NCBI RefSeq assembly: GCF_023195755.1
Contig: NZ_CP096203.1
Coordinates: 1,550,001-1,614,000 of the forward strand
Origin: Chryseobacterium nepalense
GTDB taxonomy: Bacteria; Bacteroidota; Bacteroidia; Flavobacteriales; Weeksellaceae
Reading direction: 5' to 3'
DNA length: 64,000 bases
Positions 1 to 64,000 of this stretch are shown piece by piece; within the stretch, counting starts at the first letter, position 1; every line of letters starts with the position of its first letter. Both the position numbers and the translations under genes were made by a program. The notes below the pieces were generated by a model. The model searched no databases, was not told the DNA's origin, and saw nothing but the letters and a program-made list of their open reading frames with translations.

Positions 1-1
1 G

Positions 2-1963
2 GTAGTGCAGTTCAACGGCGGGTGTACCGCAGAAATAATTTCTCCAAAAGGCCTTCTGCTTACCAATCATCACTGCGGTTACGGACAGATTCAGGCACAT
101 TCAACGGTTCAGAATGATTTATTATCAAACGGGTTCTGGGCTAAAAATACTGAAGGTGAACTTCCGAATCCCGGTGTAACCGTTGATTTTATAGTTGATA
201 TCAAAGAAGTTACCGGTCAGATTTTACAGGGTACAGACCACCTTACAGAACCTGAACTCTCTAAACAGATTGCCAAAAATATTGAGATTTACAAAAACTC
301 TCAGAAAACCGAACCTTACCAGTCTATTTCCGTAAAATCAATGTATTACGGAAATAAATTTTATGCCTATACTATTGAAACGTATAAGGATATCCGTTTG
401 GTAGGCGCACCGCCGCAAAGCATTGGGAAATTCGGTTCCGATACTGATAACTGGGTTTGGCCGAGACATACGGGAGATTTTTCAATGTTCAGGATTTATG
501 CTGATAAAAACAATAAACCTGCGGAATATTCCAAAGATAATGTTCCTTATGTTCCCAAACATTACCTTCCGGTTTCCATTAAAGACAAAAATGAAAATGA
601 TTTCACCTTCGTTTTCGGATTCCCGGGAAGAACCACGGAGTATCTTCCGGCCATTGCCGTTGAAAAAATCATGAAGGAGATCGACCCGGCAAGAATTGCG
701 GTGAGAGATATCGCATTGAAAACATTAGATGAAAAAATGCGTACCGATGATGCCACTCGTATTCAGTATGCTTCAAAATATGCTTCGGTAGCCAATTACT
801 GGAAAAAATGGATCGGCGAAGTAGAAGGTTTGAAAAAATCGAATGCCGTAGAGAAAAAAATGAAGTATGAGGCTTCGTTGGCTGCTAAAAATCCTGAAAT
901 TAAAACAACCCTGGATCAACTCACCAAGCTCTATAACGATCAGGCTCCTTTTGCGCTAAACAATGCTTATTATTCTGAAACCATCAGAAATGCAGAAACG
1001 CTGATGCTTGCTAACCTTTATTACAGTTATATCTCTGCCGTGGAAGCAGGAAGAATGGATGAAAAAGGTACCGCAGCTTTAAAAAACAGATTAACTTCTT
1101 TTTATAAGGATTACAATGCCGAACTTGATGCAAAAGTTACAGCAAAACTGCTTGCTTTGTATGCCAATAAAACAGATGCTCAGTTTTTACCTGCCGGATT
1201 CGAGAAGTATAAAAATGAAACTCAAAACATTCAGGTTATTGAAGATGCCTCTAAAAATTCTATCATTACAGGAAGAAGTGATGTGAACGGTGCTTCTTTA
1301 AGCAAGGATATTGATAAAGCATTTTCCAATCAGGATAAATTAATCAAAACCCTTAAAAAAGACCCTGTTTTCCAGATTTATTTAGCACTTAGAGACACTT
1401 ATATGACCAAAGCGGATCCTCAGTTTATGGCACTTCAGACAAAGATTGATGCGCTGCAGAAAACCTATATGGCTCAGCAGATGGCAACGGATAAAGACCG
1501 AAAATTCTTCCCGGATGCCAACTCTACCCTTCGGGTAACCTATGGAAAAGTAAAAGGTTCTTCGCCAAGAGATGCCGTTTCTTATAATTATCAGACCCAC
1601 TTAGCCGGCGTAATGGAAAAATATGTTCCGGGAGATTATGAGTTTGATGTGCCTAAAAAACTAATCGATCTTTATGATAAAAAAGATTTTGGACAATATA
1701 AAGATAAAACAGGAGATGTTCCCGTAGGATTTACTGCAACCAACCACACAACAGGAGGAAACTCAGGAAGCCCGGCACTTGATGCCTACGGAAATCTTGT
1801 AGGATTAAACTTCGACCGACAGTGGGAAGGAACAATGAGTGATATTAACTATGATCCGCGTTTCAGCAGAAACATCATGGTGGATACGAAATATATTCTT
1901 TTCATCATTGATAAATTTGCCGATTCCAAATGGCTGATTAATGAAATGAAAGTTGTAAAATAG
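2..1963 (+). CDS. S46 family dipeptidyl-peptidase, DPP11-type (5' truncated)
   Basis: Exopeptidase that removes dipeptides from peptide N-termini; the S46 family is periplasmic in Bacteroidetes. The frame is open to the window edge, and a GTG at position 5 is internal, so signal peptide and roughly 60-70 N-terminal residues lie outside. The catalytic His is in LLTNHHCGYG near the start, an Asp in the segment DTDNWVWPRHTGDF, and the nucleophile in GGNSGSPALD. Arg occupies the position 18 residues after the first Ser of GNSGSP (motif NFDRQWEG). In P. gingivalis DPP11 that site is Arg673 and confers Asp/Glu preference at P1, whereas DPP7 has Gly there. I therefore infer an acidic-residue-specific DPP11. 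A strong hairpin terminator follows the stop codon. Confidence 0.93.
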   Translation, partial: VVQFNGGCTAEIISPKGLLLTNHHCGYGQIQAHSTVQNDLLSNGFWAKNTEGELPNPGVTVDFIVDIKEVTGQILQGTDHLTEPELSKQIAKNIEIYKNSQKTEPYQSISVKSMYYGNKFYAYTIETYKDIRLVGAPPQSIGKFGSDTDNWVWPRHTGDFSMFRIYADKNNKPAEYSKDNVPYVPKHYLPVSIKDKNENDFTFVFGFPGRTTEYLPAIAVEKIMKEIDPARIAVRDIALKTLDEKMRTDDATRIQYASKYASVANYWKKWIGEVEGLKKSNAVEKKMKYEASLAAKNPEIKTTLDQLTKLYNDQAPFALNNAYYSETIRNAETLMLANLYYSYISAVEAGRMDEKGTAALKNRLTSFYKDYNAELDAKVTAKLLALYANKTDAQFLPAGFEKYKNETQNIQVIEDASKNSIITGRSDVNGASLSKDIDKAFSNQDKLIKTLKKDPVFQIYLALRDTYMTKADPQFMALQTKIDALQKTYMAQQMATDKDRKFFPDANSTLRVTYGKVKGSSPRDAVSYNYQTHLAGVMEKYVPGDYEFDVPKKLIDLYDKKDFGQYKDKTGDVPVGFTATNHTTGGNSGSPALDAYGNLVGLNFDRQWEGTMSDINYDPRFSRNIMVDTKYILFIIDKFADSKWLINEMKVVK

Positions 1964-1984
1964 TTTTTAATAAAGTAATCAAAG

Positions 1985-2010
1985 TCCCGAAAGTTTTTTC
2001 GGGATTTTTT
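1985..2010 (+). terminator. Rho-independent terminator after the S46 peptidase
   Basis: An 8-bp perfect stem (TCCCGAAA/TTTCGGGA) with a 4-nt loop is followed by six T residues, 22 nt after the peptidase stop codon. Confidence 0.88.
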
Positions 2011-2103
2011 GTTTGAAATAAATTATAAACATATATCAAGAATTTTATATAAATCAAAAAGCGTAAAATATTACAATCCTGCACTTTAGTCAAATAACAC
2101 ACC

Positions 2104-2127
2104 GCTGCCGCGCGATTGTATCGCGCG
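2104..2127. repeat. REP-like hairpin, left of the transposase
   Basis: The 8-bp stem CGCGCGAT/ATCGCGCG with loop TGT is preceded by GCTGC. The 13-nt block GCTGCCGCGCGAT recurs inverted at 2774-2786, on the other side of the RAYT gene. The GC content is far above the surroundings. Confidence 0.8.
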
Positions 2128-2139
2128 AAATAAATAAAC

Positions 2140-2706
2140 CTAAATATTAAACATTCTGAAAACAACTATATCCTCCAAAAGCCCTTTCTCGTCGGCATAA
2201 TCTATAGCACTACTGTATCGGTACTCTTCCGCATTTGTTACAAGTCCTGCTTTTACAGGATTTTTATGGGTATAATTAATCTTTTGCCAGATTACTCTGT
2301 TGCTCCATAACTCAATTGGATGATTATCATGTCTCCAAAATTGATACTGATTGACGTTAGATGTTTTTAAACCTTCTTTCAGGAAAAAGTTTAATAAGAA
2401 TTTGTTTCTGGGTTCTTTTGCGTTTTCTTTTATTGCTGAAACAACGGCCTTGCTGGTAAACCTTTTGAAATCGCCTAATAAAAGCTCCGGTTTTTGACCA
2501 TTCACACTTCGGAAAACCAAATGTACATGATTGGGCATAATACACCAGGCATGTATTTCCATTCCTTTATTTTTCTGACAGAATCTTAAACTCTTCAACA
2601 GCAGCTCTATATATTCATCTTTTATAAAGACATTCAGCCAGCCGACAACAGCAAAGCTTACGAAATACAGCCCTTCGGGATTATGGAATTTGTAATTTCT
2701 ACTCAT
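2140..2706 (-). CDS. REP-associated tyrosine transposase (RAYT, IS200/IS605 Y1-like)
   Basis: Single-strand DNA transposase of the Y1 HUH family, 188 residues from the chosen start. The HUH pair is in the segment IMPNHVHLVF, and the probable catalytic Tyr lies near the C-terminus (NAEEYRYSSAIDY region). The start is taken at the ATG giving MSRNYKFHNPEG, the usual beginning of the family; an in-frame upstream ATG at 2757 would add an atypical 17-residue extension that runs up to the right-hand hairpin. Inverted REP-like hairpins lie on both sides, within 15-60 nt, the arrangement expected if this enzyme recognises or moves these palindromes. No IS-like terminal repeats or target duplication are seen, so it is more likely a domesticated RAYT than an active insertion sequence. 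Confidence 0.88.
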   Translation of the reverse strand: MSRNYKFHNPEGLYFVSFAVVGWLNVFIKDEYIELLLKSLRFCQKNKGMEIHAWCIMPNHVHLVFRSVNGQKPELLLGDFKRFTSKAVVSAIKENAKEPRNKFLLNFFLKEGLKTSNVNQYQFWRHDNHPIELWSNRVIWQKINYTHKNPVKAGLVTNAEEYRYSSAIDYADEKGLLEDIVVFRMFNI

Positions 2707-2760
2707 CAATGTATGTTTTGATAAAGATAAAAATTTATAAAAGATAAATAAAAACAAAAA

Positions 2761-2786
2761 GCCACGCGATGGAATCGCGCGGCAGC
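2761..2786. repeat. REP-like hairpin, right of the transposase
   Basis: A 10-bp stem with one A-C mismatch (GCCACGCGAT/ATCGCGCGGC, loop GGA) is followed by AGC. It is the inverted partner of the hairpin at 2104-2127 and lies just upstream of the RAYT start. Confidence 0.8.
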
Positions 2787-2807
2787 TTATGATTATTTTA
2801 TTAAATT

Positions 2808-5687
2808 TTAATGTCCAAAAATATCTTTTAATGTTACTTCTTTAAAAGTTCCCATCTGAGAAACAGCGTTCATATTCAGGTTTTCTTTTTTCCCGATAAT
2901 AGCTGTATTAAAATGGACCGATTTAATGTAATTATTATAAAATTCCTTAACATCTTCAAAAGTCAGTTTTTCAATCTGCTGATAAATATCTTTTCTGAAA
3001 TCATGATAAATATTAAGTTTTTTGAGTCGTAACGTATTAAAGAAAATATTCGTTCTGGTAACTCTCGCGGAAGCAATCTGCTTTAAGGCTGCATTTCTGG
3101 CGTTTTCAAACTGTGCCGGAACTTCAGGAAGTTCATTCATCAGTTCGGTAAGAGTATCTACGGCAATCTGCAGTTTATCCGGCTGTGTTCCGATATACGT
3201 TGTGATATAATCAGGATGATGGAGTTCCGAATTGGCAGCGTAAGAAACATACGCAGAATAAGCAAGACTTTTACTTTCACGGATTTCCTGGAAAACAATC
3301 GAAGATAAACCTCTTCCGAAATATTCATTGAATACATTAATTTTTCCGAAATTTCCTGTATCCACCATTTGTCCTTTTCCGATTCTGCTCATTTCCATCT
3401 GTACCATGTCGTAGTTTGTGAAATAAACATTTCCCGTAGTTTCCGGCTCCGGATATTTTTTAGGTTCGGGAATAGCCAGGCTTTCCGTTTCGATATATTT
3501 TCCGATATATTCTTTAAAACCTTCAAAGTTTCTTCCGTAAAAAAAGATCTGATATGGAAACCTGAATAAATTCTTCATTCTTTCCGTAAAAACTTCAACA
3601 TTGGTGTTTTCAAGCTCTTCTTTTGAAATAATATCCGTAAACCTTGAAAACGAGCCGAGTTTGGTATAATTCGTTAAAGCCGTCATGATACGGGCTTTGT
3701 CTTTTTTTACTGCTGCACGGTTTTCAAGCACTGTTTCTACAAACTGGTTATAAATTTCCTGATCCGGCTGTACTTCTTTCATCCAGTGCTGGAGAAGCTC
3801 GATCCCTTTAGGAATATTTTCTTCAAGTCCCGCCAGTGAAATCGTAAGCTGATCATTAGCCGTTTTAAAATCATTGGTAATTCCGATCTTAAAAAATTCC
3901 TTCTTAAGATCATCCGGTGAAAACTTTTCCGTACCTAAATATTGAAGAACCTGAGTGGAAATACCAAGATCCCGGTCATGATCGCTCCCAAAAGGAAAAA
4001 TAAAATGCACCTGGGCAATATCATTGCTTTTATTTTTTACAAAACTCAGTTTTTTATCTTTAATACTATCCGTGAGAATCTCTTTCTGATAATCGATAAA
4101 CTCAGGCTGAATATCTTCCGTTTTTTCAGCTAAAATCTCCCGGAGGAATTCAGATTGAGCTTCACGGTTGATCTTTACCGGTGTGATTCCGGGATTTTCC
4201 ACACGAATCAGCTTATCATTGGTTCCTTTTTCTTTTTTAACAATGACGTAGTTGTCTTTGAAAAATTGGTTGGCAAAATTTACTACCTCATCCTTTGTAA
4301 TTGCTGCATATTCATCCATTTCATTCAGTTCCTGTTCCCAGGTTCTGCCTTTGATGTAGGTATCGTAAAGGTTGGTAGCCAAGCCGTCTGCTGTTTCCAG
4401 CCCCTTCATTCTCTGCACTTTAAAATCATTAATGATGGCCTTTAGCGTCCAGTCCGGGAAGTTTCCTTTTTTTACCAGTTCAACCTGTTCCAGCACAAGA
4501 TTTTTTGCTTCATCCAATGTCTGTGTTTCTTTAGGAACCGCAACAATGGAGAAATATCCGTACTGTTTTAACCCTACTGAAAATGCCTGTCCCCAAAGCA
4601 GTTTCTGGGTCTGATTGATATTCAGGTCTATCAATCCCGCCTCTCCCCTGTTGCTCAAAATATTGGCTACAATATCAGCAAGCATGGCTTCCTTTGTTCC
4701 GTAGCTTTCGGTTCTCCAGGCGAGCTGAACTCTTGGTGTGGTAGGACTTTTCACGGTTCTTTCTATAATTTCCGTGATAGGCTTTTCTGTAACAGCAGTT
4801 TTTTTAGGCAATTCCCGGTAAGGAATTGTTCCGAAATACTGATCTACAAGTTTAATAGTATCATCAAAATCAAGATCTCCTACCAAAACCATTGCATAAT
4901 TATTCGGGACGTAATATTCATCAAAATATTTATGAATCGCTTTCATGGAAGGATTTTTCAGATGTTCCGCCTTTCCCAGGGTGGTTTGCTGCCCGTTGGG
5001 ATGATTGGGAAAAAGTGCGTCCATCAGTTCGTATTGAACCAGCCTGGAGTCATTATCCTGTGCCCTGTTGAATTCTTCATACACCGATTCAAGCTCAGTA
5101 TGGAAAAGTCTCAACACCAGCTCCGAAAATCTTTCTTTTTCAATTTTCAGCCACTTTTCCAGTTCATTATTGGGAATATTATTTTTATAAACGGTTTCAT
5201 CAAACCAGGTGTGAGCATTGGTTCCCGTAGCGCCTAATGAAGAAATTGCCTTGTCATATTCATTTGCAATAGCATATTGGCTTGCTTCCTGAGAAAGTTC
5301 ATCTATCTTCCGGTAAATGGTTTTCTTCTTTTCCGGATCAGCCGTTGCCTTATGTTCTTCAAACAAATCCGAAATCCGGCTCAGCAACTCATTTTCTTTT
5401 TCCCAATCCTGTGTACCGAGTTTTGAAGTCCCTTTAAACATCATATGCTCAAGATAATGGGCAAGCCCGGTATTATCGGCCGGATCATTATTGCTTCCCG
5501 TGCGTACCGGAATATAAGTCTGGATTCTCGGAGCGTCAAAATTCTGGGCAATAAATACCTTCAGTCCGTTTTTTAAAGTATAAATTCTTACGTTATTTTC
5601 ATCATTGGAAACGGTAATATATTCGTAATTTCCATCTTTATGAATCGTTTCACTGTATTTTTTATCTGTCATATCAATCATTTTCAT
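2808..5687 (-). CDS. M16 family zinc metallopeptidase (insulinase/pitrilysin-like), two M16 units
   Basis: A 959-residue protein with the inverted zinc motif HxxEH at residues 77-81 (AHYLEHMMFKGTS) and the distal zinc-ligand Glu at about residue 198 (HTELESVYEEFNR). An insertion of about 45 residues, rich in charged residues, separates the motif from the rest of the first M16 domain. The C-terminal half repeats the fold without a metal site, as in pitrilysin-type single-chain clamshells. No signal peptide is visible at this start (MKMIDMTDKKYSET), so it may be cytoplasmic, whereas many Bacteroidetes M16 proteins are exported. A TAnnTTTG -7 element lies on the minus strand at 5708-5715, about 20 nt upstream. 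The peptide substrate cannot be told from sequence. Confidence 0.92.
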   Translation of the reverse strand: MKMIDMTDKKYSETIHKDGNYEYITVSNDENNVRIYTLKNGLKVFIAQNFDAPRIQTYIPVRTGSNNDPADNTGLAHYLEHMMFKGTSKLGTQDWEKENELLSRISDLFEEHKATADPEKKKTIYRKIDELSQEASQYAIANEYDKAISSLGATGTNAHTWFDETVYKNNIPNNELEKWLKIEKERFSELVLRLFHTELESVYEEFNRAQDNDSRLVQYELMDALFPNHPNGQQTTLGKAEHLKNPSMKAIHKYFDEYYVPNNYAMVLVGDLDFDDTIKLVDQYFGTIPYRELPKKTAVTEKPITEIIERTVKSPTTPRVQLAWRTESYGTKEAMLADIVANILSNRGEAGLIDLNINQTQKLLWGQAFSVGLKQYGYFSIVAVPKETQTLDEAKNLVLEQVELVKKGNFPDWTLKAIINDFKVQRMKGLETADGLATNLYDTYIKGRTWEQELNEMDEYAAITKDEVVNFANQFFKDNYVIVKKEKGTNDKLIRVENPGITPVKINREAQSEFLREILAEKTEDIQPEFIDYQKEILTDSIKDKKLSFVKNKSNDIAQVHFIFPFGSDHDRDLGISTQVLQYLGTEKFSPDDLKKEFFKIGITNDFKTANDQLTISLAGLEENIPKGIELLQHWMKEVQPDQEIYNQFVETVLENRAAVKKDKARIMTALTNYTKLGSFSRFTDIISKEELENTNVEVFTERMKNLFRFPYQIFFYGRNFEGFKEYIGKYIETESLAIPEPKKYPEPETTGNVYFTNYDMVQMEMSRIGKGQMVDTGNFGKINVFNEYFGRGLSSIVFQEIRESKSLAYSAYVSYAANSELHHPDYITTYIGTQPDKLQIAVDTLTELMNELPEVPAQFENARNAALKQIASARVTRTNIFFNTLRLKKLNIYHDFRKDIYQQIEKLTFEDVKEFYNNYIKSVHFNTAIIGKKENLNMNAVSQMGTFKEVTLKDIFGH

Positions 5688-5707
5688 TCTTACATCAGAA
5701 TGCCATA

Positions 5708-5715
5708 CAAATGTA
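5708..5715 (-). promoter_or_regulatory. Putative -7 promoter element for the M16 peptidase
   Basis: TACATTTG on the minus strand matches the Bacteroidetes -7 consensus TAnnTTTG, 20 nt before the start codon. No clear -33 TTTG is present at the usual spacing. Confidence 0.5.
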
Positions 5716-5871
5716 AGGAATAGAAAATGAACTGTGTATGTTTTGTCAGGATTAGCGTACCTTACTAAAATTGTAAATTCCTGAATACTGTTTGTTCATT
5801 TGATTAAATTAAATGCCTAGGAGATTTAAAATAAAAATAAATTAAGTCTGATCTGAAGATTTTATTTCATC

Positions 5872-6102
5872 TTCGAGACTAAAAAGACTCCATGATGAGC
5901 AAAAAAGCTCGCCCACGAATCTAAAAGACTGAAAAACCAGTCTAAAAGGCTCATCGACGAAGCAAAAAGACTCAACGATGAGCCTAAAAGGATCAAAAAC
6001 CAGCCTAAAAGGCTCAATGACGAGGCAAAAACACTCAACGGCGAGCCTAAAAGGTTCAACAACCAGCCTTGGAGGTTCAAAATTGAAGCAAAAAGGGTGG
6101 TT
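5872..6102. repeat. 21-bp tandem repeat with 63-bp higher-order period
   Basis: About eleven degenerate 21-bp units fill the intergenic region before polA. Best-preserved units start at 5935, 5956, 5977, 5998, 6019, 6040 and 6061, with core CCTAAAAGGCTCAA. Three unit types alternate (beginning AACCAG, GACGA and GATGAG/GGCGAG), giving a 63-bp period. Because 21 is a multiple of three, both strands stay open. The minus strand has a 72-codon frame made of heptads such as LSLFASS, and the plus strand has an ATG-less frame at 5899-6117 with heptads such as DEAKRLN. I do not call a gene. Confidence 0.85.
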
Positions 6103-6185
6103 TTAAAACGATCATGTTAAAAAATTACCCATAACACCTCCGGTTAATCCTTTCCACATTTCCCTATTAAAAGAACTCTTTTTCT

Positions 6186-6193
6186 TATATTTG
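6186..6193 (+). promoter_or_regulatory. Putative -7 promoter element for polA
   Basis: TATATTTG matches TAnnTTTG exactly. Transcription would begin about 6 nt downstream, at or next to the ATG at 6200 and 9 nt before the ATG at 6209, so the mRNA would be leaderless or nearly so. Confidence 0.55.
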
Positions 6194-6208
6194 TTTTTTA
6201 TGGACAAT

Positions 6209-9046
6209 ATGGACGCAACACAAGATAAAAGATTATTCCTGATCGATGCTTATGCAATGATTTTCAGAGGATATTATGCTCTGATCAGAAATCCGAGACT
6301 CACCAGCAAAGGCCTGGATACTTCAGCCATTTTCGGATTTACCAATTCCCTGATTGAATTGATCAGAAGGGAAAAGCCTACTCATCTTGCGGTGGTTTTT
6401 GATGTGGGTGAAGCCAGCATTAGAACGGGAGATTTTTCAGAATATAAAGCCAACAGGAGTGAAACACCGGAAGCCATCCAAAATGCGATTCCATACATCC
6501 ACAGAATTCTGCAGGCCATGCATATTCCTATCCTGGGTGTTCCCGGTTATGAAGCGGATGATGTGATCGGAACCATTGCATGTAAAGCTGAAAAAGAAGG
6601 CTATACAACATTTATGGTAACTCCGGACAAAGATTTTGCACAGCTGGTTACCGATAAAATTAAAATTTACAAACCCGGATTAAAGGGCGGAGATATCGAA
6701 ATTTTAGGCGTAGACGAAGTGAAAGCCAAATATGAAATTGAAGATCCTAAACAAGTCATAGATTTCCTGGCGATGATGGGAGATTCAGTCGATAATATTC
6801 CGGGACTTGATGGTGTGGGTGAAAAAACTGCGATGAAATTCCTGAAAGAGTTCGGAAATATTGAAACTCTTTTAGCCAACACCGACAAATTAAAAGGTAA
6901 ATTAAAAGAAAAAGTAGAGGCTTCCGCCGAGCGTGGAATTTTGTCTAAAAAACTGGCCACCATTATCTGCGATGCCCCTGTGGAATTCCATCAGGAACAA
7001 TATGATCTGGAGACTCCGGATTTTGAAAAGGTAAAAGAAGTTTTTGACGAAATAGAATTCAGAAGGCTGTATGAAAATCTTTACCGAGCCTTTTCTCCGG
7101 CCGCCACAGGAACTGTTGTGGTTGCAGAAATAGACGTTACCATTGCCGAAACTCCGCAGCAAAAAGTGGCACAGGCAGTGGGACAGCTTGATCTGTTTGC
7201 CACGTATGAAGAGCTGGATCAGGCCACATCTACCAAGTCTACCATCGAACAGAACGATCATCTGTATCAGTTTATCGATAATCCGAAAGCACAGAAAATC
7301 CTTGTCGACAATTTACTAAAACAACGGGTAGTCTGCTTTGATACCGAAACCACTTCTCTTAACGAACTTGAAGCCGAGCTGGTGGGGATGAGTTTCAGCT
7401 ACAAAAAAGGTTTGGCCTATTATATTCCTCTTTCTGAAGATCAGGGTGAAGTATTGCAGACGCTTGAGATTTTCAGGCCGTTTTTCGAAAAGGAAGATCT
7501 GATTAAAGTAGCACATAATTTAAAATTCGATTATAAAATCCTGAAAAGATATAATATCACCGTGAAGGGCGCAATGTTCGACACGATGATCGCACATTAT
7601 CTCCTGAATCCTGACGGAAGACACGGAATGGATTATCTTTCTGAAATATACCTGGGGTATAAACCTGTTTCCATTGAAACCATTATCGGTAAAAAGGGAA
7701 AAAAACAGGGAAATTTCAGGGATGCAGATCTCAGGACACAGACCGATTATGCGGCAGAAGATGCCGATGTCACTTTCCAGCTTTACGAACTTTTCGCCCC
7801 ACAGCTTAAAAAGGAAAATTTAGAAGATCTTTTTTTCAAGATAGAAATGCCGCTGATGGAGGTTTTGGCTAAAATGGAGCTGGCCGGAATTTCCCTTGAT
7901 GAAAAATGGCTTGCCCAGGAAAGTGTAGATCTGGAAAACGATCTGAAGCAGCTGGAAGCCAAAATTTTTGAACTTTCAGGAGAAGAATTCAACGTCAACT
8001 CTCCGAAACAGCTGGGAGATATCCTTTTCGAAAAGCTGCAGCTGGACCCGAAAGCCAAGAAAACGAAAACCGGACAATACGCGACTTCGGAAGATATCCT
8101 GCAGAAGCTTGCGTCCAAACATGAGATTATTCAGCATATCCTTGAATACAGAACGTATCAGAAATTAAAATCAACTTACGTTGATGCATTACCGTCACAG
8201 ATTGAAAAATCGGACAACCGCGTTCATACGAATTTCTCACAGACTACTGCCGCAACGGGCCGTCTGGCGAGTGTCAATCCGAATCTTCAGAACATTCCGA
8301 TCAGAACGTTGAGAGGCCAGCAGATCCGTGGTGCTTTTGTGGCGGGAGAAGGTAAAAAAATTATTTCTGCCGATTATTCACAGATCGAGCTTCGTCTTAT
8401 TGCTGAAATTTCCGGAGAAGATAATATGATTAAGGCTTTCCAGAACGGAGAAGATATTCACGCTTCCACAGCGGCAAGGCTGTTTAATATTCCGCTTGAG
8501 GAGGTTTCAAAAATCCAGAGAAGCCAGGCGAAGACCGTCAACTTCGGGATTTTGTACGGACAGGGCGCTTTCGCTCTTGCAGAGCAGACCGGATTGTCCA
8601 GAAGTGAGGCGAAACAGATGATCGATGCGTATTATGCTACTTATCCGAAACTGAAAGAGTATATGGCAGAGCAGGTGAAAAGAGCCCGTGAAATCGGTTA
8701 TGTGGAAACCATTCTGGGAAGAAAGCGTCATTTGAAAGATATCAATTCCAATAATTTTGTGGTTCGCGGACACGCCGAGAGAAATGCCGTAAATGCCCCG
8801 ATTCAGGGAAGTGCCGCCGATGTGGTGAAGATGGCGATGATTAAAATTCAGAAAGAACTTGAAAAAGAAAAATTAAAAACCAAAATGCTGCTGCAGGTAC
8901 ATGACGAATTGGTTTTTGAAGCTCCGGCTGATGAAATCGATGTAGCCACCAACATCATTAAAATGGAAATGGAAAATGCTATTGAAACACAGGTTCCATT
9001 GCTGGTGGAAGTAGGTGTTGGGAATAATTGGCTGGAAGCGCATTGA
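6209..9046 (+). CDS. polA: DNA polymerase I
   Basis: Repair and Okazaki-fragment polymerase of 945 residues. The 5'-3' nuclease domain covers about residues 1-295 (DKRLFLIDAYAMIFRGYYA; VPGYEADDVIGT). A DEDD 3'-5' exonuclease begins at about 376 (VCFDTETTSLNE), and the polymerase domain carries motif A near 721 (SADYSQIELR), motif B near 775 (RSQAKTVNFGILYG) and motif C near 897 (VHDELVFEA). All three activities therefore look intact. ATG codons at 6200 and 6209 and a TTG at 6191 are in frame. I prefer 6209 (MDATQDKRLFL), since TTG and probably 6200 overlap the predicted transcription start. It is transcribed alone, and an inverted repeat follows. Confidence 0.97.
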   Translation: MDATQDKRLFLIDAYAMIFRGYYALIRNPRLTSKGLDTSAIFGFTNSLIELIRREKPTHLAVVFDVGEASIRTGDFSEYKANRSETPEAIQNAIPYIHRILQAMHIPILGVPGYEADDVIGTIACKAEKEGYTTFMVTPDKDFAQLVTDKIKIYKPGLKGGDIEILGVDEVKAKYEIEDPKQVIDFLAMMGDSVDNIPGLDGVGEKTAMKFLKEFGNIETLLANTDKLKGKLKEKVEASAERGILSKKLATIICDAPVEFHQEQYDLETPDFEKVKEVFDEIEFRRLYENLYRAFSPAATGTVVVAEIDVTIAETPQQKVAQAVGQLDLFATYEELDQATSTKSTIEQNDHLYQFIDNPKAQKILVDNLLKQRVVCFDTETTSLNELEAELVGMSFSYKKGLAYYIPLSEDQGEVLQTLEIFRPFFEKEDLIKVAHNLKFDYKILKRYNITVKGAMFDTMIAHYLLNPDGRHGMDYLSEIYLGYKPVSIETIIGKKGKKQGNFRDADLRTQTDYAAEDADVTFQLYELFAPQLKKENLEDLFFKIEMPLMEVLAKMELAGISLDEKWLAQESVDLENDLKQLEAKIFELSGEEFNVNSPKQLGDILFEKLQLDPKAKKTKTGQYATSEDILQKLASKHEIIQHILEYRTYQKLKSTYVDALPSQIEKSDNRVHTNFSQTTAATGRLASVNPNLQNIPIRTLRGQQIRGAFVAGEGKKIISADYSQIELRLIAEISGEDNMIKAFQNGEDIHASTAARLFNIPLEEVSKIQRSQAKTVNFGILYGQGAFALAEQTGLSRSEAKQMIDAYYATYPKLKEYMAEQVKRAREIGYVETILGRKRHLKDINSNNFVVRGHAERNAVNAPIQGSAADVVKMAMIKIQKELEKEKLKTKMLLQVHDELVFEAPADEIDVATNIIKMEMENAIETQVPLLVEVGVGNNWLEAH

Positions 9047-9058
9047 TTAACCATATAG

Positions 9059-9151
9059 ATGCTTCGACAGGTTCAGCATGACAATGCTAATATTAACTAA
9101 CTGTTTAAACGGTGAATTTTTAGTAATGTTATATTGAGCCAGTCGAAGCAT
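9059..9151. repeat. Imperfect inverted repeat downstream of polA
   Basis: TGCTTCGACAGGTTCAG (from 9060) and its near-complement ending at 9151 agree at about 14 of 17 positions and bracket some 60 nt of AT-rich DNA. It separates the convergent polA and the 9184-9801 gene. It looks like a dispersed intergenic repeat rather than a simple terminator. Confidence 0.6.
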
Positions 9152-9183
9152 TTTTCATTATCTGTTGTAAGAATTCGGCAGGT

Positions 9184-9801
9184 TTATTTGTTCAAATTTT
9201 CAATTTCCTTATTCATTTTTTCTTCCCAACCTTTTCCGTTTCTTTTATCAAGATAAGGCTTTACTGTTTCTTCATATTTTTGTTGTCCTTCACCATCAAT
9301 TATATCAACAATACAACCTGTATTGAAATAGCTTATCCCGAATTTTTTCCGGATACTGTCTATTTTATTCTGCGTTTTGGTATCATATTCCGGAATAGGA
9401 AGTCCACATGCAAACCGGTACATAATTTTATCTTTTTTGATATCTTCTTTTGCCTGCTGAATATATTCATTTTCAGATTCTTTAATGGCTTTTCGGGTTG
9501 ATATGTAAGTAGCTGCATCAAAATATATAACATAGCTTAACAATATACCACAGAATACGGTAAATACTAAAAGAAATTTATTTTTCGGATTTAAATTTTT
9601 AATTCTCAAATGACTAATCAGCCAGGCAATCAAAGCAAATATAGCCAAAGCGATCAAAAGATATTGCGGCCTGCTTTCCGATATAATTGTCCGAACATCA
9701 GATTTTCCCGGATATATAAGAAGATAGCCACCTAAAGTATGTACTGCAATAAACAACAGTACAACAACAATATTAATTGTGAGCAGCTTTCTGGAAACCA
9801 T
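9184..9801 (-). CDS. Hypothetical membrane protein, three predicted helices
   Basis: 205 residues of unrecognised family. Hydrophobic helices are seen at about residues 8-28, 47-65 and 77-95, followed by a soluble lysine/glutamate-rich C-terminal half with two cysteines (FACGLP and NTGCIVD) that could form a disulphide if exported. It is the last gene of a tightly spaced minus-strand series that runs from 14083 to 9184; the gap to the previous gene is 8 nt. Its position downstream of PP2C-type and immunity-type genes suggests an accessory or T6SS-linked role, but nothing in the sequence names a function. Confidence 0.7.
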   Translation of the reverse strand: MVSRKLLTINIVVVLLFIAVHTLGGYLLIYPGKSDVRTIISESRPQYLLIALAIFALIAWLISHLRIKNLNPKNKFLLVFTVFCGILLSYVIYFDAATYISTRKAIKESENEYIQQAKEDIKKDKIMYRFACGLPIPEYDTKTQNKIDSIRKKFGISYFNTGCIVDIIDGEGQQKYEETVKPYLDKRNGKGWEEKMNKEIENLNK

Positions 9802-9809
9802 GATTTAAT

Positions 9810-10466
9810 TTATGATAAAGCTAAGGTAAAAAATGCGGCAAACATGATCCCGCTAATCAGCAAAATAAAAATGGCAAACTTCTTAATATCTTCCAGTTCT
9901 CTGCCATATTTCAGAATAAGCTTTCTGAATCCTCCGGAAATGAGCGTCATTAAAGCAGTAAGGAAAAGCAAACCCAGTGCGGTGCAGATTCCAAATCCAA
10001 AGGGTCCGCCGGATCTTTTCTGTAAGAAAAAAGGCAGAATATCATACAAAAGAAGAATATTCCAAAGGAGAATAAATACCACCGGAAAAAACGGCTTCAA
10101 TGGAAATCCGCCCTGTCTCTGCTGACGGATGATCTGCTGATCTTTTTCGGTAAGAGGAAAATTGGCTTTCTCCAAAAATCCGGTCTGTTTAATCTGGCTG
10201 ATCACAAATTCAGGATCTTTCATGGTCCAGAAAATCACGTTCTGATTATAATTTTCTACTCTGTGTAAAATTTTAATTCCCTGTCCGATAAGAGGAATAG
10301 CCATATAAGGTTTAATCGAAATAATATCCTGCGGCTGGAAAATAACATTTCCGGCAAGTGAGGCATCTATTTTGAGCGTATTTTCGTCAGCATAAAGGTT
10401 GGCAAAAGGATAACTTGCATTTACTCTTCCAATTCTCGCACCGCCTGTAAGTTTAAATTGTTTCAT
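9810..10466 (-). CDS. Hypothetical membrane protein
   Basis: 218 residues. The N-terminal ~115 residues are soluble and beta-rich (KLTGGARIGRVNASYPFANLYA), resembling a small PH-like or membrane-recruitment module, though I cannot assign it. Three hydrophobic helices follow at about 128-146, 155-177 and 195-216. It lies 8 nt upstream of the next membrane protein gene and 59 nt downstream of the 185-residue protein, so the genes are probably co-transcribed. Function unknown. Confidence 0.7.
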   Translation of the reverse strand: MKQFKLTGGARIGRVNASYPFANLYADENTLKIDASLAGNVIFQPQDIISIKPYMAIPLIGQGIKILHRVENYNQNVIFWTMKDPEFVISQIKQTGFLEKANFPLTEKDQQIIRQQRQGGFPLKPFFPVVFILLWNILLLYDILPFFLQKRSGGPFGFGICTALGLLFLTALMTLISGGFRKLILKYGRELEDIKKFAIFILLISGIMFAAFFTLALS

Positions 10467-10525
10467 GGTTTAGTTTATTTTGTCATTCTGGTAATGGCCA
10501 GATCATTGGTAGGTTTAATTCATAA

Positions 10526-11083
10526 CTAATAAGGATAGTTCCATTTGATCCTATCGAGTTCTTTGTCAAGCTCATGTCGCAGAATTTCATTTTTTATCTG
10601 CCACTCATTATAATTTGATAGTGTGAAGCTTTGATATATTTTTAAAAGTTTAATTAAATCTTCCTTAAACAGGCGAAAACCTTCATAGGGACCATCAAGA
10701 TCATACATTGAATATTCTGAAAATCCGTAAAGCAGATACTGCTCATCTTTCGTAAGTCTTTCTTCATAAGAAATTTCACAGATTATCTTAAGCGCTTTTT
10801 TAAATTCCAAAGATTTTGTATTTAACAAATGATAAAGAATTCCGAGTATTGCCCTGCAAACAATTTCCATATCAGCATTTTGAGAATTCCTGTCTAATAA
10901 GGTAATTAAATCATGAGTAGAATTTGTTGTGGAGATTTCAATAAACTCATATTCGGATGTTTTTTCTGAGGACAGAATTTCATCCGACCAACCTGTTATA
11001 AAATCATTTGTAATGATACCGTACTTTCTTAATTCGGCAAAAACTTTTAATAAATTTTTGTAACTTTTTATATTCTCTGCCAT
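10526..11083 (-). CDS. Hypothetical soluble protein
   Basis: 185 residues, acidic, apparently all-helical, with no signal peptide or membrane segment and no motif that I recognise. It starts 33 nt after the stop of the PP2C-type phosphatase gene, within the same series. Its size and acidic character, and its neighbours (an Imm22-like protein, PP2C), would fit an immunity or regulatory protein, but this is inference from context only. Confidence 0.65.
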   Translation of the reverse strand: MAENIKSYKNLLKVFAELRKYGIITNDFITGWSDEILSSEKTSEYEFIEISTTNSTHDLITLLDRNSQNADMEIVCRAILGILYHLLNTKSLEFKKALKIICEISYEERLTKDEQYLLYGFSEYSMYDLDGPYEGFRLFKEDLIKLLKIYQSFTLSNYNEWQIKNEILRHELDKELDRIKWNYPY

Positions 11084-11116
11084 GAAAATCCTATTTCTGA
11101 ATTTAATTCCACTTAT

Positions 11117-11890
11117 CTATTTACCGACTGTTCGAGCCGTTATAGTGCCAATGATATACTTATTAATCCTGATAACAGCGAGATCGTCAGTAGGCTTCAA
11201 TCCGTAATAATGTTCTAGTTTTTTTAATTTTTGGGAAAGCATTTCTTCGGAATCAATATTATCTGTATCTATCAGGAGATAATTAATCGGATCAATTTTC
11301 TCATTGTGACTGGTCTTTTTAACAGCTGTAAAAGAAGAAATTCCATCTGTCGCAATGGAAACGTTTTTCATCTGATTGAAAAATATTTTCTGAGTCTGAT
11401 TGTTGTACCAGTCATCAAAATTTTCCTTCAGATGATAAGCAAGATAATCAGGTTTATTATCTCTTTCAAATTCAGTGATTTTTCCATCGATACAAATCAA
11501 ACCATCACCGATGCTTAGAATGATTCCTTTATCCGTTTTCATATCATAAAGAAGAAGAATTACCGTCGTAAGCAGCTCTTTTTCATCGAGCATGAGATGA
11601 TTTTTGAGAACAATGATTTCTTTAAAGAGCTCTTTTAATACAGCTTTCAACTCGTCTTCAAGACTATCTACATGGCTGGTTTCGTATAATTCTTCATATC
11701 CTTTTTCAATACTTATTTTCCGCAAAATTTTGCCAAATAAGGCAGATGCAAACTGACTTTCCATGGCTGTTGAGCATCCGTCCATCACAGCACACAAGAT
11801 TTTATTGCTTCCTATTTTCTTTGTAATCAAAAAATCTTCGCAATGATTGATATGGTATTCACCGATCTGCAGAACGGAATATATCTTCAT
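11117..11890 (-). CDS. PP2C-type Ser/Thr protein phosphatase
   Basis: 257 residues covering a PP2C fold. Visible motifs in order are CEDFLI (about 17-22, first metal Asp), CAVMDGCST (33-41), TTVILLLYD, ILSIGDGLICIDG, SIATDGISSF and the C-terminal PTDDLAVIRI, which supplies the last metal Asp. These are the metal-binding positions of Mn/Mg-dependent phosphatases. In proteobacterial T6SS, a PP2C enzyme (PppA) opposes the kinase PpkA. Here the gene sits near a T6SS locus but no kinase is in the window, so a T6SS role is only suggested. It is flanked by the Imm22-like gene (33 nt) and a hypothetical gene (33 nt). Confidence 0.8.
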   Translation of the reverse strand: MKIYSVLQIGEYHINHCEDFLITKKIGSNKILCAVMDGCSTAMESQFASALFGKILRKISIEKGYEELYETSHVDSLEDELKAVLKELFKEIIVLKNHLMLDEKELLTTVILLLYDMKTDKGIILSIGDGLICIDGKITEFERDNKPDYLAYHLKENFDDWYNNQTQKIFFNQMKNVSIATDGISSFTAVKKTSHNEKIDPINYLLIDTDNIDSEEMLSQKLKKLEHYYGLKPTDDLAVIRINKYIIGTITARTVGK

Positions 11891-11923
11891 GGTTCGGTAT
11901 AAAAAATTATAAGTTTAAATGCC

Positions 11924-12322
11924 TTATGCACTAAATTCAATGCCGCCAACATACGTCAGAGAGAAAAAATCGTTCTCAACGGAAACGGGCTTCGGAACCT
12001 GTCCTTTATTAAGGAAGATGATGGCATTCACTTCAAATTTCAGATTGATCTCATTAAGCCTGTTCACCAATATCGGGAGCCACTGTTCGGCAAAAGAATA
12101 CGCGGCGAATTTTTCATAGATGGTTTTGTTTCCATCTTCATAGCCGTACTCTACAAAATCATGATCAAGCCACACCACATTCTGTGAAGCGGCAAATTTT
12201 GAAATATGGATGTCATCAGATTCTTCAAGGAGATAATAGTTTTCATCTTCTTCCACAAAATCATAAAAATCTTCTTCACTGTTAAAATTTCCTACCCAAA
12301 AATCTAATGTATCTGTATGCAT
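11924..12322 (-). CDS. Imm22-like immunity protein (DUF4284)
   Basis: 132 residues, very acidic. The N-terminus DFWVGNFNSEEDFYDFVEED resembles the Imm22/DUF4284 pattern of an aromatic W-x-G-N-F-x-S-E-E start followed by an acidic stretch. Such proteins neutralise polymorphic toxins in the cytoplasm, but no cognate toxin gene is adjacent. The next gene starts 33 nt downstream. I identified it by motif resemblance only; an alternative is an unrelated small acidic protein. Confidence 0.6.
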   Translation of the reverse strand: MHTDTLDFWVGNFNSEEDFYDFVEEDENYYLLEESDDIHISKFAASQNVVWLDHDFVEYGYEDGNKTIYEKFAAYSFAEQWLPILVNRLNEINLKFEVNAIIFLNKGQVPKPVSVENDFFSLTYVGGIEFSA

Positions 12323-12362
12323 TGTTAATTTTCTTGTTTATGGCTTCAAAGTTAGGATATAT

Positions 12363-13112
12363 TTAGTCAAAATAAGGTTTCAATTCCTGTAAAAATTTGA
12401 TTTGTTCGGTAATGTGCTTAACGCTCAATTCAGGATTTATAATGACCTGATCCAAGCTTTTTAAATATTTTTCAGAACTTCCTTTGCCTTCTTGCTGTTC
12501 AATTATTTTAGCAATCTGAATATTTCTTACTTTGGAAATTTCACCTTGTTCAATCAGCATCTTGTTCCATAGTTTCAAGTATTTAGAAAGGTTATTTGTT
12601 TTATTGATAATGTCAAGATAAGCTACAGCTTCCAATACAGCTTGCTGATCAAAGTCAAGCTCAGGTTTTTGCAAATAATATTCTAAATATTGATGAAGAT
12701 ATTCTATTGTTTCAGGAGTATTATGATAAGCAAGAACCAGAGCATATAAATCTCCCGCATAGCACACTTCACTTTTGAGTAAATGAACACCAATGATGGG
12801 TATTTGACTTTCATAATTTTTCAATACAGACAGATAAGCTCCAACTGTTCTGGTTCTCCAATTAAAATCTCCTAAGAGCGCTAAAGTTACATCTTCGGTC
12901 AATTCATTTTTCAATTCCAGAAGATAATCTACCCACGAAAGGTCATGGGTATTTCTTATTTTCATATATAATGGAAGAACCCATTTATCGGTAAACTCTT
13001 TACTTAACTGAAAATTATTCTGATGACTTTCTAACTGGTTAAAAACAGAAGCATGCCTTATTATTGCTCCTGCTGAATGTAAATTTAATTCTTCCTGAAA
13101 CTCGTTATTCAT
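12363..13112 (-). CDS. Hypothetical protein, possibly DUF6000-like
   Basis: 249 residues, helical, cytoplasmic. The central segment ALLGDFNWRTRTVGAYLSVL has the Leu-Leu-Gly then Trp-Arg pattern seen in DUF6000-type proteins, which are common near polymorphic toxin and immunity genes; this assignment is tentative. It lies between a small membrane protein gene (19 nt upstream) and the Imm22-like gene (40 nt downstream) in the same minus-strand series. Confidence 0.65.
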   Translation of the reverse strand: MNNEFQEELNLHSAGAIIRHASVFNQLESHQNNFQLSKEFTDKWVLPLYMKIRNTHDLSWVDYLLELKNELTEDVTLALLGDFNWRTRTVGAYLSVLKNYESQIPIIGVHLLKSEVCYAGDLYALVLAYHNTPETIEYLHQYLEYYLQKPELDFDQQAVLEAVAYLDIINKTNNLSKYLKLWNKMLIEQGEISKVRNIQIAKIIEQQEGKGSSEKYLKSLDQVIINPELSVKHITEQIKFLQELKPYFD

Positions 13113-13131
13113 GTTAAAATAATGATTAGTC

Positions 13132-13524
13132 TTAATACAATTTAAATGATAAAATAAACATACTTAAAAAATAATACAGCATTGAAGCACTGAGAAATAA
13201 AGTACAGAATATTACATTAAAGCTAAAATATCCACGTATAATAGGGATATTTTCCAATATGGAATTGATTCCGTAAAGCATTAAAAAATATCCTGGAATT
13301 AAAAAATTCATCAATACCAAAAAGAAGCAGTTTTGTAATACTTCATCGTAGAAAAATCCGGGAGTTATTGCAATGATGTACAGACTTGAAATAATTGAAA
13401 CAGCAAAAATTATGGTTACATATATCTTTAACTTCAATTGCTTATTTTCCCTCCTAAAAAACAGAAAATAATGGAAATTTGATATTCCCAATAAAATTGT
13501 TATAAAAATTAAAAATTCCTGCAT
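13132..13524 (-). CDS. Small multi-pass membrane protein
   Basis: 130 residues from the chosen ATG (MQEFLIFITILLG) with four predicted helices covering most of the chain. A start nine codons further upstream (13551) would overlap the preceding gene by 26 nt. The ATG at 13524 lies 1 nt after that gene's stop and is preferred. No family recognised. Confidence 0.65.
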   Translation of the reverse strand: MQEFLIFITILLGISNFHYFLFFRRENKQLKLKIYVTIIFAVSIISSLYIIAITPGFFYDEVLQNCFFLVLMNFLIPGYFLMLYGINSILENIPIIRGYFSFNVIFCTLFLSASMLYYFLSMFILSFKLY

Positions 13525-13525
13525 C

Positions 13526-14083
13526 TTATAAAATTCTCTTTCCCGCTTCACTTTCCTGAATCGTCTTTTCCAATCTTGACAATCTGGTTTTTTCCTGTTT
13601 CGCCCGCATGATCCAGTGCAGCATTACTTTTTTATAAGAAGGCGCCTGATTGTTGAAAAATGCCCAGGCTTTTTTGTTGTCCTTAAATTGTTTTTCAAAG
13701 TCCGGACTCAATGCAGCGGTTTCATTTTCGTGAGAGTATATTGCTGATTTCTCTTCCTTTCTAAGCTGAAAAGCCTTTTCTCCGGCCTCTGTCATGAGAC
13801 CTGCATTTGTAAGTTCTTCCATTTTCCTGATATTAACGGCACTCCAGATGCTTGTCGGTTTTCTCGGTGTAAAACGGATGCTGTAACTTTCTTCATCAAC
13901 AGATCTCCGCACGCCGTCTATCCATCCGAAACATAAAGCCTGATCTACAGATTCCGGCCAAGTTATGGAAGGTTTCCCGGTTCCGACTTTGTAAAATCCG
14001 ACCAGCAGTTCTTTTTCTGACTGATGGTTTTCTTCAAGCCATTTTCTGAATTTCTGCGGTGTAGAAAAAAAGGTTGGTTTCAT
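13526..14083 (-). CDS. YdeI/OmpD-associated family protein
   Basis: 185 residues. The N-terminal region (FFSTPQKFRKWLEENH; LLVGFYKVGTGKPSITW; VDQALCFGWIDGVRR; YSIRFTPRKPTSIWS) is characteristic of the YdeI/OmpD-associated family, whose biochemical role is poorly defined and which has been linked to bacteriocin protection. The start is set at the ATG giving MKPTFFSTPQKF; the longer reading frame would begin inside the GC-rich palindrome at 14133-14175. It is the first gene of the tightly packed series that ends at 9184. Confidence 0.88.
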   Translation of the reverse strand: MKPTFFSTPQKFRKWLEENHQSEKELLVGFYKVGTGKPSITWPESVDQALCFGWIDGVRRSVDEESYSIRFTPRKPTSIWSAVNIRKMEELTNAGLMTEAGEKAFQLRKEEKSAIYSHENETAALSPDFEKQFKDNKKAWAFFNNQAPSYKKVMLHWIMRAKQEKTRLSRLEKTIQESEAGKRIL

Positions 14084-14132
14084 GGTTTCAAACTTTCGTC
14101 TAAAATACTTATTTTTCTTTACAAGGTCTTGA

Positions 14133-14175
14133 AGGATTTCGGGGGCGGGAGCTTTGCTCCCGCCCCCGAAATCCT
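14133..14175. repeat. 43-bp perfect palindrome, very GC-rich
   Basis: A 20-bp perfect stem with loop TTT; the central arms read GGGGGCGGGAGC and GCTCCCGCCCCC. It stands between the YdeI-family gene and the upstream terminator. There is no T-tract right after it on either strand, so it is not a typical terminator. It may be a dispersed palindromic element or an mRNA-stabilising leader structure. Confidence 0.85.
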
Positions 14176-14201
14176 CTATCATTTAATTTTTTATATATAA
14201 T

Positions 14202-14229
14202 ACAAAAGACCTCATCGAGGTCTTTGTTT
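14202..14229 (-). terminator. Terminator after the Imm51-like gene
   Basis: A 9-bp perfect stem (AAAGACCTC/GAGGTCTTT, loop of 3) begins 6 nt after the stop codon at 14231. T-tracts are present on both strands, so it could work in both directions. Confidence 0.82.
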
Positions 14230-14230
14230 T

Positions 14231-14581
14231 TTAATCTATTTCTGCTTTCAGGAAAAGATCCTGAATCTGTATTTCATCTTCACAGGTTTTTTTAAAGTCT
14301 GTTACAAATTCTTTTAAGCGTTCCGGATTGTTGGAATAGGCACAAAACATGTCGGCTTCCGGATCAAATTTAATTTCATCTGCAAGATCGGGCCTTTTTT
14401 CTTCTACAAAAACTTTCGCAAGTGAAGCCCAATCGTATCCATTGCCTTCGAAACCTTCATCTTTGCGCCACTCGAAAATTTCGGGTTTGTAGGTTCCTGC
14501 ATTTAAACATACTGAAAAAGTCTTTTCTGAGGCTACCCAAAAAAAGGGTTTGATTGCCGTTTCAAAATTGTACGCTTCCAT
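14231..14581 (-). CDS. Imm51-like immunity protein
   Basis: 116 residues, acidic and cytoplasmic. The pattern PFFWV, FSVCLNAGTYKPE, GNGYDWASLAKVFVEE, IKFDPEADMFCAYS followed by a Leu-Phe-rich C-terminus fits the Imm51 immunity family of polymorphic toxin systems. The cognate toxin is not adjacent. It is monocistronic, with its own terminator, and lies between the T6SS tube gene tssD and the YdeI-family gene, which suggests protection against an effector delivered by sister cells. Confidence 0.72.
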   Translation of the reverse strand: MEAYNFETAIKPFFWVASEKTFSVCLNAGTYKPEIFEWRKDEGFEGNGYDWASLAKVFVEEKRPDLADEIKFDPEADMFCAYSNNPERLKEFVTDFKKTCEDEIQIQDLFLKAEID

Positions 14582-14691
14582 ACTTTATTATTTTTAAATG
14601 ATATTAAAGATAATAAATTTTGAACATGGATGCTATTTTATAACATTTATTAACTTTTGGGACCATTTTTATCTTCTTCAGAAAAGAAAAA

Positions 14692-14726
14692 ACAGAATAG
14701 CTACTCCTACGAGCTGAGCTATTCTG
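14692..14726 (-). terminator. Terminator of tssD copy 1
   Basis: The 10-bp stem CAGAATAGCT/AGCTATTCTG is followed on the minus strand by a T-rich run, about 35 nt after the tssD stop codon. Confidence 0.82.
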
Positions 14727-14762
14727 TAACCAATTTTATTTTTACTAAGATGATTGTAGGTA

Positions 14763-15173
14763 TTAGTTACCGCTGCTTGGCCAAAGACCCTCGTATTTAG
14801 AATTTCCGTAGTCGATTGTTTCGGCACTTACAATGAAACTGATCAGCATGCTGTTTTCGTCTACAGCGTCAAAATCTACTTCATGCTGAATTACATATCC
14901 GTTTTCCCAGTTTAATGTGATCAATGTGCCTTCTTCGTGGGATTTGTTAAATGTAATTTCACCTGTTGTAGGTTTGTATTTTCCGTTCAGTAAACTTTCC
15001 AGGATATCTGATTTTTCAGTGGCTTCTACTGTAACTTTAATTAATGCGTTTGATGGGTCTGAAGCTACTCTCCCAGATACGTCCGTTGATCTTGACACAC
15101 TGTAATTCAGCTTTAATAATTTTTGACCTTCTCCTCCGTTGAATTTTAAAATTCCTCTTGAATTTGTTGCCAT
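14763..15173 (-). CDS. tssD: T6SS tube protein TssD (Hcp), copy 1
   Basis: 136 residues, the Bacteroidetes Hcp-like family (TssD) that stacks into the inner tube of the T6SS and is expelled with the effectors. The N-terminus is MATNSRGILKFNGGEGQKLL. It differs from the copy at 23924-24328 at only three shared positions and in two extra C-terminal residues (GN). No Shine-Dalgarno sequence is present. A -7 element and two palindromes lie upstream. The gene has its own terminator, consistent with high separate expression of a tube subunit. Confidence 0.93.
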   Translation of the reverse strand: MATNSRGILKFNGGEGQKLLKLNYSVSRSTDVSGRVASDPSNALIKVTVEATEKSDILESLLNGKYKPTTGEITFNKSHEEGTLITLNWENGYVIQHEVDFDAVDENSMLISFIVSAETIDYGNSKYEGLWPSSGN

Positions 15174-15237
15174 GATTTGTAAATTTTAATCGTTAATAAT
15201 ATTTTGTGATTTGGTTGGTTTCGTTGATTTGTTGATT

Positions 15238-15245
15238 CAAAGATA
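15238..15245 (-). promoter_or_regulatory. Putative -7 element of tssD copy 1
   Basis: TATCTTTG on the minus strand (TAnnTTTG consensus), about 65 nt upstream of the start codon. The same octamer stands at the equivalent place upstream of tssD copy 2. Confidence 0.65.
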
Positions 15246-15294
15246 GATCACAAATTTTAATTCCGAAAATTTTGTAATATTAATTTTATTTTTT

Positions 15295-15331
15295 GTCGTA
15301 ATTCTACGATTTGATGTCGTAATTCTACTAC
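15295..15331. promoter_or_regulatory. Tandem palindromes upstream of tssD copy 1 (candidate operator)
   Basis: Two dyads begin at 15295 (GTCGTAATTCTACGA) and 15316 (GTCGTAATTCTACTAC), 21 bp apart, i.e. two helical turns. The nearer dyad centre is about 57 bp upstream of the -7 box. The same pair with the same spacings precedes tssD copy 2. The position fits an activator site. In the remaining 380-nt gene-free region (15174-15553) I see the -7 box, AT-rich DNA and a terminator only. Confidence 0.68.
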
Positions 15332-15469
15332 AAATGAAATAAAAAATTACATAATAATCTACAAATCATATATTTAAAATTTAAATAAAATTAATACTGA
15401 TAAATATCATTACACAATAAAGGGAAATATTAAGATTTATTTAAGGTGATTTTAAAATTGTTTTAACGT

Positions 15470-15508
15470 ATAAAAATAAAGATCCGGCAGTGAATTAGCC
15501 TGCCGGAT
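15470..15508 (-). terminator. Terminator after the DUF2931 lipoprotein gene
   Basis: The 9-bp stem ATCCGGCAG/CTGCCGGAT is followed on the minus strand by CTTTATTTTT, ~45 nt past the stop codon. It closes the vgrG-effector transcription unit. Confidence 0.82.
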
Positions 15509-15553
15509 TTTATGATATGTTAGTTTATTTTGAGATTTTGGAGCTTCGAATTA

Positions 15554-16630
15554 TCAATATGATTCTTTAAAAGTAAGATCACTTTGATAAATTCTTGTGC
15601 TGTCTACAGGAATCTTCTGTTCGTTGACCATGATTTCCATATTGCTGTTGTCCGGCGCTACTTTAATGTTAAGTTTAAAATCTTTTCCTGCTTTCTCCAG
15701 CAACTCGTTTGCGTTTTCCCAGTTTAAAAAAACACGGCCTTCATAAGCCTGTCCTTTCCCGGTTTCCCAAAAGAAAGTGATTTCTTTCGGAACAGCCCTT
15801 TCTTTCATTGGTGGTTTCATTACCCACGGACGGAGCATAATTTCTCTTTCTCCATTATAATATTCCGATTGTATTTTAAATAAACGAAACCCTTTATTTT
15901 CTGAGGTGATATAAGGAGTCCATAAATATCTTTTCTGATAATTTTTCCATTCTTTGGGTGATGCGTCGGGGATAAACATATTTTTTTTGATCTCTTCCCG
16001 TGTCTGCGAAATTTTTGAAAACAGCTTATCAGCGTATTTTTTATCGTCTTTTACCACCTCAGCCTGAAATTCACCCAGCTGCACGGAAACATATCCGAAT
16101 TTAAGCCAGACAACAACCATACCTTTCGGAGCAAATCCAAATACAAGTGTTCCGAATTTATAGTAAGCCATTCCTGCTTTATTATATTTTTCGTAATAAT
16201 CGGATTCCTGTTTAATATTGATAAACTCTTTCATCGGTTCATCTGAAGAGTCTGATTCATTGTTGGCATAAGCGCGATCAAGAAGTTCCGTTACCTTATC
16301 TTTCGGGAAATCTGCTTTAAGATGATAAAAAGTGTCTTCATATCTGGAAAAGTACACAATATCTGCTCCAACAGGCGTTCCCGACTGCTCTGTAAAACCT
16401 TTCCCCGAATCTCCCCATGTTCCCGATGAGCTTCCGTACGGCAAACCGGCAGGAACCCCTTCCAATGTTATAATCTTGTCTTCCACAGGAGTGATAAGAT
16501 AGTTGTTCCACGGGTGTGAAATCTGTACGTCATATGTTGGCATAGGCATATCATCTTTTTTCTTCATATCCTGACAGTTCATAAGCTGGAGCATTCCCAG
16601 AGCAATAATAAGAGTTTTCCATTTATCCAT
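15554..16630 (-). CDS. DUF2931 family lipoprotein, probable immunity partner of the lipase effector
   Basis: 358 residues with a short hydrophobic N-terminus ending in LQLMNC, a plausible though non-ideal lipobox. Motifs such as GVPAGLPYGSSSGTWGDSGKG and the aromatic-rich middle fit the DUF2931 family, which often occurs beside DUF2235 genes in Bacteroidetes T6SS loci. The start codon overlaps the end of the upstream lipase gene by 8 nt, implying translational coupling. A periplasm-facing lipoprotein next to a phospholipase-type effector suggests immunity; this role is inferred. Confidence 0.8.
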   Translation of the reverse strand: MDKWKTLIIALGMLQLMNCQDMKKKDDMPMPTYDVQISHPWNNYLITPVEDKIITLEGVPAGLPYGSSSGTWGDSGKGFTEQSGTPVGADIVYFSRYEDTFYHLKADFPKDKVTELLDRAYANNESDSSDEPMKEFINIKQESDYYEKYNKAGMAYYKFGTLVFGFAPKGMVVVWLKFGYVSVQLGEFQAEVVKDDKKYADKLFSKISQTREEIKKNMFIPDASPKEWKNYQKRYLWTPYITSENKGFRLFKIQSEYYNGEREIMLRPWVMKPPMKERAVPKEITFFWETGKGQAYEGRVFLNWENANELLEKAGKDFKLNIKVAPDNSNMEIMVNEQKIPVDSTRIYQSDLTFKESY

Positions 16631-18257
16631 TTAATATATATCTTTTGCGTTCTGCTGCTGTTTTCGGTCCCGAAAATCTAGGTCCCATACCGAATGAATC
16701 TTTATTGGCAGACCAATGTAAATACACATTCCTCAGTTTTTTAATATCTATTCCGGAATTAAGGTAAGAATAACTTCCTGCACGGCTTATATATTCACCT
16801 GCCGAAGGATGCTTTCCTGCATTATATTCTTTCACATACTGATTCCTCAGATTATTACAGGAAGCGATATATTTTGCAGTGAGCTTGTTGCTGACATCTG
16901 CGATAAAACCATCTTTAATCTGATGATCCGCCACCAGGCCTTCATTATATTTTACCTCAAACTGTTTTGAGTAGTAAAACATGTTATGCAGTGATACCTT
17001 GTCGTATTCATTCGATACTTTTTTTCTTCTTCCCCAAAGCTTATATTTTATGGCCGCTGTTCGCGAGGGAACTATGCTCGATTCAATAGTGATCTCTTGC
17101 GGATTGTACCATCCTTCCTCAATCAGTATATTCCTGAATCTTTCACATTCTCTGCTGGAATTTATTTCCTCATGCAGCAAAACATCTTCTTTATCATTAT
17201 TTACATAACCACCGCCGATATCTGAGTGTACTCCCGGCAAAGTAAGCTGCAATCCCCTGATTCCTGCGCTGTCTATATTGGTAAGGCTGAAATTGTCACG
17301 ATACTCGTCTGATGAGGCTAGCTGCAACACAAATGATGCGTTTCTCACTGCATTTAGCCCAAGCTGTTTGGAATCATCATCAATAATGCTGAATCCGAAT
17401 AATGAAGTACCCTTATGATTAACTCCAAATGAAGCAACGGTGTCATAAAGCCCAACAAAATTAAATCGTACCGTCTTAACCTTAAGTTTCTGTTGAATAA
17501 GACAGGCTCCGAAATATCCATATTTAAGCAGTGGAAAATCGGGTTCGTTAACAATAACATATTGATTGGGTTTCGGTTCGGCATCCGATTTTTCATAATC
17601 TTCGGGCGGATATACAAGGATTTGTTTATCTGAAATCTTCTGTGAATTGACGGCTGTACCGGCAATATGCAAAAAATGACGCGCTGCGGCAGCACCCCTG
17701 CTGAATCCGTAAACATTCACTGTGAGGACATCAATCTTTTTCCCCTGGAATTTTTTCTGAACTGCTTCTGCACCTTTTACACAGCCTTTTGTCGCCTTAG
17801 CTTGTACTCCTCTTGCACTTATTCCCATCCCTGCACCTTTAGCCGGGAACAGCCATAAGGTATCGTTATCAGATTTATTATCTACCGTACCGATTCCTTC
17901 AACATAATAGGCAACCTGATTTTGTGCATTCGGATCAATGCAATCATAGCCTCTTGCCACGTTACTGAAGTCATTGGCATAGCTTCCTTTTGGCTTATTC
18001 TGTTTTGCGCCGGCCTGTGTATTTGTTTTGTTGTTAAGTGTTCCGTCAAAAAAAAGATTTAACGTTACATCAATGGTATTAACAGGCTTGTCATGAGGAT
18101 TAATCTTCTGGGCTGGATTGTAGGTTACACCGGTCTGATTTCCTTTCTGTTCCACCGAAACTGCGCTGCTGTGGCTGATGCCTTCTTTAGCGTAGGCTCT
18201 GTAATTACCGCCTGTCTGGGTAACTGTTTTGCCTTCTACAAAATATTCGATGCTCAT
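16623..18257 (-). CDS. DUF2235 alpha/beta-hydrolase, Tle1-like T6SS lipase effector
   Basis: 544 residues. A catalytic triad typical of T6SS lipase effectors of the Tle1/DUF2235 type can be read: Ser186 in YGFSRGAAAARHF, Asp272 in GLYDTVASFG and His344 in LPGVHSDIGGGY. The N-terminal NLFFDGTLNN block is also diagnostic. The first ~60 residues are a probable VgrG-interacting or loading segment. The gene begins 2 nt after vgrG and overlaps the DUF2931 lipoprotein gene, so tip, effector and immunity genes form one unit. Expected action is hydrolysis of phospholipids in the target cell membrane; exact A1/A2 specificity is not deducible. Confidence 0.88.
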   Translation of the reverse strand: MSIEYFVEGKTVTQTGGNYRAYAKEGISHSSAVSVEQKGNQTGVTYNPAQKINPHDKPVNTIDVTLNLFFDGTLNNKTNTQAGAKQNKPKGSYANDFSNVARGYDCIDPNAQNQVAYYVEGIGTVDNKSDNDTLWLFPAKGAGMGISARGVQAKATKGCVKGAEAVQKKFQGKKIDVLTVNVYGFSRGAAAARHFLHIAGTAVNSQKISDKQILVYPPEDYEKSDAEPKPNQYVIVNEPDFPLLKYGYFGACLIQQKLKVKTVRFNFVGLYDTVASFGVNHKGTSLFGFSIIDDDSKQLGLNAVRNASFVLQLASSDEYRDNFSLTNIDSAGIRGLQLTLPGVHSDIGGGYVNNDKEDVLLHEEINSSRECERFRNILIEEGWYNPQEITIESSIVPSRTAAIKYKLWGRRKKVSNEYDKVSLHNMFYYSKQFEVKYNEGLVADHQIKDGFIADVSNKLTAKYIASCNNLRNQYVKEYNAGKHPSAGEYISRAGSYSYLNSGIDIKKLRNVYLHWSANKDSFGMGPRFSGPKTAAERKRYILNG

Positions 18258-18259
18258 GA

Positions 18260-20197
18260 TTAATAATTTTTAGATTTCTCTCCGCTATTATTCTGAACTT
18301 CTTTTTCCGAATGATGTTCTACTTTCCCTTCGCTGCTAACCTGAATACCTTTCATCGAAGTAAGCTTATGTTCTTTCTCTCCGTAAACTTCCATGTCTCC
18401 TTTTACGTAATGGCTCATTTTCCCAACGACATTCGTCATGAAATCCGCACCGGTAGAAAGATATTTCATGGATCCCACACTTTCGGTATGATTCACCATA
18501 ATCGTATCAGATTTATTCATTCCGACGTTGGTGGTCATATTCATTCCGACATTAATATTCATATTCTTACAGTTCAGGGTCATCGTTTCCGGAGCCGTGA
18601 TGGTGATATTGCTTCCCGTTGTATCCAGATGAATTTCATTTCCTGATTTATCGGTGATAACAATGCTTTCATCTTCCGTGAAAACAATTCTGTGCCCGCT
18701 TCTGGTCTGAATGGATTTTACCCTGTTGTCTGCACCTCCACCAAGTCCGACACCGCCGTGAAACATTCCTCCCATCACGAAAGGTCTGTCAGGATGACTG
18801 TGTACAAAGTTCACCATAACCTGATCCCCAACTTCCGGAATAGCCACATAGCCTCTGTTCTGGGTAATTTTATCTGTTCCTCCTGCATCCGGACTCATCA
18901 TCCGGATAAAATGGGTAGTATCATTAGCCTGCCAGTCGAATCTCACCTGCACCCGTCCTTGCCCTTCCGGATCCGCATTTGAAATTACGGTTGCAATCTG
19001 TGGCTCTGCTTTTGGAGTTTTAAATTCAGGTTTGGGTAAAAAGCCGGTATCAGAAGCAATCCCTTCAAAGCTTCCGGTATAATGTCCTCTTGTATCCACT
19101 TCATGAGAAACTTCCGTGACCATGATTCTTGTAAAATAGGCAGATTCATTGGTATCTATTTTACGCATCTGAACATCAACCACACAGCCCGGGTGTAAAA
19201 AAGGAACGGTTGTATTTCCTGATAAAGAAAATACATTAACCGCCTGACTTCCGGATGTGCTTTTCTGTGAATATTCCACATCAAGATGTGTTGCTGCTTT
19301 AATAGGAGCAACCTGAAGAGCAGGAGTTTTATATATTTTTTCATTATGGGCATACGCTGTTTTAGCCAAATCTCCTACATGCTGAACAGGCGTATCCCCC
19401 GATTTCAGCTTTTCATTCTTACTGCTGTTATAGCCGTAAAACTGAGGTTTTGTATGAACTGCTTTTAATTCAACGCGAATGTCATTGGCGCTGCTCCCAT
19501 ACGTTAATTTGATCGGTTTATTCTGAGGCGGCAGTTTGCCGAAATGAAGTACTTCGCCGTCATAATAAAACTGTTCGCCGTAGGCTTCAGCCATTCTCGC
19601 CAGATAATTGTAATGCGTTTCGTCGTACTGGCTGCTGTAAATAATCTGGGAATAGTCGTTGGTATCAACTCTCACATCAAAACGGCTGGAATCAATTCCC
19701 TGTTTGATGACCTCATTCGCAATAATTCCCATATTCACTGGAGACGCTCCTCCAAAACTTTGAACATGCGGTGCACCGTCCAATAAAATCGTAGGACTGT
19801 AACCTGTTAAAACAATATTTCCAAGGCTCATTCTTTCCTGGCTAAAGCCGACACCGGTAATAACTCCCACAAATGTTCTTTCGGGGCTTTTATCAATGTC
19901 TTTGTAAGAAATAACGACGGTAAGCCGTTTACCCAGAAATTTGTTGGCTTCTTCAAGCGTATGTGTCTGTCGGTCGCCGAGTGCGTCATGAGCAAGCGTA
20001 AGACTAAACTCATGGTGCCTTCTCGTACTTTGTGTAAGTTTAAAATGTTTGTAATATTTAATAACTTTTCCTTCGATAACAAGAGAAAGTTTCACCAGTC
20101 TGTTGATCCCTGCATGATGATTCTCCGAAATTCCGTCGGCATTCTGAGATGGCCGGAACGAAGGGCTTTTAAGTATATTTTCAGATTCTGTTTTCAT
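18260..20197 (-). CDS. vgrG: T6SS spike protein VgrG (TssI)
   Basis: 645 residues. It trimerises into the tip of the T6SS needle. The gp27-like part covers about residues 1-390 (Phage_GPD region, SYKDIDKSPERTFVGVITG). The gp5-type OB domain begins near 405 (ATVISNADPEGQGRVQVRF), followed by the triplex beta-helix with repeats such as NVGMNMTTNVGMNKSD near 555-580. There is no C-terminal enzymatic extension, so cargo must be carried by adaptors or separate effectors such as the lipase encoded 2 nt downstream. Confidence 0.95.
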   Translation of the reverse strand: MKTESENILKSPSFRPSQNADGISENHHAGINRLVKLSLVIEGKVIKYYKHFKLTQSTRRHHEFSLTLAHDALGDRQTHTLEEANKFLGKRLTVVISYKDIDKSPERTFVGVITGVGFSQERMSLGNIVLTGYSPTILLDGAPHVQSFGGASPVNMGIIANEVIKQGIDSSRFDVRVDTNDYSQIIYSSQYDETHYNYLARMAEAYGEQFYYDGEVLHFGKLPPQNKPIKLTYGSSANDIRVELKAVHTKPQFYGYNSSKNEKLKSGDTPVQHVGDLAKTAYAHNEKIYKTPALQVAPIKAATHLDVEYSQKSTSGSQAVNVFSLSGNTTVPFLHPGCVVDVQMRKIDTNESAYFTRIMVTEVSHEVDTRGHYTGSFEGIASDTGFLPKPEFKTPKAEPQIATVISNADPEGQGRVQVRFDWQANDTTHFIRMMSPDAGGTDKITQNRGYVAIPEVGDQVMVNFVHSHPDRPFVMGGMFHGGVGLGGGADNRVKSIQTRSGHRIVFTEDESIVITDKSGNEIHLDTTGSNITITAPETMTLNCKNMNINVGMNMTTNVGMNKSDTIMVNHTESVGSMKYLSTGADFMTNVVGKMSHYVKGDMEVYGEKEHKLTSMKGIQVSSEGKVEHHSEKEVQNNSGEKSKNY

Positions 20198-20239
20198 AGT
20201 ACCTGTGATTTGTAAGGTTAAACATTATCGTGTGTGTTC

Positions 20240-21112
20240 TTACTGTTTGGTGTGGGGTGTATAAGTTTCTTTTATTGATCTCGAGAGAATTTTAGTTTTC
20301 TTTAATAAAAAATCCGGCATGATATCTTTCGGCAGATAAAGAGTTCCTTCTCCTTTATTCTGAAGATCTTCGGAAATCCCGGGATTCCAGGTGAGAAGCC
20401 TGTTAACGTCCAGATCCAGTTCATCTGCTATAACATTTAAATTAAATCCGGCATTAATATCTGTCTCTGCCATCTGCTCATTATTTTTTCTGCTTCCACC
20501 ATTCACAAAAAATACCGTATTCATTCTGGAAGAATTATAATTACTCAATACACTTTGTAGTTCGCCGGTAGCGTAGCACGCATTGAGGTATTTTTTTACG
20601 TGGTTGATGGTTTCTTCCGGTAAAAATTTATAAAATACATGATATTGTGATGAGTTGGCTGCAGTCATCGCCTTTGCAATATTTCCCTCACCACAATTAT
20701 ATGCAGCAACTACCGTTATCCAGTTGTTGTATTTTTTATATAAATTGGTAAGAGAAACGACTGCGGTTTTCGTGCTTTTGTAAAGATCATTCCTGTTTTG
20801 CTGGGTAAGACCATATTGGTTGGCATGAGAAGTCATAAACTGCCATACGCCTACCGCCCCTGCTCCAGAGGTAATATTCCTATTGAAATGGGATTCAATT
20901 AAAGCAAGATTCCTGAGGTGTTTCGGGAGACCTTTCTGAACAAGAGAATATTCTATAAATTCAACGATTTCCTTATTGGAACTGATAATACTCTTATATT
21001 TTCTCACGCTGTTCTCAGAGGTATCTGAAGCAGCAAGAAACTGTGCATTCATGATGTTTGAACACAACAGTAGTATTCCTGTGAGGATAATATTTTTGAG
21101 ATTTGGTTTCAT
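20240..21112 (-). CDS. MltD-like lytic transglycosylase with LysM-like C-terminus
   Basis: 290 residues with a signal peptide (ILTGILLLCSNIMNAQ). The SLT domain has the catalytic Glu in LALIESHFN, then GAVGVWQFM and AAYNCGEGN, as in MltD-type enzymes that cleave murein glycan strands. A LysM-like module (INAGFNLNVIADELDLDVNRLLTWNPGI) lies near residues 218-250. It sits between clpV (44 nt) and vgrG (42 nt). Dedicated transglycosylases in T6SS loci usually open the producer's own peptidoglycan for apparatus assembly, which I regard as likelier than an effector role, since no immunity gene follows. Confidence 0.87.
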   Translation of the reverse strand: MKPNLKNIILTGILLLCSNIMNAQFLAASDTSENSVRKYKSIISSNKEIVEFIEYSLVQKGLPKHLRNLALIESHFNRNITSGAGAVGVWQFMTSHANQYGLTQQNRNDLYKSTKTAVVSLTNLYKKYNNWITVVAAYNCGEGNIAKAMTAANSSQYHVFYKFLPEETINHVKKYLNACYATGELQSVLSNYNSSRMNTVFFVNGGSRKNNEQMAETDINAGFNLNVIADELDLDVNRLLTWNPGISEDLQNKGEGTLYLPKDIMPDFLLKKTKILSRSIKETYTPHTKQ

Positions 21113-21156
21113 ATACTTATTTAACGCAAATAAGGAATTTAACGTATATTTTTTTG

Positions 21157-23652
21157 TTAATCTACTTTCCAGGTTAATTTTTCCTCTTCTGTATTCCAGT
21201 CTAAGTGAATTGTCTGCCCCGCTTTTACTTCTTCCCGAACGATCATTTTAGAAATAGGCCTTGCAAGCTGAGATCTTATAACTCCCGAGATTTGTCTTGC
21301 TCCATATTTGCTGCTGAATCCGCCTAATGCAAGATTTTTCACGGCTTCATCTGAAATTTTCAAGGTCATTCCCAATCTTGTTAATGATGCATGAAGTGAT
21401 TTTAATTGAATATTAAAAATTCGTTCAGCAATCGATTCGGTAATTGGTGCAAAAGGAATAATTTCTGTAATTCTTGCCAGAAACTCCGGTCTGAAACGTC
21501 CCGAATTAGACATAATCTGCATTAGAGAAGATGATTCCGGAACTTTGCCTTCTTCAAACTGCTTTACAATTTCTTCACTTCCGATATTTGATGTAAATAA
21601 TATCAAAGCATTGCTAAAATCCCCTTCTTTTCCAAGCTTATCATGCACTTTTCCTTCATCCATAATTTGTAAAAACACATCAAATACCGAATGATGCGCT
21701 TTTTCAATTTCATCAAACAAAACCACGGTGTAAGGCTGTTGTCTGATTTTATTAACCAACATACCGCCTTCTTCGTAGCCCACATATCCCGGAGGCGCAC
21801 CGTAAAGAAGCGCTGCAGAATGTTCTTCTTTAAATTCTGACATATCAAAACGAACCATCGCTTTTTCGTCGTTGAAAAGCAATTCGGCCATGGATTTTGC
21901 CAGCTCTGTCTTTCCGGTTCCTGTAGGTCCGAGAAGGAAGAAAGATCCAATCGGTTGTCCCGGTTTATTCAATCCGCTTCGGTTTTCCACAATAGCATCA
22001 GAAAGGATTTTCAGTGCATGATCCTGTCCCACAACCCTGTTCATCAGCAACGATTCCATATTCAGAAGCTTTTCTTTTTCCTGTGCCTGAATTTTTCCGA
22101 TCGGAATATTGGTTTTCGCTGCCATTACTGCTGCAAGCTCAAGACGATCTACTTTTTCTCTTTTCCTGGCGGCGTGCTGCAAGAGTTCCGCATAGGTGTC
22201 TTCAATGGTTTTCCGGATCTGCTCTACCGGCATTGAGTTGTCTATCTGCGGCTGTTCGCTGAGCGATCCCCATAAAATCGGACTGATTTTATCCCTCAGC
22301 AAATTATAGGTCCAGATCAGCTCATCAGCTTTATCTTTTTCATCGAAATATTCTTCTTTTAGAATTTCATCATAGCTGTTTTTCCAGCTTTCCAGTTCTT
22401 TTTCAGAAAGTTCGTCCAACATTTTGATCGCGGCCATTGTCCTGTCTAACAAATCAATAGCAGCATCCGGTAATTTTTTACCTTTAGCATAACGTTTAGC
22501 AAGGCGCACACATTCGGGCAGAGCCGTTTTTTCCACCTCTATACCATGATGTTTTTTATAACCTTCGAGAAGAACGTCGATCATTTTAACACAGGTTTTC
22601 TCGTCCGGTTCATGTACAGTAAGTACTTCGAACCTTCTGTTAAAAGCCTGTTCAGGTTCTATAATTTTCCTGTATTCTTCCTGTGTCGTCGCTCCGATTA
22701 CGGTGATTTCACCTCTTGCGAGTTCCGGTTTCAGTAAATTGGCTACATTTCCGATACTGCCTTTAGGATCAAGAAGTGTATGAATTTCATCGATGAAAAG
22801 AATGGCTTTCTCTATCTTTTTGCATTCATTGATTACTTTTTTAAGGCGGTCTTCAATTTCGCCTTTGTATGAAGTCCCTGCTAATAAAGCCCCGGTATCC
22901 AGTTCAAGCAAAGTTCCATTTTTAAGCATTTCCGGAACATTTCCTTTGATAATTTCGATGGCAAATCCTTCTACAAGTGCGGTTTTTCCTACTCCGGGTT
23001 CACCAATGATAATAACATTCGGCTTGCTTCTCCTGCAGAGAATTTCCACCAGCATTCTAAGTTCCTTATCTCTTCCGATGATATTTTCAATTTCTCCTTT
23101 TCTGGCCTGCGCTGTGCGGTCGACACAATAATTTTTAATAGAAGGAAATGAATTATCGGAATAATCTGATCCGTTTGAAAACAAAGAAGAGAATTCCTGA
23201 TTTCCTGAATTTTCATATGGCGTATCTTTCCTGTACAGGTTGAAAATTTCGTGTTCGCGAAGCGGCAGTGATTTCAGCTGCTGCAGTGAAAAAGCCACCT
23301 GCGGTTTTACAATTGCTGTCAGAATGCAAATCGGAGTGATCTCATCCAAACCAAGCTTTAAACGAATATCATCAGCTTCTTCTACGATCGTATCTACTGA
23401 TTCATCTTCTTTTACCTCATCAGGAAGATGAGTTGTCTTGGGATAATCTTCGATTCGTACATCTGCCCATTCATAGAAATATCCGGGATCTTTATCGATG
23501 CTTTTCAGAAAATCCGAAATGCCGATGTCTTTATGCATTAATGCCTGAAGAATATGCGGTCCGCCGAACGTTCCGTTATAATTCTCTTTCGCGATAGACT
23601 GTGCGATATGAAATAGCTGTTTTACTGTATCATTGGTTACTAGTACTCCCAT
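21157..23652 (-). CDS. clpV: T6SS AAA+ ATPase ClpV (TssH)
   Basis: 831 residues, ClpB-like. An N-terminal Clp-N region is followed by a first AAA+ module with Walker A GEPGVGKT at 217-224 and Walker B ILFIDE at 284-289, then a second with GPTGTGKT at 575-582 and VVLFDEIEKAHH. It unfolds and recycles the contracted sheath. The middle domain is shorter than in ClpB, as in other ClpV proteins. Context with vgrG and tssD fixes the identification. A 271-nt region with the tssD copy 2 terminator precedes it, so it may have its own promoter. Confidence 0.93.
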   Translation of the reverse strand: MGVLVTNDTVKQLFHIAQSIAKENYNGTFGGPHILQALMHKDIGISDFLKSIDKDPGYFYEWADVRIEDYPKTTHLPDEVKEDESVDTIVEEADDIRLKLGLDEITPICILTAIVKPQVAFSLQQLKSLPLREHEIFNLYRKDTPYENSGNQEFSSLFSNGSDYSDNSFPSIKNYCVDRTAQARKGEIENIIGRDKELRMLVEILCRRSKPNVIIIGEPGVGKTALVEGFAIEIIKGNVPEMLKNGTLLELDTGALLAGTSYKGEIEDRLKKVINECKKIEKAILFIDEIHTLLDPKGSIGNVANLLKPELARGEITVIGATTQEEYRKIIEPEQAFNRRFEVLTVHEPDEKTCVKMIDVLLEGYKKHHGIEVEKTALPECVRLAKRYAKGKKLPDAAIDLLDRTMAAIKMLDELSEKELESWKNSYDEILKEEYFDEKDKADELIWTYNLLRDKISPILWGSLSEQPQIDNSMPVEQIRKTIEDTYAELLQHAARKREKVDRLELAAVMAAKTNIPIGKIQAQEKEKLLNMESLLMNRVVGQDHALKILSDAIVENRSGLNKPGQPIGSFFLLGPTGTGKTELAKSMAELLFNDEKAMVRFDMSEFKEEHSAALLYGAPPGYVGYEEGGMLVNKIRQQPYTVVLFDEIEKAHHSVFDVFLQIMDEGKVHDKLGKEGDFSNALILFTSNIGSEEIVKQFEEGKVPESSSLMQIMSNSGRFRPEFLARITEIIPFAPITESIAERIFNIQLKSLHASLTRLGMTLKISDEAVKNLALGGFSSKYGARQISGVIRSQLARPISKMIVREEVKAGQTIHLDWNTEEEKLTWKVD

Positions 23653-23865
23653 TGCGATTTTTTTCTCAGATTAATATTTTTTGTGGTGTGGTAATTTTCA
23701 CCGGTCATATTTCGCTAAACAGCAGCAAAAATTAATCCATAACCTCCTGAAAATTTTACCTTTCTACTAATATATCAGTTTTTTTTGAGAGTAGAAAACA
23801 TATGTTTTTTTTGAAACAGCAGCAGTAATAATTTAAATATAATAAACAGCTGCTGATAATGGTAA

Positions 23866-23896
23866 AAAAAGACCGCCTCGTGATGACAGTCTTTCC
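23866..23896 (-). terminator. Terminator of tssD copy 2
   Basis: The stem AAAGAC/GTCTTT with further partial pairing is followed on the minus strand by a T7 run, ~30 nt after the tssD stop codon. Confidence 0.7.
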
Positions 23897-23923
23897 CTTA
23901 TGAATATTAAATTACGTCTGGTT

Positions 23924-24328
23924 TTAGCTTGAAGGCCAAAGTCCTTCATACTTAGAATTTCCGTAATCAATTGTTTCTGCACTGATGATAAAGCTGATCA
24001 GCATGCTGTTTTCGTCTACGGCATCAAAATCTACTTCGTGCTGGATTACATATCCGTTTTCCCAGTTTAATGTGATCAATGTGCCTTCTTCGTGGGATTT
24101 GTTGAAAGTGATTTCACCTGTTGTAGGCTTGTATTTTCCGTTGAGTAAACTTTCCAGAATATCTGATTTTTCAGTTGCTTCTACAGTTACTTTGATGATT
24201 GCGTTGGAAGGATCTGAAGCTACTCTGCCCGATACATCTGTTGATCTTGACACACTGTAGTTCAGCTTTAATAGTTTTTGACCTTCTCCTCCATTGAATT
24301 TAAGAATTCCTCTTGAATTTGCTGCCAT
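23924..24328 (-). CDS. tssD: T6SS tube protein TssD (Hcp), copy 2
   Basis: 134 residues, nearly identical to the copy at 14763-15173 (Ala for Thr at position 3, Ile for Leu near 44, Ile for Val near 113, no final Gly-Asn). The nucleotide sequences differ more, mostly at third codon positions. It forms the inner tube and is placed between the LysM protein gene and clpV. The promoter region is conserved with copy 1. Having two almost identical tube genes suggests dosage or separate cargo-specific expression. Confidence 0.93.
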   Translation of the reverse strand: MAANSRGILKFNGGEGQKLLKLNYSVSRSTDVSGRVASDPSNAIIKVTVEATEKSDILESLLNGKYKPTTGEITFNKSHEEGTLITLNWENGYVIQHEVDFDAVDENSMLISFIISAETIDYGNSKYEGLWPSS

Positions 24329-24379
24329 GATGGTAAATTTTAATCGTTAATAATATTTTGTGATTCGGTGATTGTGTAA

Positions 24380-24387
24380 CAAAGATA
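24380..24387 (-). promoter_or_regulatory. Putative -7 element of tssD copy 2
   Basis: TATCTTTG on the minus strand, about 52 nt upstream of the start codon; the same octamer as at tssD copy 1. Confidence 0.65.
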
Positions 24388-24436
24388 GGAGGGCAAAATT
24401 TCTTAGAAAAGTTTTTTCACCACTATCTGATATTTT

Positions 24437-24473
24437 GTAGTAATACTACGATTTGATGTCGTAATTCTACGAC
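24437..24473. promoter_or_regulatory. Tandem palindromes upstream of tssD copy 2 (candidate operator)
   Basis: GTAGTAATACTAC at 24437 and the perfect dyad GTCGTAATTCTACGAC at 24458, offset by 21 bp. The nearer dyad is centred 57 bp from the -7 box, exactly as at tssD copy 1. Confidence 0.7.
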
Positions 24474-24515
24474 AAATGATTTAACATACATTTAACATAT
24501 CCCTGTTTATGAGGC

Positions 24516-25478
24516 TTAGGACAATTCTGACACAGTAAAGAAACTGGAGTTTTTAAACCCAAATTGAAAGACAGTATAATGCAGGTCTATATTTTTAATC
24601 AATCCTGTTTTTGTATACAATGTATATTTTCCGGAAAATTCTATATCACTTTCGGAGTATTGAGGATTCTGAAGTATTACAATTTCATTATTGTATTCCG
24701 GATTTTCAATTTTCTGCTGAAGCGTAATGTCCGTATTCTCTTCCCCCACAGACTGCTGAAAAAAAGATTTTCCATTTGCAAACGGATTCCTTAATGATGC
24801 AAAATAGTTTTTAATAAAGACATCATTTTTCATTCTTGAATTAAAAATACTCCTTTTCCGAACAGCTCTTTCAAATTCATCGAGATAAATTTCCGCGTAT
24901 TTATCAGGGAAAAGATCCGACAAACGTTTCATGATCTTTTCAAAATGATCCATCGTCTGCTGGGTAAGCTGTATGCTCACCAGATTTCCTTTGAGATCTG
25001 TTTTAATTTCCAGTGGATTAAGCGAGCGGATGGATTCTGAAGCCAGATCTGTCATCATATTTCCCTGTCCGTCTGAAAAATTATTTTTAAAAAGATGAAA
25101 AATATGAAAGCCGTTTTCGTTTCGCATCCATTTTAAAGAAACCGTATAGGTAAGAACAGCATGTCGTTTTTCAAGCTCATTTTCATATAGTTCTTTATTA
25201 ACCACAGCATATATTCTGCTGAAATTTTCCGGACTGAAGGGAATTTCAGGGTTGAGTTTGGGATTTTTAAAGGGAGCATCATTAAGGCTGTTGTATTCTC
25301 GTACTTTATTTATGCCGGGAATAATCAGTTTTTTTCCGGGAATGAGTGTATCCTGTATAATATCTTCCCTTGCACAATGGGTATTGTGAAATTCTTTCAG
25401 GTATTTCGGATTTTCAAGATGAATTTCTTCAGATATGCTTTCCAGCGTTTCCCCGGAAAGTATAAAATGAACGATCAT
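24516..25478 (-). CDS. LysM-domain protein of the T6SS locus
   Basis: 320 residues. An N-terminal LysM module (about 4-54: SGETLESISEEIHLENPKYL ... IPGKKLIIPG) is followed by a ~260-residue region that I do not recognise. No signal peptide is present, so if it reaches peptidoglycan it would do so through the T6SS or as part of the machine. It lies 187 nt upstream of tssD copy 2 and 106 nt downstream of a lipoprotein gene. It could be an adaptor, a tip-loading protein or a structural factor. Confidence 0.75.
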   Translation of the reverse strand: MIVHFILSGETLESISEEIHLENPKYLKEFHNTHCAREDIIQDTLIPGKKLIIPGINKVREYNSLNDAPFKNPKLNPEIPFSPENFSRIYAVVNKELYENELEKRHAVLTYTVSLKWMRNENGFHIFHLFKNNFSDGQGNMMTDLASESIRSLNPLEIKTDLKGNLVSIQLTQQTMDHFEKIMKRLSDLFPDKYAEIYLDEFERAVRKRSIFNSRMKNDVFIKNYFASLRNPFANGKSFFQQSVGEENTDITLQQKIENPEYNNEIVILQNPQYSESDIEFSGKYTLYTKTGLIKNIDLHYTVFQFGFKNSSFFTVSELS

Positions 25479-25584
25479 ATATTCTGTTTTTGACTTACCA
25501 CAATTTAGTGTAAAATTTTTATTTTACAAATATTTTTTTGAGGTGATTGCTGTAATAATTGCTGTAATAAGAGTAATGGAAGTG

Positions 25585-26115
25585 TTATTTTATCCTGTTG
25601 AATTCAAGATATTTGTCACCACACTGCGTAAAATGATCAAATTCATTCATAGAGTTGCCATAGTTCTGGATAATAATCTTATCGCCCTGATAAAGACCGC
25701 CGATTTCGCCCATTTCAAGATTGGTTATTTCTCCCGTTTTTTCATCGGTTTCCGCCGATACATTTCCTGCTGCAATGATTTTCTTTTTATCAAATATTTT
25801 GAATGTGGATTGTCCGCCTGTATTTTTAAATTCTATTGAAAATCTTCCGCCGTCACAGTTACTGGCTACGAAAGTTCCATCTACAGTTTTTTTAGACACC
25901 GCTATTGTTGCATCGTCCTTATGCTCATCTTCTCCTGCAGAAGAATCTGTCTTTTCCGTTTTCTGATCCTGAACCGGCTTTTGATCTTCTTTCATCACCT
26001 CGGAAACAACTGAAGAATCTTTAGTGTTCTTTGTGTGCCGGTTCTCATTTTTATTACATGAAACCAAAGAAAACCCAGCAACAAGACATATAACGGAAAA
26101 GTTTTTACTGATCAT
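25585..26115 (-). CDS. Lipoprotein, candidate immunity or accessory protein
   Basis: 176 residues with a lipoprotein signal (CLVAGFSLVSCNKNE; lipobox Cys at about 20), then a charged low-complexity linker rich in Lys, Glu, Asp and Ser up to residue 70, and a C-terminal beta-rich domain containing two cysteines (ASNCDGG, FTQCGDK). No family recognised. It lies in the T6SS locus downstream of the wall-hydrolase effector and its adjacent lipoprotein. The TAnnTTTG box at 26145-26152 may give it its own promoter. Confidence 0.72.
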   Translation of the reverse strand: MISKNFSVICLVAGFSLVSCNKNENRHTKNTKDSSVVSEVMKEDQKPVQDQKTEKTDSSAGEDEHKDDATIAVSKKTVDGTFVASNCDGGRFSIEFKNTGGQSTFKIFDKKKIIAAGNVSAETDEKTGEITNLEMGEIGGLYQGDKIIIQNYGNSMNEFDHFTQCGDKYLEFNRIK

Positions 26116-26144
26116 AAAAGTTTTATTTTATGTGATTGATAAAT

Positions 26145-26152
26145 CAAAAATA
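26145..26152 (-). promoter_or_regulatory. Putative -7 element for the 25585-26115 lipoprotein
   Basis: TATTTTTG on the minus strand, 30 nt upstream of the start codon. The rest of the 300-nt gap (26116-26415) is AT-rich, with a terminator at its far end. Confidence 0.45.
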
Positions 26153-26363
26153 CATATTTTTCTGTATGAAAATATTTTATTTGAATTTGAACGCAAATTT
26201 CTTTAATTAATCCTAATCAGCATCATTCTAACAATCTGAATAAAAGCTTTTTAATTACAATTATTCGAACATTAGATTATATAATATTTAAAATCATTAA
26301 GTAAAATATCAGGATATTTTGTAATAGGTAACACTTAATTTATTCTTCAAAGCTTTCCAAAAT

Positions 26364-26396
26364 AAAAAAAGGCCTTACATAATGCAGACCTCTTTT
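26364..26396 (-). terminator. Terminator after the 26416-27078 lipoprotein gene
   Basis: The imperfect stem AGAGGTC/GGCCTTT on the minus strand is followed by a run of T. It lies 20 nt past the stop codon and would close the effector unit. Confidence 0.65.
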
Positions 26397-26415
26397 ACTT
26401 TCTTTAATATAAAAA

Positions 26416-27078
26416 TTATTTAATTTTTTTGTCTAAACATAAATAACTTCCTTCTGTTCTTAAATTTGGCAATGCCTTGGAATATCCTGCAATTTTATCT
26501 TTTTTAAATTTCAGCACAAGATCTTTATCTTTCAGTGCAACGTTGATAAAATCTTTCATATCCGTATTTTCTGAATTGGCTCTCGGCTCTTTTACATAAA
26601 ATTTGTCTACGAGATCTTCACCATCCAGAACTACTACATAATACCATGCTGTACCGATATCTGCCTGTCCTTCAATGATAATAACCTCCATATTTTTATT
26701 GGCTGAAGATTGATAAGAATAGATGGTGTAACCCGGTCCTTCGTAATTAATATCTGAAAAGTCTATATCCGTAATCGCAAAATCTTTTTTTGTAAGCATA
26801 AAGCTGTTGTCAGTTTTATGGATAAGCCTTGTAGCTCCATGAACGTAACAGTTTTCATAATCATCTTTCCTGAAGGGATCTACAATATCGAAAGAAATTT
26901 CGCGATCTGCATTTTCCTTTACTTTTTTGCTGCTTTCCGCAACATTGAGATTAGCAGCCTGAACAACAGATGTTGCTGCTACCTGTTTCTGCTCTGCTGT
27001 GGTTTGTCTGTTTTCTTTACAGCTGAACAGGGTAAACCCGAACAGTAAAAGTGATATTTTAAAAAGCGATTTGTACAT
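26416..27078 (-). CDS. Lipoprotein, candidate immunity to the GH19/M23 effector
   Basis: 220 residues with a lipoprotein signal (ISLLLFGFTLFSCKEN; Cys at about 20), a short Gln/Ala-rich linker and a globular domain with no recognised family. It begins 16 nt after the stop codon of the 1047-residue peptidoglycan hydrolase gene. An outer-membrane or periplasmic lipoprotein directly downstream of a wall-degrading T6SS effector is the usual layout of an immunity gene; the role is inferred from this position. Confidence 0.75.
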   Translation of the reverse strand: MYKSLFKISLLLFGFTLFSCKENRQTTAEQKQVAATSVVQAANLNVAESSKKVKENADREISFDIVDPFRKDDYENCYVHGATRLIHKTDNSFMLTKKDFAITDIDFSDINYEGPGYTIYSYQSSANKNMEVIIIEGQADIGTAWYYVVVLDGEDLVDKFYVKEPRANSENTDMKDFINVALKDKDLVLKFKKDKIAGYSKALPNLRTEGSYLCLDKKIK

Positions 27079-27094
27079 ACATTTTTTCTTTACA

Positions 27095-30000
27095 TTAAGA
27101 TCTTGCTTCCTTTACAGTCTGTTGCGCCGGCTGATCGATTGCTGTAAGCCTTACAAAATAAGCAGGGTTGTACCGGTTCTGAAGGCCTGTTCCGTTCCCG
27201 GTAGCATTCATGGCAACTTCAAAGTGCAGATGCGGATTCGGAACCCCGCTTGCATTCCCGGAATCACCTGAATAACAGATAGTTTCACCAGCCGTTACTT
27301 CTCCACTTGTTTTAACTGCCGATTTTAAATGGGCATAACGAAGATAAAATTTATCAGCATTAATATCAAAACCTGATCCACTTTCTACCTCTGCGGTAAA
27401 TTCGTGCGTATAATTTCTTTTGGCTTTTCTTAAATCTTCCCCGCTGACTTCCAGAACGAGCACATTTCCATAGCCTGCACTTCCTTCATTCATGTAGCTC
27501 ACAATGGTTCCGTCCAGACAGGCTTTGCACGGCGTATCTATATCTGCAAAGATGTCAAGCCCCTGATGATTTTTCGGAACAGCCTGTCCGTTCACTATTT
27601 TTGTTCTCACCGGTCCGAAAGCTCCGTTTTGCTCTTTATGGGCACCGCTGGAATTATAATACGTCCTTTGCGGATTGTCTATCGGGTCATGCCATGCAGA
27701 ATCACCTCCTTCAACAGGAGAACATGAATTTACTTTAAATACATTGATTCCTTTGTCGAAATATGATTTGGCATCTCCTAATCCTGCCAATCCCGGATTA
27801 ACAAGTTTTCTCACCTTCTTCACATTATCCAGCGTAGAAACTTTTACGGTGTCTGCCGTTTTCCAGATTTCGTGTTTTTCCCAGAAAGCAATTGCCGTTA
27901 AAACTGCATACTTGGCTTCTTTTACCTTATCAGGATCTGCTTCGAGATCTGTGTATTCATCAGGAAAAATTTCCTTGATATAGTTGGCTGCACTTCTGTA
28001 ATTTCCGCGGCCTGTAAGCTGTTTTAGCCCTCTACCTCTGAACAGGTAACCGTCGCCACTGGCTTCGTTTCCGTTTCCGTTTCCAAAGCCGTTTTCTGCA
28101 GCATACATATAATTCATCAGTCTTTTCTGCGGATTTTCGCTGCAATAGGTTTCCAGAAGGCCTGCGGCGTTGAGGTTGGCTGCTCTTTGCCCGAAAATAC
28201 TCAAACTTCTTGATTTAGAATAGCGGAATTTATCTGTTTCTACCATCCAGTCCGGGTTGATTCCTAATGTTTCAGCACCTACCTGCGCAAAGAAATGAGC
28301 TTTTCTGAGACAGGTATTGATATGAATTTCTTTGCCTGAATCAAAAATATATTTGTTCAGATTATCTACCACTTCCTGTCTGAAAGCTTTATGCGCCGGT
28401 AAAGCGCCATACAGCTCTTCAATTTGCTCAATGGTAATTTTCTCCGTACATCTCGGGCATTTTTTCCCGATCTCGAAATAGGCTCCGTCTTTTTTCAGAA
28501 ATTCGCCTTCATGTTTCTGTAAATTTCCTGTGCATTCGGCTTTTAGCCACAAATATTCGGTTACGTTTTTATAAACATCAAAAGTAATTTGCTCGTCTTT
28601 ATTGTAAACTTCTTTGGTAAATGCCTGTTCAATAGCCTCACTCTTCGCAAATTTTTTCTGTTCTGCCAGTTCGGCTTTTATTTTGTTAATAATAATTCCT
28701 GCAATTTTTTTCTTTTGCTGTGTCGTTGCTGTAGCATTGCCGTTCCCCCCGAATGTATAGGTGTGGGTTCCATCTTTTATTCCCGTTAATTTTTCCTTCC
28801 ATTCTTTCAGCGTATCATCGGATTTTGGACGGAGTTTTATTTTAACTTTAGCAATTCCGTTTTGTGCGACCGCTTTAAGAGTTGTTATTTCGGCACCGTT
28901 CTCTTTGGCTTCCAATACGGGAAGACTGGCGTCCTTTTCGATTAATACAGGTTCTTTTTCTTTAATATTTATGCTTACTTCCTTACCGTCAAGAAGCATG
29001 GTAGTTGCCACTACATATACTTCTTCTTCCAGCGGTGCATTATTTATTTTTACAAATACAGGACCCAGTTTATGTAAAGCAAAAGAAATAGTTTCCCCTT
29101 TCGCATAAGAAGTTTTTGTGAGTGCGTTCTTTATAGTCTCAAATTTCGCGTATTTTTTATCCTTTTTTATGGCAGGGTCTACTTTGCCTTTAATAATCTG
29201 CGCAACAGTATCTTTATTGATATTATTGTTGTTTGATGCAAATGTGTAAGTGTAATTGCCATCTGTTTCATCGGTTTCCTTTGTAAATTCTTCCTTTGCA
29301 AAATAGGCATCGAGCAGACTTTCAGCTTTGGGTTCCTGTACAACACTTGTCGTTTTTCCTTCCGTTTGTTGAGGAGTTGGCTGCTGTTCCGGCTCTATGG
29401 TTCCATTGGTTTGATTGGAGGCGTCAGGTTGGGTTGGCTGATCTGCTTCTTCACTTTGTTGTGTTTTTGAAACCGGCTGTTGCTGAGAAGGCTGCGGATT
29501 TCCGGAATTTTGCTGCGACGAACCCGATTGCTGCGTCTGCTGTGCCGGTTCTTTATATTCCGGATTCTGAACTGCAACATTATTGGTAGCATGTTTTCTG
29601 TTGCTGTAATATTCTACGGTAACATAAAATTCAAGTTTCTGTGGATCTGTTTCACCCTGAGCTGCTTTCTGCATTAAAGCTTTTGTTAAAACAAATTCAG
29701 CAGCGGCAGTTCCGGTTCTGTCTACAATAGCTTCGCGGCTGTCTACAAAGAGATTTCCGGAATTATGGCCGTTTCCTGCTGCATCATCTTCCCAAAGCGT
29801 AAATACCAGTTTTTTCCCCGTAAGATTTACGCAGAGCGCTTTAGCAATAAGTTTATCGGTATAGCTGAAAACAGTTCCCGGCGTATCATCGGCGTACCGG
29901 AGCTCTACTTTGGTAATTTCCGGCGTTCCTGCAGGCTGTGGAGTAATATCGATGGTTGTTGGGCCGCTGCCTTCCGGTTCATGGAGATAAGCTTCCAGAC

Positions 30001-30238
30001 GATAGGTATTTTTTGCCGCAACTTCGCCAAACGTAAAGCTTCCGTCTCCCTTTTTCTTGATATTGGTTGAAGTAAAACTTCCGTTAGCTCTTTTTTTAAA
30101 AAGCTCCCAGGTTATTGCGGCAGGATTTCTTTCCCCGGCAGGTGTTGAAGGATACCAGTCTGTAACGATATAGGTGGTTTTTTCCCCAATGGTCGGCGTT
30201 GGATTTCCTGAAATTTTTGAAACTCCTTTTTTAGACAT
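27095..30238 (-). CDS. Large T6SS-linked peptidoglycan hydrolase, GH19 lysozyme-like plus M23 endopeptidase
   Basis: 1047 residues without a signal peptide. Order: N-terminal beta-rich region (1-225), Gln/Pro-rich linker (228-300), two related ~70-residue repeats (about 326-392 and 488-556), a CPRC motif (594-597), a GH19 lysozyme/chitinase-like domain (about 600-840; probable catalytic Glu in AQVGAETLG, then GYLFRGRGLKQLTGRGNY) and an M23 domain (about 880-1010) with zinc-site residues His891, Asp895, His970, His1003 and His1005 (HQGLD, HLHFE). It would cut both glycan strands and peptide cross-links. It lies 24 nt after a PAAR-like gene and 16 nt before a lipoprotein gene, so a secreted effector is the best reading. 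Confidence 0.87.
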   Translation of the reverse strand: MSKKGVSKISGNPTPTIGEKTTYIVTDWYPSTPAGERNPAAITWELFKKRANGSFTSTNIKKKGDGSFTFGEVAAKNTYRLEAYLHEPEGSGPTTIDITPQPAGTPEITKVELRYADDTPGTVFSYTDKLIAKALCVNLTGKKLVFTLWEDDAAGNGHNSGNLFVDSREAIVDRTGTAAAEFVLTKALMQKAAQGETDPQKLEFYVTVEYYSNRKHATNNVAVQNPEYKEPAQQTQQSGSSQQNSGNPQPSQQQPVSKTQQSEEADQPTQPDASNQTNGTIEPEQQPTPQQTEGKTTSVVQEPKAESLLDAYFAKEEFTKETDETDGNYTYTFASNNNNINKDTVAQIIKGKVDPAIKKDKKYAKFETIKNALTKTSYAKGETISFALHKLGPVFVKINNAPLEEEVYVVATTMLLDGKEVSINIKEKEPVLIEKDASLPVLEAKENGAEITTLKAVAQNGIAKVKIKLRPKSDDTLKEWKEKLTGIKDGTHTYTFGGNGNATATTQQKKKIAGIIINKIKAELAEQKKFAKSEAIEQAFTKEVYNKDEQITFDVYKNVTEYLWLKAECTGNLQKHEGEFLKKDGAYFEIGKKCPRCTEKITIEQIEELYGALPAHKAFRQEVVDNLNKYIFDSGKEIHINTCLRKAHFFAQVGAETLGINPDWMVETDKFRYSKSRSLSIFGQRAANLNAAGLLETYCSENPQKRLMNYMYAAENGFGNGNGNEASGDGYLFRGRGLKQLTGRGNYRSAANYIKEIFPDEYTDLEADPDKVKEAKYAVLTAIAFWEKHEIWKTADTVKVSTLDNVKKVRKLVNPGLAGLGDAKSYFDKGINVFKVNSCSPVEGGDSAWHDPIDNPQRTYYNSSGAHKEQNGAFGPVRTKIVNGQAVPKNHQGLDIFADIDTPCKACLDGTIVSYMNEGSAGYGNVLVLEVSGEDLRKAKRNYTHEFTAEVESGSGFDINADKFYLRYAHLKSAVKTSGEVTAGETICYSGDSGNASGVPNPHLHFEVAMNATGNGTGLQNRYNPAYFVRLTAIDQPAQQTVKEARS

Positions 30239-30262
30239 AGAAAATGTTTTTGTAAGGATGAA

Positions 30263-30766
30263 TTAATAAGCGTCAATTTCACTTTCCAGGACCGTTTCTT
30301 TATAGTCCTGCATATTTACAAGCGGATTAATATGCTGTACCGTTTTATTATCGGCATTCTTTACATTCTTTTTGCTCATCTGCCCTCTCTGGCCATGATC
30401 TTTAATGGTGATTTTTCCTCCCACTACACATTGCAGTTCCGATACTTCCGTAACGATTTTTTTATCCATAATCTTTACTTTGCCATAGGTTTTCTGCCAT
30501 TTTCCGGCCGGAGCATAAGAACAAGGCAGATTTCCGCCGGAGCTGGGTTTCAGCTTGCATTTTCCAAAACTTGGACCGGAAGGATTAAACTGGAGATCAT
30601 CTTCTGTAACGGCCAGAAAATCATTATTACCATCAGAGTCATTCCAGAAATGTTTCTGATGAGAAGTTACTTTATGCTGTGGAAACTGATCACCCTGATT
30701 GCACTGGGCTTTACCTTTCTGAATGACGAAATGCTTTCCGTCATGAGGAGATGATTGCTGTGACAT
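30263..30766 (-). CDS. DUF4280 PAAR-like spike-tip protein
   Basis: 167 residues. The DUF4280 pattern is visible: GKAQCNQG near the N-terminus, FGKCKL, GNLPCSYAPAGKW and SELQCVVGGKITI, four spaced Cys that may bind metal as in PAAR tips. It is expected to cap VgrG and to carry the hydrolase encoded 24 nt downstream. The protein lacks a toxin extension. Distance to tssR upstream is 95 nt. Confidence 0.87.
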   Translation of the reverse strand: MSQQSSPHDGKHFVIQKGKAQCNQGDQFPQHKVTSHQKHFWNDSDGNNDFLAVTEDDLQFNPSGPSFGKCKLKPSSGGNLPCSYAPAGKWQKTYGKVKIMDKKIVTEVSELQCVVGGKITIKDHGQRGQMSKKNVKNADNKTVQHINPLVNMQDYKETVLESEIDAY

Positions 30767-30861
30767 AATATTTATGATTTGGGTAGCATCAAAGATAAAA
30801 AAATTTACATTAAAAAAATAAAAAAGCAGAATTAAATTCCGTTTTTTAATATTATAAGTTA

Positions 30862-33261
30862 TTAATGTTTAGTATATTCAGGCTGTTCGGTGGGCTGCAT
30901 AGTCGGCATAAAATATTCATTAAGCCAATAAAAAGTCTGTCCGTTTTGCTGGATCTTCACAGCCGGGTCGTTTCTGTGCGAAAGCATTCTTTCTGCCAGA
31001 TCTTTATAATGGCGGAAATAGTTTCGGGCCGTTTCGTTAGTGACAATTTTAGATTTTTTCCAGCCTTTCAGCATGTATTTTGTCATTAACTCTTCCTCGG
31101 AATTATCAAAACCTGTACTTACCCCTACAGAATATGACATGGGCTGTTTATAAAGATCGCCTTTATCAAGGAATTTTGATGTAGGATTATACTTTTTTAA
31201 CAGTTTTATATATTCCCTTACAGCTCTTGCCTGACTGAAATCCGCTCTCTCTGCTCCTGTTTTCTGATATACTTCGGTATAGAATGATTTTAAATTATCG
31301 TATTCCGCTTCAGAAATAAGAATTCCCTTTTCAAGGCCGGGCTTAAAATCTTTAAGTTCTTTCGGAATATATCCTTTTACCAGGAACGGGTTTCCGTAAT
31401 TAATAAGCTGTGCTGCAATACCTGCAGGAACCGGATTTGTAAGTCCCGGATAGAGATATTTATATTTCAGATCTACATCTGTTCTTCCTGCGCCAACTGA
31501 TGAATGAAAATAATCATTTAAAGATTTATCCAACGTTGCATTATCCAAAGTAACCTGAGCAATAAGGCTGTCTACGGATTTTTTCAGATATCCCGGCGTT
31601 GCGATGTCTCCCTTTTTAGGAAAGATCACAAATCCCTGAGCCATACTTTGTTTAGGATAATCTAAAGAAAAGAAACCCTCATCTCCTTCTACCAGATTAA
31701 AATTATTTTTTGTTAAAACATCATTCTGATTAATAATTTTCTGCTTCTTCAGTTCCGCAATATTTTTGGCCGTATTCGTGACTACATTCTCTGACATTAA
31801 AACAAAATCATTGTACGTATCTGATGATCGTGCGCTTGTCTGGAACATGATCAGTCTTGCCTGGGCCTGCGTAAGAGAATTAATCACTCCGTACATGTTT
31901 CCGCTTTGCGCGGCTGAGGTTCCTACGGTAACAACAATATTGGTTTCGTCCGGGAAATTTGAAAGAAGATCTCCCGCTGCCATTAATCCTTCATTTACCG
32001 GCTGGTATCCGCTGTTGCTGATACAGTTCATTTCATTGCTTTTCTGATCAATGAATGTTGTGATCTTACTGTAATCCGTGTTTAATGGAGACACCGCTAC
32101 ATTATCTCCGCAAGAATTATTTTTATACAAAACCACACCATAACGCACCTGATTAAAATAAGAAGGTTTTTCAAATCTCAACTGTAAATCCTGTAAAAGA
32201 GATTTTACAATTGGAGCATATGGCGCGTTCGGAGCACTGATATCAAGGGTAAATACAATATTTATTTTTTTATTTTTCTCTGTGATTTCTCTATACCGGT
32301 CGAAATAAATGGGTTCTCCTAATACATTGAATACATAATTTTTGCTATAATCCAGAATATTCGTAAAATATTTAGTTTTGGAATCCGGAGCCGGCGGTTC
32401 ATTAAGCGGTAAAGTTACCGGAAAAATATTCTCAAGAGGCGTTCTTTTATTAACATCGGTCAGCAGAACAGCCACTCTGTTTTCCGAATCATTTCCTCCA
32501 GGAGATCCTTCATGAATCCCTAAGGTAGTCTCTGTAATTCCGGTTGTATTTTTCATTTTAACGGCAGAGCGCTCACCCCAGCTGGAAATAACGTTCGAAC
32601 TTACCCATCCGTAGAGACTTTTCCCAATACTGTCGATATCAATACTCGGCTTTTTTCCTACCAGAAATCGTTTATTATTTTCTGCCTGTTTGTAGACATA
32701 TACCATCTGTCCATTTGGAATTTTCACATTTGCCTGCTCGATAAGGCTTGGCGAACTGAACACCATAATGGAGTCATTTTTATAATATCTTTCAGAATTT
32801 TTGATAACTTCAGTGTTATTGGGTACTACTGCAACCTTTACCGGAAAACCTGTTTTTTCGCTTTTCAGCGAACTGCTCCATAAAAGAAGATCAGATTCCG
32901 GAATCCAGCCATAGGTTTTTACTTGTTTGGATGATACTTTTTTCATTAAAGCATCAGGAATATATTCTGCTACTTTTACCATACCATCCCTATGTTTAAG
33001 CACCATTAGAGGTTCCAGAAACTTAACTTCTTTGTATGATTTTTCATCATTTTTGTCCAGATATGCCGTGTTTCTGGAGCGGTCTGAAATAGCAATCCAC
33101 GGAACGGCCTTTTTAGGAAAACCGTTAATTACCGTAGCGTTATCTATCTGCCCGTATTGTGAAGGTTCAGGTGTTCTTTTTGACGGTAGTTTTACCTGAC
33201 AGGCTGTCAGCAATACCGATAATCCGATATAATATGCTGCTAGAGGAAGTTTATTTTTCAT
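30862..33261 (-). CDS. tssR: T6SS protein TssR (Bacteroidetes-specific lipoprotein)
   Basis: 799 residues with a lipoprotein signal (GLSVLLTACQ, Cys21). An SH3-like N-terminal part (about 50-120) precedes a von Willebrand A-like domain from about 320 (KINIVFTLDISAPNAPYAP, then a TNIVVTVGTSAAQSG segment). The first metal-site motif is DISAPN rather than the canonical DxSxS. This layout fits TssR, a periplasmic component found only in subtype iii T6SS, where it belongs to the trans-envelope complex. It follows the PKD protein by 46 nt. Confidence 0.85.
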   Translation of the reverse strand: MKNKLPLAAYYIGLSVLLTACQVKLPSKRTPEPSQYGQIDNATVINGFPKKAVPWIAISDRSRNTAYLDKNDEKSYKEVKFLEPLMVLKHRDGMVKVAEYIPDALMKKVSSKQVKTYGWIPESDLLLWSSSLKSEKTGFPVKVAVVPNNTEVIKNSERYYKNDSIMVFSSPSLIEQANVKIPNGQMVYVYKQAENNKRFLVGKKPSIDIDSIGKSLYGWVSSNVISSWGERSAVKMKNTTGITETTLGIHEGSPGGNDSENRVAVLLTDVNKRTPLENIFPVTLPLNEPPAPDSKTKYFTNILDYSKNYVFNVLGEPIYFDRYREITEKNKKINIVFTLDISAPNAPYAPIVKSLLQDLQLRFEKPSYFNQVRYGVVLYKNNSCGDNVAVSPLNTDYSKITTFIDQKSNEMNCISNSGYQPVNEGLMAAGDLLSNFPDETNIVVTVGTSAAQSGNMYGVINSLTQAQARLIMFQTSARSSDTYNDFVLMSENVVTNTAKNIAELKKQKIINQNDVLTKNNFNLVEGDEGFFSLDYPKQSMAQGFVIFPKKGDIATPGYLKKSVDSLIAQVTLDNATLDKSLNDYFHSSVGAGRTDVDLKYKYLYPGLTNPVPAGIAAQLINYGNPFLVKGYIPKELKDFKPGLEKGILISEAEYDNLKSFYTEVYQKTGAERADFSQARAVREYIKLLKKYNPTSKFLDKGDLYKQPMSYSVGVSTGFDNSEEELMTKYMLKGWKKSKIVTNETARNYFRHYKDLAERMLSHRNDPAVKIQQNGQTFYWLNEYFMPTMQPTEQPEYTKH

Positions 33262-33307
33262 CCTTTTATATATTTTACGATTGGTGTGATGTCCCGGAAG
33301 GACGTGG

Positions 33308-34213
33308 TTATTTGCTTTGGTTAATGTCTACTTTCGTAACGCAGTTCTGTGCATCGTCAAAATTTACTTTAACGGTCTGTATGATATTATTTTTATCAAA
33401 CTGAAGCCCTGCACAATACATATAGAAATTATTGACTTTGCTGTCATTTACCTTTACTACTGTATTTTCATTGTTACACAGGTAGGTTCTCAACAGATAA
33501 TTATAATGCATGTTGAAACTGTTTCCGTACGCTATCTGCTGAAGATGATATTTAAAATCGTTATCAATTTTAGCATAGCTGTCTTCCACGCTTACTTCTT
33601 CTTCTAAGGCATCGTAAGCAGGTAAAATTTTAATCTGGTGAAGCACGGGCTCTACTGTTTCATCCGTGATCAGGCTCACCACATAATTGCCCGGTTTTTG
33701 ATAAGAATAGATCGCCAATTTATCTTTAGAATCAATTCTTCCGGTTTCTCCGAATTTCCAGGTAAATTGTTTTCCGTCTGAAATAGCACGAAACTGCACA
33801 TTTTCAAACTGCATGGCCTGCGACGGTGCATCAATGAGCGTTACCGTTTTTACACTGTCTTTTTTAGGTACTGTCCTTGCAGAGACGATGATGGGAAAAG
33901 ATTTGGAATATTTATTATCGACAATCAAGGTCACCTGATAATACCCCGGTTTGTTGTAAAAGTGGATCCCTTTATTTTTATCGCTGGTGGTTCCATCTCC
34001 GAAATTCCATATTTTGTTTTTGGCAAACTGTGTTTTGTCTTCGAATGAAAGTGTATCTCCTACTTTTAAGGTAGATGGGTATACAACCCCGACAATATCG
34101 TCTGAGGAGTGTATCACTTTCTTCTGCAGCCATAATGCAACCAGCGCAGCTATTAACAATGTTGCTATAACACCGATAATAATGTTTTTCTTGTTTTTCT
34201 GAAAGTAATTCAT
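33308..34213 (-). CDS. PKD-domain membrane protein of the T6SS envelope complex (TssP candidate)
   Basis: 301 residues. A single membrane helix at about 12-29 is followed by two PKD-type beta-sandwich repeats (KIWNFGDGTTSDKNKGIHFY ... GYYQVTLI; FTWKFGETGRIDSKD ... GNYVVSLI) and a C-terminal domain containing two Cys. The bulk faces the periplasm. It lies between tssO-like genes and tssR. Subtype iii systems encode TssN, O, P, Q and R for their envelope complex; TssP is a reasonable candidate, but I cannot confirm the name. Confidence 0.78.
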   Translation of the reverse strand: MNYFQKNKKNIIIGVIATLLIAALVALWLQKKVIHSSDDIVGVVYPSTLKVGDTLSFEDKTQFAKNKIWNFGDGTTSDKNKGIHFYNKPGYYQVTLIVDNKYSKSFPIIVSARTVPKKDSVKTVTLIDAPSQAMQFENVQFRAISDGKQFTWKFGETGRIDSKDKLAIYSYQKPGNYVVSLITDETVEPVLHQIKILPAYDALEEEVSVEDSYAKIDNDFKYHLQQIAYGNSFNMHYNYLLRTYLCNNENTVVKVNDSKVNNFYMYCAGLQFDKNNIIQTVKVNFDDAQNCVTKVDINQSK

Positions 34214-34266
34214 AGTTAATGATTGTGATGTGTATTGTGCTTTAGTGTAATTTTGGATGTGTGGGT

Positions 34267-34794
34267 TTACTGGGATCTCGACTGTAAAGCGGTCTCACGC
34301 TGAAAGAGCTGGCTTTTCTTTTCTTTAAACCCGATGGAGCATTCATCAAACTGCTTTTCAAAGTTTTTGATATTTTCCGTTTTACTGGAAATTATTTTTT
34401 TATCGTTGAAATACATTTTGTAAAATTTTGCGATCTGCGGATATGCTTCTTTTCTGATATCGTTGATATTGTCTCCGTTCTGATAATATCCGGCCACATC
34501 GTTGATTCCGTACATGATATTATTTTCCACAAAAGGCTGTGGAGCTTCGTCCGTAAGTTTATTGATCATAGAAAAGGTACTGTCCATCACTTTGAAAGAT
34601 GACTTCTGCTTCTGATCGAATTTGGCCTTTTCTTCAAGCATCTGTATGGAAACTATATCGTTATCCGAAAACGGAGACTGAAAAGCCCGTAAGAAAATGA
34701 TTCCCATAAAAATAAGCGCTGCAAAAAGCATTAAGATTAAATATAAAAACTGATAATGCCTTTCTTTTTTTGATAATGTGATTTGTCCTTGCAT
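34267..34794 (-). CDS. TssO-like single-pass membrane protein of T6SS (copy 2)
   Basis: 175 residues: a short cytoplasmic N-terminus, one helix at about 16-38 (LYLILMLFAALIFMGIIFL), then a mostly helical periplasmic domain. The topology and size match the neighbouring 178-residue protein, and both resemble the TssO family of subtype iii T6SS. The gap between the two is 11 nt, indicating one transcript. They presumably form part of the trans-envelope complex with the PKD protein and TssR. Confidence 0.75.
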   Translation of the reverse strand: MQGQITLSKKERHYQFLYLILMLFAALIFMGIIFLRAFQSPFSDNDIVSIQMLEEKAKFDQKQKSSFKVMDSTFSMINKLTDEAPQPFVENNIMYGINDVAGYYQNGDNINDIRKEAYPQIAKFYKMYFNDKKIISSKTENIKNFEKQFDECSIGFKEKKSQLFQRETALQSRSQ

Positions 34795-34805
34795 AGTTTT
34801 CGTTT

Positions 34806-35342
34806 TTATCTTCTTCTTCTCATTCCTGAAAATTTTCTGGTAGGGTCTACTTTCAGTTCACTGTTGATTATTCCGATTTTTCCTTTACATTCGTTGAGAT
34901 TCCTTAAAGCCACCTGTTCTTTGTAGGAAACATCAATGATCTGTTTCTTTAAGGCCAGCATAGGTTCGATCTGCTTCATAAGAATGGAATAATGCTTAAA
35001 ATTATCAGCACTGTCCTTATCCATTGCATTTCTTGCATTTCTCACATCTTCCATGATTGCGTTTCTGAGGAAAATATCATTTTGCACCCGGTTAATATCC
35101 AGTTGATCCATCCGGTAAAATATACTGTCTACATGATCTTTCAGAAGATTGCTTCTGGTAAGAAGATAGCGGTAGTCGTCCGCTTCTTTTTTGACACCCT
35201 GTCTTTGGATGTCATAACTTTTAAAAAAGAAAAATATGCAGGTGAAGGATACACCCGATAGAACGATAAACGATAGAATAAATTTCCAAATGCCTATCCT
35301 GACGTCTGCTTTGTTTAATTTTTGCTCCCGGTTCGAAGACAT
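34806..35342 (-). CDS. tssO: TssO family T6SS membrane protein (copy 1)
   Basis: 178 residues: one membrane helix at about 22-42 (FILSFIVLSGVSFTCIFFFF), followed by a long helical periplasmic region with a coiled-coil character and an Arg-rich C-terminus (SGMRRRR). It is the first gene of the minus-strand T6SS series and is divergent from the LuxR-type regulator, with 177 nt of AT-rich DNA between them. TssO is specific to subtype iii systems. Confidence 0.78.
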   Translation of the reverse strand: MSSNREQKLNKADVRIGIWKFILSFIVLSGVSFTCIFFFFKSYDIQRQGVKKEADDYRYLLTRSNLLKDHVDSIFYRMDQLDINRVQNDIFLRNAIMEDVRNARNAMDKDSADNFKHYSILMKQIEPMLALKKQIIDVSYKEQVALRNLNECKGKIGIINSELKVDPTRKFSGMRRRR

Positions 35343-35519
35343 ATGTTTGTGATTTGTTTGGTTTCGTGAAATTATAAAAAAATAATTTATTCACAAAATT
35401 TACTAATTTTAATGAAATAATAATTTAATTTCAATTAAATTAAGTTTAATTTTAACTTTCAGCTAATTTTCATAATTTAGTGATCTGATTATATCATCAT
35501 TCACCAAATCGATATTAAC

Positions 35520-36191
35520 GTGAGCAAATTATTGACCAAAACTGTGCGGTTTTCCATAGCAGACAGTGATTTTTATTTTAAAAAGATCCTGATTAAAATG
35601 CTTGCCGAAAATCCGTTCTATATACTTCTTAATGACTGCAACAATGGCCATGAATTGATCAGCAGGAATTACAGAAGGCAGGAAGACGTATTTATTGTAG
35701 AGCTTTTTATGCCGGTATTAAGCGGTCTTGAAGCGATAAAATACATCCGTAAAAGCAATACAGAAACACCTATCATCACTTATTCCGGAACGTACCAGGA
35801 AGATATGGCCGAGATTCTTTCTAAAATTCCTAATGTATATTACTGTCAGAAAAAAAGCAATGTCATTAAAGATATTATCAAAGGGAAAATAGCAGGCGAC
35901 ACCTTTGATTACGAAATATATAGCCAACAATGGGAACAGCAGCCGTTGGCCGTAATGGAATATATGGAACGACAGAAAAAAAGTCAGGAAGAACTCTCAC
36001 CAACGGAAATCCAGCTTATGAAATTCTGCTATGAAGGCTTCAGTAATAAAGAAATTGCTGAAAAGCTGAACCTCAGTACCAGAACAATTGATACTTACAT
36101 CAACCGCCTTACAGAAAAACTGGGACTGAAGACAAAACTTCACCTTATCCGCTTCTGTGTGGAGAACGGATACTATAATTCCAGTATGTAA
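35520..36191 (+). CDS. LuxR/NarL-type response regulator with Glu in place of the phospho-Asp
   Basis: 223 residues starting at GTG. The receiver domain (about 8-125) has the acidic pair in SIADSD, Ser in ITYSGTY and Lys in YYCQKK, but the phospho-acceptor position reads VELFMP where the family has DxxMP, so Glu replaces Asp. The LuxR HTH (about 155-218) is complete: LSPTEIQLMKFCYEGFSNKEIAEKLNLSTRTIDTYINRLTEKLG. It is divergent from the tssO-like genes, making it a natural candidate regulator of the T6SS. Glu can mimic phospho-Asp, so activity may be constitutive or controlled by amount. Confidence 0.88.
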   Translation: MSKLLTKTVRFSIADSDFYFKKILIKMLAENPFYILLNDCNNGHELISRNYRRQEDVFIVELFMPVLSGLEAIKYIRKSNTETPIITYSGTYQEDMAEILSKIPNVYYCQKKSNVIKDIIKGKIAGDTFDYEIYSQQWEQQPLAVMEYMERQKKSQEELSPTEIQLMKFCYEGFSNKEIAEKLNLSTRTIDTYINRLTEKLGLKTKLHLIRFCVENGYYNSSM

Positions 36192-36292
36192 TGGTGATTT
36201 ATGAGTGTATTCATAATAAGTAAACAGTCAGTTTTCAATCGCTTACCGAAAAATATTTTGCCACTAATTTGCTAATATTCAATTTTTTTAAC

Positions 36293-36300
36293 TAAATTTG
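36293..36300 (+). promoter_or_regulatory. Putative -7 element for the HU gene
   Basis: TAAATTTG (TAnnTTTG consensus), 31 nt upstream of the HU start, with a TTTG about 21 nt further upstream. Confidence 0.55.
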
Positions 36301-36331
36301 CACACCTAAAATTTAAAATTAAAATAAGGAA

Positions 36332-36622
36332 ATGACAAAGGCAGAATTGGTAAACACCATCTCAAATAAGTTGGGAACCGAAAAGAATGAAACACAGAAA
36401 GTTGTAGAAGCTTTTATGCAAGAAATCAGAACTTCTATGTATAATGGAGATAATGTTTATTTGAGAGGTTTTGGATCTTTTATCATTAAAACAAGAGCAG
36501 CTAAAACGGGAAGAAACATCTCCAAGAATACTGCGATTGAAATCCCTGCACATAACATTCCTGCTTTCAAGCCATCAAAATCTTTTGTGGAGAAAGTAAA
36601 AACGAAAGTTACCGTAAAATAA
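36332..36622 (+). CDS. HU/IHF family DNA-binding protein
   Basis: 96 residues, complete HU fold: two N-terminal helices, the GFGSF turn, the beta-arm with the signature RAAKTGRNISKNTAIEIPA (arm Pro in NIPAFKPSK) and a C-terminal helix. It bends DNA and compacts the nucleoid as a homo- or heterodimer. It is followed 42 nt later by a tiny basic gene and then by RNase E/G, an order that I believe recurs in flavobacteria. Confidence 0.95.
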   Translation: MTKAELVNTISNKLGTEKNETQKVVEAFMQEIRTSMYNGDNVYLRGFGSFIIKTRAAKTGRNISKNTAIEIPAHNIPAFKPSKSFVEKVKTKVTVK

Positions 36623-36664
36623 AGAATTAACTGAATATTAACTAGTTACTAAAAAATTATAATT

Positions 36665-36754
36665 ATGCCAAGCGGAAAGAAAAGAAAAAGACACAAGGTT
36701 GCAACTCACAAAAGAAAAAAGAGAAGAAGAGCAAACAGACATAAGAAAAAATAA
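36665..36754 (+). CDS. 29-residue extremely basic small protein, probable ribosomal protein
   Basis: ATG to TAA gives 29 residues beginning MPSGKKRKRHKVATHKRKK. Nineteen of 29 are Lys or Arg, and the others are mainly His, Ala and Asn. This composition is typical of small rRNA-binding ribosomal proteins. A very similar short protein is widespread in Bacteroidetes; I recall a Bacteroidetes-specific large-subunit protein (bL38) described from a flavobacterial ribosome structure, and this could be it, but I have not verified that. It lies 42 nt after HU and is followed by a terminator. Its shortness means gene finders would easily miss it. Confidence 0.8.
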   Translation: MPSGKKRKRHKVATHKRKKRRRANRHKKK

Positions 36755-36783
36755 TCTCATTTCCTGAGATTTAAAATATATAA

Positions 36784-36835
36784 TATAGTTGGTGATTTTA
36801 AATTTTTAAAGGTTCACCGACTATATTTTGTTTTT
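36784..36835 (+). terminator. Terminator after the small basic protein
   Basis: The 12-bp stem TATAGTTGGTGA/TCACCGACTATA (one G-T pair) with an 18-nt AT-rich loop is followed by TTTTGTTTTT. Confidence 0.8.
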
Positions 36836-36986
36836 GCAACTATTAAGATGCCGATAAAACAGGAATAGATATTTTATTAAAAAAAATAACGATCATTCAA
36901 TACTAATTCTTAATTTAAGGATAAATTTATATGATGAAATATACACCTGTTTTCTACCTTCTTAACAATTTTTATTTTACAATAAA

Positions 36987-38546
36987 ATGAAGAAAGAACT
37001 AATCGTTTCGCATGAAGATGATCTAACGAAGATTGCACTGCTGGAAGACGGAAGACTATGTGAACTTCATGAGCAAGAGGACAAAAGTGACTTTATAGTT
37101 GGAGATTTGTTTATCGGGAAAGTAAAAAAGCTGGCTCCCAACCTGAACGCTGCCTTTGTAAATATCGGCTATGAAAAGGATGCTTTTCTTCATTACCAGG
37201 ATTTGGGCCCGCAATATCTTACTTACAGAAAATTTCTAAGGGATACCGTTTCCAAAAAACAAAGCACATCGAGCTTAAAAAATTTCGAGATACAACCCGA
37301 AATAGATAAAAACGGAACCGTAGACAAAGTCATAGCCAAAGATGACGTTGTTTTGCTTCAGATTACCAAAGAGCCCATTTCTACAAAGGGACCGAGAATA
37401 TCCACCCAGATTTCGCTTACAGGCCGCTTTCTGGTACTTATTCCTTTCGATAATAAAGTATCTATTTCAAAAAAAGTTAAAAGCTCTGAAGAAAAAGAAA
37501 GGCTGAGAACCCTTATCGAAAGTATTAAACCTGAAGGATTTGGGGTAATCATCAGAACCGTTGCCGAAGGGAAAAAAGTTGCTGATCTGCATAATGATAT
37601 GAATCAGCTGATCCAGAAATGGGAAACTGCTTTTAAAAATATCCAGAAAAACAAAGTTCCGTCAAGAGTCCTGAGCGAAGATGATAAAGCTTCAGCAATA
37701 TTAAGAGACAATTTTAACCAGGATTTTGTAAGCATCACCTGTGATGACGAACAAATGGTGGGTGAAATGAAAAACTATCTCGAAGTTATAGCTCCTGAAA
37801 GAAAAAACATTGTCCATTTCTATGATTCTCATATTCCTCTTCTGGAATATTACAACGTTGAAAAACAGCTCAAGCAAAGTTTTGGAAAACACGTTAACAT
37901 TCCAAGCTCAAAAGGTGCCTATCTGGTCATAGAACACACAGAAGCCCTTCATGTGGTTGATGTAAACTCCGGAAACAACATTACCACCGGAACAGCCGTC
38001 AACAAAGAACATGCGCTGAAAGTCAACAAAATGGCTGCCACCGAAATTGCACGGCAGCTCCGTCTTCGTGATATGGGAGGAATCATCGTAATCGATTTCA
38101 TCGACATGACAAACCCTGAACACAGAAGAGATCTTTATGAACATCTCAAGGAAGAAATGAAGCGTGATAAAGCACGACACAAAATACTTCCACCAAGCAA
38201 ATTCGGACTGATCCAGATTACCCGACAAAGAAACCGTCCGGAAAAACAGATCGAGACCAAAGAAGAAAACCCCAATAAAGACGGAGAAATCGTTGCTCCG
38301 ATCGTTATTGTTGAACGAATGGGCGAAACCCTCAGAACCATAATGCAAAAGGAAAAAGGCAAGCTCTATCTGCATGTACACCCTTTCGTTGAAGCATATC
38401 TTACCAAAGGCTTTAACAGCATTCAAATGAAATGGTTTATGAAATACAAAAAGTGGGTAATCGTCGTTCCAAGAGACTCTTTTAAATATTTAGAATACAG
38501 GATTTACAATTCAAAAAAAGAAGAATTGATAGGATATTCTAATTAA
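36987..38546 (+). CDS. rng: Ribonuclease E/G family endoribonuclease without zinc-link cysteines
   Basis: 519 residues: an S1-like RNA-binding domain (about 36-130, GDLFIGKVKKLAPNLNAAFVN), a 5'-sensor/RNase H-like core, and two catalytic Asp motifs LHVVDVNSGNN and GGIIVIDFIDM, equivalent to E. coli RNase E Asp303 and Asp346. It processes rRNA and degrades mRNA. After LIQITRQRNRPEKQ, where RNase E and G carry CPxC for the zinc link, this protein has ENPNKDGEIVAP with no Cys. The protein is close to RNase G in size and lacks the RNase E scaffold region. A 232-nt AT-rich leader precedes it. Confidence 0.92.
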   Translation: MKKELIVSHEDDLTKIALLEDGRLCELHEQEDKSDFIVGDLFIGKVKKLAPNLNAAFVNIGYEKDAFLHYQDLGPQYLTYRKFLRDTVSKKQSTSSLKNFEIQPEIDKNGTVDKVIAKDDVVLLQITKEPISTKGPRISTQISLTGRFLVLIPFDNKVSISKKVKSSEEKERLRTLIESIKPEGFGVIIRTVAEGKKVADLHNDMNQLIQKWETAFKNIQKNKVPSRVLSEDDKASAILRDNFNQDFVSITCDDEQMVGEMKNYLEVIAPERKNIVHFYDSHIPLLEYYNVEKQLKQSFGKHVNIPSSKGAYLVIEHTEALHVVDVNSGNNITTGTAVNKEHALKVNKMAATEIARQLRLRDMGGIIVIDFIDMTNPEHRRDLYEHLKEEMKRDKARHKILPPSKFGLIQITRQRNRPEKQIETKEENPNKDGEIVAPIVIVERMGETLRTIMQKEKGKLYLHVHPFVEAYLTKGFNSIQMKWFMKYKKWVIVVPRDSFKYLEYRIYNSKKEELIGYSN

Positions 38547-38559
38547 CAAAACTACATTC

Positions 38560-38585
38560 TCCGGCCTTATGCCGGAGTTTTTTAT
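38560..38585 (+). terminator. Terminator after RNase E/G
   Basis: The 7-bp GC-rich stem CTCCGGC/GCCGGAG is followed by T6, 14 nt past the stop codon. Confidence 0.85.
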
Positions 38586-38694
38586 TGCATTAAGGTATCA
38601 TATTATAAGTCCATAAAAACTTCAAAATATAAGCCTCTAATACATAAATAAACACTTTCTAATGATCAGGCGTACATTGACGGTAAAACAAAAT

Positions 38695-38815
38695 ATTTTC
38701 AGGAGCTATCTCTCGCTCTCCGCTCTTACTCCTCGCACCTTAGCTTTCCGGGCTTAAAGCCCTTCCTTCCATCCCGCTGTGGGGTAGCCGCTGCTATCGA
38801 GGCTAGGGCAGTTGC
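38695..38815. repeat. Dispersed ~120-bp repeat, copy left of the rRNA operon
   Basis: It contains the blocks ATTTTCAGGAGCT, TACTCCTCGC, GCTTTCCG, GCTGTGGGGTA and GCTAGG in the same order as the reverse complement of 45170-45292. No coding potential is seen. Confidence 0.75.
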
Positions 38816-38822
38816 CTATCTT

Positions 38823-38902
38823 TATATGAGTAATGAGTAATGAGTAATGAGTAATGAGCAATGAGCAATTGGTAATGAATAATTGGTAATGAGTAATAAA
38901 AG
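38823..38902. repeat. 7-bp tandem repeat (TAATGAG-type)
   Basis: About ten units of GAGTAAT and variants (GAGCAAT, TGGTAAT, GAATAAT) in tandem. The following ~200 nt up to the 5S terminator contain further short AT-rich direct repeats around TTAAACTTTAAA and no gene. Confidence 0.8.
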
Positions 38903-39091
38903 TATGGATAAAATTCATGATTGGTATTTTAAGTACGGCTTAAGCTTGATACCTGAATCTTAACTTAAACCTTAACAAGTCCTAAACTTTAAACTTTAAA
39001 TTCTAAACGCTGAACATTAAACCCTGAACATCCACATCTTACATCTCACTTCTTACATCTTACTGTCCACTTCTCACTCTGTCTCTTAGGA

Positions 39092-39131
39092 TAAAAAACA
39101 AAAAAACCTCACACATTGCTGTATGAGGTTT
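39092..39131 (-). terminator. Terminator of the rRNA operon
   Basis: On the minus strand, an 11-bp stem (AAACCTCATAC/GTGTGAGGTTT, one T-G pair) with a 6-nt loop is followed by a T-rich run, directly after 5S rRNA. Confidence 0.88.
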
Positions 39132-39138
39132 GTAAAAA

Positions 39139-39245
<107 letters not shown>

Positions 39246-39408
39246 AAAGGTTGTATATAGGTGTAAGGTTTTTTTTCTTTAATGTTCAAAGTTTTTAACC
39301 TTGAATCTTAAACATTGAACCTTGAACCGTTTTTATCGGTAAATTTCATCACAAAGGCAAAACCAGTATTGCACTTATAAATACTTAAGCTAAGTTATGA
39401 TAAGCATG

Positions 39409-39439
39409 ATTGCTCATTACCTATTACTCATTACTTATG
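39409..39439. repeat. 7-bp repeat remnant between 23S and 5S
   Basis: Short degenerate copies of ATTACTC/ATTACCT, the complement of the GAGTAAT unit at 38823-38902, lying at the 3' edge of 23S in the transcribed spacer. Confidence 0.55.
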
Positions 39440-42201
<2,762 letters not shown>

Positions 42202-42358
42202 CTATTTTTAGGTTACTCAAGCACTTATAAGTGCTCGGTTTTCTCTTTGTGATGTCTTTACCGTTAATGTCAATGATCTTAATGTCTTCTTTTCCGACTG
42301 ATGAACAGATGTTGTTTTTGGCTCCATCCGTAACTTTTAAATCAATCTTCCAAAACTG

Positions 42359-42432
42359 TGGAGAATAAGGGAGTCGAACCCTTGACCTCCTGCGTGCAAG
42401 GCAGGCGCTCTAGCCAGCTGAGCTAATTCCCC
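42359..42432 (-). tRNA. tRNA-Ala (anticodon TGC)
   Basis: 74 nt. Acceptor GGGGAAT pairs with ATTCTCC, the D-arm contains AGCTCAGCTGG, the anticodon loop CTTGCAC reads TGC, and the T-arm contains GGGTTCGACTCCC. CCA is not encoded. It lies in the 16S-23S spacer. Confidence 0.97.
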
Positions 42433-42512
42433 CTCTAGGTGTTCCGGGTTTTATGTTTTTTGTTCCGAGTTTTAACTCTAAAACTAAACTCTAAACCTTA
42501 AACTTTAATTAG

Positions 42513-42586
42513 TAGTCTCGGGCAGGCTCGAACTGCCGACCTCTACATTATCAGTGTAGCGCTCTAACCAGCTGAGCTACGAGACT
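42513..42586 (-). tRNA. tRNA-Ile (anticodon GAT)
   Basis: 74 nt. Acceptor AGTCTCG pairs with CGAGACT, the D-arm contains AGCTCAGCTGG, the anticodon loop CTGATAA reads GAT, and the T-arm contains CAGTTCGAGCCTG. CCA is not encoded. The 16S - Ile - Ala - 23S order is the common bacterial one. Confidence 0.97.
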
Positions 42587-42590
42587 CTGT

Positions 42591-42735
42591 TATGAGTAAT
42601 AAGTGATCAGTAATAAGTAATATTTTCATACTGCATTACCTTCATTCATTTCTCAATCTCTTTCCCGTTACTAATTTCTAGTGGGTTTTATTTTTAATAT
42701 ATTTATAAGTAATAAGTAATCGGTAATGAGTAATT
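42591..42735. repeat. AGTAAT repeats in the 16S-tRNA spacer
   Basis: Two clusters (42591-42624 and 42705-42735) of degenerate GAGTAAT/AAGTAAT units stand inside the 300-nt spacer between 16S and tRNA-Ile. They are related to the tandem array at 38823-38902. Nothing else is seen in this spacer apart from AT-rich processing-stem sequence next to 16S. Confidence 0.6.
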
Positions 42736-42886
42736 TTTATCTTCCTTGATTTTACACTTGGATCTTTTTACTTTTAACTTTTTACCTTCCTTATAAATCA
42801 ACCAATAAAAAAACTAAAGCTTTACTTTGAAGTAAGTACATGTACCTTACGGTACTAATTTTGTTTATCGTCTTTAAGACGCTCTA

Positions 42887-44403
<1,517 letters not shown>

Positions 44404-44672
44404 ATGTTTGTCTTGACTCACTCAAAGTTTTTTAACGCTTTAGTTTTTCCTTACTTGGTTGTTATATTGTATGTCAATGATCTTCATTTCTTTCACTTCC
44501 TACAAAACTACTTCTTTTGTCAGTTTTCGTTTCGTATTTGCGAGTGCAAAAGTAAAAAATATTTCTGAATTGACCAAATGTTTTTGAAGAAAATTTTAAA
44601 GTTTTTTTAGTAACCTTAAGCCCTCTTAAACAATCCCTCAACTCAACTCCTGCTCCCCGTTTTACCGGACTG

Positions 44673-44702
44673 CAAAGATACAAATCTTTTTTATTCCTAC
44701 AA
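44673..44702 (-). promoter_or_regulatory. rRNA operon promoter P1
   Basis: On the minus strand a TTG at 44700-44702 and TATCTTTG at 44673-44680 are separated by 19 bp, matching the Bacteroidetes -33/-7 consensus. It lies about 270 nt upstream of 16S. Confidence 0.7.
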
Positions 44703-44822
44703 GATTTTTTTTAATTAAATTTTGTAAAAGTTTTTTTTTCATATCCCCTTTTCAGAGCTTCTATTTTTTAAACCCCGAAAGGCATCTCCTGCGCTACCTA
44801 CTTCCTTCCGTTTTCAGTGGGG

Positions 44823-44830
44823 CAAAGATA
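44823..44830 (-). promoter_or_regulatory. Possible second rRNA promoter (P2, distal)
   Basis: A second TATCTTTG (minus strand), 150 nt upstream of P1. Its -33 element is weak (a TTG 16 bp away), so it is less certain. Confidence 0.45.
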
Positions 44831-45169
44831 GAGACTTATCTTAATACAATCCTAATTATTAAAGCATAAAGTTTAACATTCTGTTCATAGTAAACCTTAA
44901 ACCACTGAGTCTTAATCAGAATAATTTTAAACTTATGTTTGGTTTCTGAGGTTTAGAGTATGAGCGTTGGAGAGTATCAGGCGTTGAAGCACCCGTTTAA
45001 GGCTTTGTGTTTATTATATTATATGAATTTATCGAAGGGCTGAGTCCGGCTCTGTTATATATCGCCCCTTCAGGGCTCGGAAAAAATCAGGTTTGCGGTC
45101 TTGGTAAACGCAACAGCTGAGGATAAGGAACGAATATTTTGAAATAAAAGGATTTCCAGTATTACCACG

Positions 45170-45292
45170 TCAACCATCCTAGCCCGGATAGTAGCGGATA
45201 CCCCACAGCAAGCTTCGGAAAGCTCAGGACCAAGCAAGAGAAGTAAAGGCGCGAGGAGTAGCAGCGGATAGCCGGATCAAGCTCCTGAAAAT
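45170..45292. repeat. Dispersed ~120-bp repeat, copy right of the rRNA operon (inverted)
   Basis: The reverse complement shares ordered blocks with 38695-38815 (ATTTTCAGGAGCT, TACTCCTCGC, GAGCTTTCCG, GCTGTGGGGTA, GGGCTAGG). The wider 44404-45450 stretch has no gene: it holds the rRNA promoters, this repeat and AT-rich DNA. Confidence 0.75.
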
Positions 45293-45439
45293 GAGAGTTG
45301 GTGAGTCTGAGAGTGAAATTGAAACATGAATGTATTTTGTTATACAATACTATTATATATAAGTACCATATTATTTATGATATTTATGTCGATCATTATT
45401 AAAAATGTTGTACCGCTTCCTTTCTTCAAAATATATTAT

Positions 45440-45447
45440 TAAATTTG
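45440..45447 (+). promoter_or_regulatory. Putative -7 element for the Nudix gene
   Basis: TAAATTTG ends 3 nt before the ATG at 45451, so transcription from it would give a leaderless mRNA or begin inside the gene. Confidence 0.45.
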
Positions 45448-45450
45448 GAT

Positions 45451-46077
45451 ATGAGTTTTGGAAAAGATTTATTAAGGAAAATCAAAATCACAGAATTGCC
45501 TGGAGAGAATGCACACGGAGTCTTCTCGCCACCCTACCGCCCGGTTTTCACCTATGAAGAAGTTTTAACGAAAAACCCCAGGTTTGCTGCCGTAAATATC
45601 ATTTTGTATCTTAAAAATGATGAATGGCATTTTCCCCTGATTCAAAGAACCGTAAATGAGCACGACAGGCACAGCGGACAAATTTCCTTACCTGGCGGTA
45701 AACGTGAGGAAATGGACAGGGATTTTGCCGAGACCGCTATTCGTGAAACATCAGAGGAAATAGGCATCGAAAAACATTATGTACGGATCATCCGCGAAAT
45801 GTCACCCATCTATATTCCGCCAAGTAATTTTTATGTGTATCCTTATATATCATACACGAAGAAAAATCCTGAATTTATCTTACAGCAGAGCGAGGCAGTG
45901 GAGGTCATAGAATTTCCGATTACCTGCTTTCTGGGTCTCCCTGATGAACCGGAAATCATGGCTCTTCCTACAGCAGGAGGAAGTGAAGTGCCCGTGATTA
46001 ATTTCAACGGGTATATCATTTGGGGCGCAACAGCGATGATATTAAGCGAATTCAGCCAGTTGCTGAAAAAAATGTAA
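45451..46077 (+). CDS. Nudix hydrolase, CoA pyrophosphatase type
   Basis: 208 residues. The Nudix box is complete in the extended form of CoA pyrophosphatases: GQISLPGGKREEMDRDFAET followed by AIRETSEEIGI, preceded by the NuCoA-like segment FPLIQRTVNEHDRHSG. It probably cleaves CoA and derivatives to 3',5'-ADP and 4'-phosphopantetheine. The ATG at 45451 is chosen over the in-frame TTG at 45445, which lies in the -7 box. The acyltransferase gene follows after 27 nt, so they are likely one operon. Confidence 0.88.
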   Translation: MSFGKDLLRKIKITELPGENAHGVFSPPYRPVFTYEEVLTKNPRFAAVNIILYLKNDEWHFPLIQRTVNEHDRHSGQISLPGGKREEMDRDFAETAIRETSEEIGIEKHYVRIIREMSPIYIPPSNFYVYPYISYTKKNPEFILQQSEAVEVIEFPITCFLGLPDEPEIMALPTAGGSEVPVINFNGYIIWGATAMILSEFSQLLKKM

Positions 46078-46104
46078 CTTTGCACCACTGTGTATAATTG
46101 AAAG

Positions 46105-46905
46105 ATGGCGAAGAAAAATATTTTCACCGATGCGTTCGGAACTCCTTATTTTTTAAAAAGGTTAATTATTTTCATATTAGGAATCATATCGTACAGAAGA
46201 TTCAACGGATTTAATAAGCTTAAAATTACGGGGACCGAAAATCTTGTGGATTTACCGGATTCTAATGTTTTGTTTGTGTCTAACCATCAGACGTATTTTG
46301 CGGATGTTGCAGCCATGTACCATGCATTCTGCTCTGTAAACAACGGTTACCTGAATACCATAAAAAATCCGATTTATCTTCTGAATCCTAAAATTGACTT
46401 CTATTATGTTGCTGCTGAAGAAACCATGAATAAAGGGATTCTTCCGAAAATATTTAAAATCGCCGGTGCGGTAACAGTAAAAAGAACCTGGAGGGCTGAA
46501 GGAAAGAATGTAAACCGAATGGTTGACATGAGCGAAGTGGATAATATTATGAAAGCCCTTGATAACGGTTGGGTTGCCACTTTTCCTCAGGGAACGACTT
46601 CTGCTTTCGCACAAGGAAGAAGAGGAACGGCAAAGCTGGTAAAAAATCAGCGCCCGATTGTTATTCCTATCAAAATAAACGGTTTCCGCAGGGCTTTTGA
46701 TAAAAAAGGACTTCGTGTAAAGGTAACAGGTGTAAAACCTACCATGGAATTTAAGCCGCCATTGGATATTGATTACGACAAAGAAAACGCCCATGAAATT
46801 TTACATAAAATCATGACCGCCATTGAGCAGACAGAAGATTTCAATTTGCTGCACAATTATGATGAAGAATTAAAAGCTAAAAAATCTGAACAAAAAGATT
46901 CATAA
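46105..46905 (+). CDS. 1-acyl-glycerol-3-phosphate acyltransferase family (PlsC-like)
   Basis: 266 residues with one N-terminal membrane-associated hydrophobic stretch (FLKRLIIFILGIISY). Block I is VSNHQTYFADVAAM, in which His and Asp are five residues apart instead of the canonical four. Block III reads FPQGTTS rather than FPEGTRS. The overall layout still fits a phospholipid acyltransferase, but these changes could mean a different acyl acceptor, for instance in aminolipid synthesis. Followed after 18 nt by a lipoprotein gene. Confidence 0.82.
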   Translation: MAKKNIFTDAFGTPYFLKRLIIFILGIISYRRFNGFNKLKITGTENLVDLPDSNVLFVSNHQTYFADVAAMYHAFCSVNNGYLNTIKNPIYLLNPKIDFYYVAAEETMNKGILPKIFKIAGAVTVKRTWRAEGKNVNRMVDMSEVDNIMKALDNGWVATFPQGTTSAFAQGRRGTAKLVKNQRPIVIPIKINGFRRAFDKKGLRVKVTGVKPTMEFKPPLDIDYDKENAHEILHKIMTAIEQTEDFNLLHNYDEELKAKKSEQKDS

Positions 46906-46923
46906 CATTAAAGTAAGAACATT

Positions 46924-47361
46924 ATGAAAAGGATATTGGGAATCTTATTCGCAATCTTGGTATTGGTTTCATGCAACAGTCAGAAAATGTATTCGGATTT
47001 CGACATCAGCTATTCCAAAAGCGGAGGCTTTGCGCCGATTTACGAAAATCTTCTGATTAAAGGAAATAATGCCTTCTATTCTTTTGAAGGGCAGGGTAAA
47101 AAAATAAAACAGAATTTTAAAATTTCCAACGAAGATTTATACAGGCTGGAAAAAACGCTTTCACAAAACAATTTCAGACGAATAGAAGAAGATCATAAAA
47201 AGATTTATGATTTTATATCAACTTCTATTAACATAAAAAAAGGTCCTAATTCCGGCAGCAAGACAGACGCCAGTGCAATAATGCCGAATTATACAACCAA
47301 CTGGACCAACATCACCCGTGTTTTCCAGGAGATTATTAATGCTAATGTTAAAAAACAGTAA
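46924..47361 (+). CDS. Small lipoprotein of unknown function
   Basis: 145 residues with a clear lipoprotein signal (GILFAILVLVSCNSQ; Cys17). The mature part is mixed alpha/beta and of no recognised family. It stands 18 nt after the acyltransferase and 6 nt before mpl, so it is probably co-transcribed with envelope-related genes. Confidence 0.78.
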   Translation: MKRILGILFAILVLVSCNSQKMYSDFDISYSKSGGFAPIYENLLIKGNNAFYSFEGQGKKIKQNFKISNEDLYRLEKTLSQNNFRRIEEDHKKIYDFISTSINIKKGPNSGSKTDASAIMPNYTTNWTNITRVFQEIINANVKKQ

Positions 47362-47367
47362 CAAATT

Positions 47368-48705
47368 TTGAAGACTCATTTCATCGCTATCGGCGGAAGT
47401 GCCATGCACAATCTTGCTATTGCATTAAAGGATAAAGGATATCAGATTACAGGTTCTGATGACGCTATTTTTGAACCTTCCCGTACAAGACTTGAAAAAA
47501 GAGGCATTCTGCCCGAAGAATTGGGCTGGTTTCCTGAAAAAATAACGTCTGACCTGGATGCAGTTATTCTCGGCATGCATGCTCATCAGGATAATCCTGA
47601 ACTTGCAAAAGCCAAAGAATTAGGGTTAAAAATATATTCTTATCCCGAATTTCTTTATGAGCAGTCAAAAAACAAAACAAGAGTTGTCATTGCAGGCTCT
47701 CACGGAAAAACAACCATCACCTCGATGATTCTTCATGTTCTGAATTTCCATCAGAAAGATGTAGATTATATGGTAGGAGCTCAGTTGGAAGGATTCGATT
47801 GTATGGTGAAATTAACCCGTGAAAATGATTTCATGGTATTTGAAGGCGACGAATACCTCTCCTCACCCATCGATCTGCGTTCTAAATTTCTTCTCTATCA
47901 GCCGAATATTGCCTTAATGAGCGGAATTGCCTGGGATCATATTAATGTATTCAAAACTTTTGATGATTATGTAGATCAGTTCCGGAAATTTGTGGCAAGC
48001 ATTACACCGGGTGGAATTCTTGTATATAACGAAGAGGATCCTGAAGTGGTAAAAGTGGTGGAAAATGCAGAAAATTATTTCAGAAAAATCCCTTACAAAA
48101 CACCTGAATACGAAATCAGCAATGGAAAAGTTCATCTGAAAACAGAAATGGGAGATGTTCCGCTTTCTGTTTTCGGAGCACATAATTTATTAAACCTTGA
48201 GGGAGCAAGACATATCTGCCATACATTGGGCATTATGGATGAAGATTTTTATGAGGCGATTATGAGTTTCAAAGGGGCTTCAAAACGTCTTGAGAAAGTA
48301 GAAAGGGAAGATCAAGGAATATTGTACAAAGATTTTGCTCACGCGCCAAGCAAAGTAAAAGCGGCGGTAAAAGCATTCTGCGAGCAATTTAAAAATGAAA
48401 CAAAATACGGTTTTCTGGAGCTTCATACCTATTCGAGTTTGAATCCTGTTTTCCTGGAACAGTACGATCATGCAATGGATGGTCTTGAGGAAGCTTTCGT
48501 TTTCTATTCTGAAGATGCTTTGAAAATCAAAAGAATGGAACCTATTTCCCCGGATCTGATCAAAGAAAAATTCAAAAATCAAAACCTGAGAGTTTTCACC
48601 AATGCTGAAGAACTTCACGCATATTGGGAAACTCTGGATAAGACCCATGGTGTATATCTGATGATGAGTTCCGGAAATTTCGGGGGTCTTGATCTTACAA
48701 AATAA
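47368..48705 (+). CDS. mpl: UDP-N-acetylmuramate:L-alanyl-gamma-D-glutamyl-meso-diaminopimelate ligase (Mpl)
   Basis: 445 residues. Murein-recycling ligase that joins the salvaged tripeptide to UDP-MurNAc in the cytoplasm. A Rossmann start (HFIAIGGSAMHNLAIAL), the ATP loop AGSHGKTTITS at 109-119, the EGDEY motif and the downstream LEKVEREDQG and FAHAPSKVKA blocks mark a Mur ligase of the Mpl subgroup. Translation starts at TTG 47368, because the conserved N-terminus MKTHFIAIGG precedes the first ATG (47404). Terminated by a strong shared hairpin. Confidence 0.94.
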   Translation: MKTHFIAIGGSAMHNLAIALKDKGYQITGSDDAIFEPSRTRLEKRGILPEELGWFPEKITSDLDAVILGMHAHQDNPELAKAKELGLKIYSYPEFLYEQSKNKTRVVIAGSHGKTTITSMILHVLNFHQKDVDYMVGAQLEGFDCMVKLTRENDFMVFEGDEYLSSPIDLRSKFLLYQPNIALMSGIAWDHINVFKTFDDYVDQFRKFVASITPGGILVYNEEDPEVVKVVENAENYFRKIPYKTPEYEISNGKVHLKTEMGDVPLSVFGAHNLLNLEGARHICHTLGIMDEDFYEAIMSFKGASKRLEKVEREDQGILYKDFAHAPSKVKAAVKAFCEQFKNETKYGFLELHTYSSLNPVFLEQYDHAMDGLEEAFVFYSEDALKIKRMEPISPDLIKEKFKNQNLRVFTNAEELHAYWETLDKTHGVYLMMSSGNFGGLDLTK

Positions 48706-48720
48706 ATATATTGAATATAA

Positions 48721-48757
48721 AATAAGAACTCCTTTCAGACCGAAAGGAGTTCTTATT
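48721..48757. terminator. Bidirectional terminator between mpl and the convergent lipoprotein gene
   Basis: A 16-bp perfect stem (AATAAGAACTCCTTTC and its complement, 5-nt loop) has T/A-rich tails on both strands and directly abuts the minus-strand stop codon. Confidence 0.92.
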
Positions 48758-49204
48758 TTAATTGATTCTTTTATAGAAACGTCTTAGTACATCTTTGGTA
48801 CCGTCGCCGTCAAAATCCTGGGTCCGGTCTTCAACAACCATATCGGTTTCATTAAGCTGCGTCACGAAATATGGATAATTTTCCTCATTTTCAAACCAGA
48901 ATTTACCATTTCCTTTATCGAACGTATACTTCTTTGTTCCAGCATCCGTTTTTATACAGGTATTATTGTTCTGAGCATAAATAATCGAAAGAAGATGATC
49001 AGAAGTAAACTCATAATTACTTTTTTTCTCACAATCTGTGGAGAAAGAAGTTTGGATCTGCTGATTTAAAGACCTGTATATTTCAGCTTTTTCAATATAC
49101 CATTCTCCGATAATTGAAGCTTTATTGCCGGGTTCCTGATCTTCATCATTCCCATTGCAGGAAATGAATGATAACAGGACAAACGATAAAATTATTCTTT
49201 TCAT
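48758..49204 (-). CDS. Lipocalin-like lipoprotein
   Basis: 148 residues with a lipoprotein signal (LSFVLLSFISCNGND, Cys16), an acidic linker and the start of a lipocalin-like barrel (ASIIGEWYIEKAEIYRS). Small proteins of this pattern are common and functionally undefined in flavobacteria. Convergent with mpl. Confidence 0.78.
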   Translation of the reverse strand: MKRIILSFVLLSFISCNGNDEDQEPGNKASIIGEWYIEKAEIYRSLNQQIQTSFSTDCEKKSNYEFTSDHLLSIIYAQNNNTCIKTDAGTKKYTFDKGNGKFWFENEENYPYFVTQLNETDMVVEDRTQDFDGDGTKDVLRRFYKRIN

Positions 49205-49295
49205 GATTATACTTTAAGTCAGCAAAAATACAATGAATTTAAGCTTATTTAATGCGATCCGGTGAGATTCTCAGCCTTATTCATCGTTTCTGAAC

Positions 49296-49574
49296 TTAAC
49301 GATTAGTGCCACTGTTATTTAATATTTTTGCAATAGCAATTGCATCTGAAATAGTATCAAGACTATAAATCTGCATAACCCCCTGGTTACCGGCAGCCTG
49401 TGCCAATATATTCTGTTGATTCTGAGCGTTAACTGCATTTTGAAACATTAGTCCGGTAGAATGCGCAGCTGTCTGATAAACATTTCCCAGTGCCATCGCA
49501 GGAGATTCTCCCACAACTTTTACATTTGCCTGTGTCACAGAATCTGTAATTTGTTCGTTTACTTTTGTATCCAT
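49296..49574 (-). CDS. RebB-family R-body protein (solitary)
   Basis: 92 residues. The segments VNEQITDSVTQANVKVVGES, PAMALGNVYQTAAHSTGLMF and NAQNQQNILAQAAGNQGVMQ fit the RebB family, whose members polymerise into retractable protein ribbons (R-bodies) in Caedibacter and occur, with unclear roles, in many bacteria. Nearby genes (a lipocalin-like lipoprotein and an aldo/keto reductase) are unrelated, and no second reb gene or sigma/regulator gene is nearby. A ~100-nt AT-rich gap lies on either side. Confidence 0.88.
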   Translation of the reverse strand: MDTKVNEQITDSVTQANVKVVGESPAMALGNVYQTAAHSTGLMFQNAVNAQNQQNILAQAAGNQGVMQIYSLDTISDAIAIAKILNNSGTNR

Positions 49575-49674
49575 AATTTTAGTTTTTTAGTGTATTGTAA
49601 AGTTAAATGATATTTTTAACAAAAAAAAGAAGCAATAAACATTTATTACTTCTTTATATTAATTGATATATTGC

Positions 49675-50550
49675 TTAAATATCTGCAATTGCATTCAGCA
49701 TTTTTTCCTCCCAATCCGGATCTTTCGGATCAAAGAATAGTCTTTTTCCGGTATCTAAAGTACGGACAGTATTCATTTCATCTTCTGTTAATTCAAAATC
49801 AAAAACATTAAAATTTTCTTCGATTCTTGAAGGCGTAACCGATTTCGGAATTACACAGAACCCTTCCTGAAGATGCCATCTCAAAATAACCTGTGCTACG
49901 GTTTTTTTATATTTTTCACCAATAGCTTTCAACTTGTCGTTTTCGAGCAATCCTGCGTTTCCGTTCCCAAGTGGGCTCCAAGGCTGCGTAATAATATTAT
50001 TCTGCTTATTATAGGCCTGAAGTTCCTTCTGTTGGAAAATCGGGTGCAGCTCAATCTGATTGATTACCGGAAGGATTTTGGCATTCGCTTTTAATTCTTC
50101 TAATTTCTCCACTGTAAAATTGCACACACCTATAGCTTTGATCTTTCCTTCATCATACAATTCTTCCATTGCTTTCCATGCTCCCAGGAAATCTGCGTAC
50201 GGCCAGTGGATCAAATACATATCAAGATAATCCAGTTGCAGCCTGTCCAACGTTCTCTGGAAAGCGCTTTTAGCCTTCTCATACGAAGTATCCTGAACCC
50301 ATAGTTTTGACGTAATAAATAGCTGCTCACGATCTACTCCACTGTTTTTAATAGCATCTCCAACAGCCGTTTCATTTTGATAAATAGCAGCAGTATCAAT
50401 CATTCTGTATCCTGTTTGGATGGCTTTGATAACTGCATTTTCACACTCTTTCAGATCTTCCATCTGCCATACTCCGAAACCTAAAGCCGGAATATCCACT
50501 CCGTTATTTAAGGTAATTACAGGCTGCCCTGCATATGTTTTCTTTTCCAT
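49675..50550 (-). CDS. Aldo/keto reductase
   Basis: 291 residues, (beta/alpha)8 NADPH-dependent reductase. The catalytic tetrad is present: Asp52 and Tyr57 (MIDTAAIYQNE), Lys82 (FITSKLW) and His115 (YLIHWP). The cofactor segment IPKSVTPSRIEENFNVFDF is also clear. It resembles bacterial 2,5-diketo-gluconate reductase-type members. It begins 60 nt upstream of... the LysR gene end on the same strand order, so it follows the LysR gene (34 nt gap) and may be regulated by it. Confidence 0.93.
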   Translation of the reverse strand: MEKKTYAGQPVITLNNGVDIPALGFGVWQMEDLKECENAVIKAIQTGYRMIDTAAIYQNETAVGDAIKNSGVDREQLFITSKLWVQDTSYEKAKSAFQRTLDRLQLDYLDMYLIHWPYADFLGAWKAMEELYDEGKIKAIGVCNFTVEKLEELKANAKILPVINQIELHPIFQQKELQAYNKQNNIITQPWSPLGNGNAGLLENDKLKAIGEKYKKTVAQVILRWHLQEGFCVIPKSVTPSRIEENFNVFDFELTEDEMNTVRTLDTGKRLFFDPKDPDWEEKMLNAIADI

Positions 50551-50584
50551 AATTGTTAATTATCTATTTATGATTTATTATATA

Positions 50585-51490
50585 CTAATTTTCCTTTTCC
50601 ATCACTTTTCTGAACAATCCTTTAATATGAGCAATCTCATTCTGATAATTTGTCTTCTTACGACAGCCGAAATACAGTGTGTTTTTCAGCGGTTTTTTCC
50701 CTTCCCAGATTAACTGTATCTCGCCATCTTCAATTTCCTTTTTACAGAGGAAATCCGGAACTACGGCTAATCCGGATCCGCCTTTCAGGCAGCGTACAAT
50801 AGAATTAAGATTCGGAACGATGTAATTGGGACGGAAATTTGGCTTATGACCAAAATTAAGAATCCAGAACTGAAAAAGATGCTCCATATCTCCGGCCGTT
50901 CCATACCATTTCTCATTTTTCAGCCATTCTTCCGCATGTTCTGTTCCCTCATTATTTAAAATATATTCAAACTCCCGGATGTCAACATCCTTTCCACCAA
51001 CAAGAATGATCTGTTCTGAGGAAAATGCTTCGTGTTCGATATTCGGAGAAACACCTTTTTTCGGAGTAATAATCAAATCTAAAATTCCTTTGTCCAACTG
51101 ATCGAGCATTTCCCGGTATTCCCCGAAACTGATGATAAGATTGAACGGCAAACTGGAAACATACTGCTCCAAAGTAGTCTGGAAAGTCTCAAAACACATG
51201 CCGACACTAATGGTAGGCGTAAGCTTTTCTGTAGATTTCTGAAAGTTTTTTTCTACTTCCTCAAGTTTCGACAACGGTTCAGCAACAGCATTAAATAATA
51301 CTTTTCCTCTTTCCGTAGGAATCATTCTCCTTCCGGTCCTGTCAAAGAGTTTATAGCCCACATATGCTTCCAACGAACTGAGATGCAGACTTACTCCGGG
51401 TTGAGAAATAAATAAAGTATCCGCAGCTTCCGTGAGTGTTCCTGTTTTATAGATTGCTTTAAAAGTTCTGTACCATTCTAAATTAACCAT
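50585..51490 (-). CDS. LysR family transcriptional regulator
   Basis: 301 residues. N-terminal winged HTH (about 1-60: LEWYRTFKAIYKTGTLTEAA, FISQPGVSLHLSSLEAYVG) and a substrate-binding domain from about 90. It is divergent from the MdaB-like reductase gene and transcribed toward the aldo/keto reductase gene, so it probably controls one or both in response to an electrophile or quinone; this is inferred. A TAACTTTG -7 box lies at 51510-51517 on the minus strand. Confidence 0.94.
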   Translation of the reverse strand: MVNLEWYRTFKAIYKTGTLTEAADTLFISQPGVSLHLSSLEAYVGYKLFDRTGRRMIPTERGKVLFNAVAEPLSKLEEVEKNFQKSTEKLTPTISVGMCFETFQTTLEQYVSSLPFNLIISFGEYREMLDQLDKGILDLIITPKKGVSPNIEHEAFSSEQIILVGGKDVDIREFEYILNNEGTEHAEEWLKNEKWYGTAGDMEHLFQFWILNFGHKPNFRPNYIVPNLNSIVRCLKGGSGLAVVPDFLCKKEIEDGEIQLIWEGKKPLKNTLYFGCRKKTNYQNEIAHIKGLFRKVMEKEN

Positions 51491-51509
51491 AGGTATTACT
51501 TTTATGATG

Positions 51510-51517
51510 CAAAGTTA
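51510..51517 (-). promoter_or_regulatory. Putative -7 element of the LysR gene
   Basis: TAACTTTG on the minus strand, 20 nt upstream of the LysR start. The 222-nt intergenic region has the reductase promoter at the other end. Confidence 0.5.
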
Positions 51518-51676
51518 TTCAAATAATTACCATTATGATATTTCAATAATCAATGAACATGATAAATCGTGTCTATACCTAACTTAAAACACTCATTTTC
51601 AATTATTTATTTTAATTATTATTTAAATGATATTTAGCTATAATTTTTATTATTTTATTTATAGTAAAACTCATAA

Positions 51677-51684
51677 TACCTTTG
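51677..51684 (+). promoter_or_regulatory. Putative -7 element of the MdaB-like gene
   Basis: TACCTTTG (TAnnTTTG), 28 nt upstream of the start codon. Confidence 0.55.
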
Positions 51685-51712
51685 TACCGTAAAATTTAAC
51701 AATCATAAGACA

Positions 51713-52327
51713 ATGAAAAAAGTACTAATTATTAACGGAGGACAGAATTTCGGACATTCCGGAGGAAAATATAATCAGACCATTGCAGAAAATACCCTGG
51801 AAGTACTGAAAAATTTTGATAATGTGGAAGTTAAGATTACAAATATCAGTAAAGGTTACGACAAAAATGAAGAAGTTGAGAAATTTGTATGGGCAGACTA
51901 CATTATTTACCATACCCCGATCTGGTGGTTTCAGCTTCCGAACGGATTTAAAAAATATATTGATGAAGTTTTCACAGCCGGACACGCCAAAGGAATTTAT
52001 ATGAATGACGGAAGAACTTCTGAAAATCCGAAAATCAATTACGGAACCGGAGGAATGCTGGGTGGAAGAAAATACATGGTAACCACAAGCTGGAACGCCC
52101 CTGAAACAGCTTTTACCCTTCCTGGAGAATTTTTCAACGAAACAAGTGTAGATAACGGGCCGTTATTTGGTTTCCATAGAATGAATGCTTTCGTATCATT
52201 AGAAAAAATGGAGAGCTTCCATTTTCATGATGTAGAGAAAAATGCAGATGTGGCGCGCGATATGAAACTTTACAGGGAACATCTTACCTCAGTTTTTAAT
52301 AAAGAATTAAAACCACAATTAGCATAA
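51713..52327 (+). CDS. NAD(P)H-dependent flavin oxidoreductase, MdaB-like quinone reductase
   Basis: 204 residues with a flavodoxin-like fold: KVLIINGGQNFGHSGGKYNQ at the FMN/FAD-binding start, DYIIYHTPIWWFQLPNGFKKYIDEVF and the MVTTSWNAPETAF region typical of MdaB (modulator of drug activity) two-electron quinone reductases. Overlaps the next gene by 1 nt (TAATG), implying coupling with the quinol monooxygenase-like protein. Both enzymes are typically induced by quinones. Confidence 0.9.
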   Translation: MKKVLIINGGQNFGHSGGKYNQTIAENTLEVLKNFDNVEVKITNISKGYDKNEEVEKFVWADYIIYHTPIWWFQLPNGFKKYIDEVFTAGHAKGIYMNDGRTSENPKINYGTGGMLGGRKYMVTTSWNAPETAFTLPGEFFNETSVDNGPLFGFHRMNAFVSLEKMESFHFHDVEKNADVARDMKLYREHLTSVFNKELKPQLA

Positions 52328-52614
52328 TGAAAATATATTTAACCGCTATTATTAAAGCAAAAGAAGAATACAGAGCAGAAGTTCTGGAAGTTCTTCAGAA
52401 TATGGTGAAAGAAACAGTGCAAGAAGAAGCCAACGAGCTTTACACACTTCATCAGAGTATCGAGGACAAAAACCATTTTATCTTCTATGAAGTCTGGAAA
52501 AGTGCAGAAGGCCTGGAAAAGCATAATCAGCAACCTTATATTAAGGCATTTGGAAATTTAGTTGATGAAAAGCTTCTGGAAAAGCCGCAGATCTATAAGT
52601 CACAAATTATTTAG
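52327..52614 (+). CDS. Antibiotic biosynthesis monooxygenase (ABM) domain protein, YgiN-like
   Basis: 95 residues, a single ferredoxin-like ABM domain: IYLTAIIKAKEEYRAEVLEV ... ELYTLHQSIEDKNHFIFYEVWKS. In E. coli, MdaB and the quinol monooxygenase YgiN are encoded side by side and are proposed to run a quinone redox cycle; the same pairing here, with a one-base overlap, supports that role. Confidence 0.88.
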   Translation: MKIYLTAIIKAKEEYRAEVLEVLQNMVKETVQEEANELYTLHQSIEDKNHFIFYEVWKSAEGLEKHNQQPYIKAFGNLVDEKLLEKPQIYKSQII

Positions 52615-52689
52615 TTAAAGAATAGTATGGCAATGTGATATTATTCTGTTTGGTGTAAAAGTTTCATGGTATTATTAAATTATCTGATT

Positions 52690-53196
52690 ATGAATACACT
52701 TAAAAATTTAATTCTTTTAGTAACAATCATAACAATGAACACCATTTTTGCGCAACAAAAAGATCCGTGCAGATATATTAAAACACCGTCCGGTTACCTG
52801 ATGGTACTCAGACAGGGCGACGATGTACTTGCCCATATTGAAAACCTCGCAAAAGCCGAAAATACTCCCTCGGCCAGCTTTACGGGTATCGGATTTGCTG
52901 CTGAAGTTACTTTCGGGTTCTATGATTTCAAAGCCAAAAAATTTAACCCTAAAACATTTAAAAAAGTGGAAATGGGAAGCCTGACTGGTTCTATCGCATG
53001 GAATGAAAAAGATCCGTCTATTCATCTACATGGAATTGCTACTGACGAGAAATTCAATGCATTTGGAGGACACATTCTGTCACTTCATGTAGGAACAGGA
53101 TCAATGGAAATTTACATCACTGTTAATGATAAAAAACTGGAACGAAAAGTCGAGCAGCCTTTGAATGCCAATGTCCTGCAGCTTAACTGTCCATAA
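52690..53196 (+). CDS. Exported PPC (DUF296) domain protein
   Basis: 168 residues from the chosen ATG (MNTLKNLILLV). A signal peptide ends at IFAQQ. The rest is a PPC/DUF296 domain (GYLMVLRQGDDVLAHIENLA, ASFTGIGFAAEVTFGFYD, HLHGIATDEKFNAFGGHIL). The PPC fold occurs in plant AT-hook proteins and in bacterial proteins where it may bind metal or ligands. The HxH and GGH residues are kept. Export makes a DNA-binding role unlikely. The ATG eight codons upstream would spoil the signal peptide. Confidence 0.83.
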   Translation: MNTLKNLILLVTIITMNTIFAQQKDPCRYIKTPSGYLMVLRQGDDVLAHIENLAKAENTPSASFTGIGFAAEVTFGFYDFKAKKFNPKTFKKVEMGSLTGSIAWNEKDPSIHLHGIATDEKFNAFGGHILSLHVGTGSMEIYITVNDKKLERKVEQPLNANVLQLNCP

Positions 53197-53200
53197 TTAA

Positions 53201-53235
53201 AAAGAGCTTTCCTTCATTGAAAAGCTCTTTTTTTA
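53201..53235. terminator. Bidirectional terminator between convergent genes
   Basis: The 10-bp stem AAAGAGCTTT/AAAGCTCTTT with a 10-nt loop has T7 on the plus strand and T-rich sequence on the minus strand. Confidence 0.82.
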
Positions 53236-53246
53236 TTAAATAAGGA

Positions 53247-53690
53247 TTATTTCCCGATCGGCATATGGGTTGAAATTGCAATTCTGTTCCACATATTAAT
53301 TACAATAGCCGCCATGATGATATCAGCAAGCTGACTTTCGTCAAAAATAGTTTTTGCTTTTTGATAGGTTTCTTCCGAAAGCCCTTTCTTATTGATCAGC
53401 GTAACTTCTTCCGTAATCTGTAAAATGATCTGCTCTTCTTCTGTGAATAATTCTTTTGCATCCCTCCATGCATTCAGCAGGAAAATCCTTTGTGGTGTTT
53501 CACCATACTTTATGGCATCTTTGGTGTGCATATTCAGGCAAAATGCACAGCCATTAATCTGTGAAGCTCTGATTTTGATTAATTCTTTCTGAATAGGTGT
53601 TAAAAAACTGTTCTGAAGAGATTCTTCCATTCCTATTCCTGCTTTGTAAGCAGCCGGGTGAACTGTTGTCCAGTTGAATCTTACGCTCAT
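53247..53690 (-). CDS. AhpD-like / carboxymuconolactone decarboxylase family protein
   Basis: 147 residues, all-helical AhpD core. The redox motif is INGCAFCLNMHTKDA (CxxC followed by the conserved His), as in alkylhydroperoxidase-like proteins. It probably removes peroxides or acts as a thiol reductant. Divergence from metabolic gamma-carboxymuconolactone decarboxylase is indicated by the CxxC. A Crp/Fnr regulator gene lies 65 nt upstream on the same strand and may control it. Confidence 0.9.
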   Translation of the reverse strand: MSVRFNWTTVHPAAYKAGIGMEESLQNSFLTPIQKELIKIRASQINGCAFCLNMHTKDAIKYGETPQRIFLLNAWRDAKELFTEEEQIILQITEEVTLINKKGLSEETYQKAKTIFDESQLADIIMAAIVINMWNRIAISTHMPIGK

Positions 53691-53755
53691 AATATTTTGT
53701 TTTAAATCTCTGAGACAAAGTTCCGATTTAGAAATGCTAAAAATCTTAAACCAGT

Positions 53756-54328
53756 TTAAGAACGTAATTTGGCTCTGATTTCACTTAAATATTCCGGAGT
53801 GAAGCCAAGAAAAGAAGCAATTAAGTACTGTGGAATTCTCTGTATAAACCACGGATACTGGGTACTGAAATGCACATACAACTCTTCCCTGGAAAATTCA
53901 TAAAGATACCGTATCCTCCTTTCTGCCGCGGCATAAGCCCTTTGATAAATCATCCTGAAATAACGTTCCATCACCGGATGTTTTGTCAGCAGCGCTTCCT
54001 GGGATTGGAAATCGATCTTCAGGATTACTGATTTTTCAACTGCCTGAATACTGAAATCGGATTTTATCTGTCTCTCGTATGCAAAGGTATCAGTGATCCA
54101 CCAGTTTTCTATGGCAAATTCTGTCGTTTGTTCAATTCCTTTTTCGTTAATAAAAAACTTTCTCAAACAGCCTTTAACAACAAAAAACATAGACCGGCAG
54201 ATTTCTCCTTCAGACATCAGATCCTGCTTTTTCTTTACCTCCAAAACCTGAAAGTAAGAAATCACGGAAGAAAATTCTTCATCATCAATCCCGATAAATT
54301 TATCCAGATGTTGTTTAAAAGTTTCCAT
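53756..54328 (-). CDS. Crp/Fnr family transcriptional regulator
   Basis: 190 residues: an N-terminal cyclic-nucleotide-binding-like beta-roll (about 15-115; KKQDLMSEGEICRSMFFVVK) and a C-terminal winged HTH (about 145-190; IPQYLIASFLGFTPEYLSEIRAKL). The cNMP phosphate-binding RxxS motif is not evident, so the ligand is unknown. It is divergent from the DUF1304 gene across 65 nt and upstream of the AhpD-like gene, suggesting control of both. Confidence 0.9.
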   Translation of the reverse strand: METFKQHLDKFIGIDDEEFSSVISYFQVLEVKKKQDLMSEGEICRSMFFVVKGCLRKFFINEKGIEQTTEFAIENWWITDTFAYERQIKSDFSIQAVEKSVILKIDFQSQEALLTKHPVMERYFRMIYQRAYAAAERRIRYLYEFSREELYVHFSTQYPWFIQRIPQYLIASFLGFTPEYLSEIRAKLRS

Positions 54329-54393
54329 TCTTTAAATTATATAATCAAACTTAACTTTATTTTTTTAGTTTTACAATCACAAAACACGTTATC

Positions 54394-54759
54394 ATGGAAA
54401 TTGTAGCCAAAATCTTAATTGCAGCGGTAGCTCTTGAACATCTTTATATTCTCTGGATGGAAATGTTCGCCTGGGAAACCAAAGGTAAAGAAGTGTTCAA
54501 ATCCGCCTTACCTCCGGAAATGTTTAAACCTACCAAAGGATTAGCAGCCAACCAGGGACTGTACAATGGTTTTCTTGCAGCAGGATTACTCTGGACTTTC
54601 CTTATCAAAGATCCCGAATGGCAGACTAATATTGCTCTATTTTTCCTGGGATGTGTTGCGATAGCCGGAATTTACGGAGCTGTTTCAGCCACCAAAAAGA
54701 TCTTTTTTGTTCAGGCATTACCGGCGATTCTGGCGATTGTTGCTGTACTTTTAAAATAA
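54394..54759 (+). CDS. DUF1304 family membrane protein
   Basis: 121 residues with four hydrophobic helices. The N-terminal VALEHLYILWMEMFAWETK and the KGLAANQGLYNGFLAAGLLW segment are the DUF1304 hallmarks. Function unknown. The divergent Crp/Fnr gene probably regulates it. Confidence 0.9.
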   Translation: MEIVAKILIAAVALEHLYILWMEMFAWETKGKEVFKSALPPEMFKPTKGLAANQGLYNGFLAAGLLWTFLIKDPEWQTNIALFFLGCVAIAGIYGAVSATKKIFFVQALPAILAIVAVLLK

Positions 54760-54761
54760 TT

Positions 54762-54880
54762 GAGGAGCTTTTTCCTGCTTTCGCTACTCGCTTTTTCATT
54801 TTTCGGCGGCGGCTTCGCCGCCGCGCCGAAACAAAAAAATGAGCTCAGACAAAGCTTCAATCGGGGCTAAGTTTGTTAAC
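54762..54880. repeat. Dispersed repeat relative with GC-rich hairpin
   Basis: GAGGAGCT, TACTCGC and ATCGGGGCTAA occur in the order of the rRNA-flanking repeats. A GC-rich hairpin (54803-54830, TTCGGC-GGCGGC with complement) lies within. Coding evidence is absent. Confidence 0.55.
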
Positions 54881-54913
54881 TGCATCATACCCGCTTCAAA
54901 TATCCACTAAATT

Positions 54914-55219
54914 TGTCATCCTGAAAGGATCCAAATATAGCATACTATAAATTTAGCAATCAATTTTGGAAGATAAATCTTAAAATCTGCGGGAGCTATT
55001 TTTGTTGTGCAAGGACCTTGATTTTACCATACAAAACCACAGTGTTTAAATATATTGTTAGATCCTTTCAGGATGACAACCATGAAATAATAATTTAAAT
55101 GAAAAAATCTGCGAAACCCGGGAGATCTGCCGGAATTATATTAACATAATAGTCTCCAAACATCTTTTTACTCTTAAAAATATTGTTTAGATCCTTTCAG
55201 GATGACAGCTATGAGATAA
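54914..55219. repeat. Cluster of short dispersed repeats (ATCCTTTCAGGATGACA)
   Basis: Three copies of GATCCTTTCAGGATGACA are seen: inverted at 54914-54931, direct at 55061-55078 and direct at 55190-55207. Each contains the small palindrome ATCCTTTCAGGAT. ATCTGCGGGA-type copies recur at 54986, 55117 and 55248. The 500-nt gap between DUF1304 and the thioredoxin gene holds only these repeats. Confidence 0.7.
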
Positions 55220-55260
55220 GATTAAACCAAATCCGAGTGATCAGCGAAATCTGCGGGAAT

Positions 55261-55728
55261 TTAGAAATCCAAAATCTCATCAAGCTTTTTCTTCATCTTT
55301 TCAGGGGTAAATAATCCCTCATGGTATTCAGCCAAATTTCCATTGACATCCAAAATAATCCACAGCGGATAAACAGGCTGACTTTTATTTTTAGATAATG
55401 CCAAAACTAACTCATGGATTCCGGAATTTCCATTGGATACATAATTAAATTCTTCTCCCTGAAAACGAATGGGCTCTTTCATTTTTTCCGCCTCAAAATT
55501 GATGAAATGAAAATTTTCATTGATTAATTTTACCAGATCTTTATCTTTATTCAATTCAAAAAATTCAATCTTACAAACCTGGCACCAACTTGTATATATA
55601 TGAATAATAACGGGTTTGGAATTTTCTTTCTGCGGAACTTCCAAATCCGAAAAAGTGCCTGTTTTTATCTGTGAAAGACAAAAAGAAGGCACTAGCATTA
55701 AAAATAAAAATATTGTTAAACTTTTCAT
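55261..55728 (-). CDS. Exported thioredoxin-fold protein
   Basis: 155 residues with a signal peptide (IFLFLMLVPSFCLSQ). The thioredoxin fold has the active site SWCQVCKIEF (CxxC) at about 48-51, a cis-Pro segment (YPLWIILDVNG), and a C-terminal helix. It likely reduces or isomerises periplasmic disulphides. No operon partner is evident: the TonB receptor starts about 2.3 kb upstream on the same strand and ends 266 nt before it. Confidence 0.85.
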   Translation of the reverse strand: MKSLTIFLFLMLVPSFCLSQIKTGTFSDLEVPQKENSKPVIIHIYTSWCQVCKIEFFELNKDKDLVKLINENFHFINFEAEKMKEPIRFQGEEFNYVSNGNSGIHELVLALSKNKSQPVYPLWIILDVNGNLAEYHEGLFTPEKMKKKLDEILDF

Positions 55729-55994
55729 TACATTATTTTTTCTACCGCAAAAGAGACAAAAGATTTGAACCTTTTTTTAGATTTTTAAAATAATTCTTTT
55801 GCTTCTTTTGCGGTTAATCTTATTTTAAACTTGAAACATCCAATTTCCTTTCTCATTAAATGAAACAAAGAATTAATTTAATTAAGTGACCGGTCCAAGC
55901 TTCGCGTAGCAAATTTATTTGCCTTTGCCTTCTAAAAAATGATCAGTTTTAATATAATCTTTGCGTCAAAACTTTTAATATTCAATTATAATTG

Positions 55995-58064
55995 TTATTT
56001 CAAAATATATTTAATTCCCAAAAAGCCTCTTATTTTCTGCATCGGAGCATATCCGTATGTGGTATCAAAAGTATAACGATTAGGATTGGTTACGGGATCA
56101 TCCACATACCTGTCGAAAGGGTCAAACGGTCTCATCAAAGGATCTTTCGGGGTAAAATTAAACAGATTCTTGACTCCGCAATACACTTCAAATCCGGATT
56201 TAAAAGCCCTCGAAACCTGAATATTTGCCAGCGTATAAAACGGTGAATATTCCGGGCGATAGTCATTCGGTAAAACAGGCAACCTCATCGGTCCGTAAAA
56301 CTGTCCTGTAAAGTCTATAACAAAATTACCTGCAAATTTATACGTTATATTATAGGTGCCACTCCATTTCGGAGCGTGAAGTTGCTGCGATTTCTCTTTC
56401 TCATCATCAAATTTCTGGTAAACATCAAGGTATGTAATTCCTAAACCAACACTCAAAGGAAAATTGAAACTGTAATCTACATTCAGTGATGCACCTCTTG
56501 AAATTCCGTAGCCATTCAGATTATCATAAATAATCTTTTCAGGATCAGTATCAAAATCTCCTACAATCTTATTGCTGAAATAGGTATAAAAAGCGGAAGC
56601 ATCGAGATTGATCAGACTTTTTCCTGCGGGAATTTTCCAGATGTAATTCAGGTTTCCGTTAACCGATTTTTCCGGTTTTAAATCAGACTGAATAAACACT
56701 TCTCGCGAAGCGGTAAGTGCGGCATGATCTTCAGTAAAAAGATTCACGACACGAAATCCAGTCCCGAAATTAAACCGCAGCGCATGATAAGGATTGGGAG
56801 AGAATTTCCACGCAAAACGGGGCGAGTGTACCGCATGATGAACTTTATCATAATCAAACCGATATCCTATCAATATCGTATTTTTATCATTAACCTCCCA
56901 TTGATCCTGCACAAAAATTCCGAGTATAGGTGATTTCATGGGCACATTCGTAAAACCGTCAGAAGATAAAGTTCCCGGTGTATTGTCGTCATAAAATGTT
57001 CTTTTGAAGGTAAATCCTGCAGTAAGATCATGATTTCCGAATTTTTTATCCCAGAAAGTCTGCACAAATAGTACCTTCTGTTTTGCTGTAAAGGGATTAT
57101 TCCCGTAAAATGAATTCTGATCATGAAAATTATATGAAAATTGAGTGATAATATTTTCTTTTACAGGCCACTGATAGATCCCAAATGCTTCTACCCGGCT
57201 GGTGTAAATACTTTCACCGTAAATTACATCACTTCCCCGGTAGCTGCGGTTCCACTGCATTTCTCCCCCGAAGCGGTCTTCATATAAATACCGCAATGCA
57301 AAGCTGGCCTGACGGTTTTCCTTACGTACAAAATTCCATTTATTAAAAATTGAAACTCGGTTCTGCAATGCCCCATCCGTAAAGTTGTCTTTATTTTCGT
57401 CAAATCTTTTCTCGAAATTAAAATAATTCAGACTTAATAAAGAAGCGATATTCTTACCGAAATTAAATTTTGTGGAAAGATCTACATTATTTTCGCTCCA
57501 TGTGGTTGTCATAAGATCAACGCTCAATTTCGGTGCAGTCAGCGCATTTTTGGTAATGATATTAATGACACCTCCCATTGCTTCAGAACCATAAATAGAA
57601 GAAGCCGGACCTTTTACCACTTCAAGCCTATCCACCAGGCTGTTTGGTATTCCGCTCAGTCCGTACACGGTGGAAAGTGAACTTACGATCGGCATTCCAT
57701 CAATTAAAATCATGGTATAAGGACCTTCAAGACCGTTAATATGAATATCTCCCGTATTACAGACTGAACAGTTAAGCTGGGGTTTAACACCGTTCACCAT
57801 AGAAATAGCTTCAAAAATGTTCGGTGTAGGGTTTTTCTGGAAAAACTTCTGGCTGTAAATCTCTACGGCTACCGGACTTTTTGATCTGCTTACCGGCTTT
57901 ATTGTTCCTGTAATAATGACATCATCAATATTCTGTGTTTTTACGGTTTCAGGTAAAACTTTTATCACATCCTGCTCACCTGAAGATTTCATTTCCAGAC
58001 TGTCAGTATTTTGGGAAAAGCACCAGATCGGTAAAAAAAACAAAAAATACAGTATTCGTCTCAT
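55995..58064 (-). CDS. TonB-dependent outer-membrane receptor with a CxxC plug motif
   Basis: 689 residues from the ATG giving MRRILYFLFFLPIWCFSQ, a good signal peptide; the longer frame adds a polar extension. A plug domain lies at about 45-170 (DDVIITGTIKPVSRSKSPV, GLEGPYTMILIDGMPIVSS, LEVVKGPASSIYGSEAMGG), then a 22-strand barrel ending in an aromatic residue pattern. The plug contains NCSVCNTGDI with two Cys in CxxC spacing, which could bind a metal such as copper or form a disulphide. The transported ligand is unknown; a siderophore or metal complex is likely. Confidence 0.93.
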   Translation of the reverse strand: MRRILYFLFFLPIWCFSQNTDSLEMKSSGEQDVIKVLPETVKTQNIDDVIITGTIKPVSRSKSPVAVEIYSQKFFQKNPTPNIFEAISMVNGVKPQLNCSVCNTGDIHINGLEGPYTMILIDGMPIVSSLSTVYGLSGIPNSLVDRLEVVKGPASSIYGSEAMGGVINIITKNALTAPKLSVDLMTTTWSENNVDLSTKFNFGKNIASLLSLNYFNFEKRFDENKDNFTDGALQNRVSIFNKWNFVRKENRQASFALRYLYEDRFGGEMQWNRSYRGSDVIYGESIYTSRVEAFGIYQWPVKENIITQFSYNFHDQNSFYGNNPFTAKQKVLFVQTFWDKKFGNHDLTAGFTFKRTFYDDNTPGTLSSDGFTNVPMKSPILGIFVQDQWEVNDKNTILIGYRFDYDKVHHAVHSPRFAWKFSPNPYHALRFNFGTGFRVVNLFTEDHAALTASREVFIQSDLKPEKSVNGNLNYIWKIPAGKSLINLDASAFYTYFSNKIVGDFDTDPEKIIYDNLNGYGISRGASLNVDYSFNFPLSVGLGITYLDVYQKFDDEKEKSQQLHAPKWSGTYNITYKFAGNFVIDFTGQFYGPMRLPVLPNDYRPEYSPFYTLANIQVSRAFKSGFEVYCGVKNLFNFTPKDPLMRPFDPFDRYVDDPVTNPNRYTFDTTYGYAPMQKIRGFLGIKYILK

Positions 58065-58156
58065 GAAATTAAAATTGTTAGACAAAACTAACAATTATTT
58101 TTCAATTACAAAACTCTTCTCCGAATATTGTTTAAATTCAATTCATGAAAAAGTAT

Positions 58157-58164
58157 TACATTTG
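58157..58164 (+). promoter_or_regulatory. Putative -7 element for hmgA
   Basis: TACATTTG (TAnnTTTG), 22 nt upstream of the ATG at 58187. The -33 element is weak. Confidence 0.5.
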
Positions 58165-58186
58165 AAAAACGACATATAAAAGTAAA

Positions 58187-59374
58187 ATGAGATATCATCA
58201 GTCGGGAAATATTCCCCAAAAAAGACATACGATTTTCAAATCTCCGGAAGATAAATTTTACTATGAACAGCTTTTCGGAACGGAAGGTTTTCATGGAATT
58301 TCTTCTTTATTGTATCACATTCATCGGCCTACTCAGATCAAATCCATTGGTGAAGCCAAAGATGTAACGCCCAAAATTGCTGTTGCCAAAAATGTAACAC
58401 CAAGAATGTTTAAGGGGATGAATGTAATGCCTGAAGATGATTTTTTAGACAGCAGAAAATTTCTTATGGTCAATAATGACCTTAAAATGGGGCTTTCCAA
58501 ACCGAGGAAATCCACGGATTATTTTTATAAAAATGCAGAATGTGACGAACTTCTATTTGTGCATAATGGAAGCGGCATCCTCAAAACATTTGTCGGCAAC
58601 CTTGAATTTTCTGTAGGTGATTATTTAATTATCCCGAGAGGAACGATTTACCAGGTAGAACTTAATTCTGAAGATACTGTTTTCTTCGTCCTGGAAAGCC
58701 ACTCTCCGATTTACACTCCGAAAAGATACAGAAATGAGTTTGGCCAGCTGCTGGAGCATTCTCCGTTTTGTGAAAGAGATATCGTTGCACCAACTTTCGT
58801 GGAACCGAAAGATGAAAAAGGAGAATTTTTAATTAAAGTAAAAAAGGAAAACCAGATTACCGATTTTATTTATGCCACGCATCCTTTCGATGTTGTAGGC
58901 TGGGACGGTTATTTTTATCCTTATAAATTCAACATCAAAAATTTTGAACCGATTACGGGAAGAATTCACCAGCCACCTCCGGTTCACCAGAATTTTGAAG
59001 GCCATAACTTTGTGGTGTGTTCATTCTGTGCAAGAATGTACGATTACCATCCGCTTGCCATTCCTGCTCCTTATAACCATTCCAATATCGATTCTGATGA
59101 AGTTTTATTCTATACAGAAGGCGATTTCATGAGCAGGAATCATATTGACCTGATGGATTTCACGCTCCATCCGGGAGGAATTGTTCACGGGCCACATCCC
59201 GGAGCGATGGAAAGAAGCATCGGGAAAAAATTCACCGAAGAATACGCGGTGATGGTCGATCCTTTCAAACCACTTAAAATCACGGAAGAAGCTTTAAAAG
59301 TGGAAGATCCGTCTTATAAAACCTCATGGCTGGAAGAACATGACAAAACGATGGAAGACCGTTCTCAGGAGTAA
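58187..59374 (+). CDS. hmgA: Homogentisate 1,2-dioxygenase
   Basis: 395 residues. Opens the aromatic ring of homogentisate to maleylacetoacetate with Fe(II) and oxygen. Cupin-like double barrel; the iron-site region near 295-350 contains YNHSNIDSDEVLFYTEGDF and FTLHPGGIVHGPHPGAMERS, with the His and Glu ligands of the family. The N-terminus YHQSGNIPQKRHTIF is also characteristic. Length is shorter than the human enzyme (445), as usual for this bacterial subgroup. Has its own terminator; hppD and fahA follow downstream in separate units. Confidence 0.94.
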   Translation: MRYHQSGNIPQKRHTIFKSPEDKFYYEQLFGTEGFHGISSLLYHIHRPTQIKSIGEAKDVTPKIAVAKNVTPRMFKGMNVMPEDDFLDSRKFLMVNNDLKMGLSKPRKSTDYFYKNAECDELLFVHNGSGILKTFVGNLEFSVGDYLIIPRGTIYQVELNSEDTVFFVLESHSPIYTPKRYRNEFGQLLEHSPFCERDIVAPTFVEPKDEKGEFLIKVKKENQITDFIYATHPFDVVGWDGYFYPYKFNIKNFEPITGRIHQPPPVHQNFEGHNFVVCSFCARMYDYHPLAIPAPYNHSNIDSDEVLFYTEGDFMSRNHIDLMDFTLHPGGIVHGPHPGAMERSIGKKFTEEYAVMVDPFKPLKITEEALKVEDPSYKTSWLEEHDKTMEDRSQE

Positions 59375-59411
59375 TTTAAAAAAATAAGAAGCACATAATT
59401 TAAACCTATAT

Positions 59412-59442
59412 AAGACCGATGCACCTTCATCGGTCTTTTTTA
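59412..59442 (+). terminator. Terminator after hmgA
   Basis: The 10-bp stem AAGACCGATG/CATCGGTCTT with a 6-nt loop is followed by T-rich sequence. Confidence 0.87.
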
Positions 59443-59548
59443 TTGATTTAATCCGGCCTAAACATGACAAAAATCTTTACATATTTGGTCTTAATAAAAA
59501 CAATTAAACCTATCTTTAAGTCAGAGAAAAATTTATAAAAAAATCAAT

Positions 59549-60823
59549 ATGTACAATTATATCAGTGCAGAGGAAGCCATTTATACCATTAAAAGCGGAA
59601 ACCGCGTATTTTTCCACGGAAGTGCATGTACACCCAACCATCTTATTGATGAACTGGCAAGACAATCCCACCGGTTGGAAAATGTTGAAATGGTTTCCAT
59701 AACCCAGCAAGGAAATGTTGAAATTGCCAAACCTCAGTATAAAGATAAATTTTTTGTTAATTCCCTGTTTGTTTCTTCACCGGTAAGAGACGCTGTCAAT
59801 TCAGACAGAGGAGATTTTGTTCCTGTTTTTTTAAGTGAAATTCCGATTCTTTTCAGAAAAAACATTCTTCCGCTGGATGTTGCTTTAATTACCGTTTCAC
59901 CACCCGATAAGCATGGATTCTGTACTTTGGGAACTTCCGTAGATGTTGCCAGAGCAGCTGTAGACACAGCAAAAATTATTGTAGCAATTGTTAATCCTCT
60001 AATGCCGAGAACCCACGGTGACGGAATGATTCATATCAGCAGAATAAACAAACTCGTATGGCATGAAGAAGAGCTTCCAACCGTTGATTACGGATCAAAA
60101 GTAGGCCCTGAAGAAATGGAGGTCGGAAAAAATGTAGCCGAACTTATCGAAGACCGTTCTACTTTGCAAATGGGTATCGGGACGATTCCTGATGCAGTTT
60201 TAAAATGTCTGGGAAATCACAAAGACCTTGGTGTACATACCGAAATGCTGAGCGACGGGGTGGTTGATTTGATTCAAAATGATGTCATCAACAATAAATA
60301 TAAAGGTTATAACGACAATAAAACCATTACCAGTTTTTGTTTCGGGACCAGGAAGCTTTATGATTATGTAGATGACAATACGGTTTTTTCATTTGATGAT
60401 GTAAGTACGGTAAATTTCCCGATCAATATCATGAGAAATAAAAAAATGGTAGCCATTAACTCAGCTATTGAGATCGATCTTACCGGGCAGGTCTGTGCAG
60501 ATTCCATCGGAACCATGCAATACAGCGGGATCGGCGGACAGATGGATTTTATGAGAGGGGCCGCATTAAGTGAAGACGGAAAACCGATCATTGCTATCAC
60601 CTCAAGAACAAAAAAAGGCGTTTCCAGGATTGTACCTTATTTAAAGCCGGGTGCGGGAGTTGTAACGACAAGAGGACATATTCACTGGGTGGTTACAGAG
60701 TACGGAACTGCGTATTTGTATGGTAAAAATTTAAAGCAAAGAGCGCAGGAGCTCATCAGCATCGCGCATCCTGATGACCGGGAAATGCTGGAAAGAGCGG
60801 CTTACGAAAGATTTAAACATTAA
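59549..60823 (+). CDS. Acetyl-CoA hydrolase/transferase family protein (4-hydroxybutyrate CoA-transferase-like)
   Basis: 424 residues. The two family-I CoA-transferase-like domains are clear: NRVFFHGSACTPNHLIDELA at the start, GIGTIPDAVLKCLGNHKD, the probable catalytic Glu in HTEMLSDGVVDL, then the acceptor-site glycine motif YSGIGGQMDFMRGA. It transfers CoA between acids such as acetate and acyl-CoA, or hydrolyses acetyl-CoA. The location between hmgA and hppD suggests it activates a product (acetoacetate or acetate) of aromatic degradation; this is inferred. Confidence 0.9.
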   Translation: MYNYISAEEAIYTIKSGNRVFFHGSACTPNHLIDELARQSHRLENVEMVSITQQGNVEIAKPQYKDKFFVNSLFVSSPVRDAVNSDRGDFVPVFLSEIPILFRKNILPLDVALITVSPPDKHGFCTLGTSVDVARAAVDTAKIIVAIVNPLMPRTHGDGMIHISRINKLVWHEEELPTVDYGSKVGPEEMEVGKNVAELIEDRSTLQMGIGTIPDAVLKCLGNHKDLGVHTEMLSDGVVDLIQNDVINNKYKGYNDNKTITSFCFGTRKLYDYVDDNTVFSFDDVSTVNFPINIMRNKKMVAINSAIEIDLTGQVCADSIGTMQYSGIGGQMDFMRGAALSEDGKPIIAITSRTKKGVSRIVPYLKPGAGVVTTRGHIHWVVTEYGTAYLYGKNLKQRAQELISIAHPDDREMLERAAYERFKH

Positions 60824-61017
60824 CACTTACTACTGATTTTGTAAACTTTTGACAATCTTTTTAAGCGTAATAATTTTTTATTTCTTTTGCGGTTTAAAAA
60901 TAAAATTCTCGCATTTTGTTTTTATTAAAATTTAACTAACAACTGTTTGTTTTCAATTTTAAAAGTTTCGCAAAATTTTGTAATTTGCAAACAATATATA
61001 AAAGTAAAAATAGAAAT

Positions 61018-62148
61018 ATGTCAACACTTACATTTGCCGAAAAAATTGCTCAAGCAGAGAATTTTTTACCGATTAACGGTACAGATTACATTGAGTTCTA
61101 TGTAGGAAATGCAAAACAGGCTGCGCATTATTATAAAACCGCTTTCGGTTTCCAGTCTGTAGCATATGCCGGTCCTGAAACCGGCGTGAGAGATCGTGCT
61201 TCATACGTTCTTCAGCAGGGAAAAATCAGATTGGTGCTTACCACTGGATTAAAATCTGATTCCCCGATAAACGAACACGTAAAAAAGCATGGTGACGGAG
61301 TTAAAATTTTGGCACTTTGGGTGGATGACGCTTATAAAGCATTCGAAGAAACAACCAAAAGAGGAGGTAAACCGTATCTGGAACCGATGACAATTACCGA
61401 TGAAAACGGCGAAGTAAGAATGTCCGGAATCTATACATATGGAGAAACCGTACACATGTTCATCGAAAGAAAAAACTATACAGGTCCTTTTATGCCAGGT
61501 TACGAAAAATGGGAAAGTGACTACAAACCTGAAGAAGCAGGCCTATTATATGTAGATCACTGTGTAGGAAATGTAGACTGGAACAGAATGATCCCAACCG
61601 TTGAATGGTACGAAAAAGTAATGGGATTTGTAAATATTCTTTCTTTCGACGACAAGCAGATCAACACAGAATATTCTGCACTGATGTCTAAAGTAATGTC
61701 AAACGGGAACGGATACGCAAAATTCCCGATCAACGAACCGGCAGAAGGGAAAAAAAAATCTCAGGTAGAAGAATATCTTGATTTCTATGAGGGAGAAGGC
61801 GTACAGCATATTGCGGTAGCAACAAAAGATATTATCCATACAGTAACAGAACTGAAGAGACGTGGTGTGGAATTCCTTTCCGCTCCGCCAGAAGCTTATT
61901 ATGATATGGTTCCGGAAAGAGTGGGACATATTGATGAGGATCTTAAGAAACTTCAGGAGTTAGGCATCCTTATTGATCATGATGAAGAAGGGTATTTATT
62001 ACAGATCTTTACAAAACCTGTGGAAGACCGCCCTACTCTTTTCTTTGAAATCATTGAAAGACACGGTGCACAAAGCTTCGGAGCAGGAAACTTCAAAGCA
62101 TTGTTCGAAGCGCTGGAAAGAGAACAGGAAAGAAGAGGAAATCTTTAA
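61018..62148 (+). CDS. hppD: 4-hydroxyphenylpyruvate dioxygenase
   Basis: 376 residues from the ATG giving MSTLTFAEKIAQAENFLPI (an in-frame ATG 11 codons upstream lies in an A-rich leader). Converts 4-hydroxyphenylpyruvate to homogentisate with Fe(II). Two VOC-fold halves; the iron ligands are His in YVDHCVGNVDWNRM, His in GVQHIAVATKDI and Glu in FFEIIERHGAQSFG. The C-terminal helix FKALFEALEREQERRG gates the active site. Supplies the substrate of HmgA. The 194-nt upstream region is AT-rich and no clear terminator for the CoA-transferase gene is visible. Confidence 0.96.
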   Translation: MSTLTFAEKIAQAENFLPINGTDYIEFYVGNAKQAAHYYKTAFGFQSVAYAGPETGVRDRASYVLQQGKIRLVLTTGLKSDSPINEHVKKHGDGVKILALWVDDAYKAFEETTKRGGKPYLEPMTITDENGEVRMSGIYTYGETVHMFIERKNYTGPFMPGYEKWESDYKPEEAGLLYVDHCVGNVDWNRMIPTVEWYEKVMGFVNILSFDDKQINTEYSALMSKVMSNGNGYAKFPINEPAEGKKKSQVEEYLDFYEGEGVQHIAVATKDIIHTVTELKRRGVEFLSAPPEAYYDMVPERVGHIDEDLKKLQELGILIDHDEEGYLLQIFTKPVEDRPTLFFEIIERHGAQSFGAGNFKALFEALEREQERRGNL

Positions 62149-62163
62149 TTTTAATAACAATAT

Positions 62164-62203
62164 AAAGTTTTGTCAGGATCGAAAGTCTTGACAAAACTTT
62201 TTT
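62164..62203 (+). terminator. Terminator after hppD
   Basis: A 12-bp perfect stem (AAAGTTTTGTCA/TGACAAAACTTT) with a 13-nt loop is followed by T-rich sequence. Confidence 0.88.
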
Positions 62204-62217
62204 ATAAGCACATCATT

Positions 62218-62694
62218 ATGAGGAAAACATTATTAGCAATTTTATTTGCCGGAACAATATGTACTGCAAAAGCACAGTACGGAACAATGGATCAGATTCT
62301 TACCCGGCTTGAAGAAAGATCAGGCGTTAACCAGAATCTGGAATCCGTAAATATTGACGATAAAAAATTTGTTTTCATCAAAGATGAGGCAGACCATATG
62401 GAAAGGGATTTCATTATTATCAAGGGAAATAAAGCCACTTACGTAGAAGTATTTGACGACAAAGCAACCGGAAAGAGTACTTCCAATGTTTTCTCGGGAG
62501 ATATTATTAGAAAGAAAAACATTATTTCTCTTAGGGCCGACATGCTCGAGAATAAGAAAGTACCTATCCCGCTTACCAAAACATTACTTTTAACAAAACA
62601 GGACAATATTCTCTATCTTATCGATGTCAATACAAAAGCCAGATGGATTGATGAAGCGTCCCTTTCTGTTAACAAATCTAAATCAAAAAAATAA
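62218..62694 (+). CDS. Small exported protein of unknown function
   Basis: 158 residues from the ATG giving MRKTLLAILFAGTICTAKAQ, a signal peptide with a clear Ala-x-Ala site. The longer frame would start inside the hppD terminator. The mature part is mixed alpha/beta with no recognised family; similar short Flavobacteriaceae proteins are functionally undefined. It lies between hppD and fahA. Confidence 0.78.
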   Translation: MRKTLLAILFAGTICTAKAQYGTMDQILTRLEERSGVNQNLESVNIDDKKFVFIKDEADHMERDFIIIKGNKATYVEVFDDKATGKSTSNVFSGDIIRKKNIISLRADMLENKKVPIPLTKTLLLTKQDNILYLIDVNTKARWIDEASLSVNKSKSKK

Positions 62695-62797
62695 ATACTT
62701 TGAAACTTTTGAGTAAGCAAAACTCAGAATCAATTCAAAATTATTTTAATTAAAAATCGTAACGGATTTTGATATAAATCCACCTAAACTCTAAATT

Positions 62798-64000
62798 ATG
62801 AAATCATTTGTAGAATATTCATCAGATTCAGATTTTTCCATACATAATATTCCGTTCGGAGTAGCGGTTTTCAACAAAGAATACATCGGATGCTGCACAA
62901 GAATCGGAGATCAGGTTGTTGACTTGGCAACGCTTTATGATTACGGATATTTTGAAGAAATTGAAGGTCTGATTGACAATATATTTGAAGCATATACTTT
63001 AAACGAATTTATTGAACTGGGAAAACCAATAACCAATGCGATTCGTCAGAAGATCCAGGAGTTGCTGCTGGAAGATTCCATTTTATCTAAAGATGAAAAA
63101 ACGATTGAAGAAGCGTTCTACGACTTGGATAAAGTAAAAATGATGATGCCTGTACACATCCCGAATTACACGGATTTTTACAGCAGCATTGAGCATGCAA
63201 CGAACGTTGGTAAAATGTTCAGAGATCCTGCGAATGCTTTATTGCCCAACTGGAAACATCTTCCTGTAGGATATCATGGAAGAGCTTCATCAATTGTTGT
63301 ATCCGGAACTGAGATCAACCGTCCCAAAGGGCAGACGAAACCTGCCGATGTTGAAAAACCTGTTTTCGGACCTTCTAAACAGCTTGATTTTGAGCTTGAA
63401 ATGGCATTCATCATCAACAAAAATACAGAAATGGGAGAAAGTATTTCAACCCGGGAAGCAGAGGACGCTATTTTCGGAATGGTAATTTTCAACGACTGGT
63501 CGGCTAGAGATATTCAATCTTGGGAATATGTTCCATTAGGACCATTTTTGGCTAAAAATTTCGGGTCTTCGGTTTCTCCGTGGGTAGTTACTCTGGAAGC
63601 ACTGGAACCGTTCAGAACTGCTTCTCCAGAACAGGATCCTGAAGTATTAGAATATTTACAATTTGAAGGCGATAAAAACTACGACATCAATCTTGAAGTA
63701 TACATTCAGCCTGAAAACGGCGAACAAAATCTGATCTGCGAGAGCAATTACAAACACATGTACTGGAATATGACCCAGCAGCTGGCACATCATACCATAA
63801 ACGGATGCAACGTTGAAGTTGGTGACATGTATGCCAGCGGAACTATCTCAGGAAGCGATCCTAAATCTTTCGGTTCTATGCTTGAATTGACTTGGAGAGG
63901 CCAAAATCCTATCACTTTAAGCAATGGAGAAGAAAGAAAATTTATCAATGACAATGATACCGTTACCATGAAAGCATGGGCTGAAAAAGACGGGATTCGT
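62798..64000 (+). CDS. fahA: Fumarylacetoacetase (3' end cut by the window edge)
   Basis: 401 codons are open to the last base; the family is about 415-420 residues, so only the C-terminal tail is missing. Splits fumarylacetoacetate into fumarate and acetoacetate, the last step of tyrosine breakdown. N-terminal SH3-like domain (MKSFVEYSSDSDFSIHNIPF) and the FAH hydrolase domain: Asp and His in IPNYTDFYSSIEHATNVG, Glu pair in LDFELEMAFI, and Asp in FNDWSARDIQSWE. No frameshift was seen on translating the whole stretch. Confidence 0.96.
   Translation, partial: MKSFVEYSSDSDFSIHNIPFGVAVFNKEYIGCCTRIGDQVVDLATLYDYGYFEEIEGLIDNIFEAYTLNEFIELGKPITNAIRQKIQELLLEDSILSKDEKTIEEAFYDLDKVKMMMPVHIPNYTDFYSSIEHATNVGKMFRDPANALLPNWKHLPVGYHGRASSIVVSGTEINRPKGQTKPADVEKPVFGPSKQLDFELEMAFIINKNTEMGESISTREAEDAIFGMVIFNDWSARDIQSWEYVPLGPFLAKNFGSSVSPWVVTLEALEPFRTASPEQDPEVLEYLQFEGDKNYDINLEVYIQPENGEQNLICESNYKHMYWNMTQQLAHHTINGCNVEVGDMYASGTISGSDPKSFGSMLELTWRGQNPITLSNGEERKFINDNDTVTMKAWAEKDGIR

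Follow-up and report, generated by a model that had tools for sequence, protein, structure and literature searches.

Paired 16-bp dyads at the tssD promoters of Chryseobacterium as the probable operator of a T6SS-linked NarL/LuxR-type regulator

In Proteobacteria, dedicated LuxR-type activators of the T6SS exist, for example QstR of Vibrio. In Bacteroidota, the T6SS is quite ubiquitous in Chryseobacterium and Elizabethkingia (PMC10781749), and no transcriptional regulator of a Bacteroidota T6SS is described in the literature that we searched, which makes the present finding of interest. Among NarL-type regulators of other lineages, BvgA binds as head-to-head dimers that are centred every 22 bp on one face of the DNA (PMC7250471), and BldM is an atypical NarL-type regulator that acts on a 16-bp palindrome (PMC4125116). 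The switching of pseudo-receiver regulators has been called a mystery (PMC12632262).

The window analysed here, a stretch of 64,000 nucleotides from Chryseobacterium nepalense, carries paired dyads upstream of two tssD genes and a gene for a NarL/LuxR-type protein at 35520-36191. As at the Pfha and Pptx promoters bound by the NarL-family protein BvgA of Bordetella, inverted repeats form serial dimer sites two helical turns apart, on one face of the DNA and upstream of the core promoter, with binding being a prediction in the present case. However, BvgA uses phosphorylation, its sites are spaced by 22 bp and its series reaches the -35 region (PMC7250471), whereas here the spacing is 21 bp, one to three dyads are present, the receiver is degenerate, and the Chryseobacterium pair ends about 50 bp before the -7 box. 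The orphan atypical NarL-type regulators BldM and WhiI of Streptomyces share with the present protein the NarL architecture, a 16-bp palindrome, a receiver thought to be phosphorylation-independent, and the lack of a kinase gene among the neighbours read; they differ in their site (TCACcCgnncGgGTGA) and their many developmental targets, whereas here the predicted regulon is confined narrowly to the T6SS and the promoter is of the Bacteroidota type. Like QstR of Vibrio, the protein would be a LuxR-type DNA-binding protein for T6SS genes (control is predicted), but it belongs to an unrelated lineage, would act at another promoter type, and accompanies a T6SSiii instead of a T6SSi.

The two tssD promoters contain the following features, for which the dyad sequences are given on the plus strand and the centres are estimates.

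14763..15173, minus strand: tssD copy 1, Hcp tube protein (PF17642, 1.9e-31)
15238..15245, minus strand: -7 box of tssD copy 1, TATCTTTG, read from the sequence
15295..15310, minus strand: near dyad of tssD copy 1, GTCGTAATTCTACGAT, 49 bp from the -7 box, centre about -69.5, PWM score 24.1
15316..15331, minus strand: far dyad of tssD copy 1, GTCGTAATTCTACTAC, centre about -90.5, PWM score 27.3
23924..24328, minus strand: tssD copy 2 (PF17642, 3.8e-32)
24380..24387, minus strand: -7 box of tssD copy 2, TATCTTTG, read from the sequence
24437..24452, minus strand: near dyad of tssD copy 2, GTAGTAATACTACGAT, PWM score 23.3
24458..24473, minus strand: far dyad of tssD copy 2, GTCGTAATTCTACGAC, PWM score 28.2

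Since both tssD genes lie on the minus strand, the sites at 15295-15310 and 24437-24452 are the nearer dyads. The window sequence showed the 37-bp pair exactly at 15295-15331 and 24437-24473, with dyad centres 21 bp apart and with 49 bp from the end of the near dyad, or 57 bp from its centre, to TATCTTTG; the coordinates and both distances given for these paired palindromes in the initial annotation were exact. The form proposed there, GTmGTAATnCTACkAC, holds overall but not at one end: since in each pair the nearer dyad has AT at its end, the form is GTMGTAATNCTACKAY. Dyad symmetry is present in the 16-bp sites, both in the individual sequences and in the pooled alignment. With a symmetric PWM, the four window sites scored 23-28 and the next best non-overlapping place scored below 0 (maximum in 20 shuffled windows, 18), in agreement with the earlier remark that the motif occurs nowhere else in the window. 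The PWM was applied to the window, and the whole genome (3,989,211 bp) was scanned by mismatch-tolerant pattern searches. The 16-bp pattern GTNGTANNNNTACNAC matched with zero mismatches only at the two far dyads, and the genome search that had been proposed for the 37-bp pair, carried out as a pattern search, returned only the two tssD promoters at up to two mismatches and one further stray at three, so that the pair is not randomly scattered. A dispersed or REP-like repeat is ruled out by the absence of further genome copies of the pair. Separately, the region downstream of tssD copy 1 (11924-14581) holds a run of probable immunity genes (Imm22-like, DUF6000, OmdA, and Imm51).

The upstream regions of tssD were compared across Chryseobacterium, a check that the initial annotation had suggested, and the pair was kept, with up to two mismatches, in 143 of 150 genomes; the reversed control gave few matches. 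Four of the seven genomes lacking it have no TssD (G068, G074, G081, and G136), two have only a remote TssD class of about 30% identity (G053 and G071), and G101 has one tssD with one dyad at a gap of 22. In the pairs read in 30 other genomes, the downstream gene was tssD, and a TANNTTTG box lay 49 nt past the near dyad with very few exceptions; this gap was constant while the distance from pair to ATG was mostly 102-129 nt. One tssD of another genome (G002, L039; G002:C1:1799462-1799519) is preceded by three serial dyads in 21-bp steps.

The analysis was extended to nine genera, with 158 non-redundant upstream regions of tssD, of which 157 contained the GTNGTANNNNTACNAC dyad with at most one mismatch, compared with 4 for reversed and 1.3 for block-shuffled sequences; the sole exception belongs to a gene fragment (L109). 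Chance origin of the dyads is ruled out by these pooled controls together with the genome pattern searches and the comparison of PWM scores with shuffled windows. The tssD promoters of the eight genera beyond Chryseobacterium have a single dyad, which rules out a pair that is universal in the family. The distances fell into discrete classes: pairs with 21-bp spacing and 49 bp to the TANNTTTG box (n = 113, plus one triple), single dyads 22 bp from the box (n = 19), and single dyads 48 or 49 bp from it (n = 16), with two more that have a second dyad 155-156 bp upstream. The specified dyad positions carried 1.90-1.96 bits, versus 0.32-0.44 bits in the flanks 25-40 bp upstream. The dyad element is real, and it is very probably functional. 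The flavobacterial -7 box has the consensus TAnnTTTG and lies at -12 to -5 (PMC9723704), and with the boxes placed according to that paper, the dyad centres would fall at -69.5 and -90.5 for the pair and at -69.5 or -68.5, or at -42.5, for the single dyads. Every site is located upstream of the core promoter and clear of the -7 box and the start, and the tssD upstream alignments showed no evident conserved -33 element. Class II activator sites are centred near -42 and class I sites near -62 to -93. The 27-bp step between the position classes is not an integral number of helical turns, which counts against the explanation preferred below.

Dyads were also found away from intact tssD genes, and a restriction of the element to such genes is ruled out: pairs or dyads occur at decayed tssD copies and single dyads at cargo operons. 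Among 161 distinct perfect dyads in all loci, 24 had no recognised tssD within the next 450 bp downstream in the same locus. Of those examined, dyads or pairs with a -7 box front tssD copies that are decayed or unrecognisable in C. luteum (L199:4941), C. lathyri (L206:5087), C. endalhagicum (L226:4892), and C. vrystaatense (L235:4925-4961); the promoter thus persists longer than the gene. In G101 (L116/L258), a single dyad stands ahead of a LysM-like gene that heads a DUF4280/M23 operon, and further single dyads front a LysM-like gene (G178, L130), a DUF4280 gene (G275, L124), and, at a gap of 22, vgrG (G298, L133); the label LysM-like was judged from the N-terminus, with no database match behind it. 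The cargo dyads in L116, L124, and L130 have no canonical -7 box at the expected distance, a second point against the preferred explanation. Several leftover sites were cut by contig ends or appeared to be chance sites within genes.

The candidate regulator gene and its neighbours in the window are as follows.

34267..35342, minus strand: two tssO genes adjoining the regulator gene (PF17561; synteny in L065-L067, L071, L075, L083, L254, and L257)
35520..36191, plus strand: candidate dyad binder, NarL/LuxR-type atypical response regulator (PF00196, 5.9e-16; PF00072, 1.2e-8), with Glu61 at the phospho-Asp position

The protein has the domains of the NarL/FixJ family (PF00072 at 35.5 bits, cut-off 30.2; PF00196 at 58.3 bits, cut-off 23.5), arranged as an N-terminal receiver and a C-terminal LuxR/GerE-type HTH, and matches 4hye/4zmr, EvgA, and NarL over its full length. 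A structure model, with a mean pLDDT of 65 and hence of low confidence, showed the (beta-alpha)5 order followed by the HTH, with the recognition helix at 187-200. The receiver, unlike that of a canonical phosphorylated response regulator, has no phospho-acceptor Asp at the end of beta3, a feature that the initial annotation of this protein had missed; the position was verified by alignment to solved relatives and lies at the beta3 end in the model. It is Glu in 80 of 80 Chryseobacterium loci, with Asp in one further species (L061), and mostly Asn in other genera, with a few Ser or Asp. In the orthologue alignment, one member of the acidic DD pair is Ser or Asn, and Ser89 and Lys111 are retained. 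By a published definition (PMC12632262) the protein is an atypical response regulator, and Glu can serve as a phosphomimetic. It is also an orphan, with tssO, HU, and RNase E/G genes as neighbours and no adjacent sensor kinase. Control by ordinary phosphotransfer is probably not at work, and the missing Asp speaks against kinase-driven control. Cys40 and Cys109 are invariant among the aligned orthologues, and redox control through them may be considered as a lead only. A PWM scan of the window found no dyad at the regulator's own promoter, which also counts against the preferred explanation, and none between the regulator and tssO through which this region could be autoregulated.

Next to the regulator gene lies tssO, both in the window and in the genera checked; the two are divergent in Chryseobacterium and collinear in other genera. 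The cluster has the components of a T6SSiii, namely TssO (PF17561), TssR (PF17643/PF20780-20782), TssD (PF17642), a ClpV-like AAA protein, and VgrG-like genes, the subtype being as defined in PMC10781749. The cluster ORFs scanned from 9184 to 35342 include no further gene recognisable as coding for a transcription factor. A close orthologue (79-100% identity) is present in 142 of the 150 Chryseobacterium genomes, and that of G101 is 64% identical; six genomes lack both pair and regulator, and a draft (G021) lacks the regulator only. Across the sampled family, eight genera besides Chryseobacterium have orthologues at 60-68% identity, and there 22 of the 23 regulator-positive genomes have full canonical tssD and the remaining one (G171) has a fragmented tssD. 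At E <= 1e-40, no regulator was found outside the family in 398 genomes of the order, in which three of 109 sampled genera had it, all within the family. These counts are phylogenetically non-independent and the regulator gene is inherited with the cluster, so the co-occurrence supports, but does not prove, a functional link. Genomes that have only remote TssD lacked the regulator and, where read, the dyad. The sole canonical tssD without a regulator in the family sample outside the genus is that of G235 (G235:C23:185711-186112; L170, L251, and L252), whose promoter keeps the dyad, contrary to the preferred explanation; searches of the whole genome and of the 319-kb contig found no regulator. 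Of the cluster genes tested, that contig yielded only tssD and vgrG, so that G235, the single case to fit imperfectly, probably carries an orphan or relict island. The remote second TssD class (about 30% identity, tandem copies) is also present without a dyad in C. nepalense itself (G000:C1:2605063-2606482; L054 and L111) and in L048-L053, L055, and L085. Some 50-60 nt ahead of the ATG, several of its promoters have a different conserved element, roughly ATATATTCCATNTTTGGTANTATTA, that could point to a second regulator or sigma factor.

Taken together, the dyads are probably the operator of the homodimeric, T6SS-linked NarL/LuxR-type regulator encoded at 35520-36191, which would activate tssD. 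The linkage to tssO, the near one-to-one co-occurrence, and the protein family make this protein the likely binder; the upstream position of the sites, together with a -33 region that shows no evident conserved element, suggests an activator rather than a repressor. One homodimer would occupy each 16-bp dyad through GTNGTA half-sites. The Chryseobacterium pair would place two dimers on the same DNA face at about -69.5 and -90.5, with 21 bp or two turns of the helix between their centres, and these would recruit RNA polymerase, probably through the alpha-CTD, to a promoter with a -7 box and no evident conserved -33 element. In related genera, a single dimer would bind, either near -69.5 or near -42.5, the latter next to the -33 region in a class II-like manner. 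The regulon would comprise every canonical tssD copy and, in some species, T6SS cargo genes (vgrG and LysM/DUF4280 effector operons). As the receiver lacks the phospho-Asp, activity would be set by the amount of regulator, a ligand, the redox state, or a partner protein, and probably not by a kinase; the identity of the binder, activation rather than repression, the polymerase contacts, and the signal are all predictions. The earlier proposal of a dimer-site pair controlling tssD is strongly supported by the conservation in 143 of 150 genomes, the fixed phase to the -7 box, and the single dyad in eight other genera. Its target, T6SS tube synthesis, is slightly too narrow, because a few dyads in other genera front vgrG or LysM/DUF4280 cargo operons.

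Other readings of the same sites were weighed. The operator could be real and yet be bound by an unlinked regulator (NarL-type, Crp/Fnr, TetR, or GntR), with the 35520 protein acting elsewhere: many transcription factors use palindromes of 14-20 bp, other NarL-type paralogues with 22-30% identity exist in these genomes, and G235 has the dyad without the orthologue. This is possible but unlikely, as nearly all occurrences of the dyad are at T6SS promoters, its distribution follows that of the orthologue in eight further genera, and an unlinked global regulator should have more perfect sites, of which the C. nepalense genome shows none. Palindromic operators are often repressor sites, and the dyads might serve a repressor, either the 35520 protein or another; the position of the centres, upstream of the core promoter and clear of the -7 box and the start, and alignments in which no -33 element is evidently conserved make repression improbable.

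Shared ancestry alone, in which tssD was duplicated with its upstream region, was the caveat attached to the original observation. It is correct in that the approximately 30 nt before the ATG are alike in the two copies, as is the pair itself, and promoters do persist beside decayed tssD in four species. But the stretch between pair and box and the region further upstream have diverged, the dyad and the -7 box are kept across genera while the flanks are near random, and discrete gap classes are maintained. Duplication of the whole promoter as the sole cause is ruled out by the diverged copies and the cross-genus information content, and shared ancestry as the full account is scarcely tenable.

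For activation by the 35520 protein, the wider picture is of a Bacteroidota T6SS switch, and we lean slightly towards it: a NarL-type pseudo-receiver protein, uncoupled from phosphotransfer, may control a narrow tube and cargo regulon through phased 16-bp dyads, which lineages would have shifted between -42.5, -69.5, and tandem -69.5/-90.5. As T6SS regulation in Bacteroidota is little described, the dyads offer a directly testable switch, and their specificity leads to a hypothesis of one gene and one site for which protein times the production of the tube subunit. The dyad motif may also aid in finding T6SS cargo genes beyond the main cluster, and a pseudo-receiver regulator with a very narrow predicted regulon would be useful for asking how such proteins switch.
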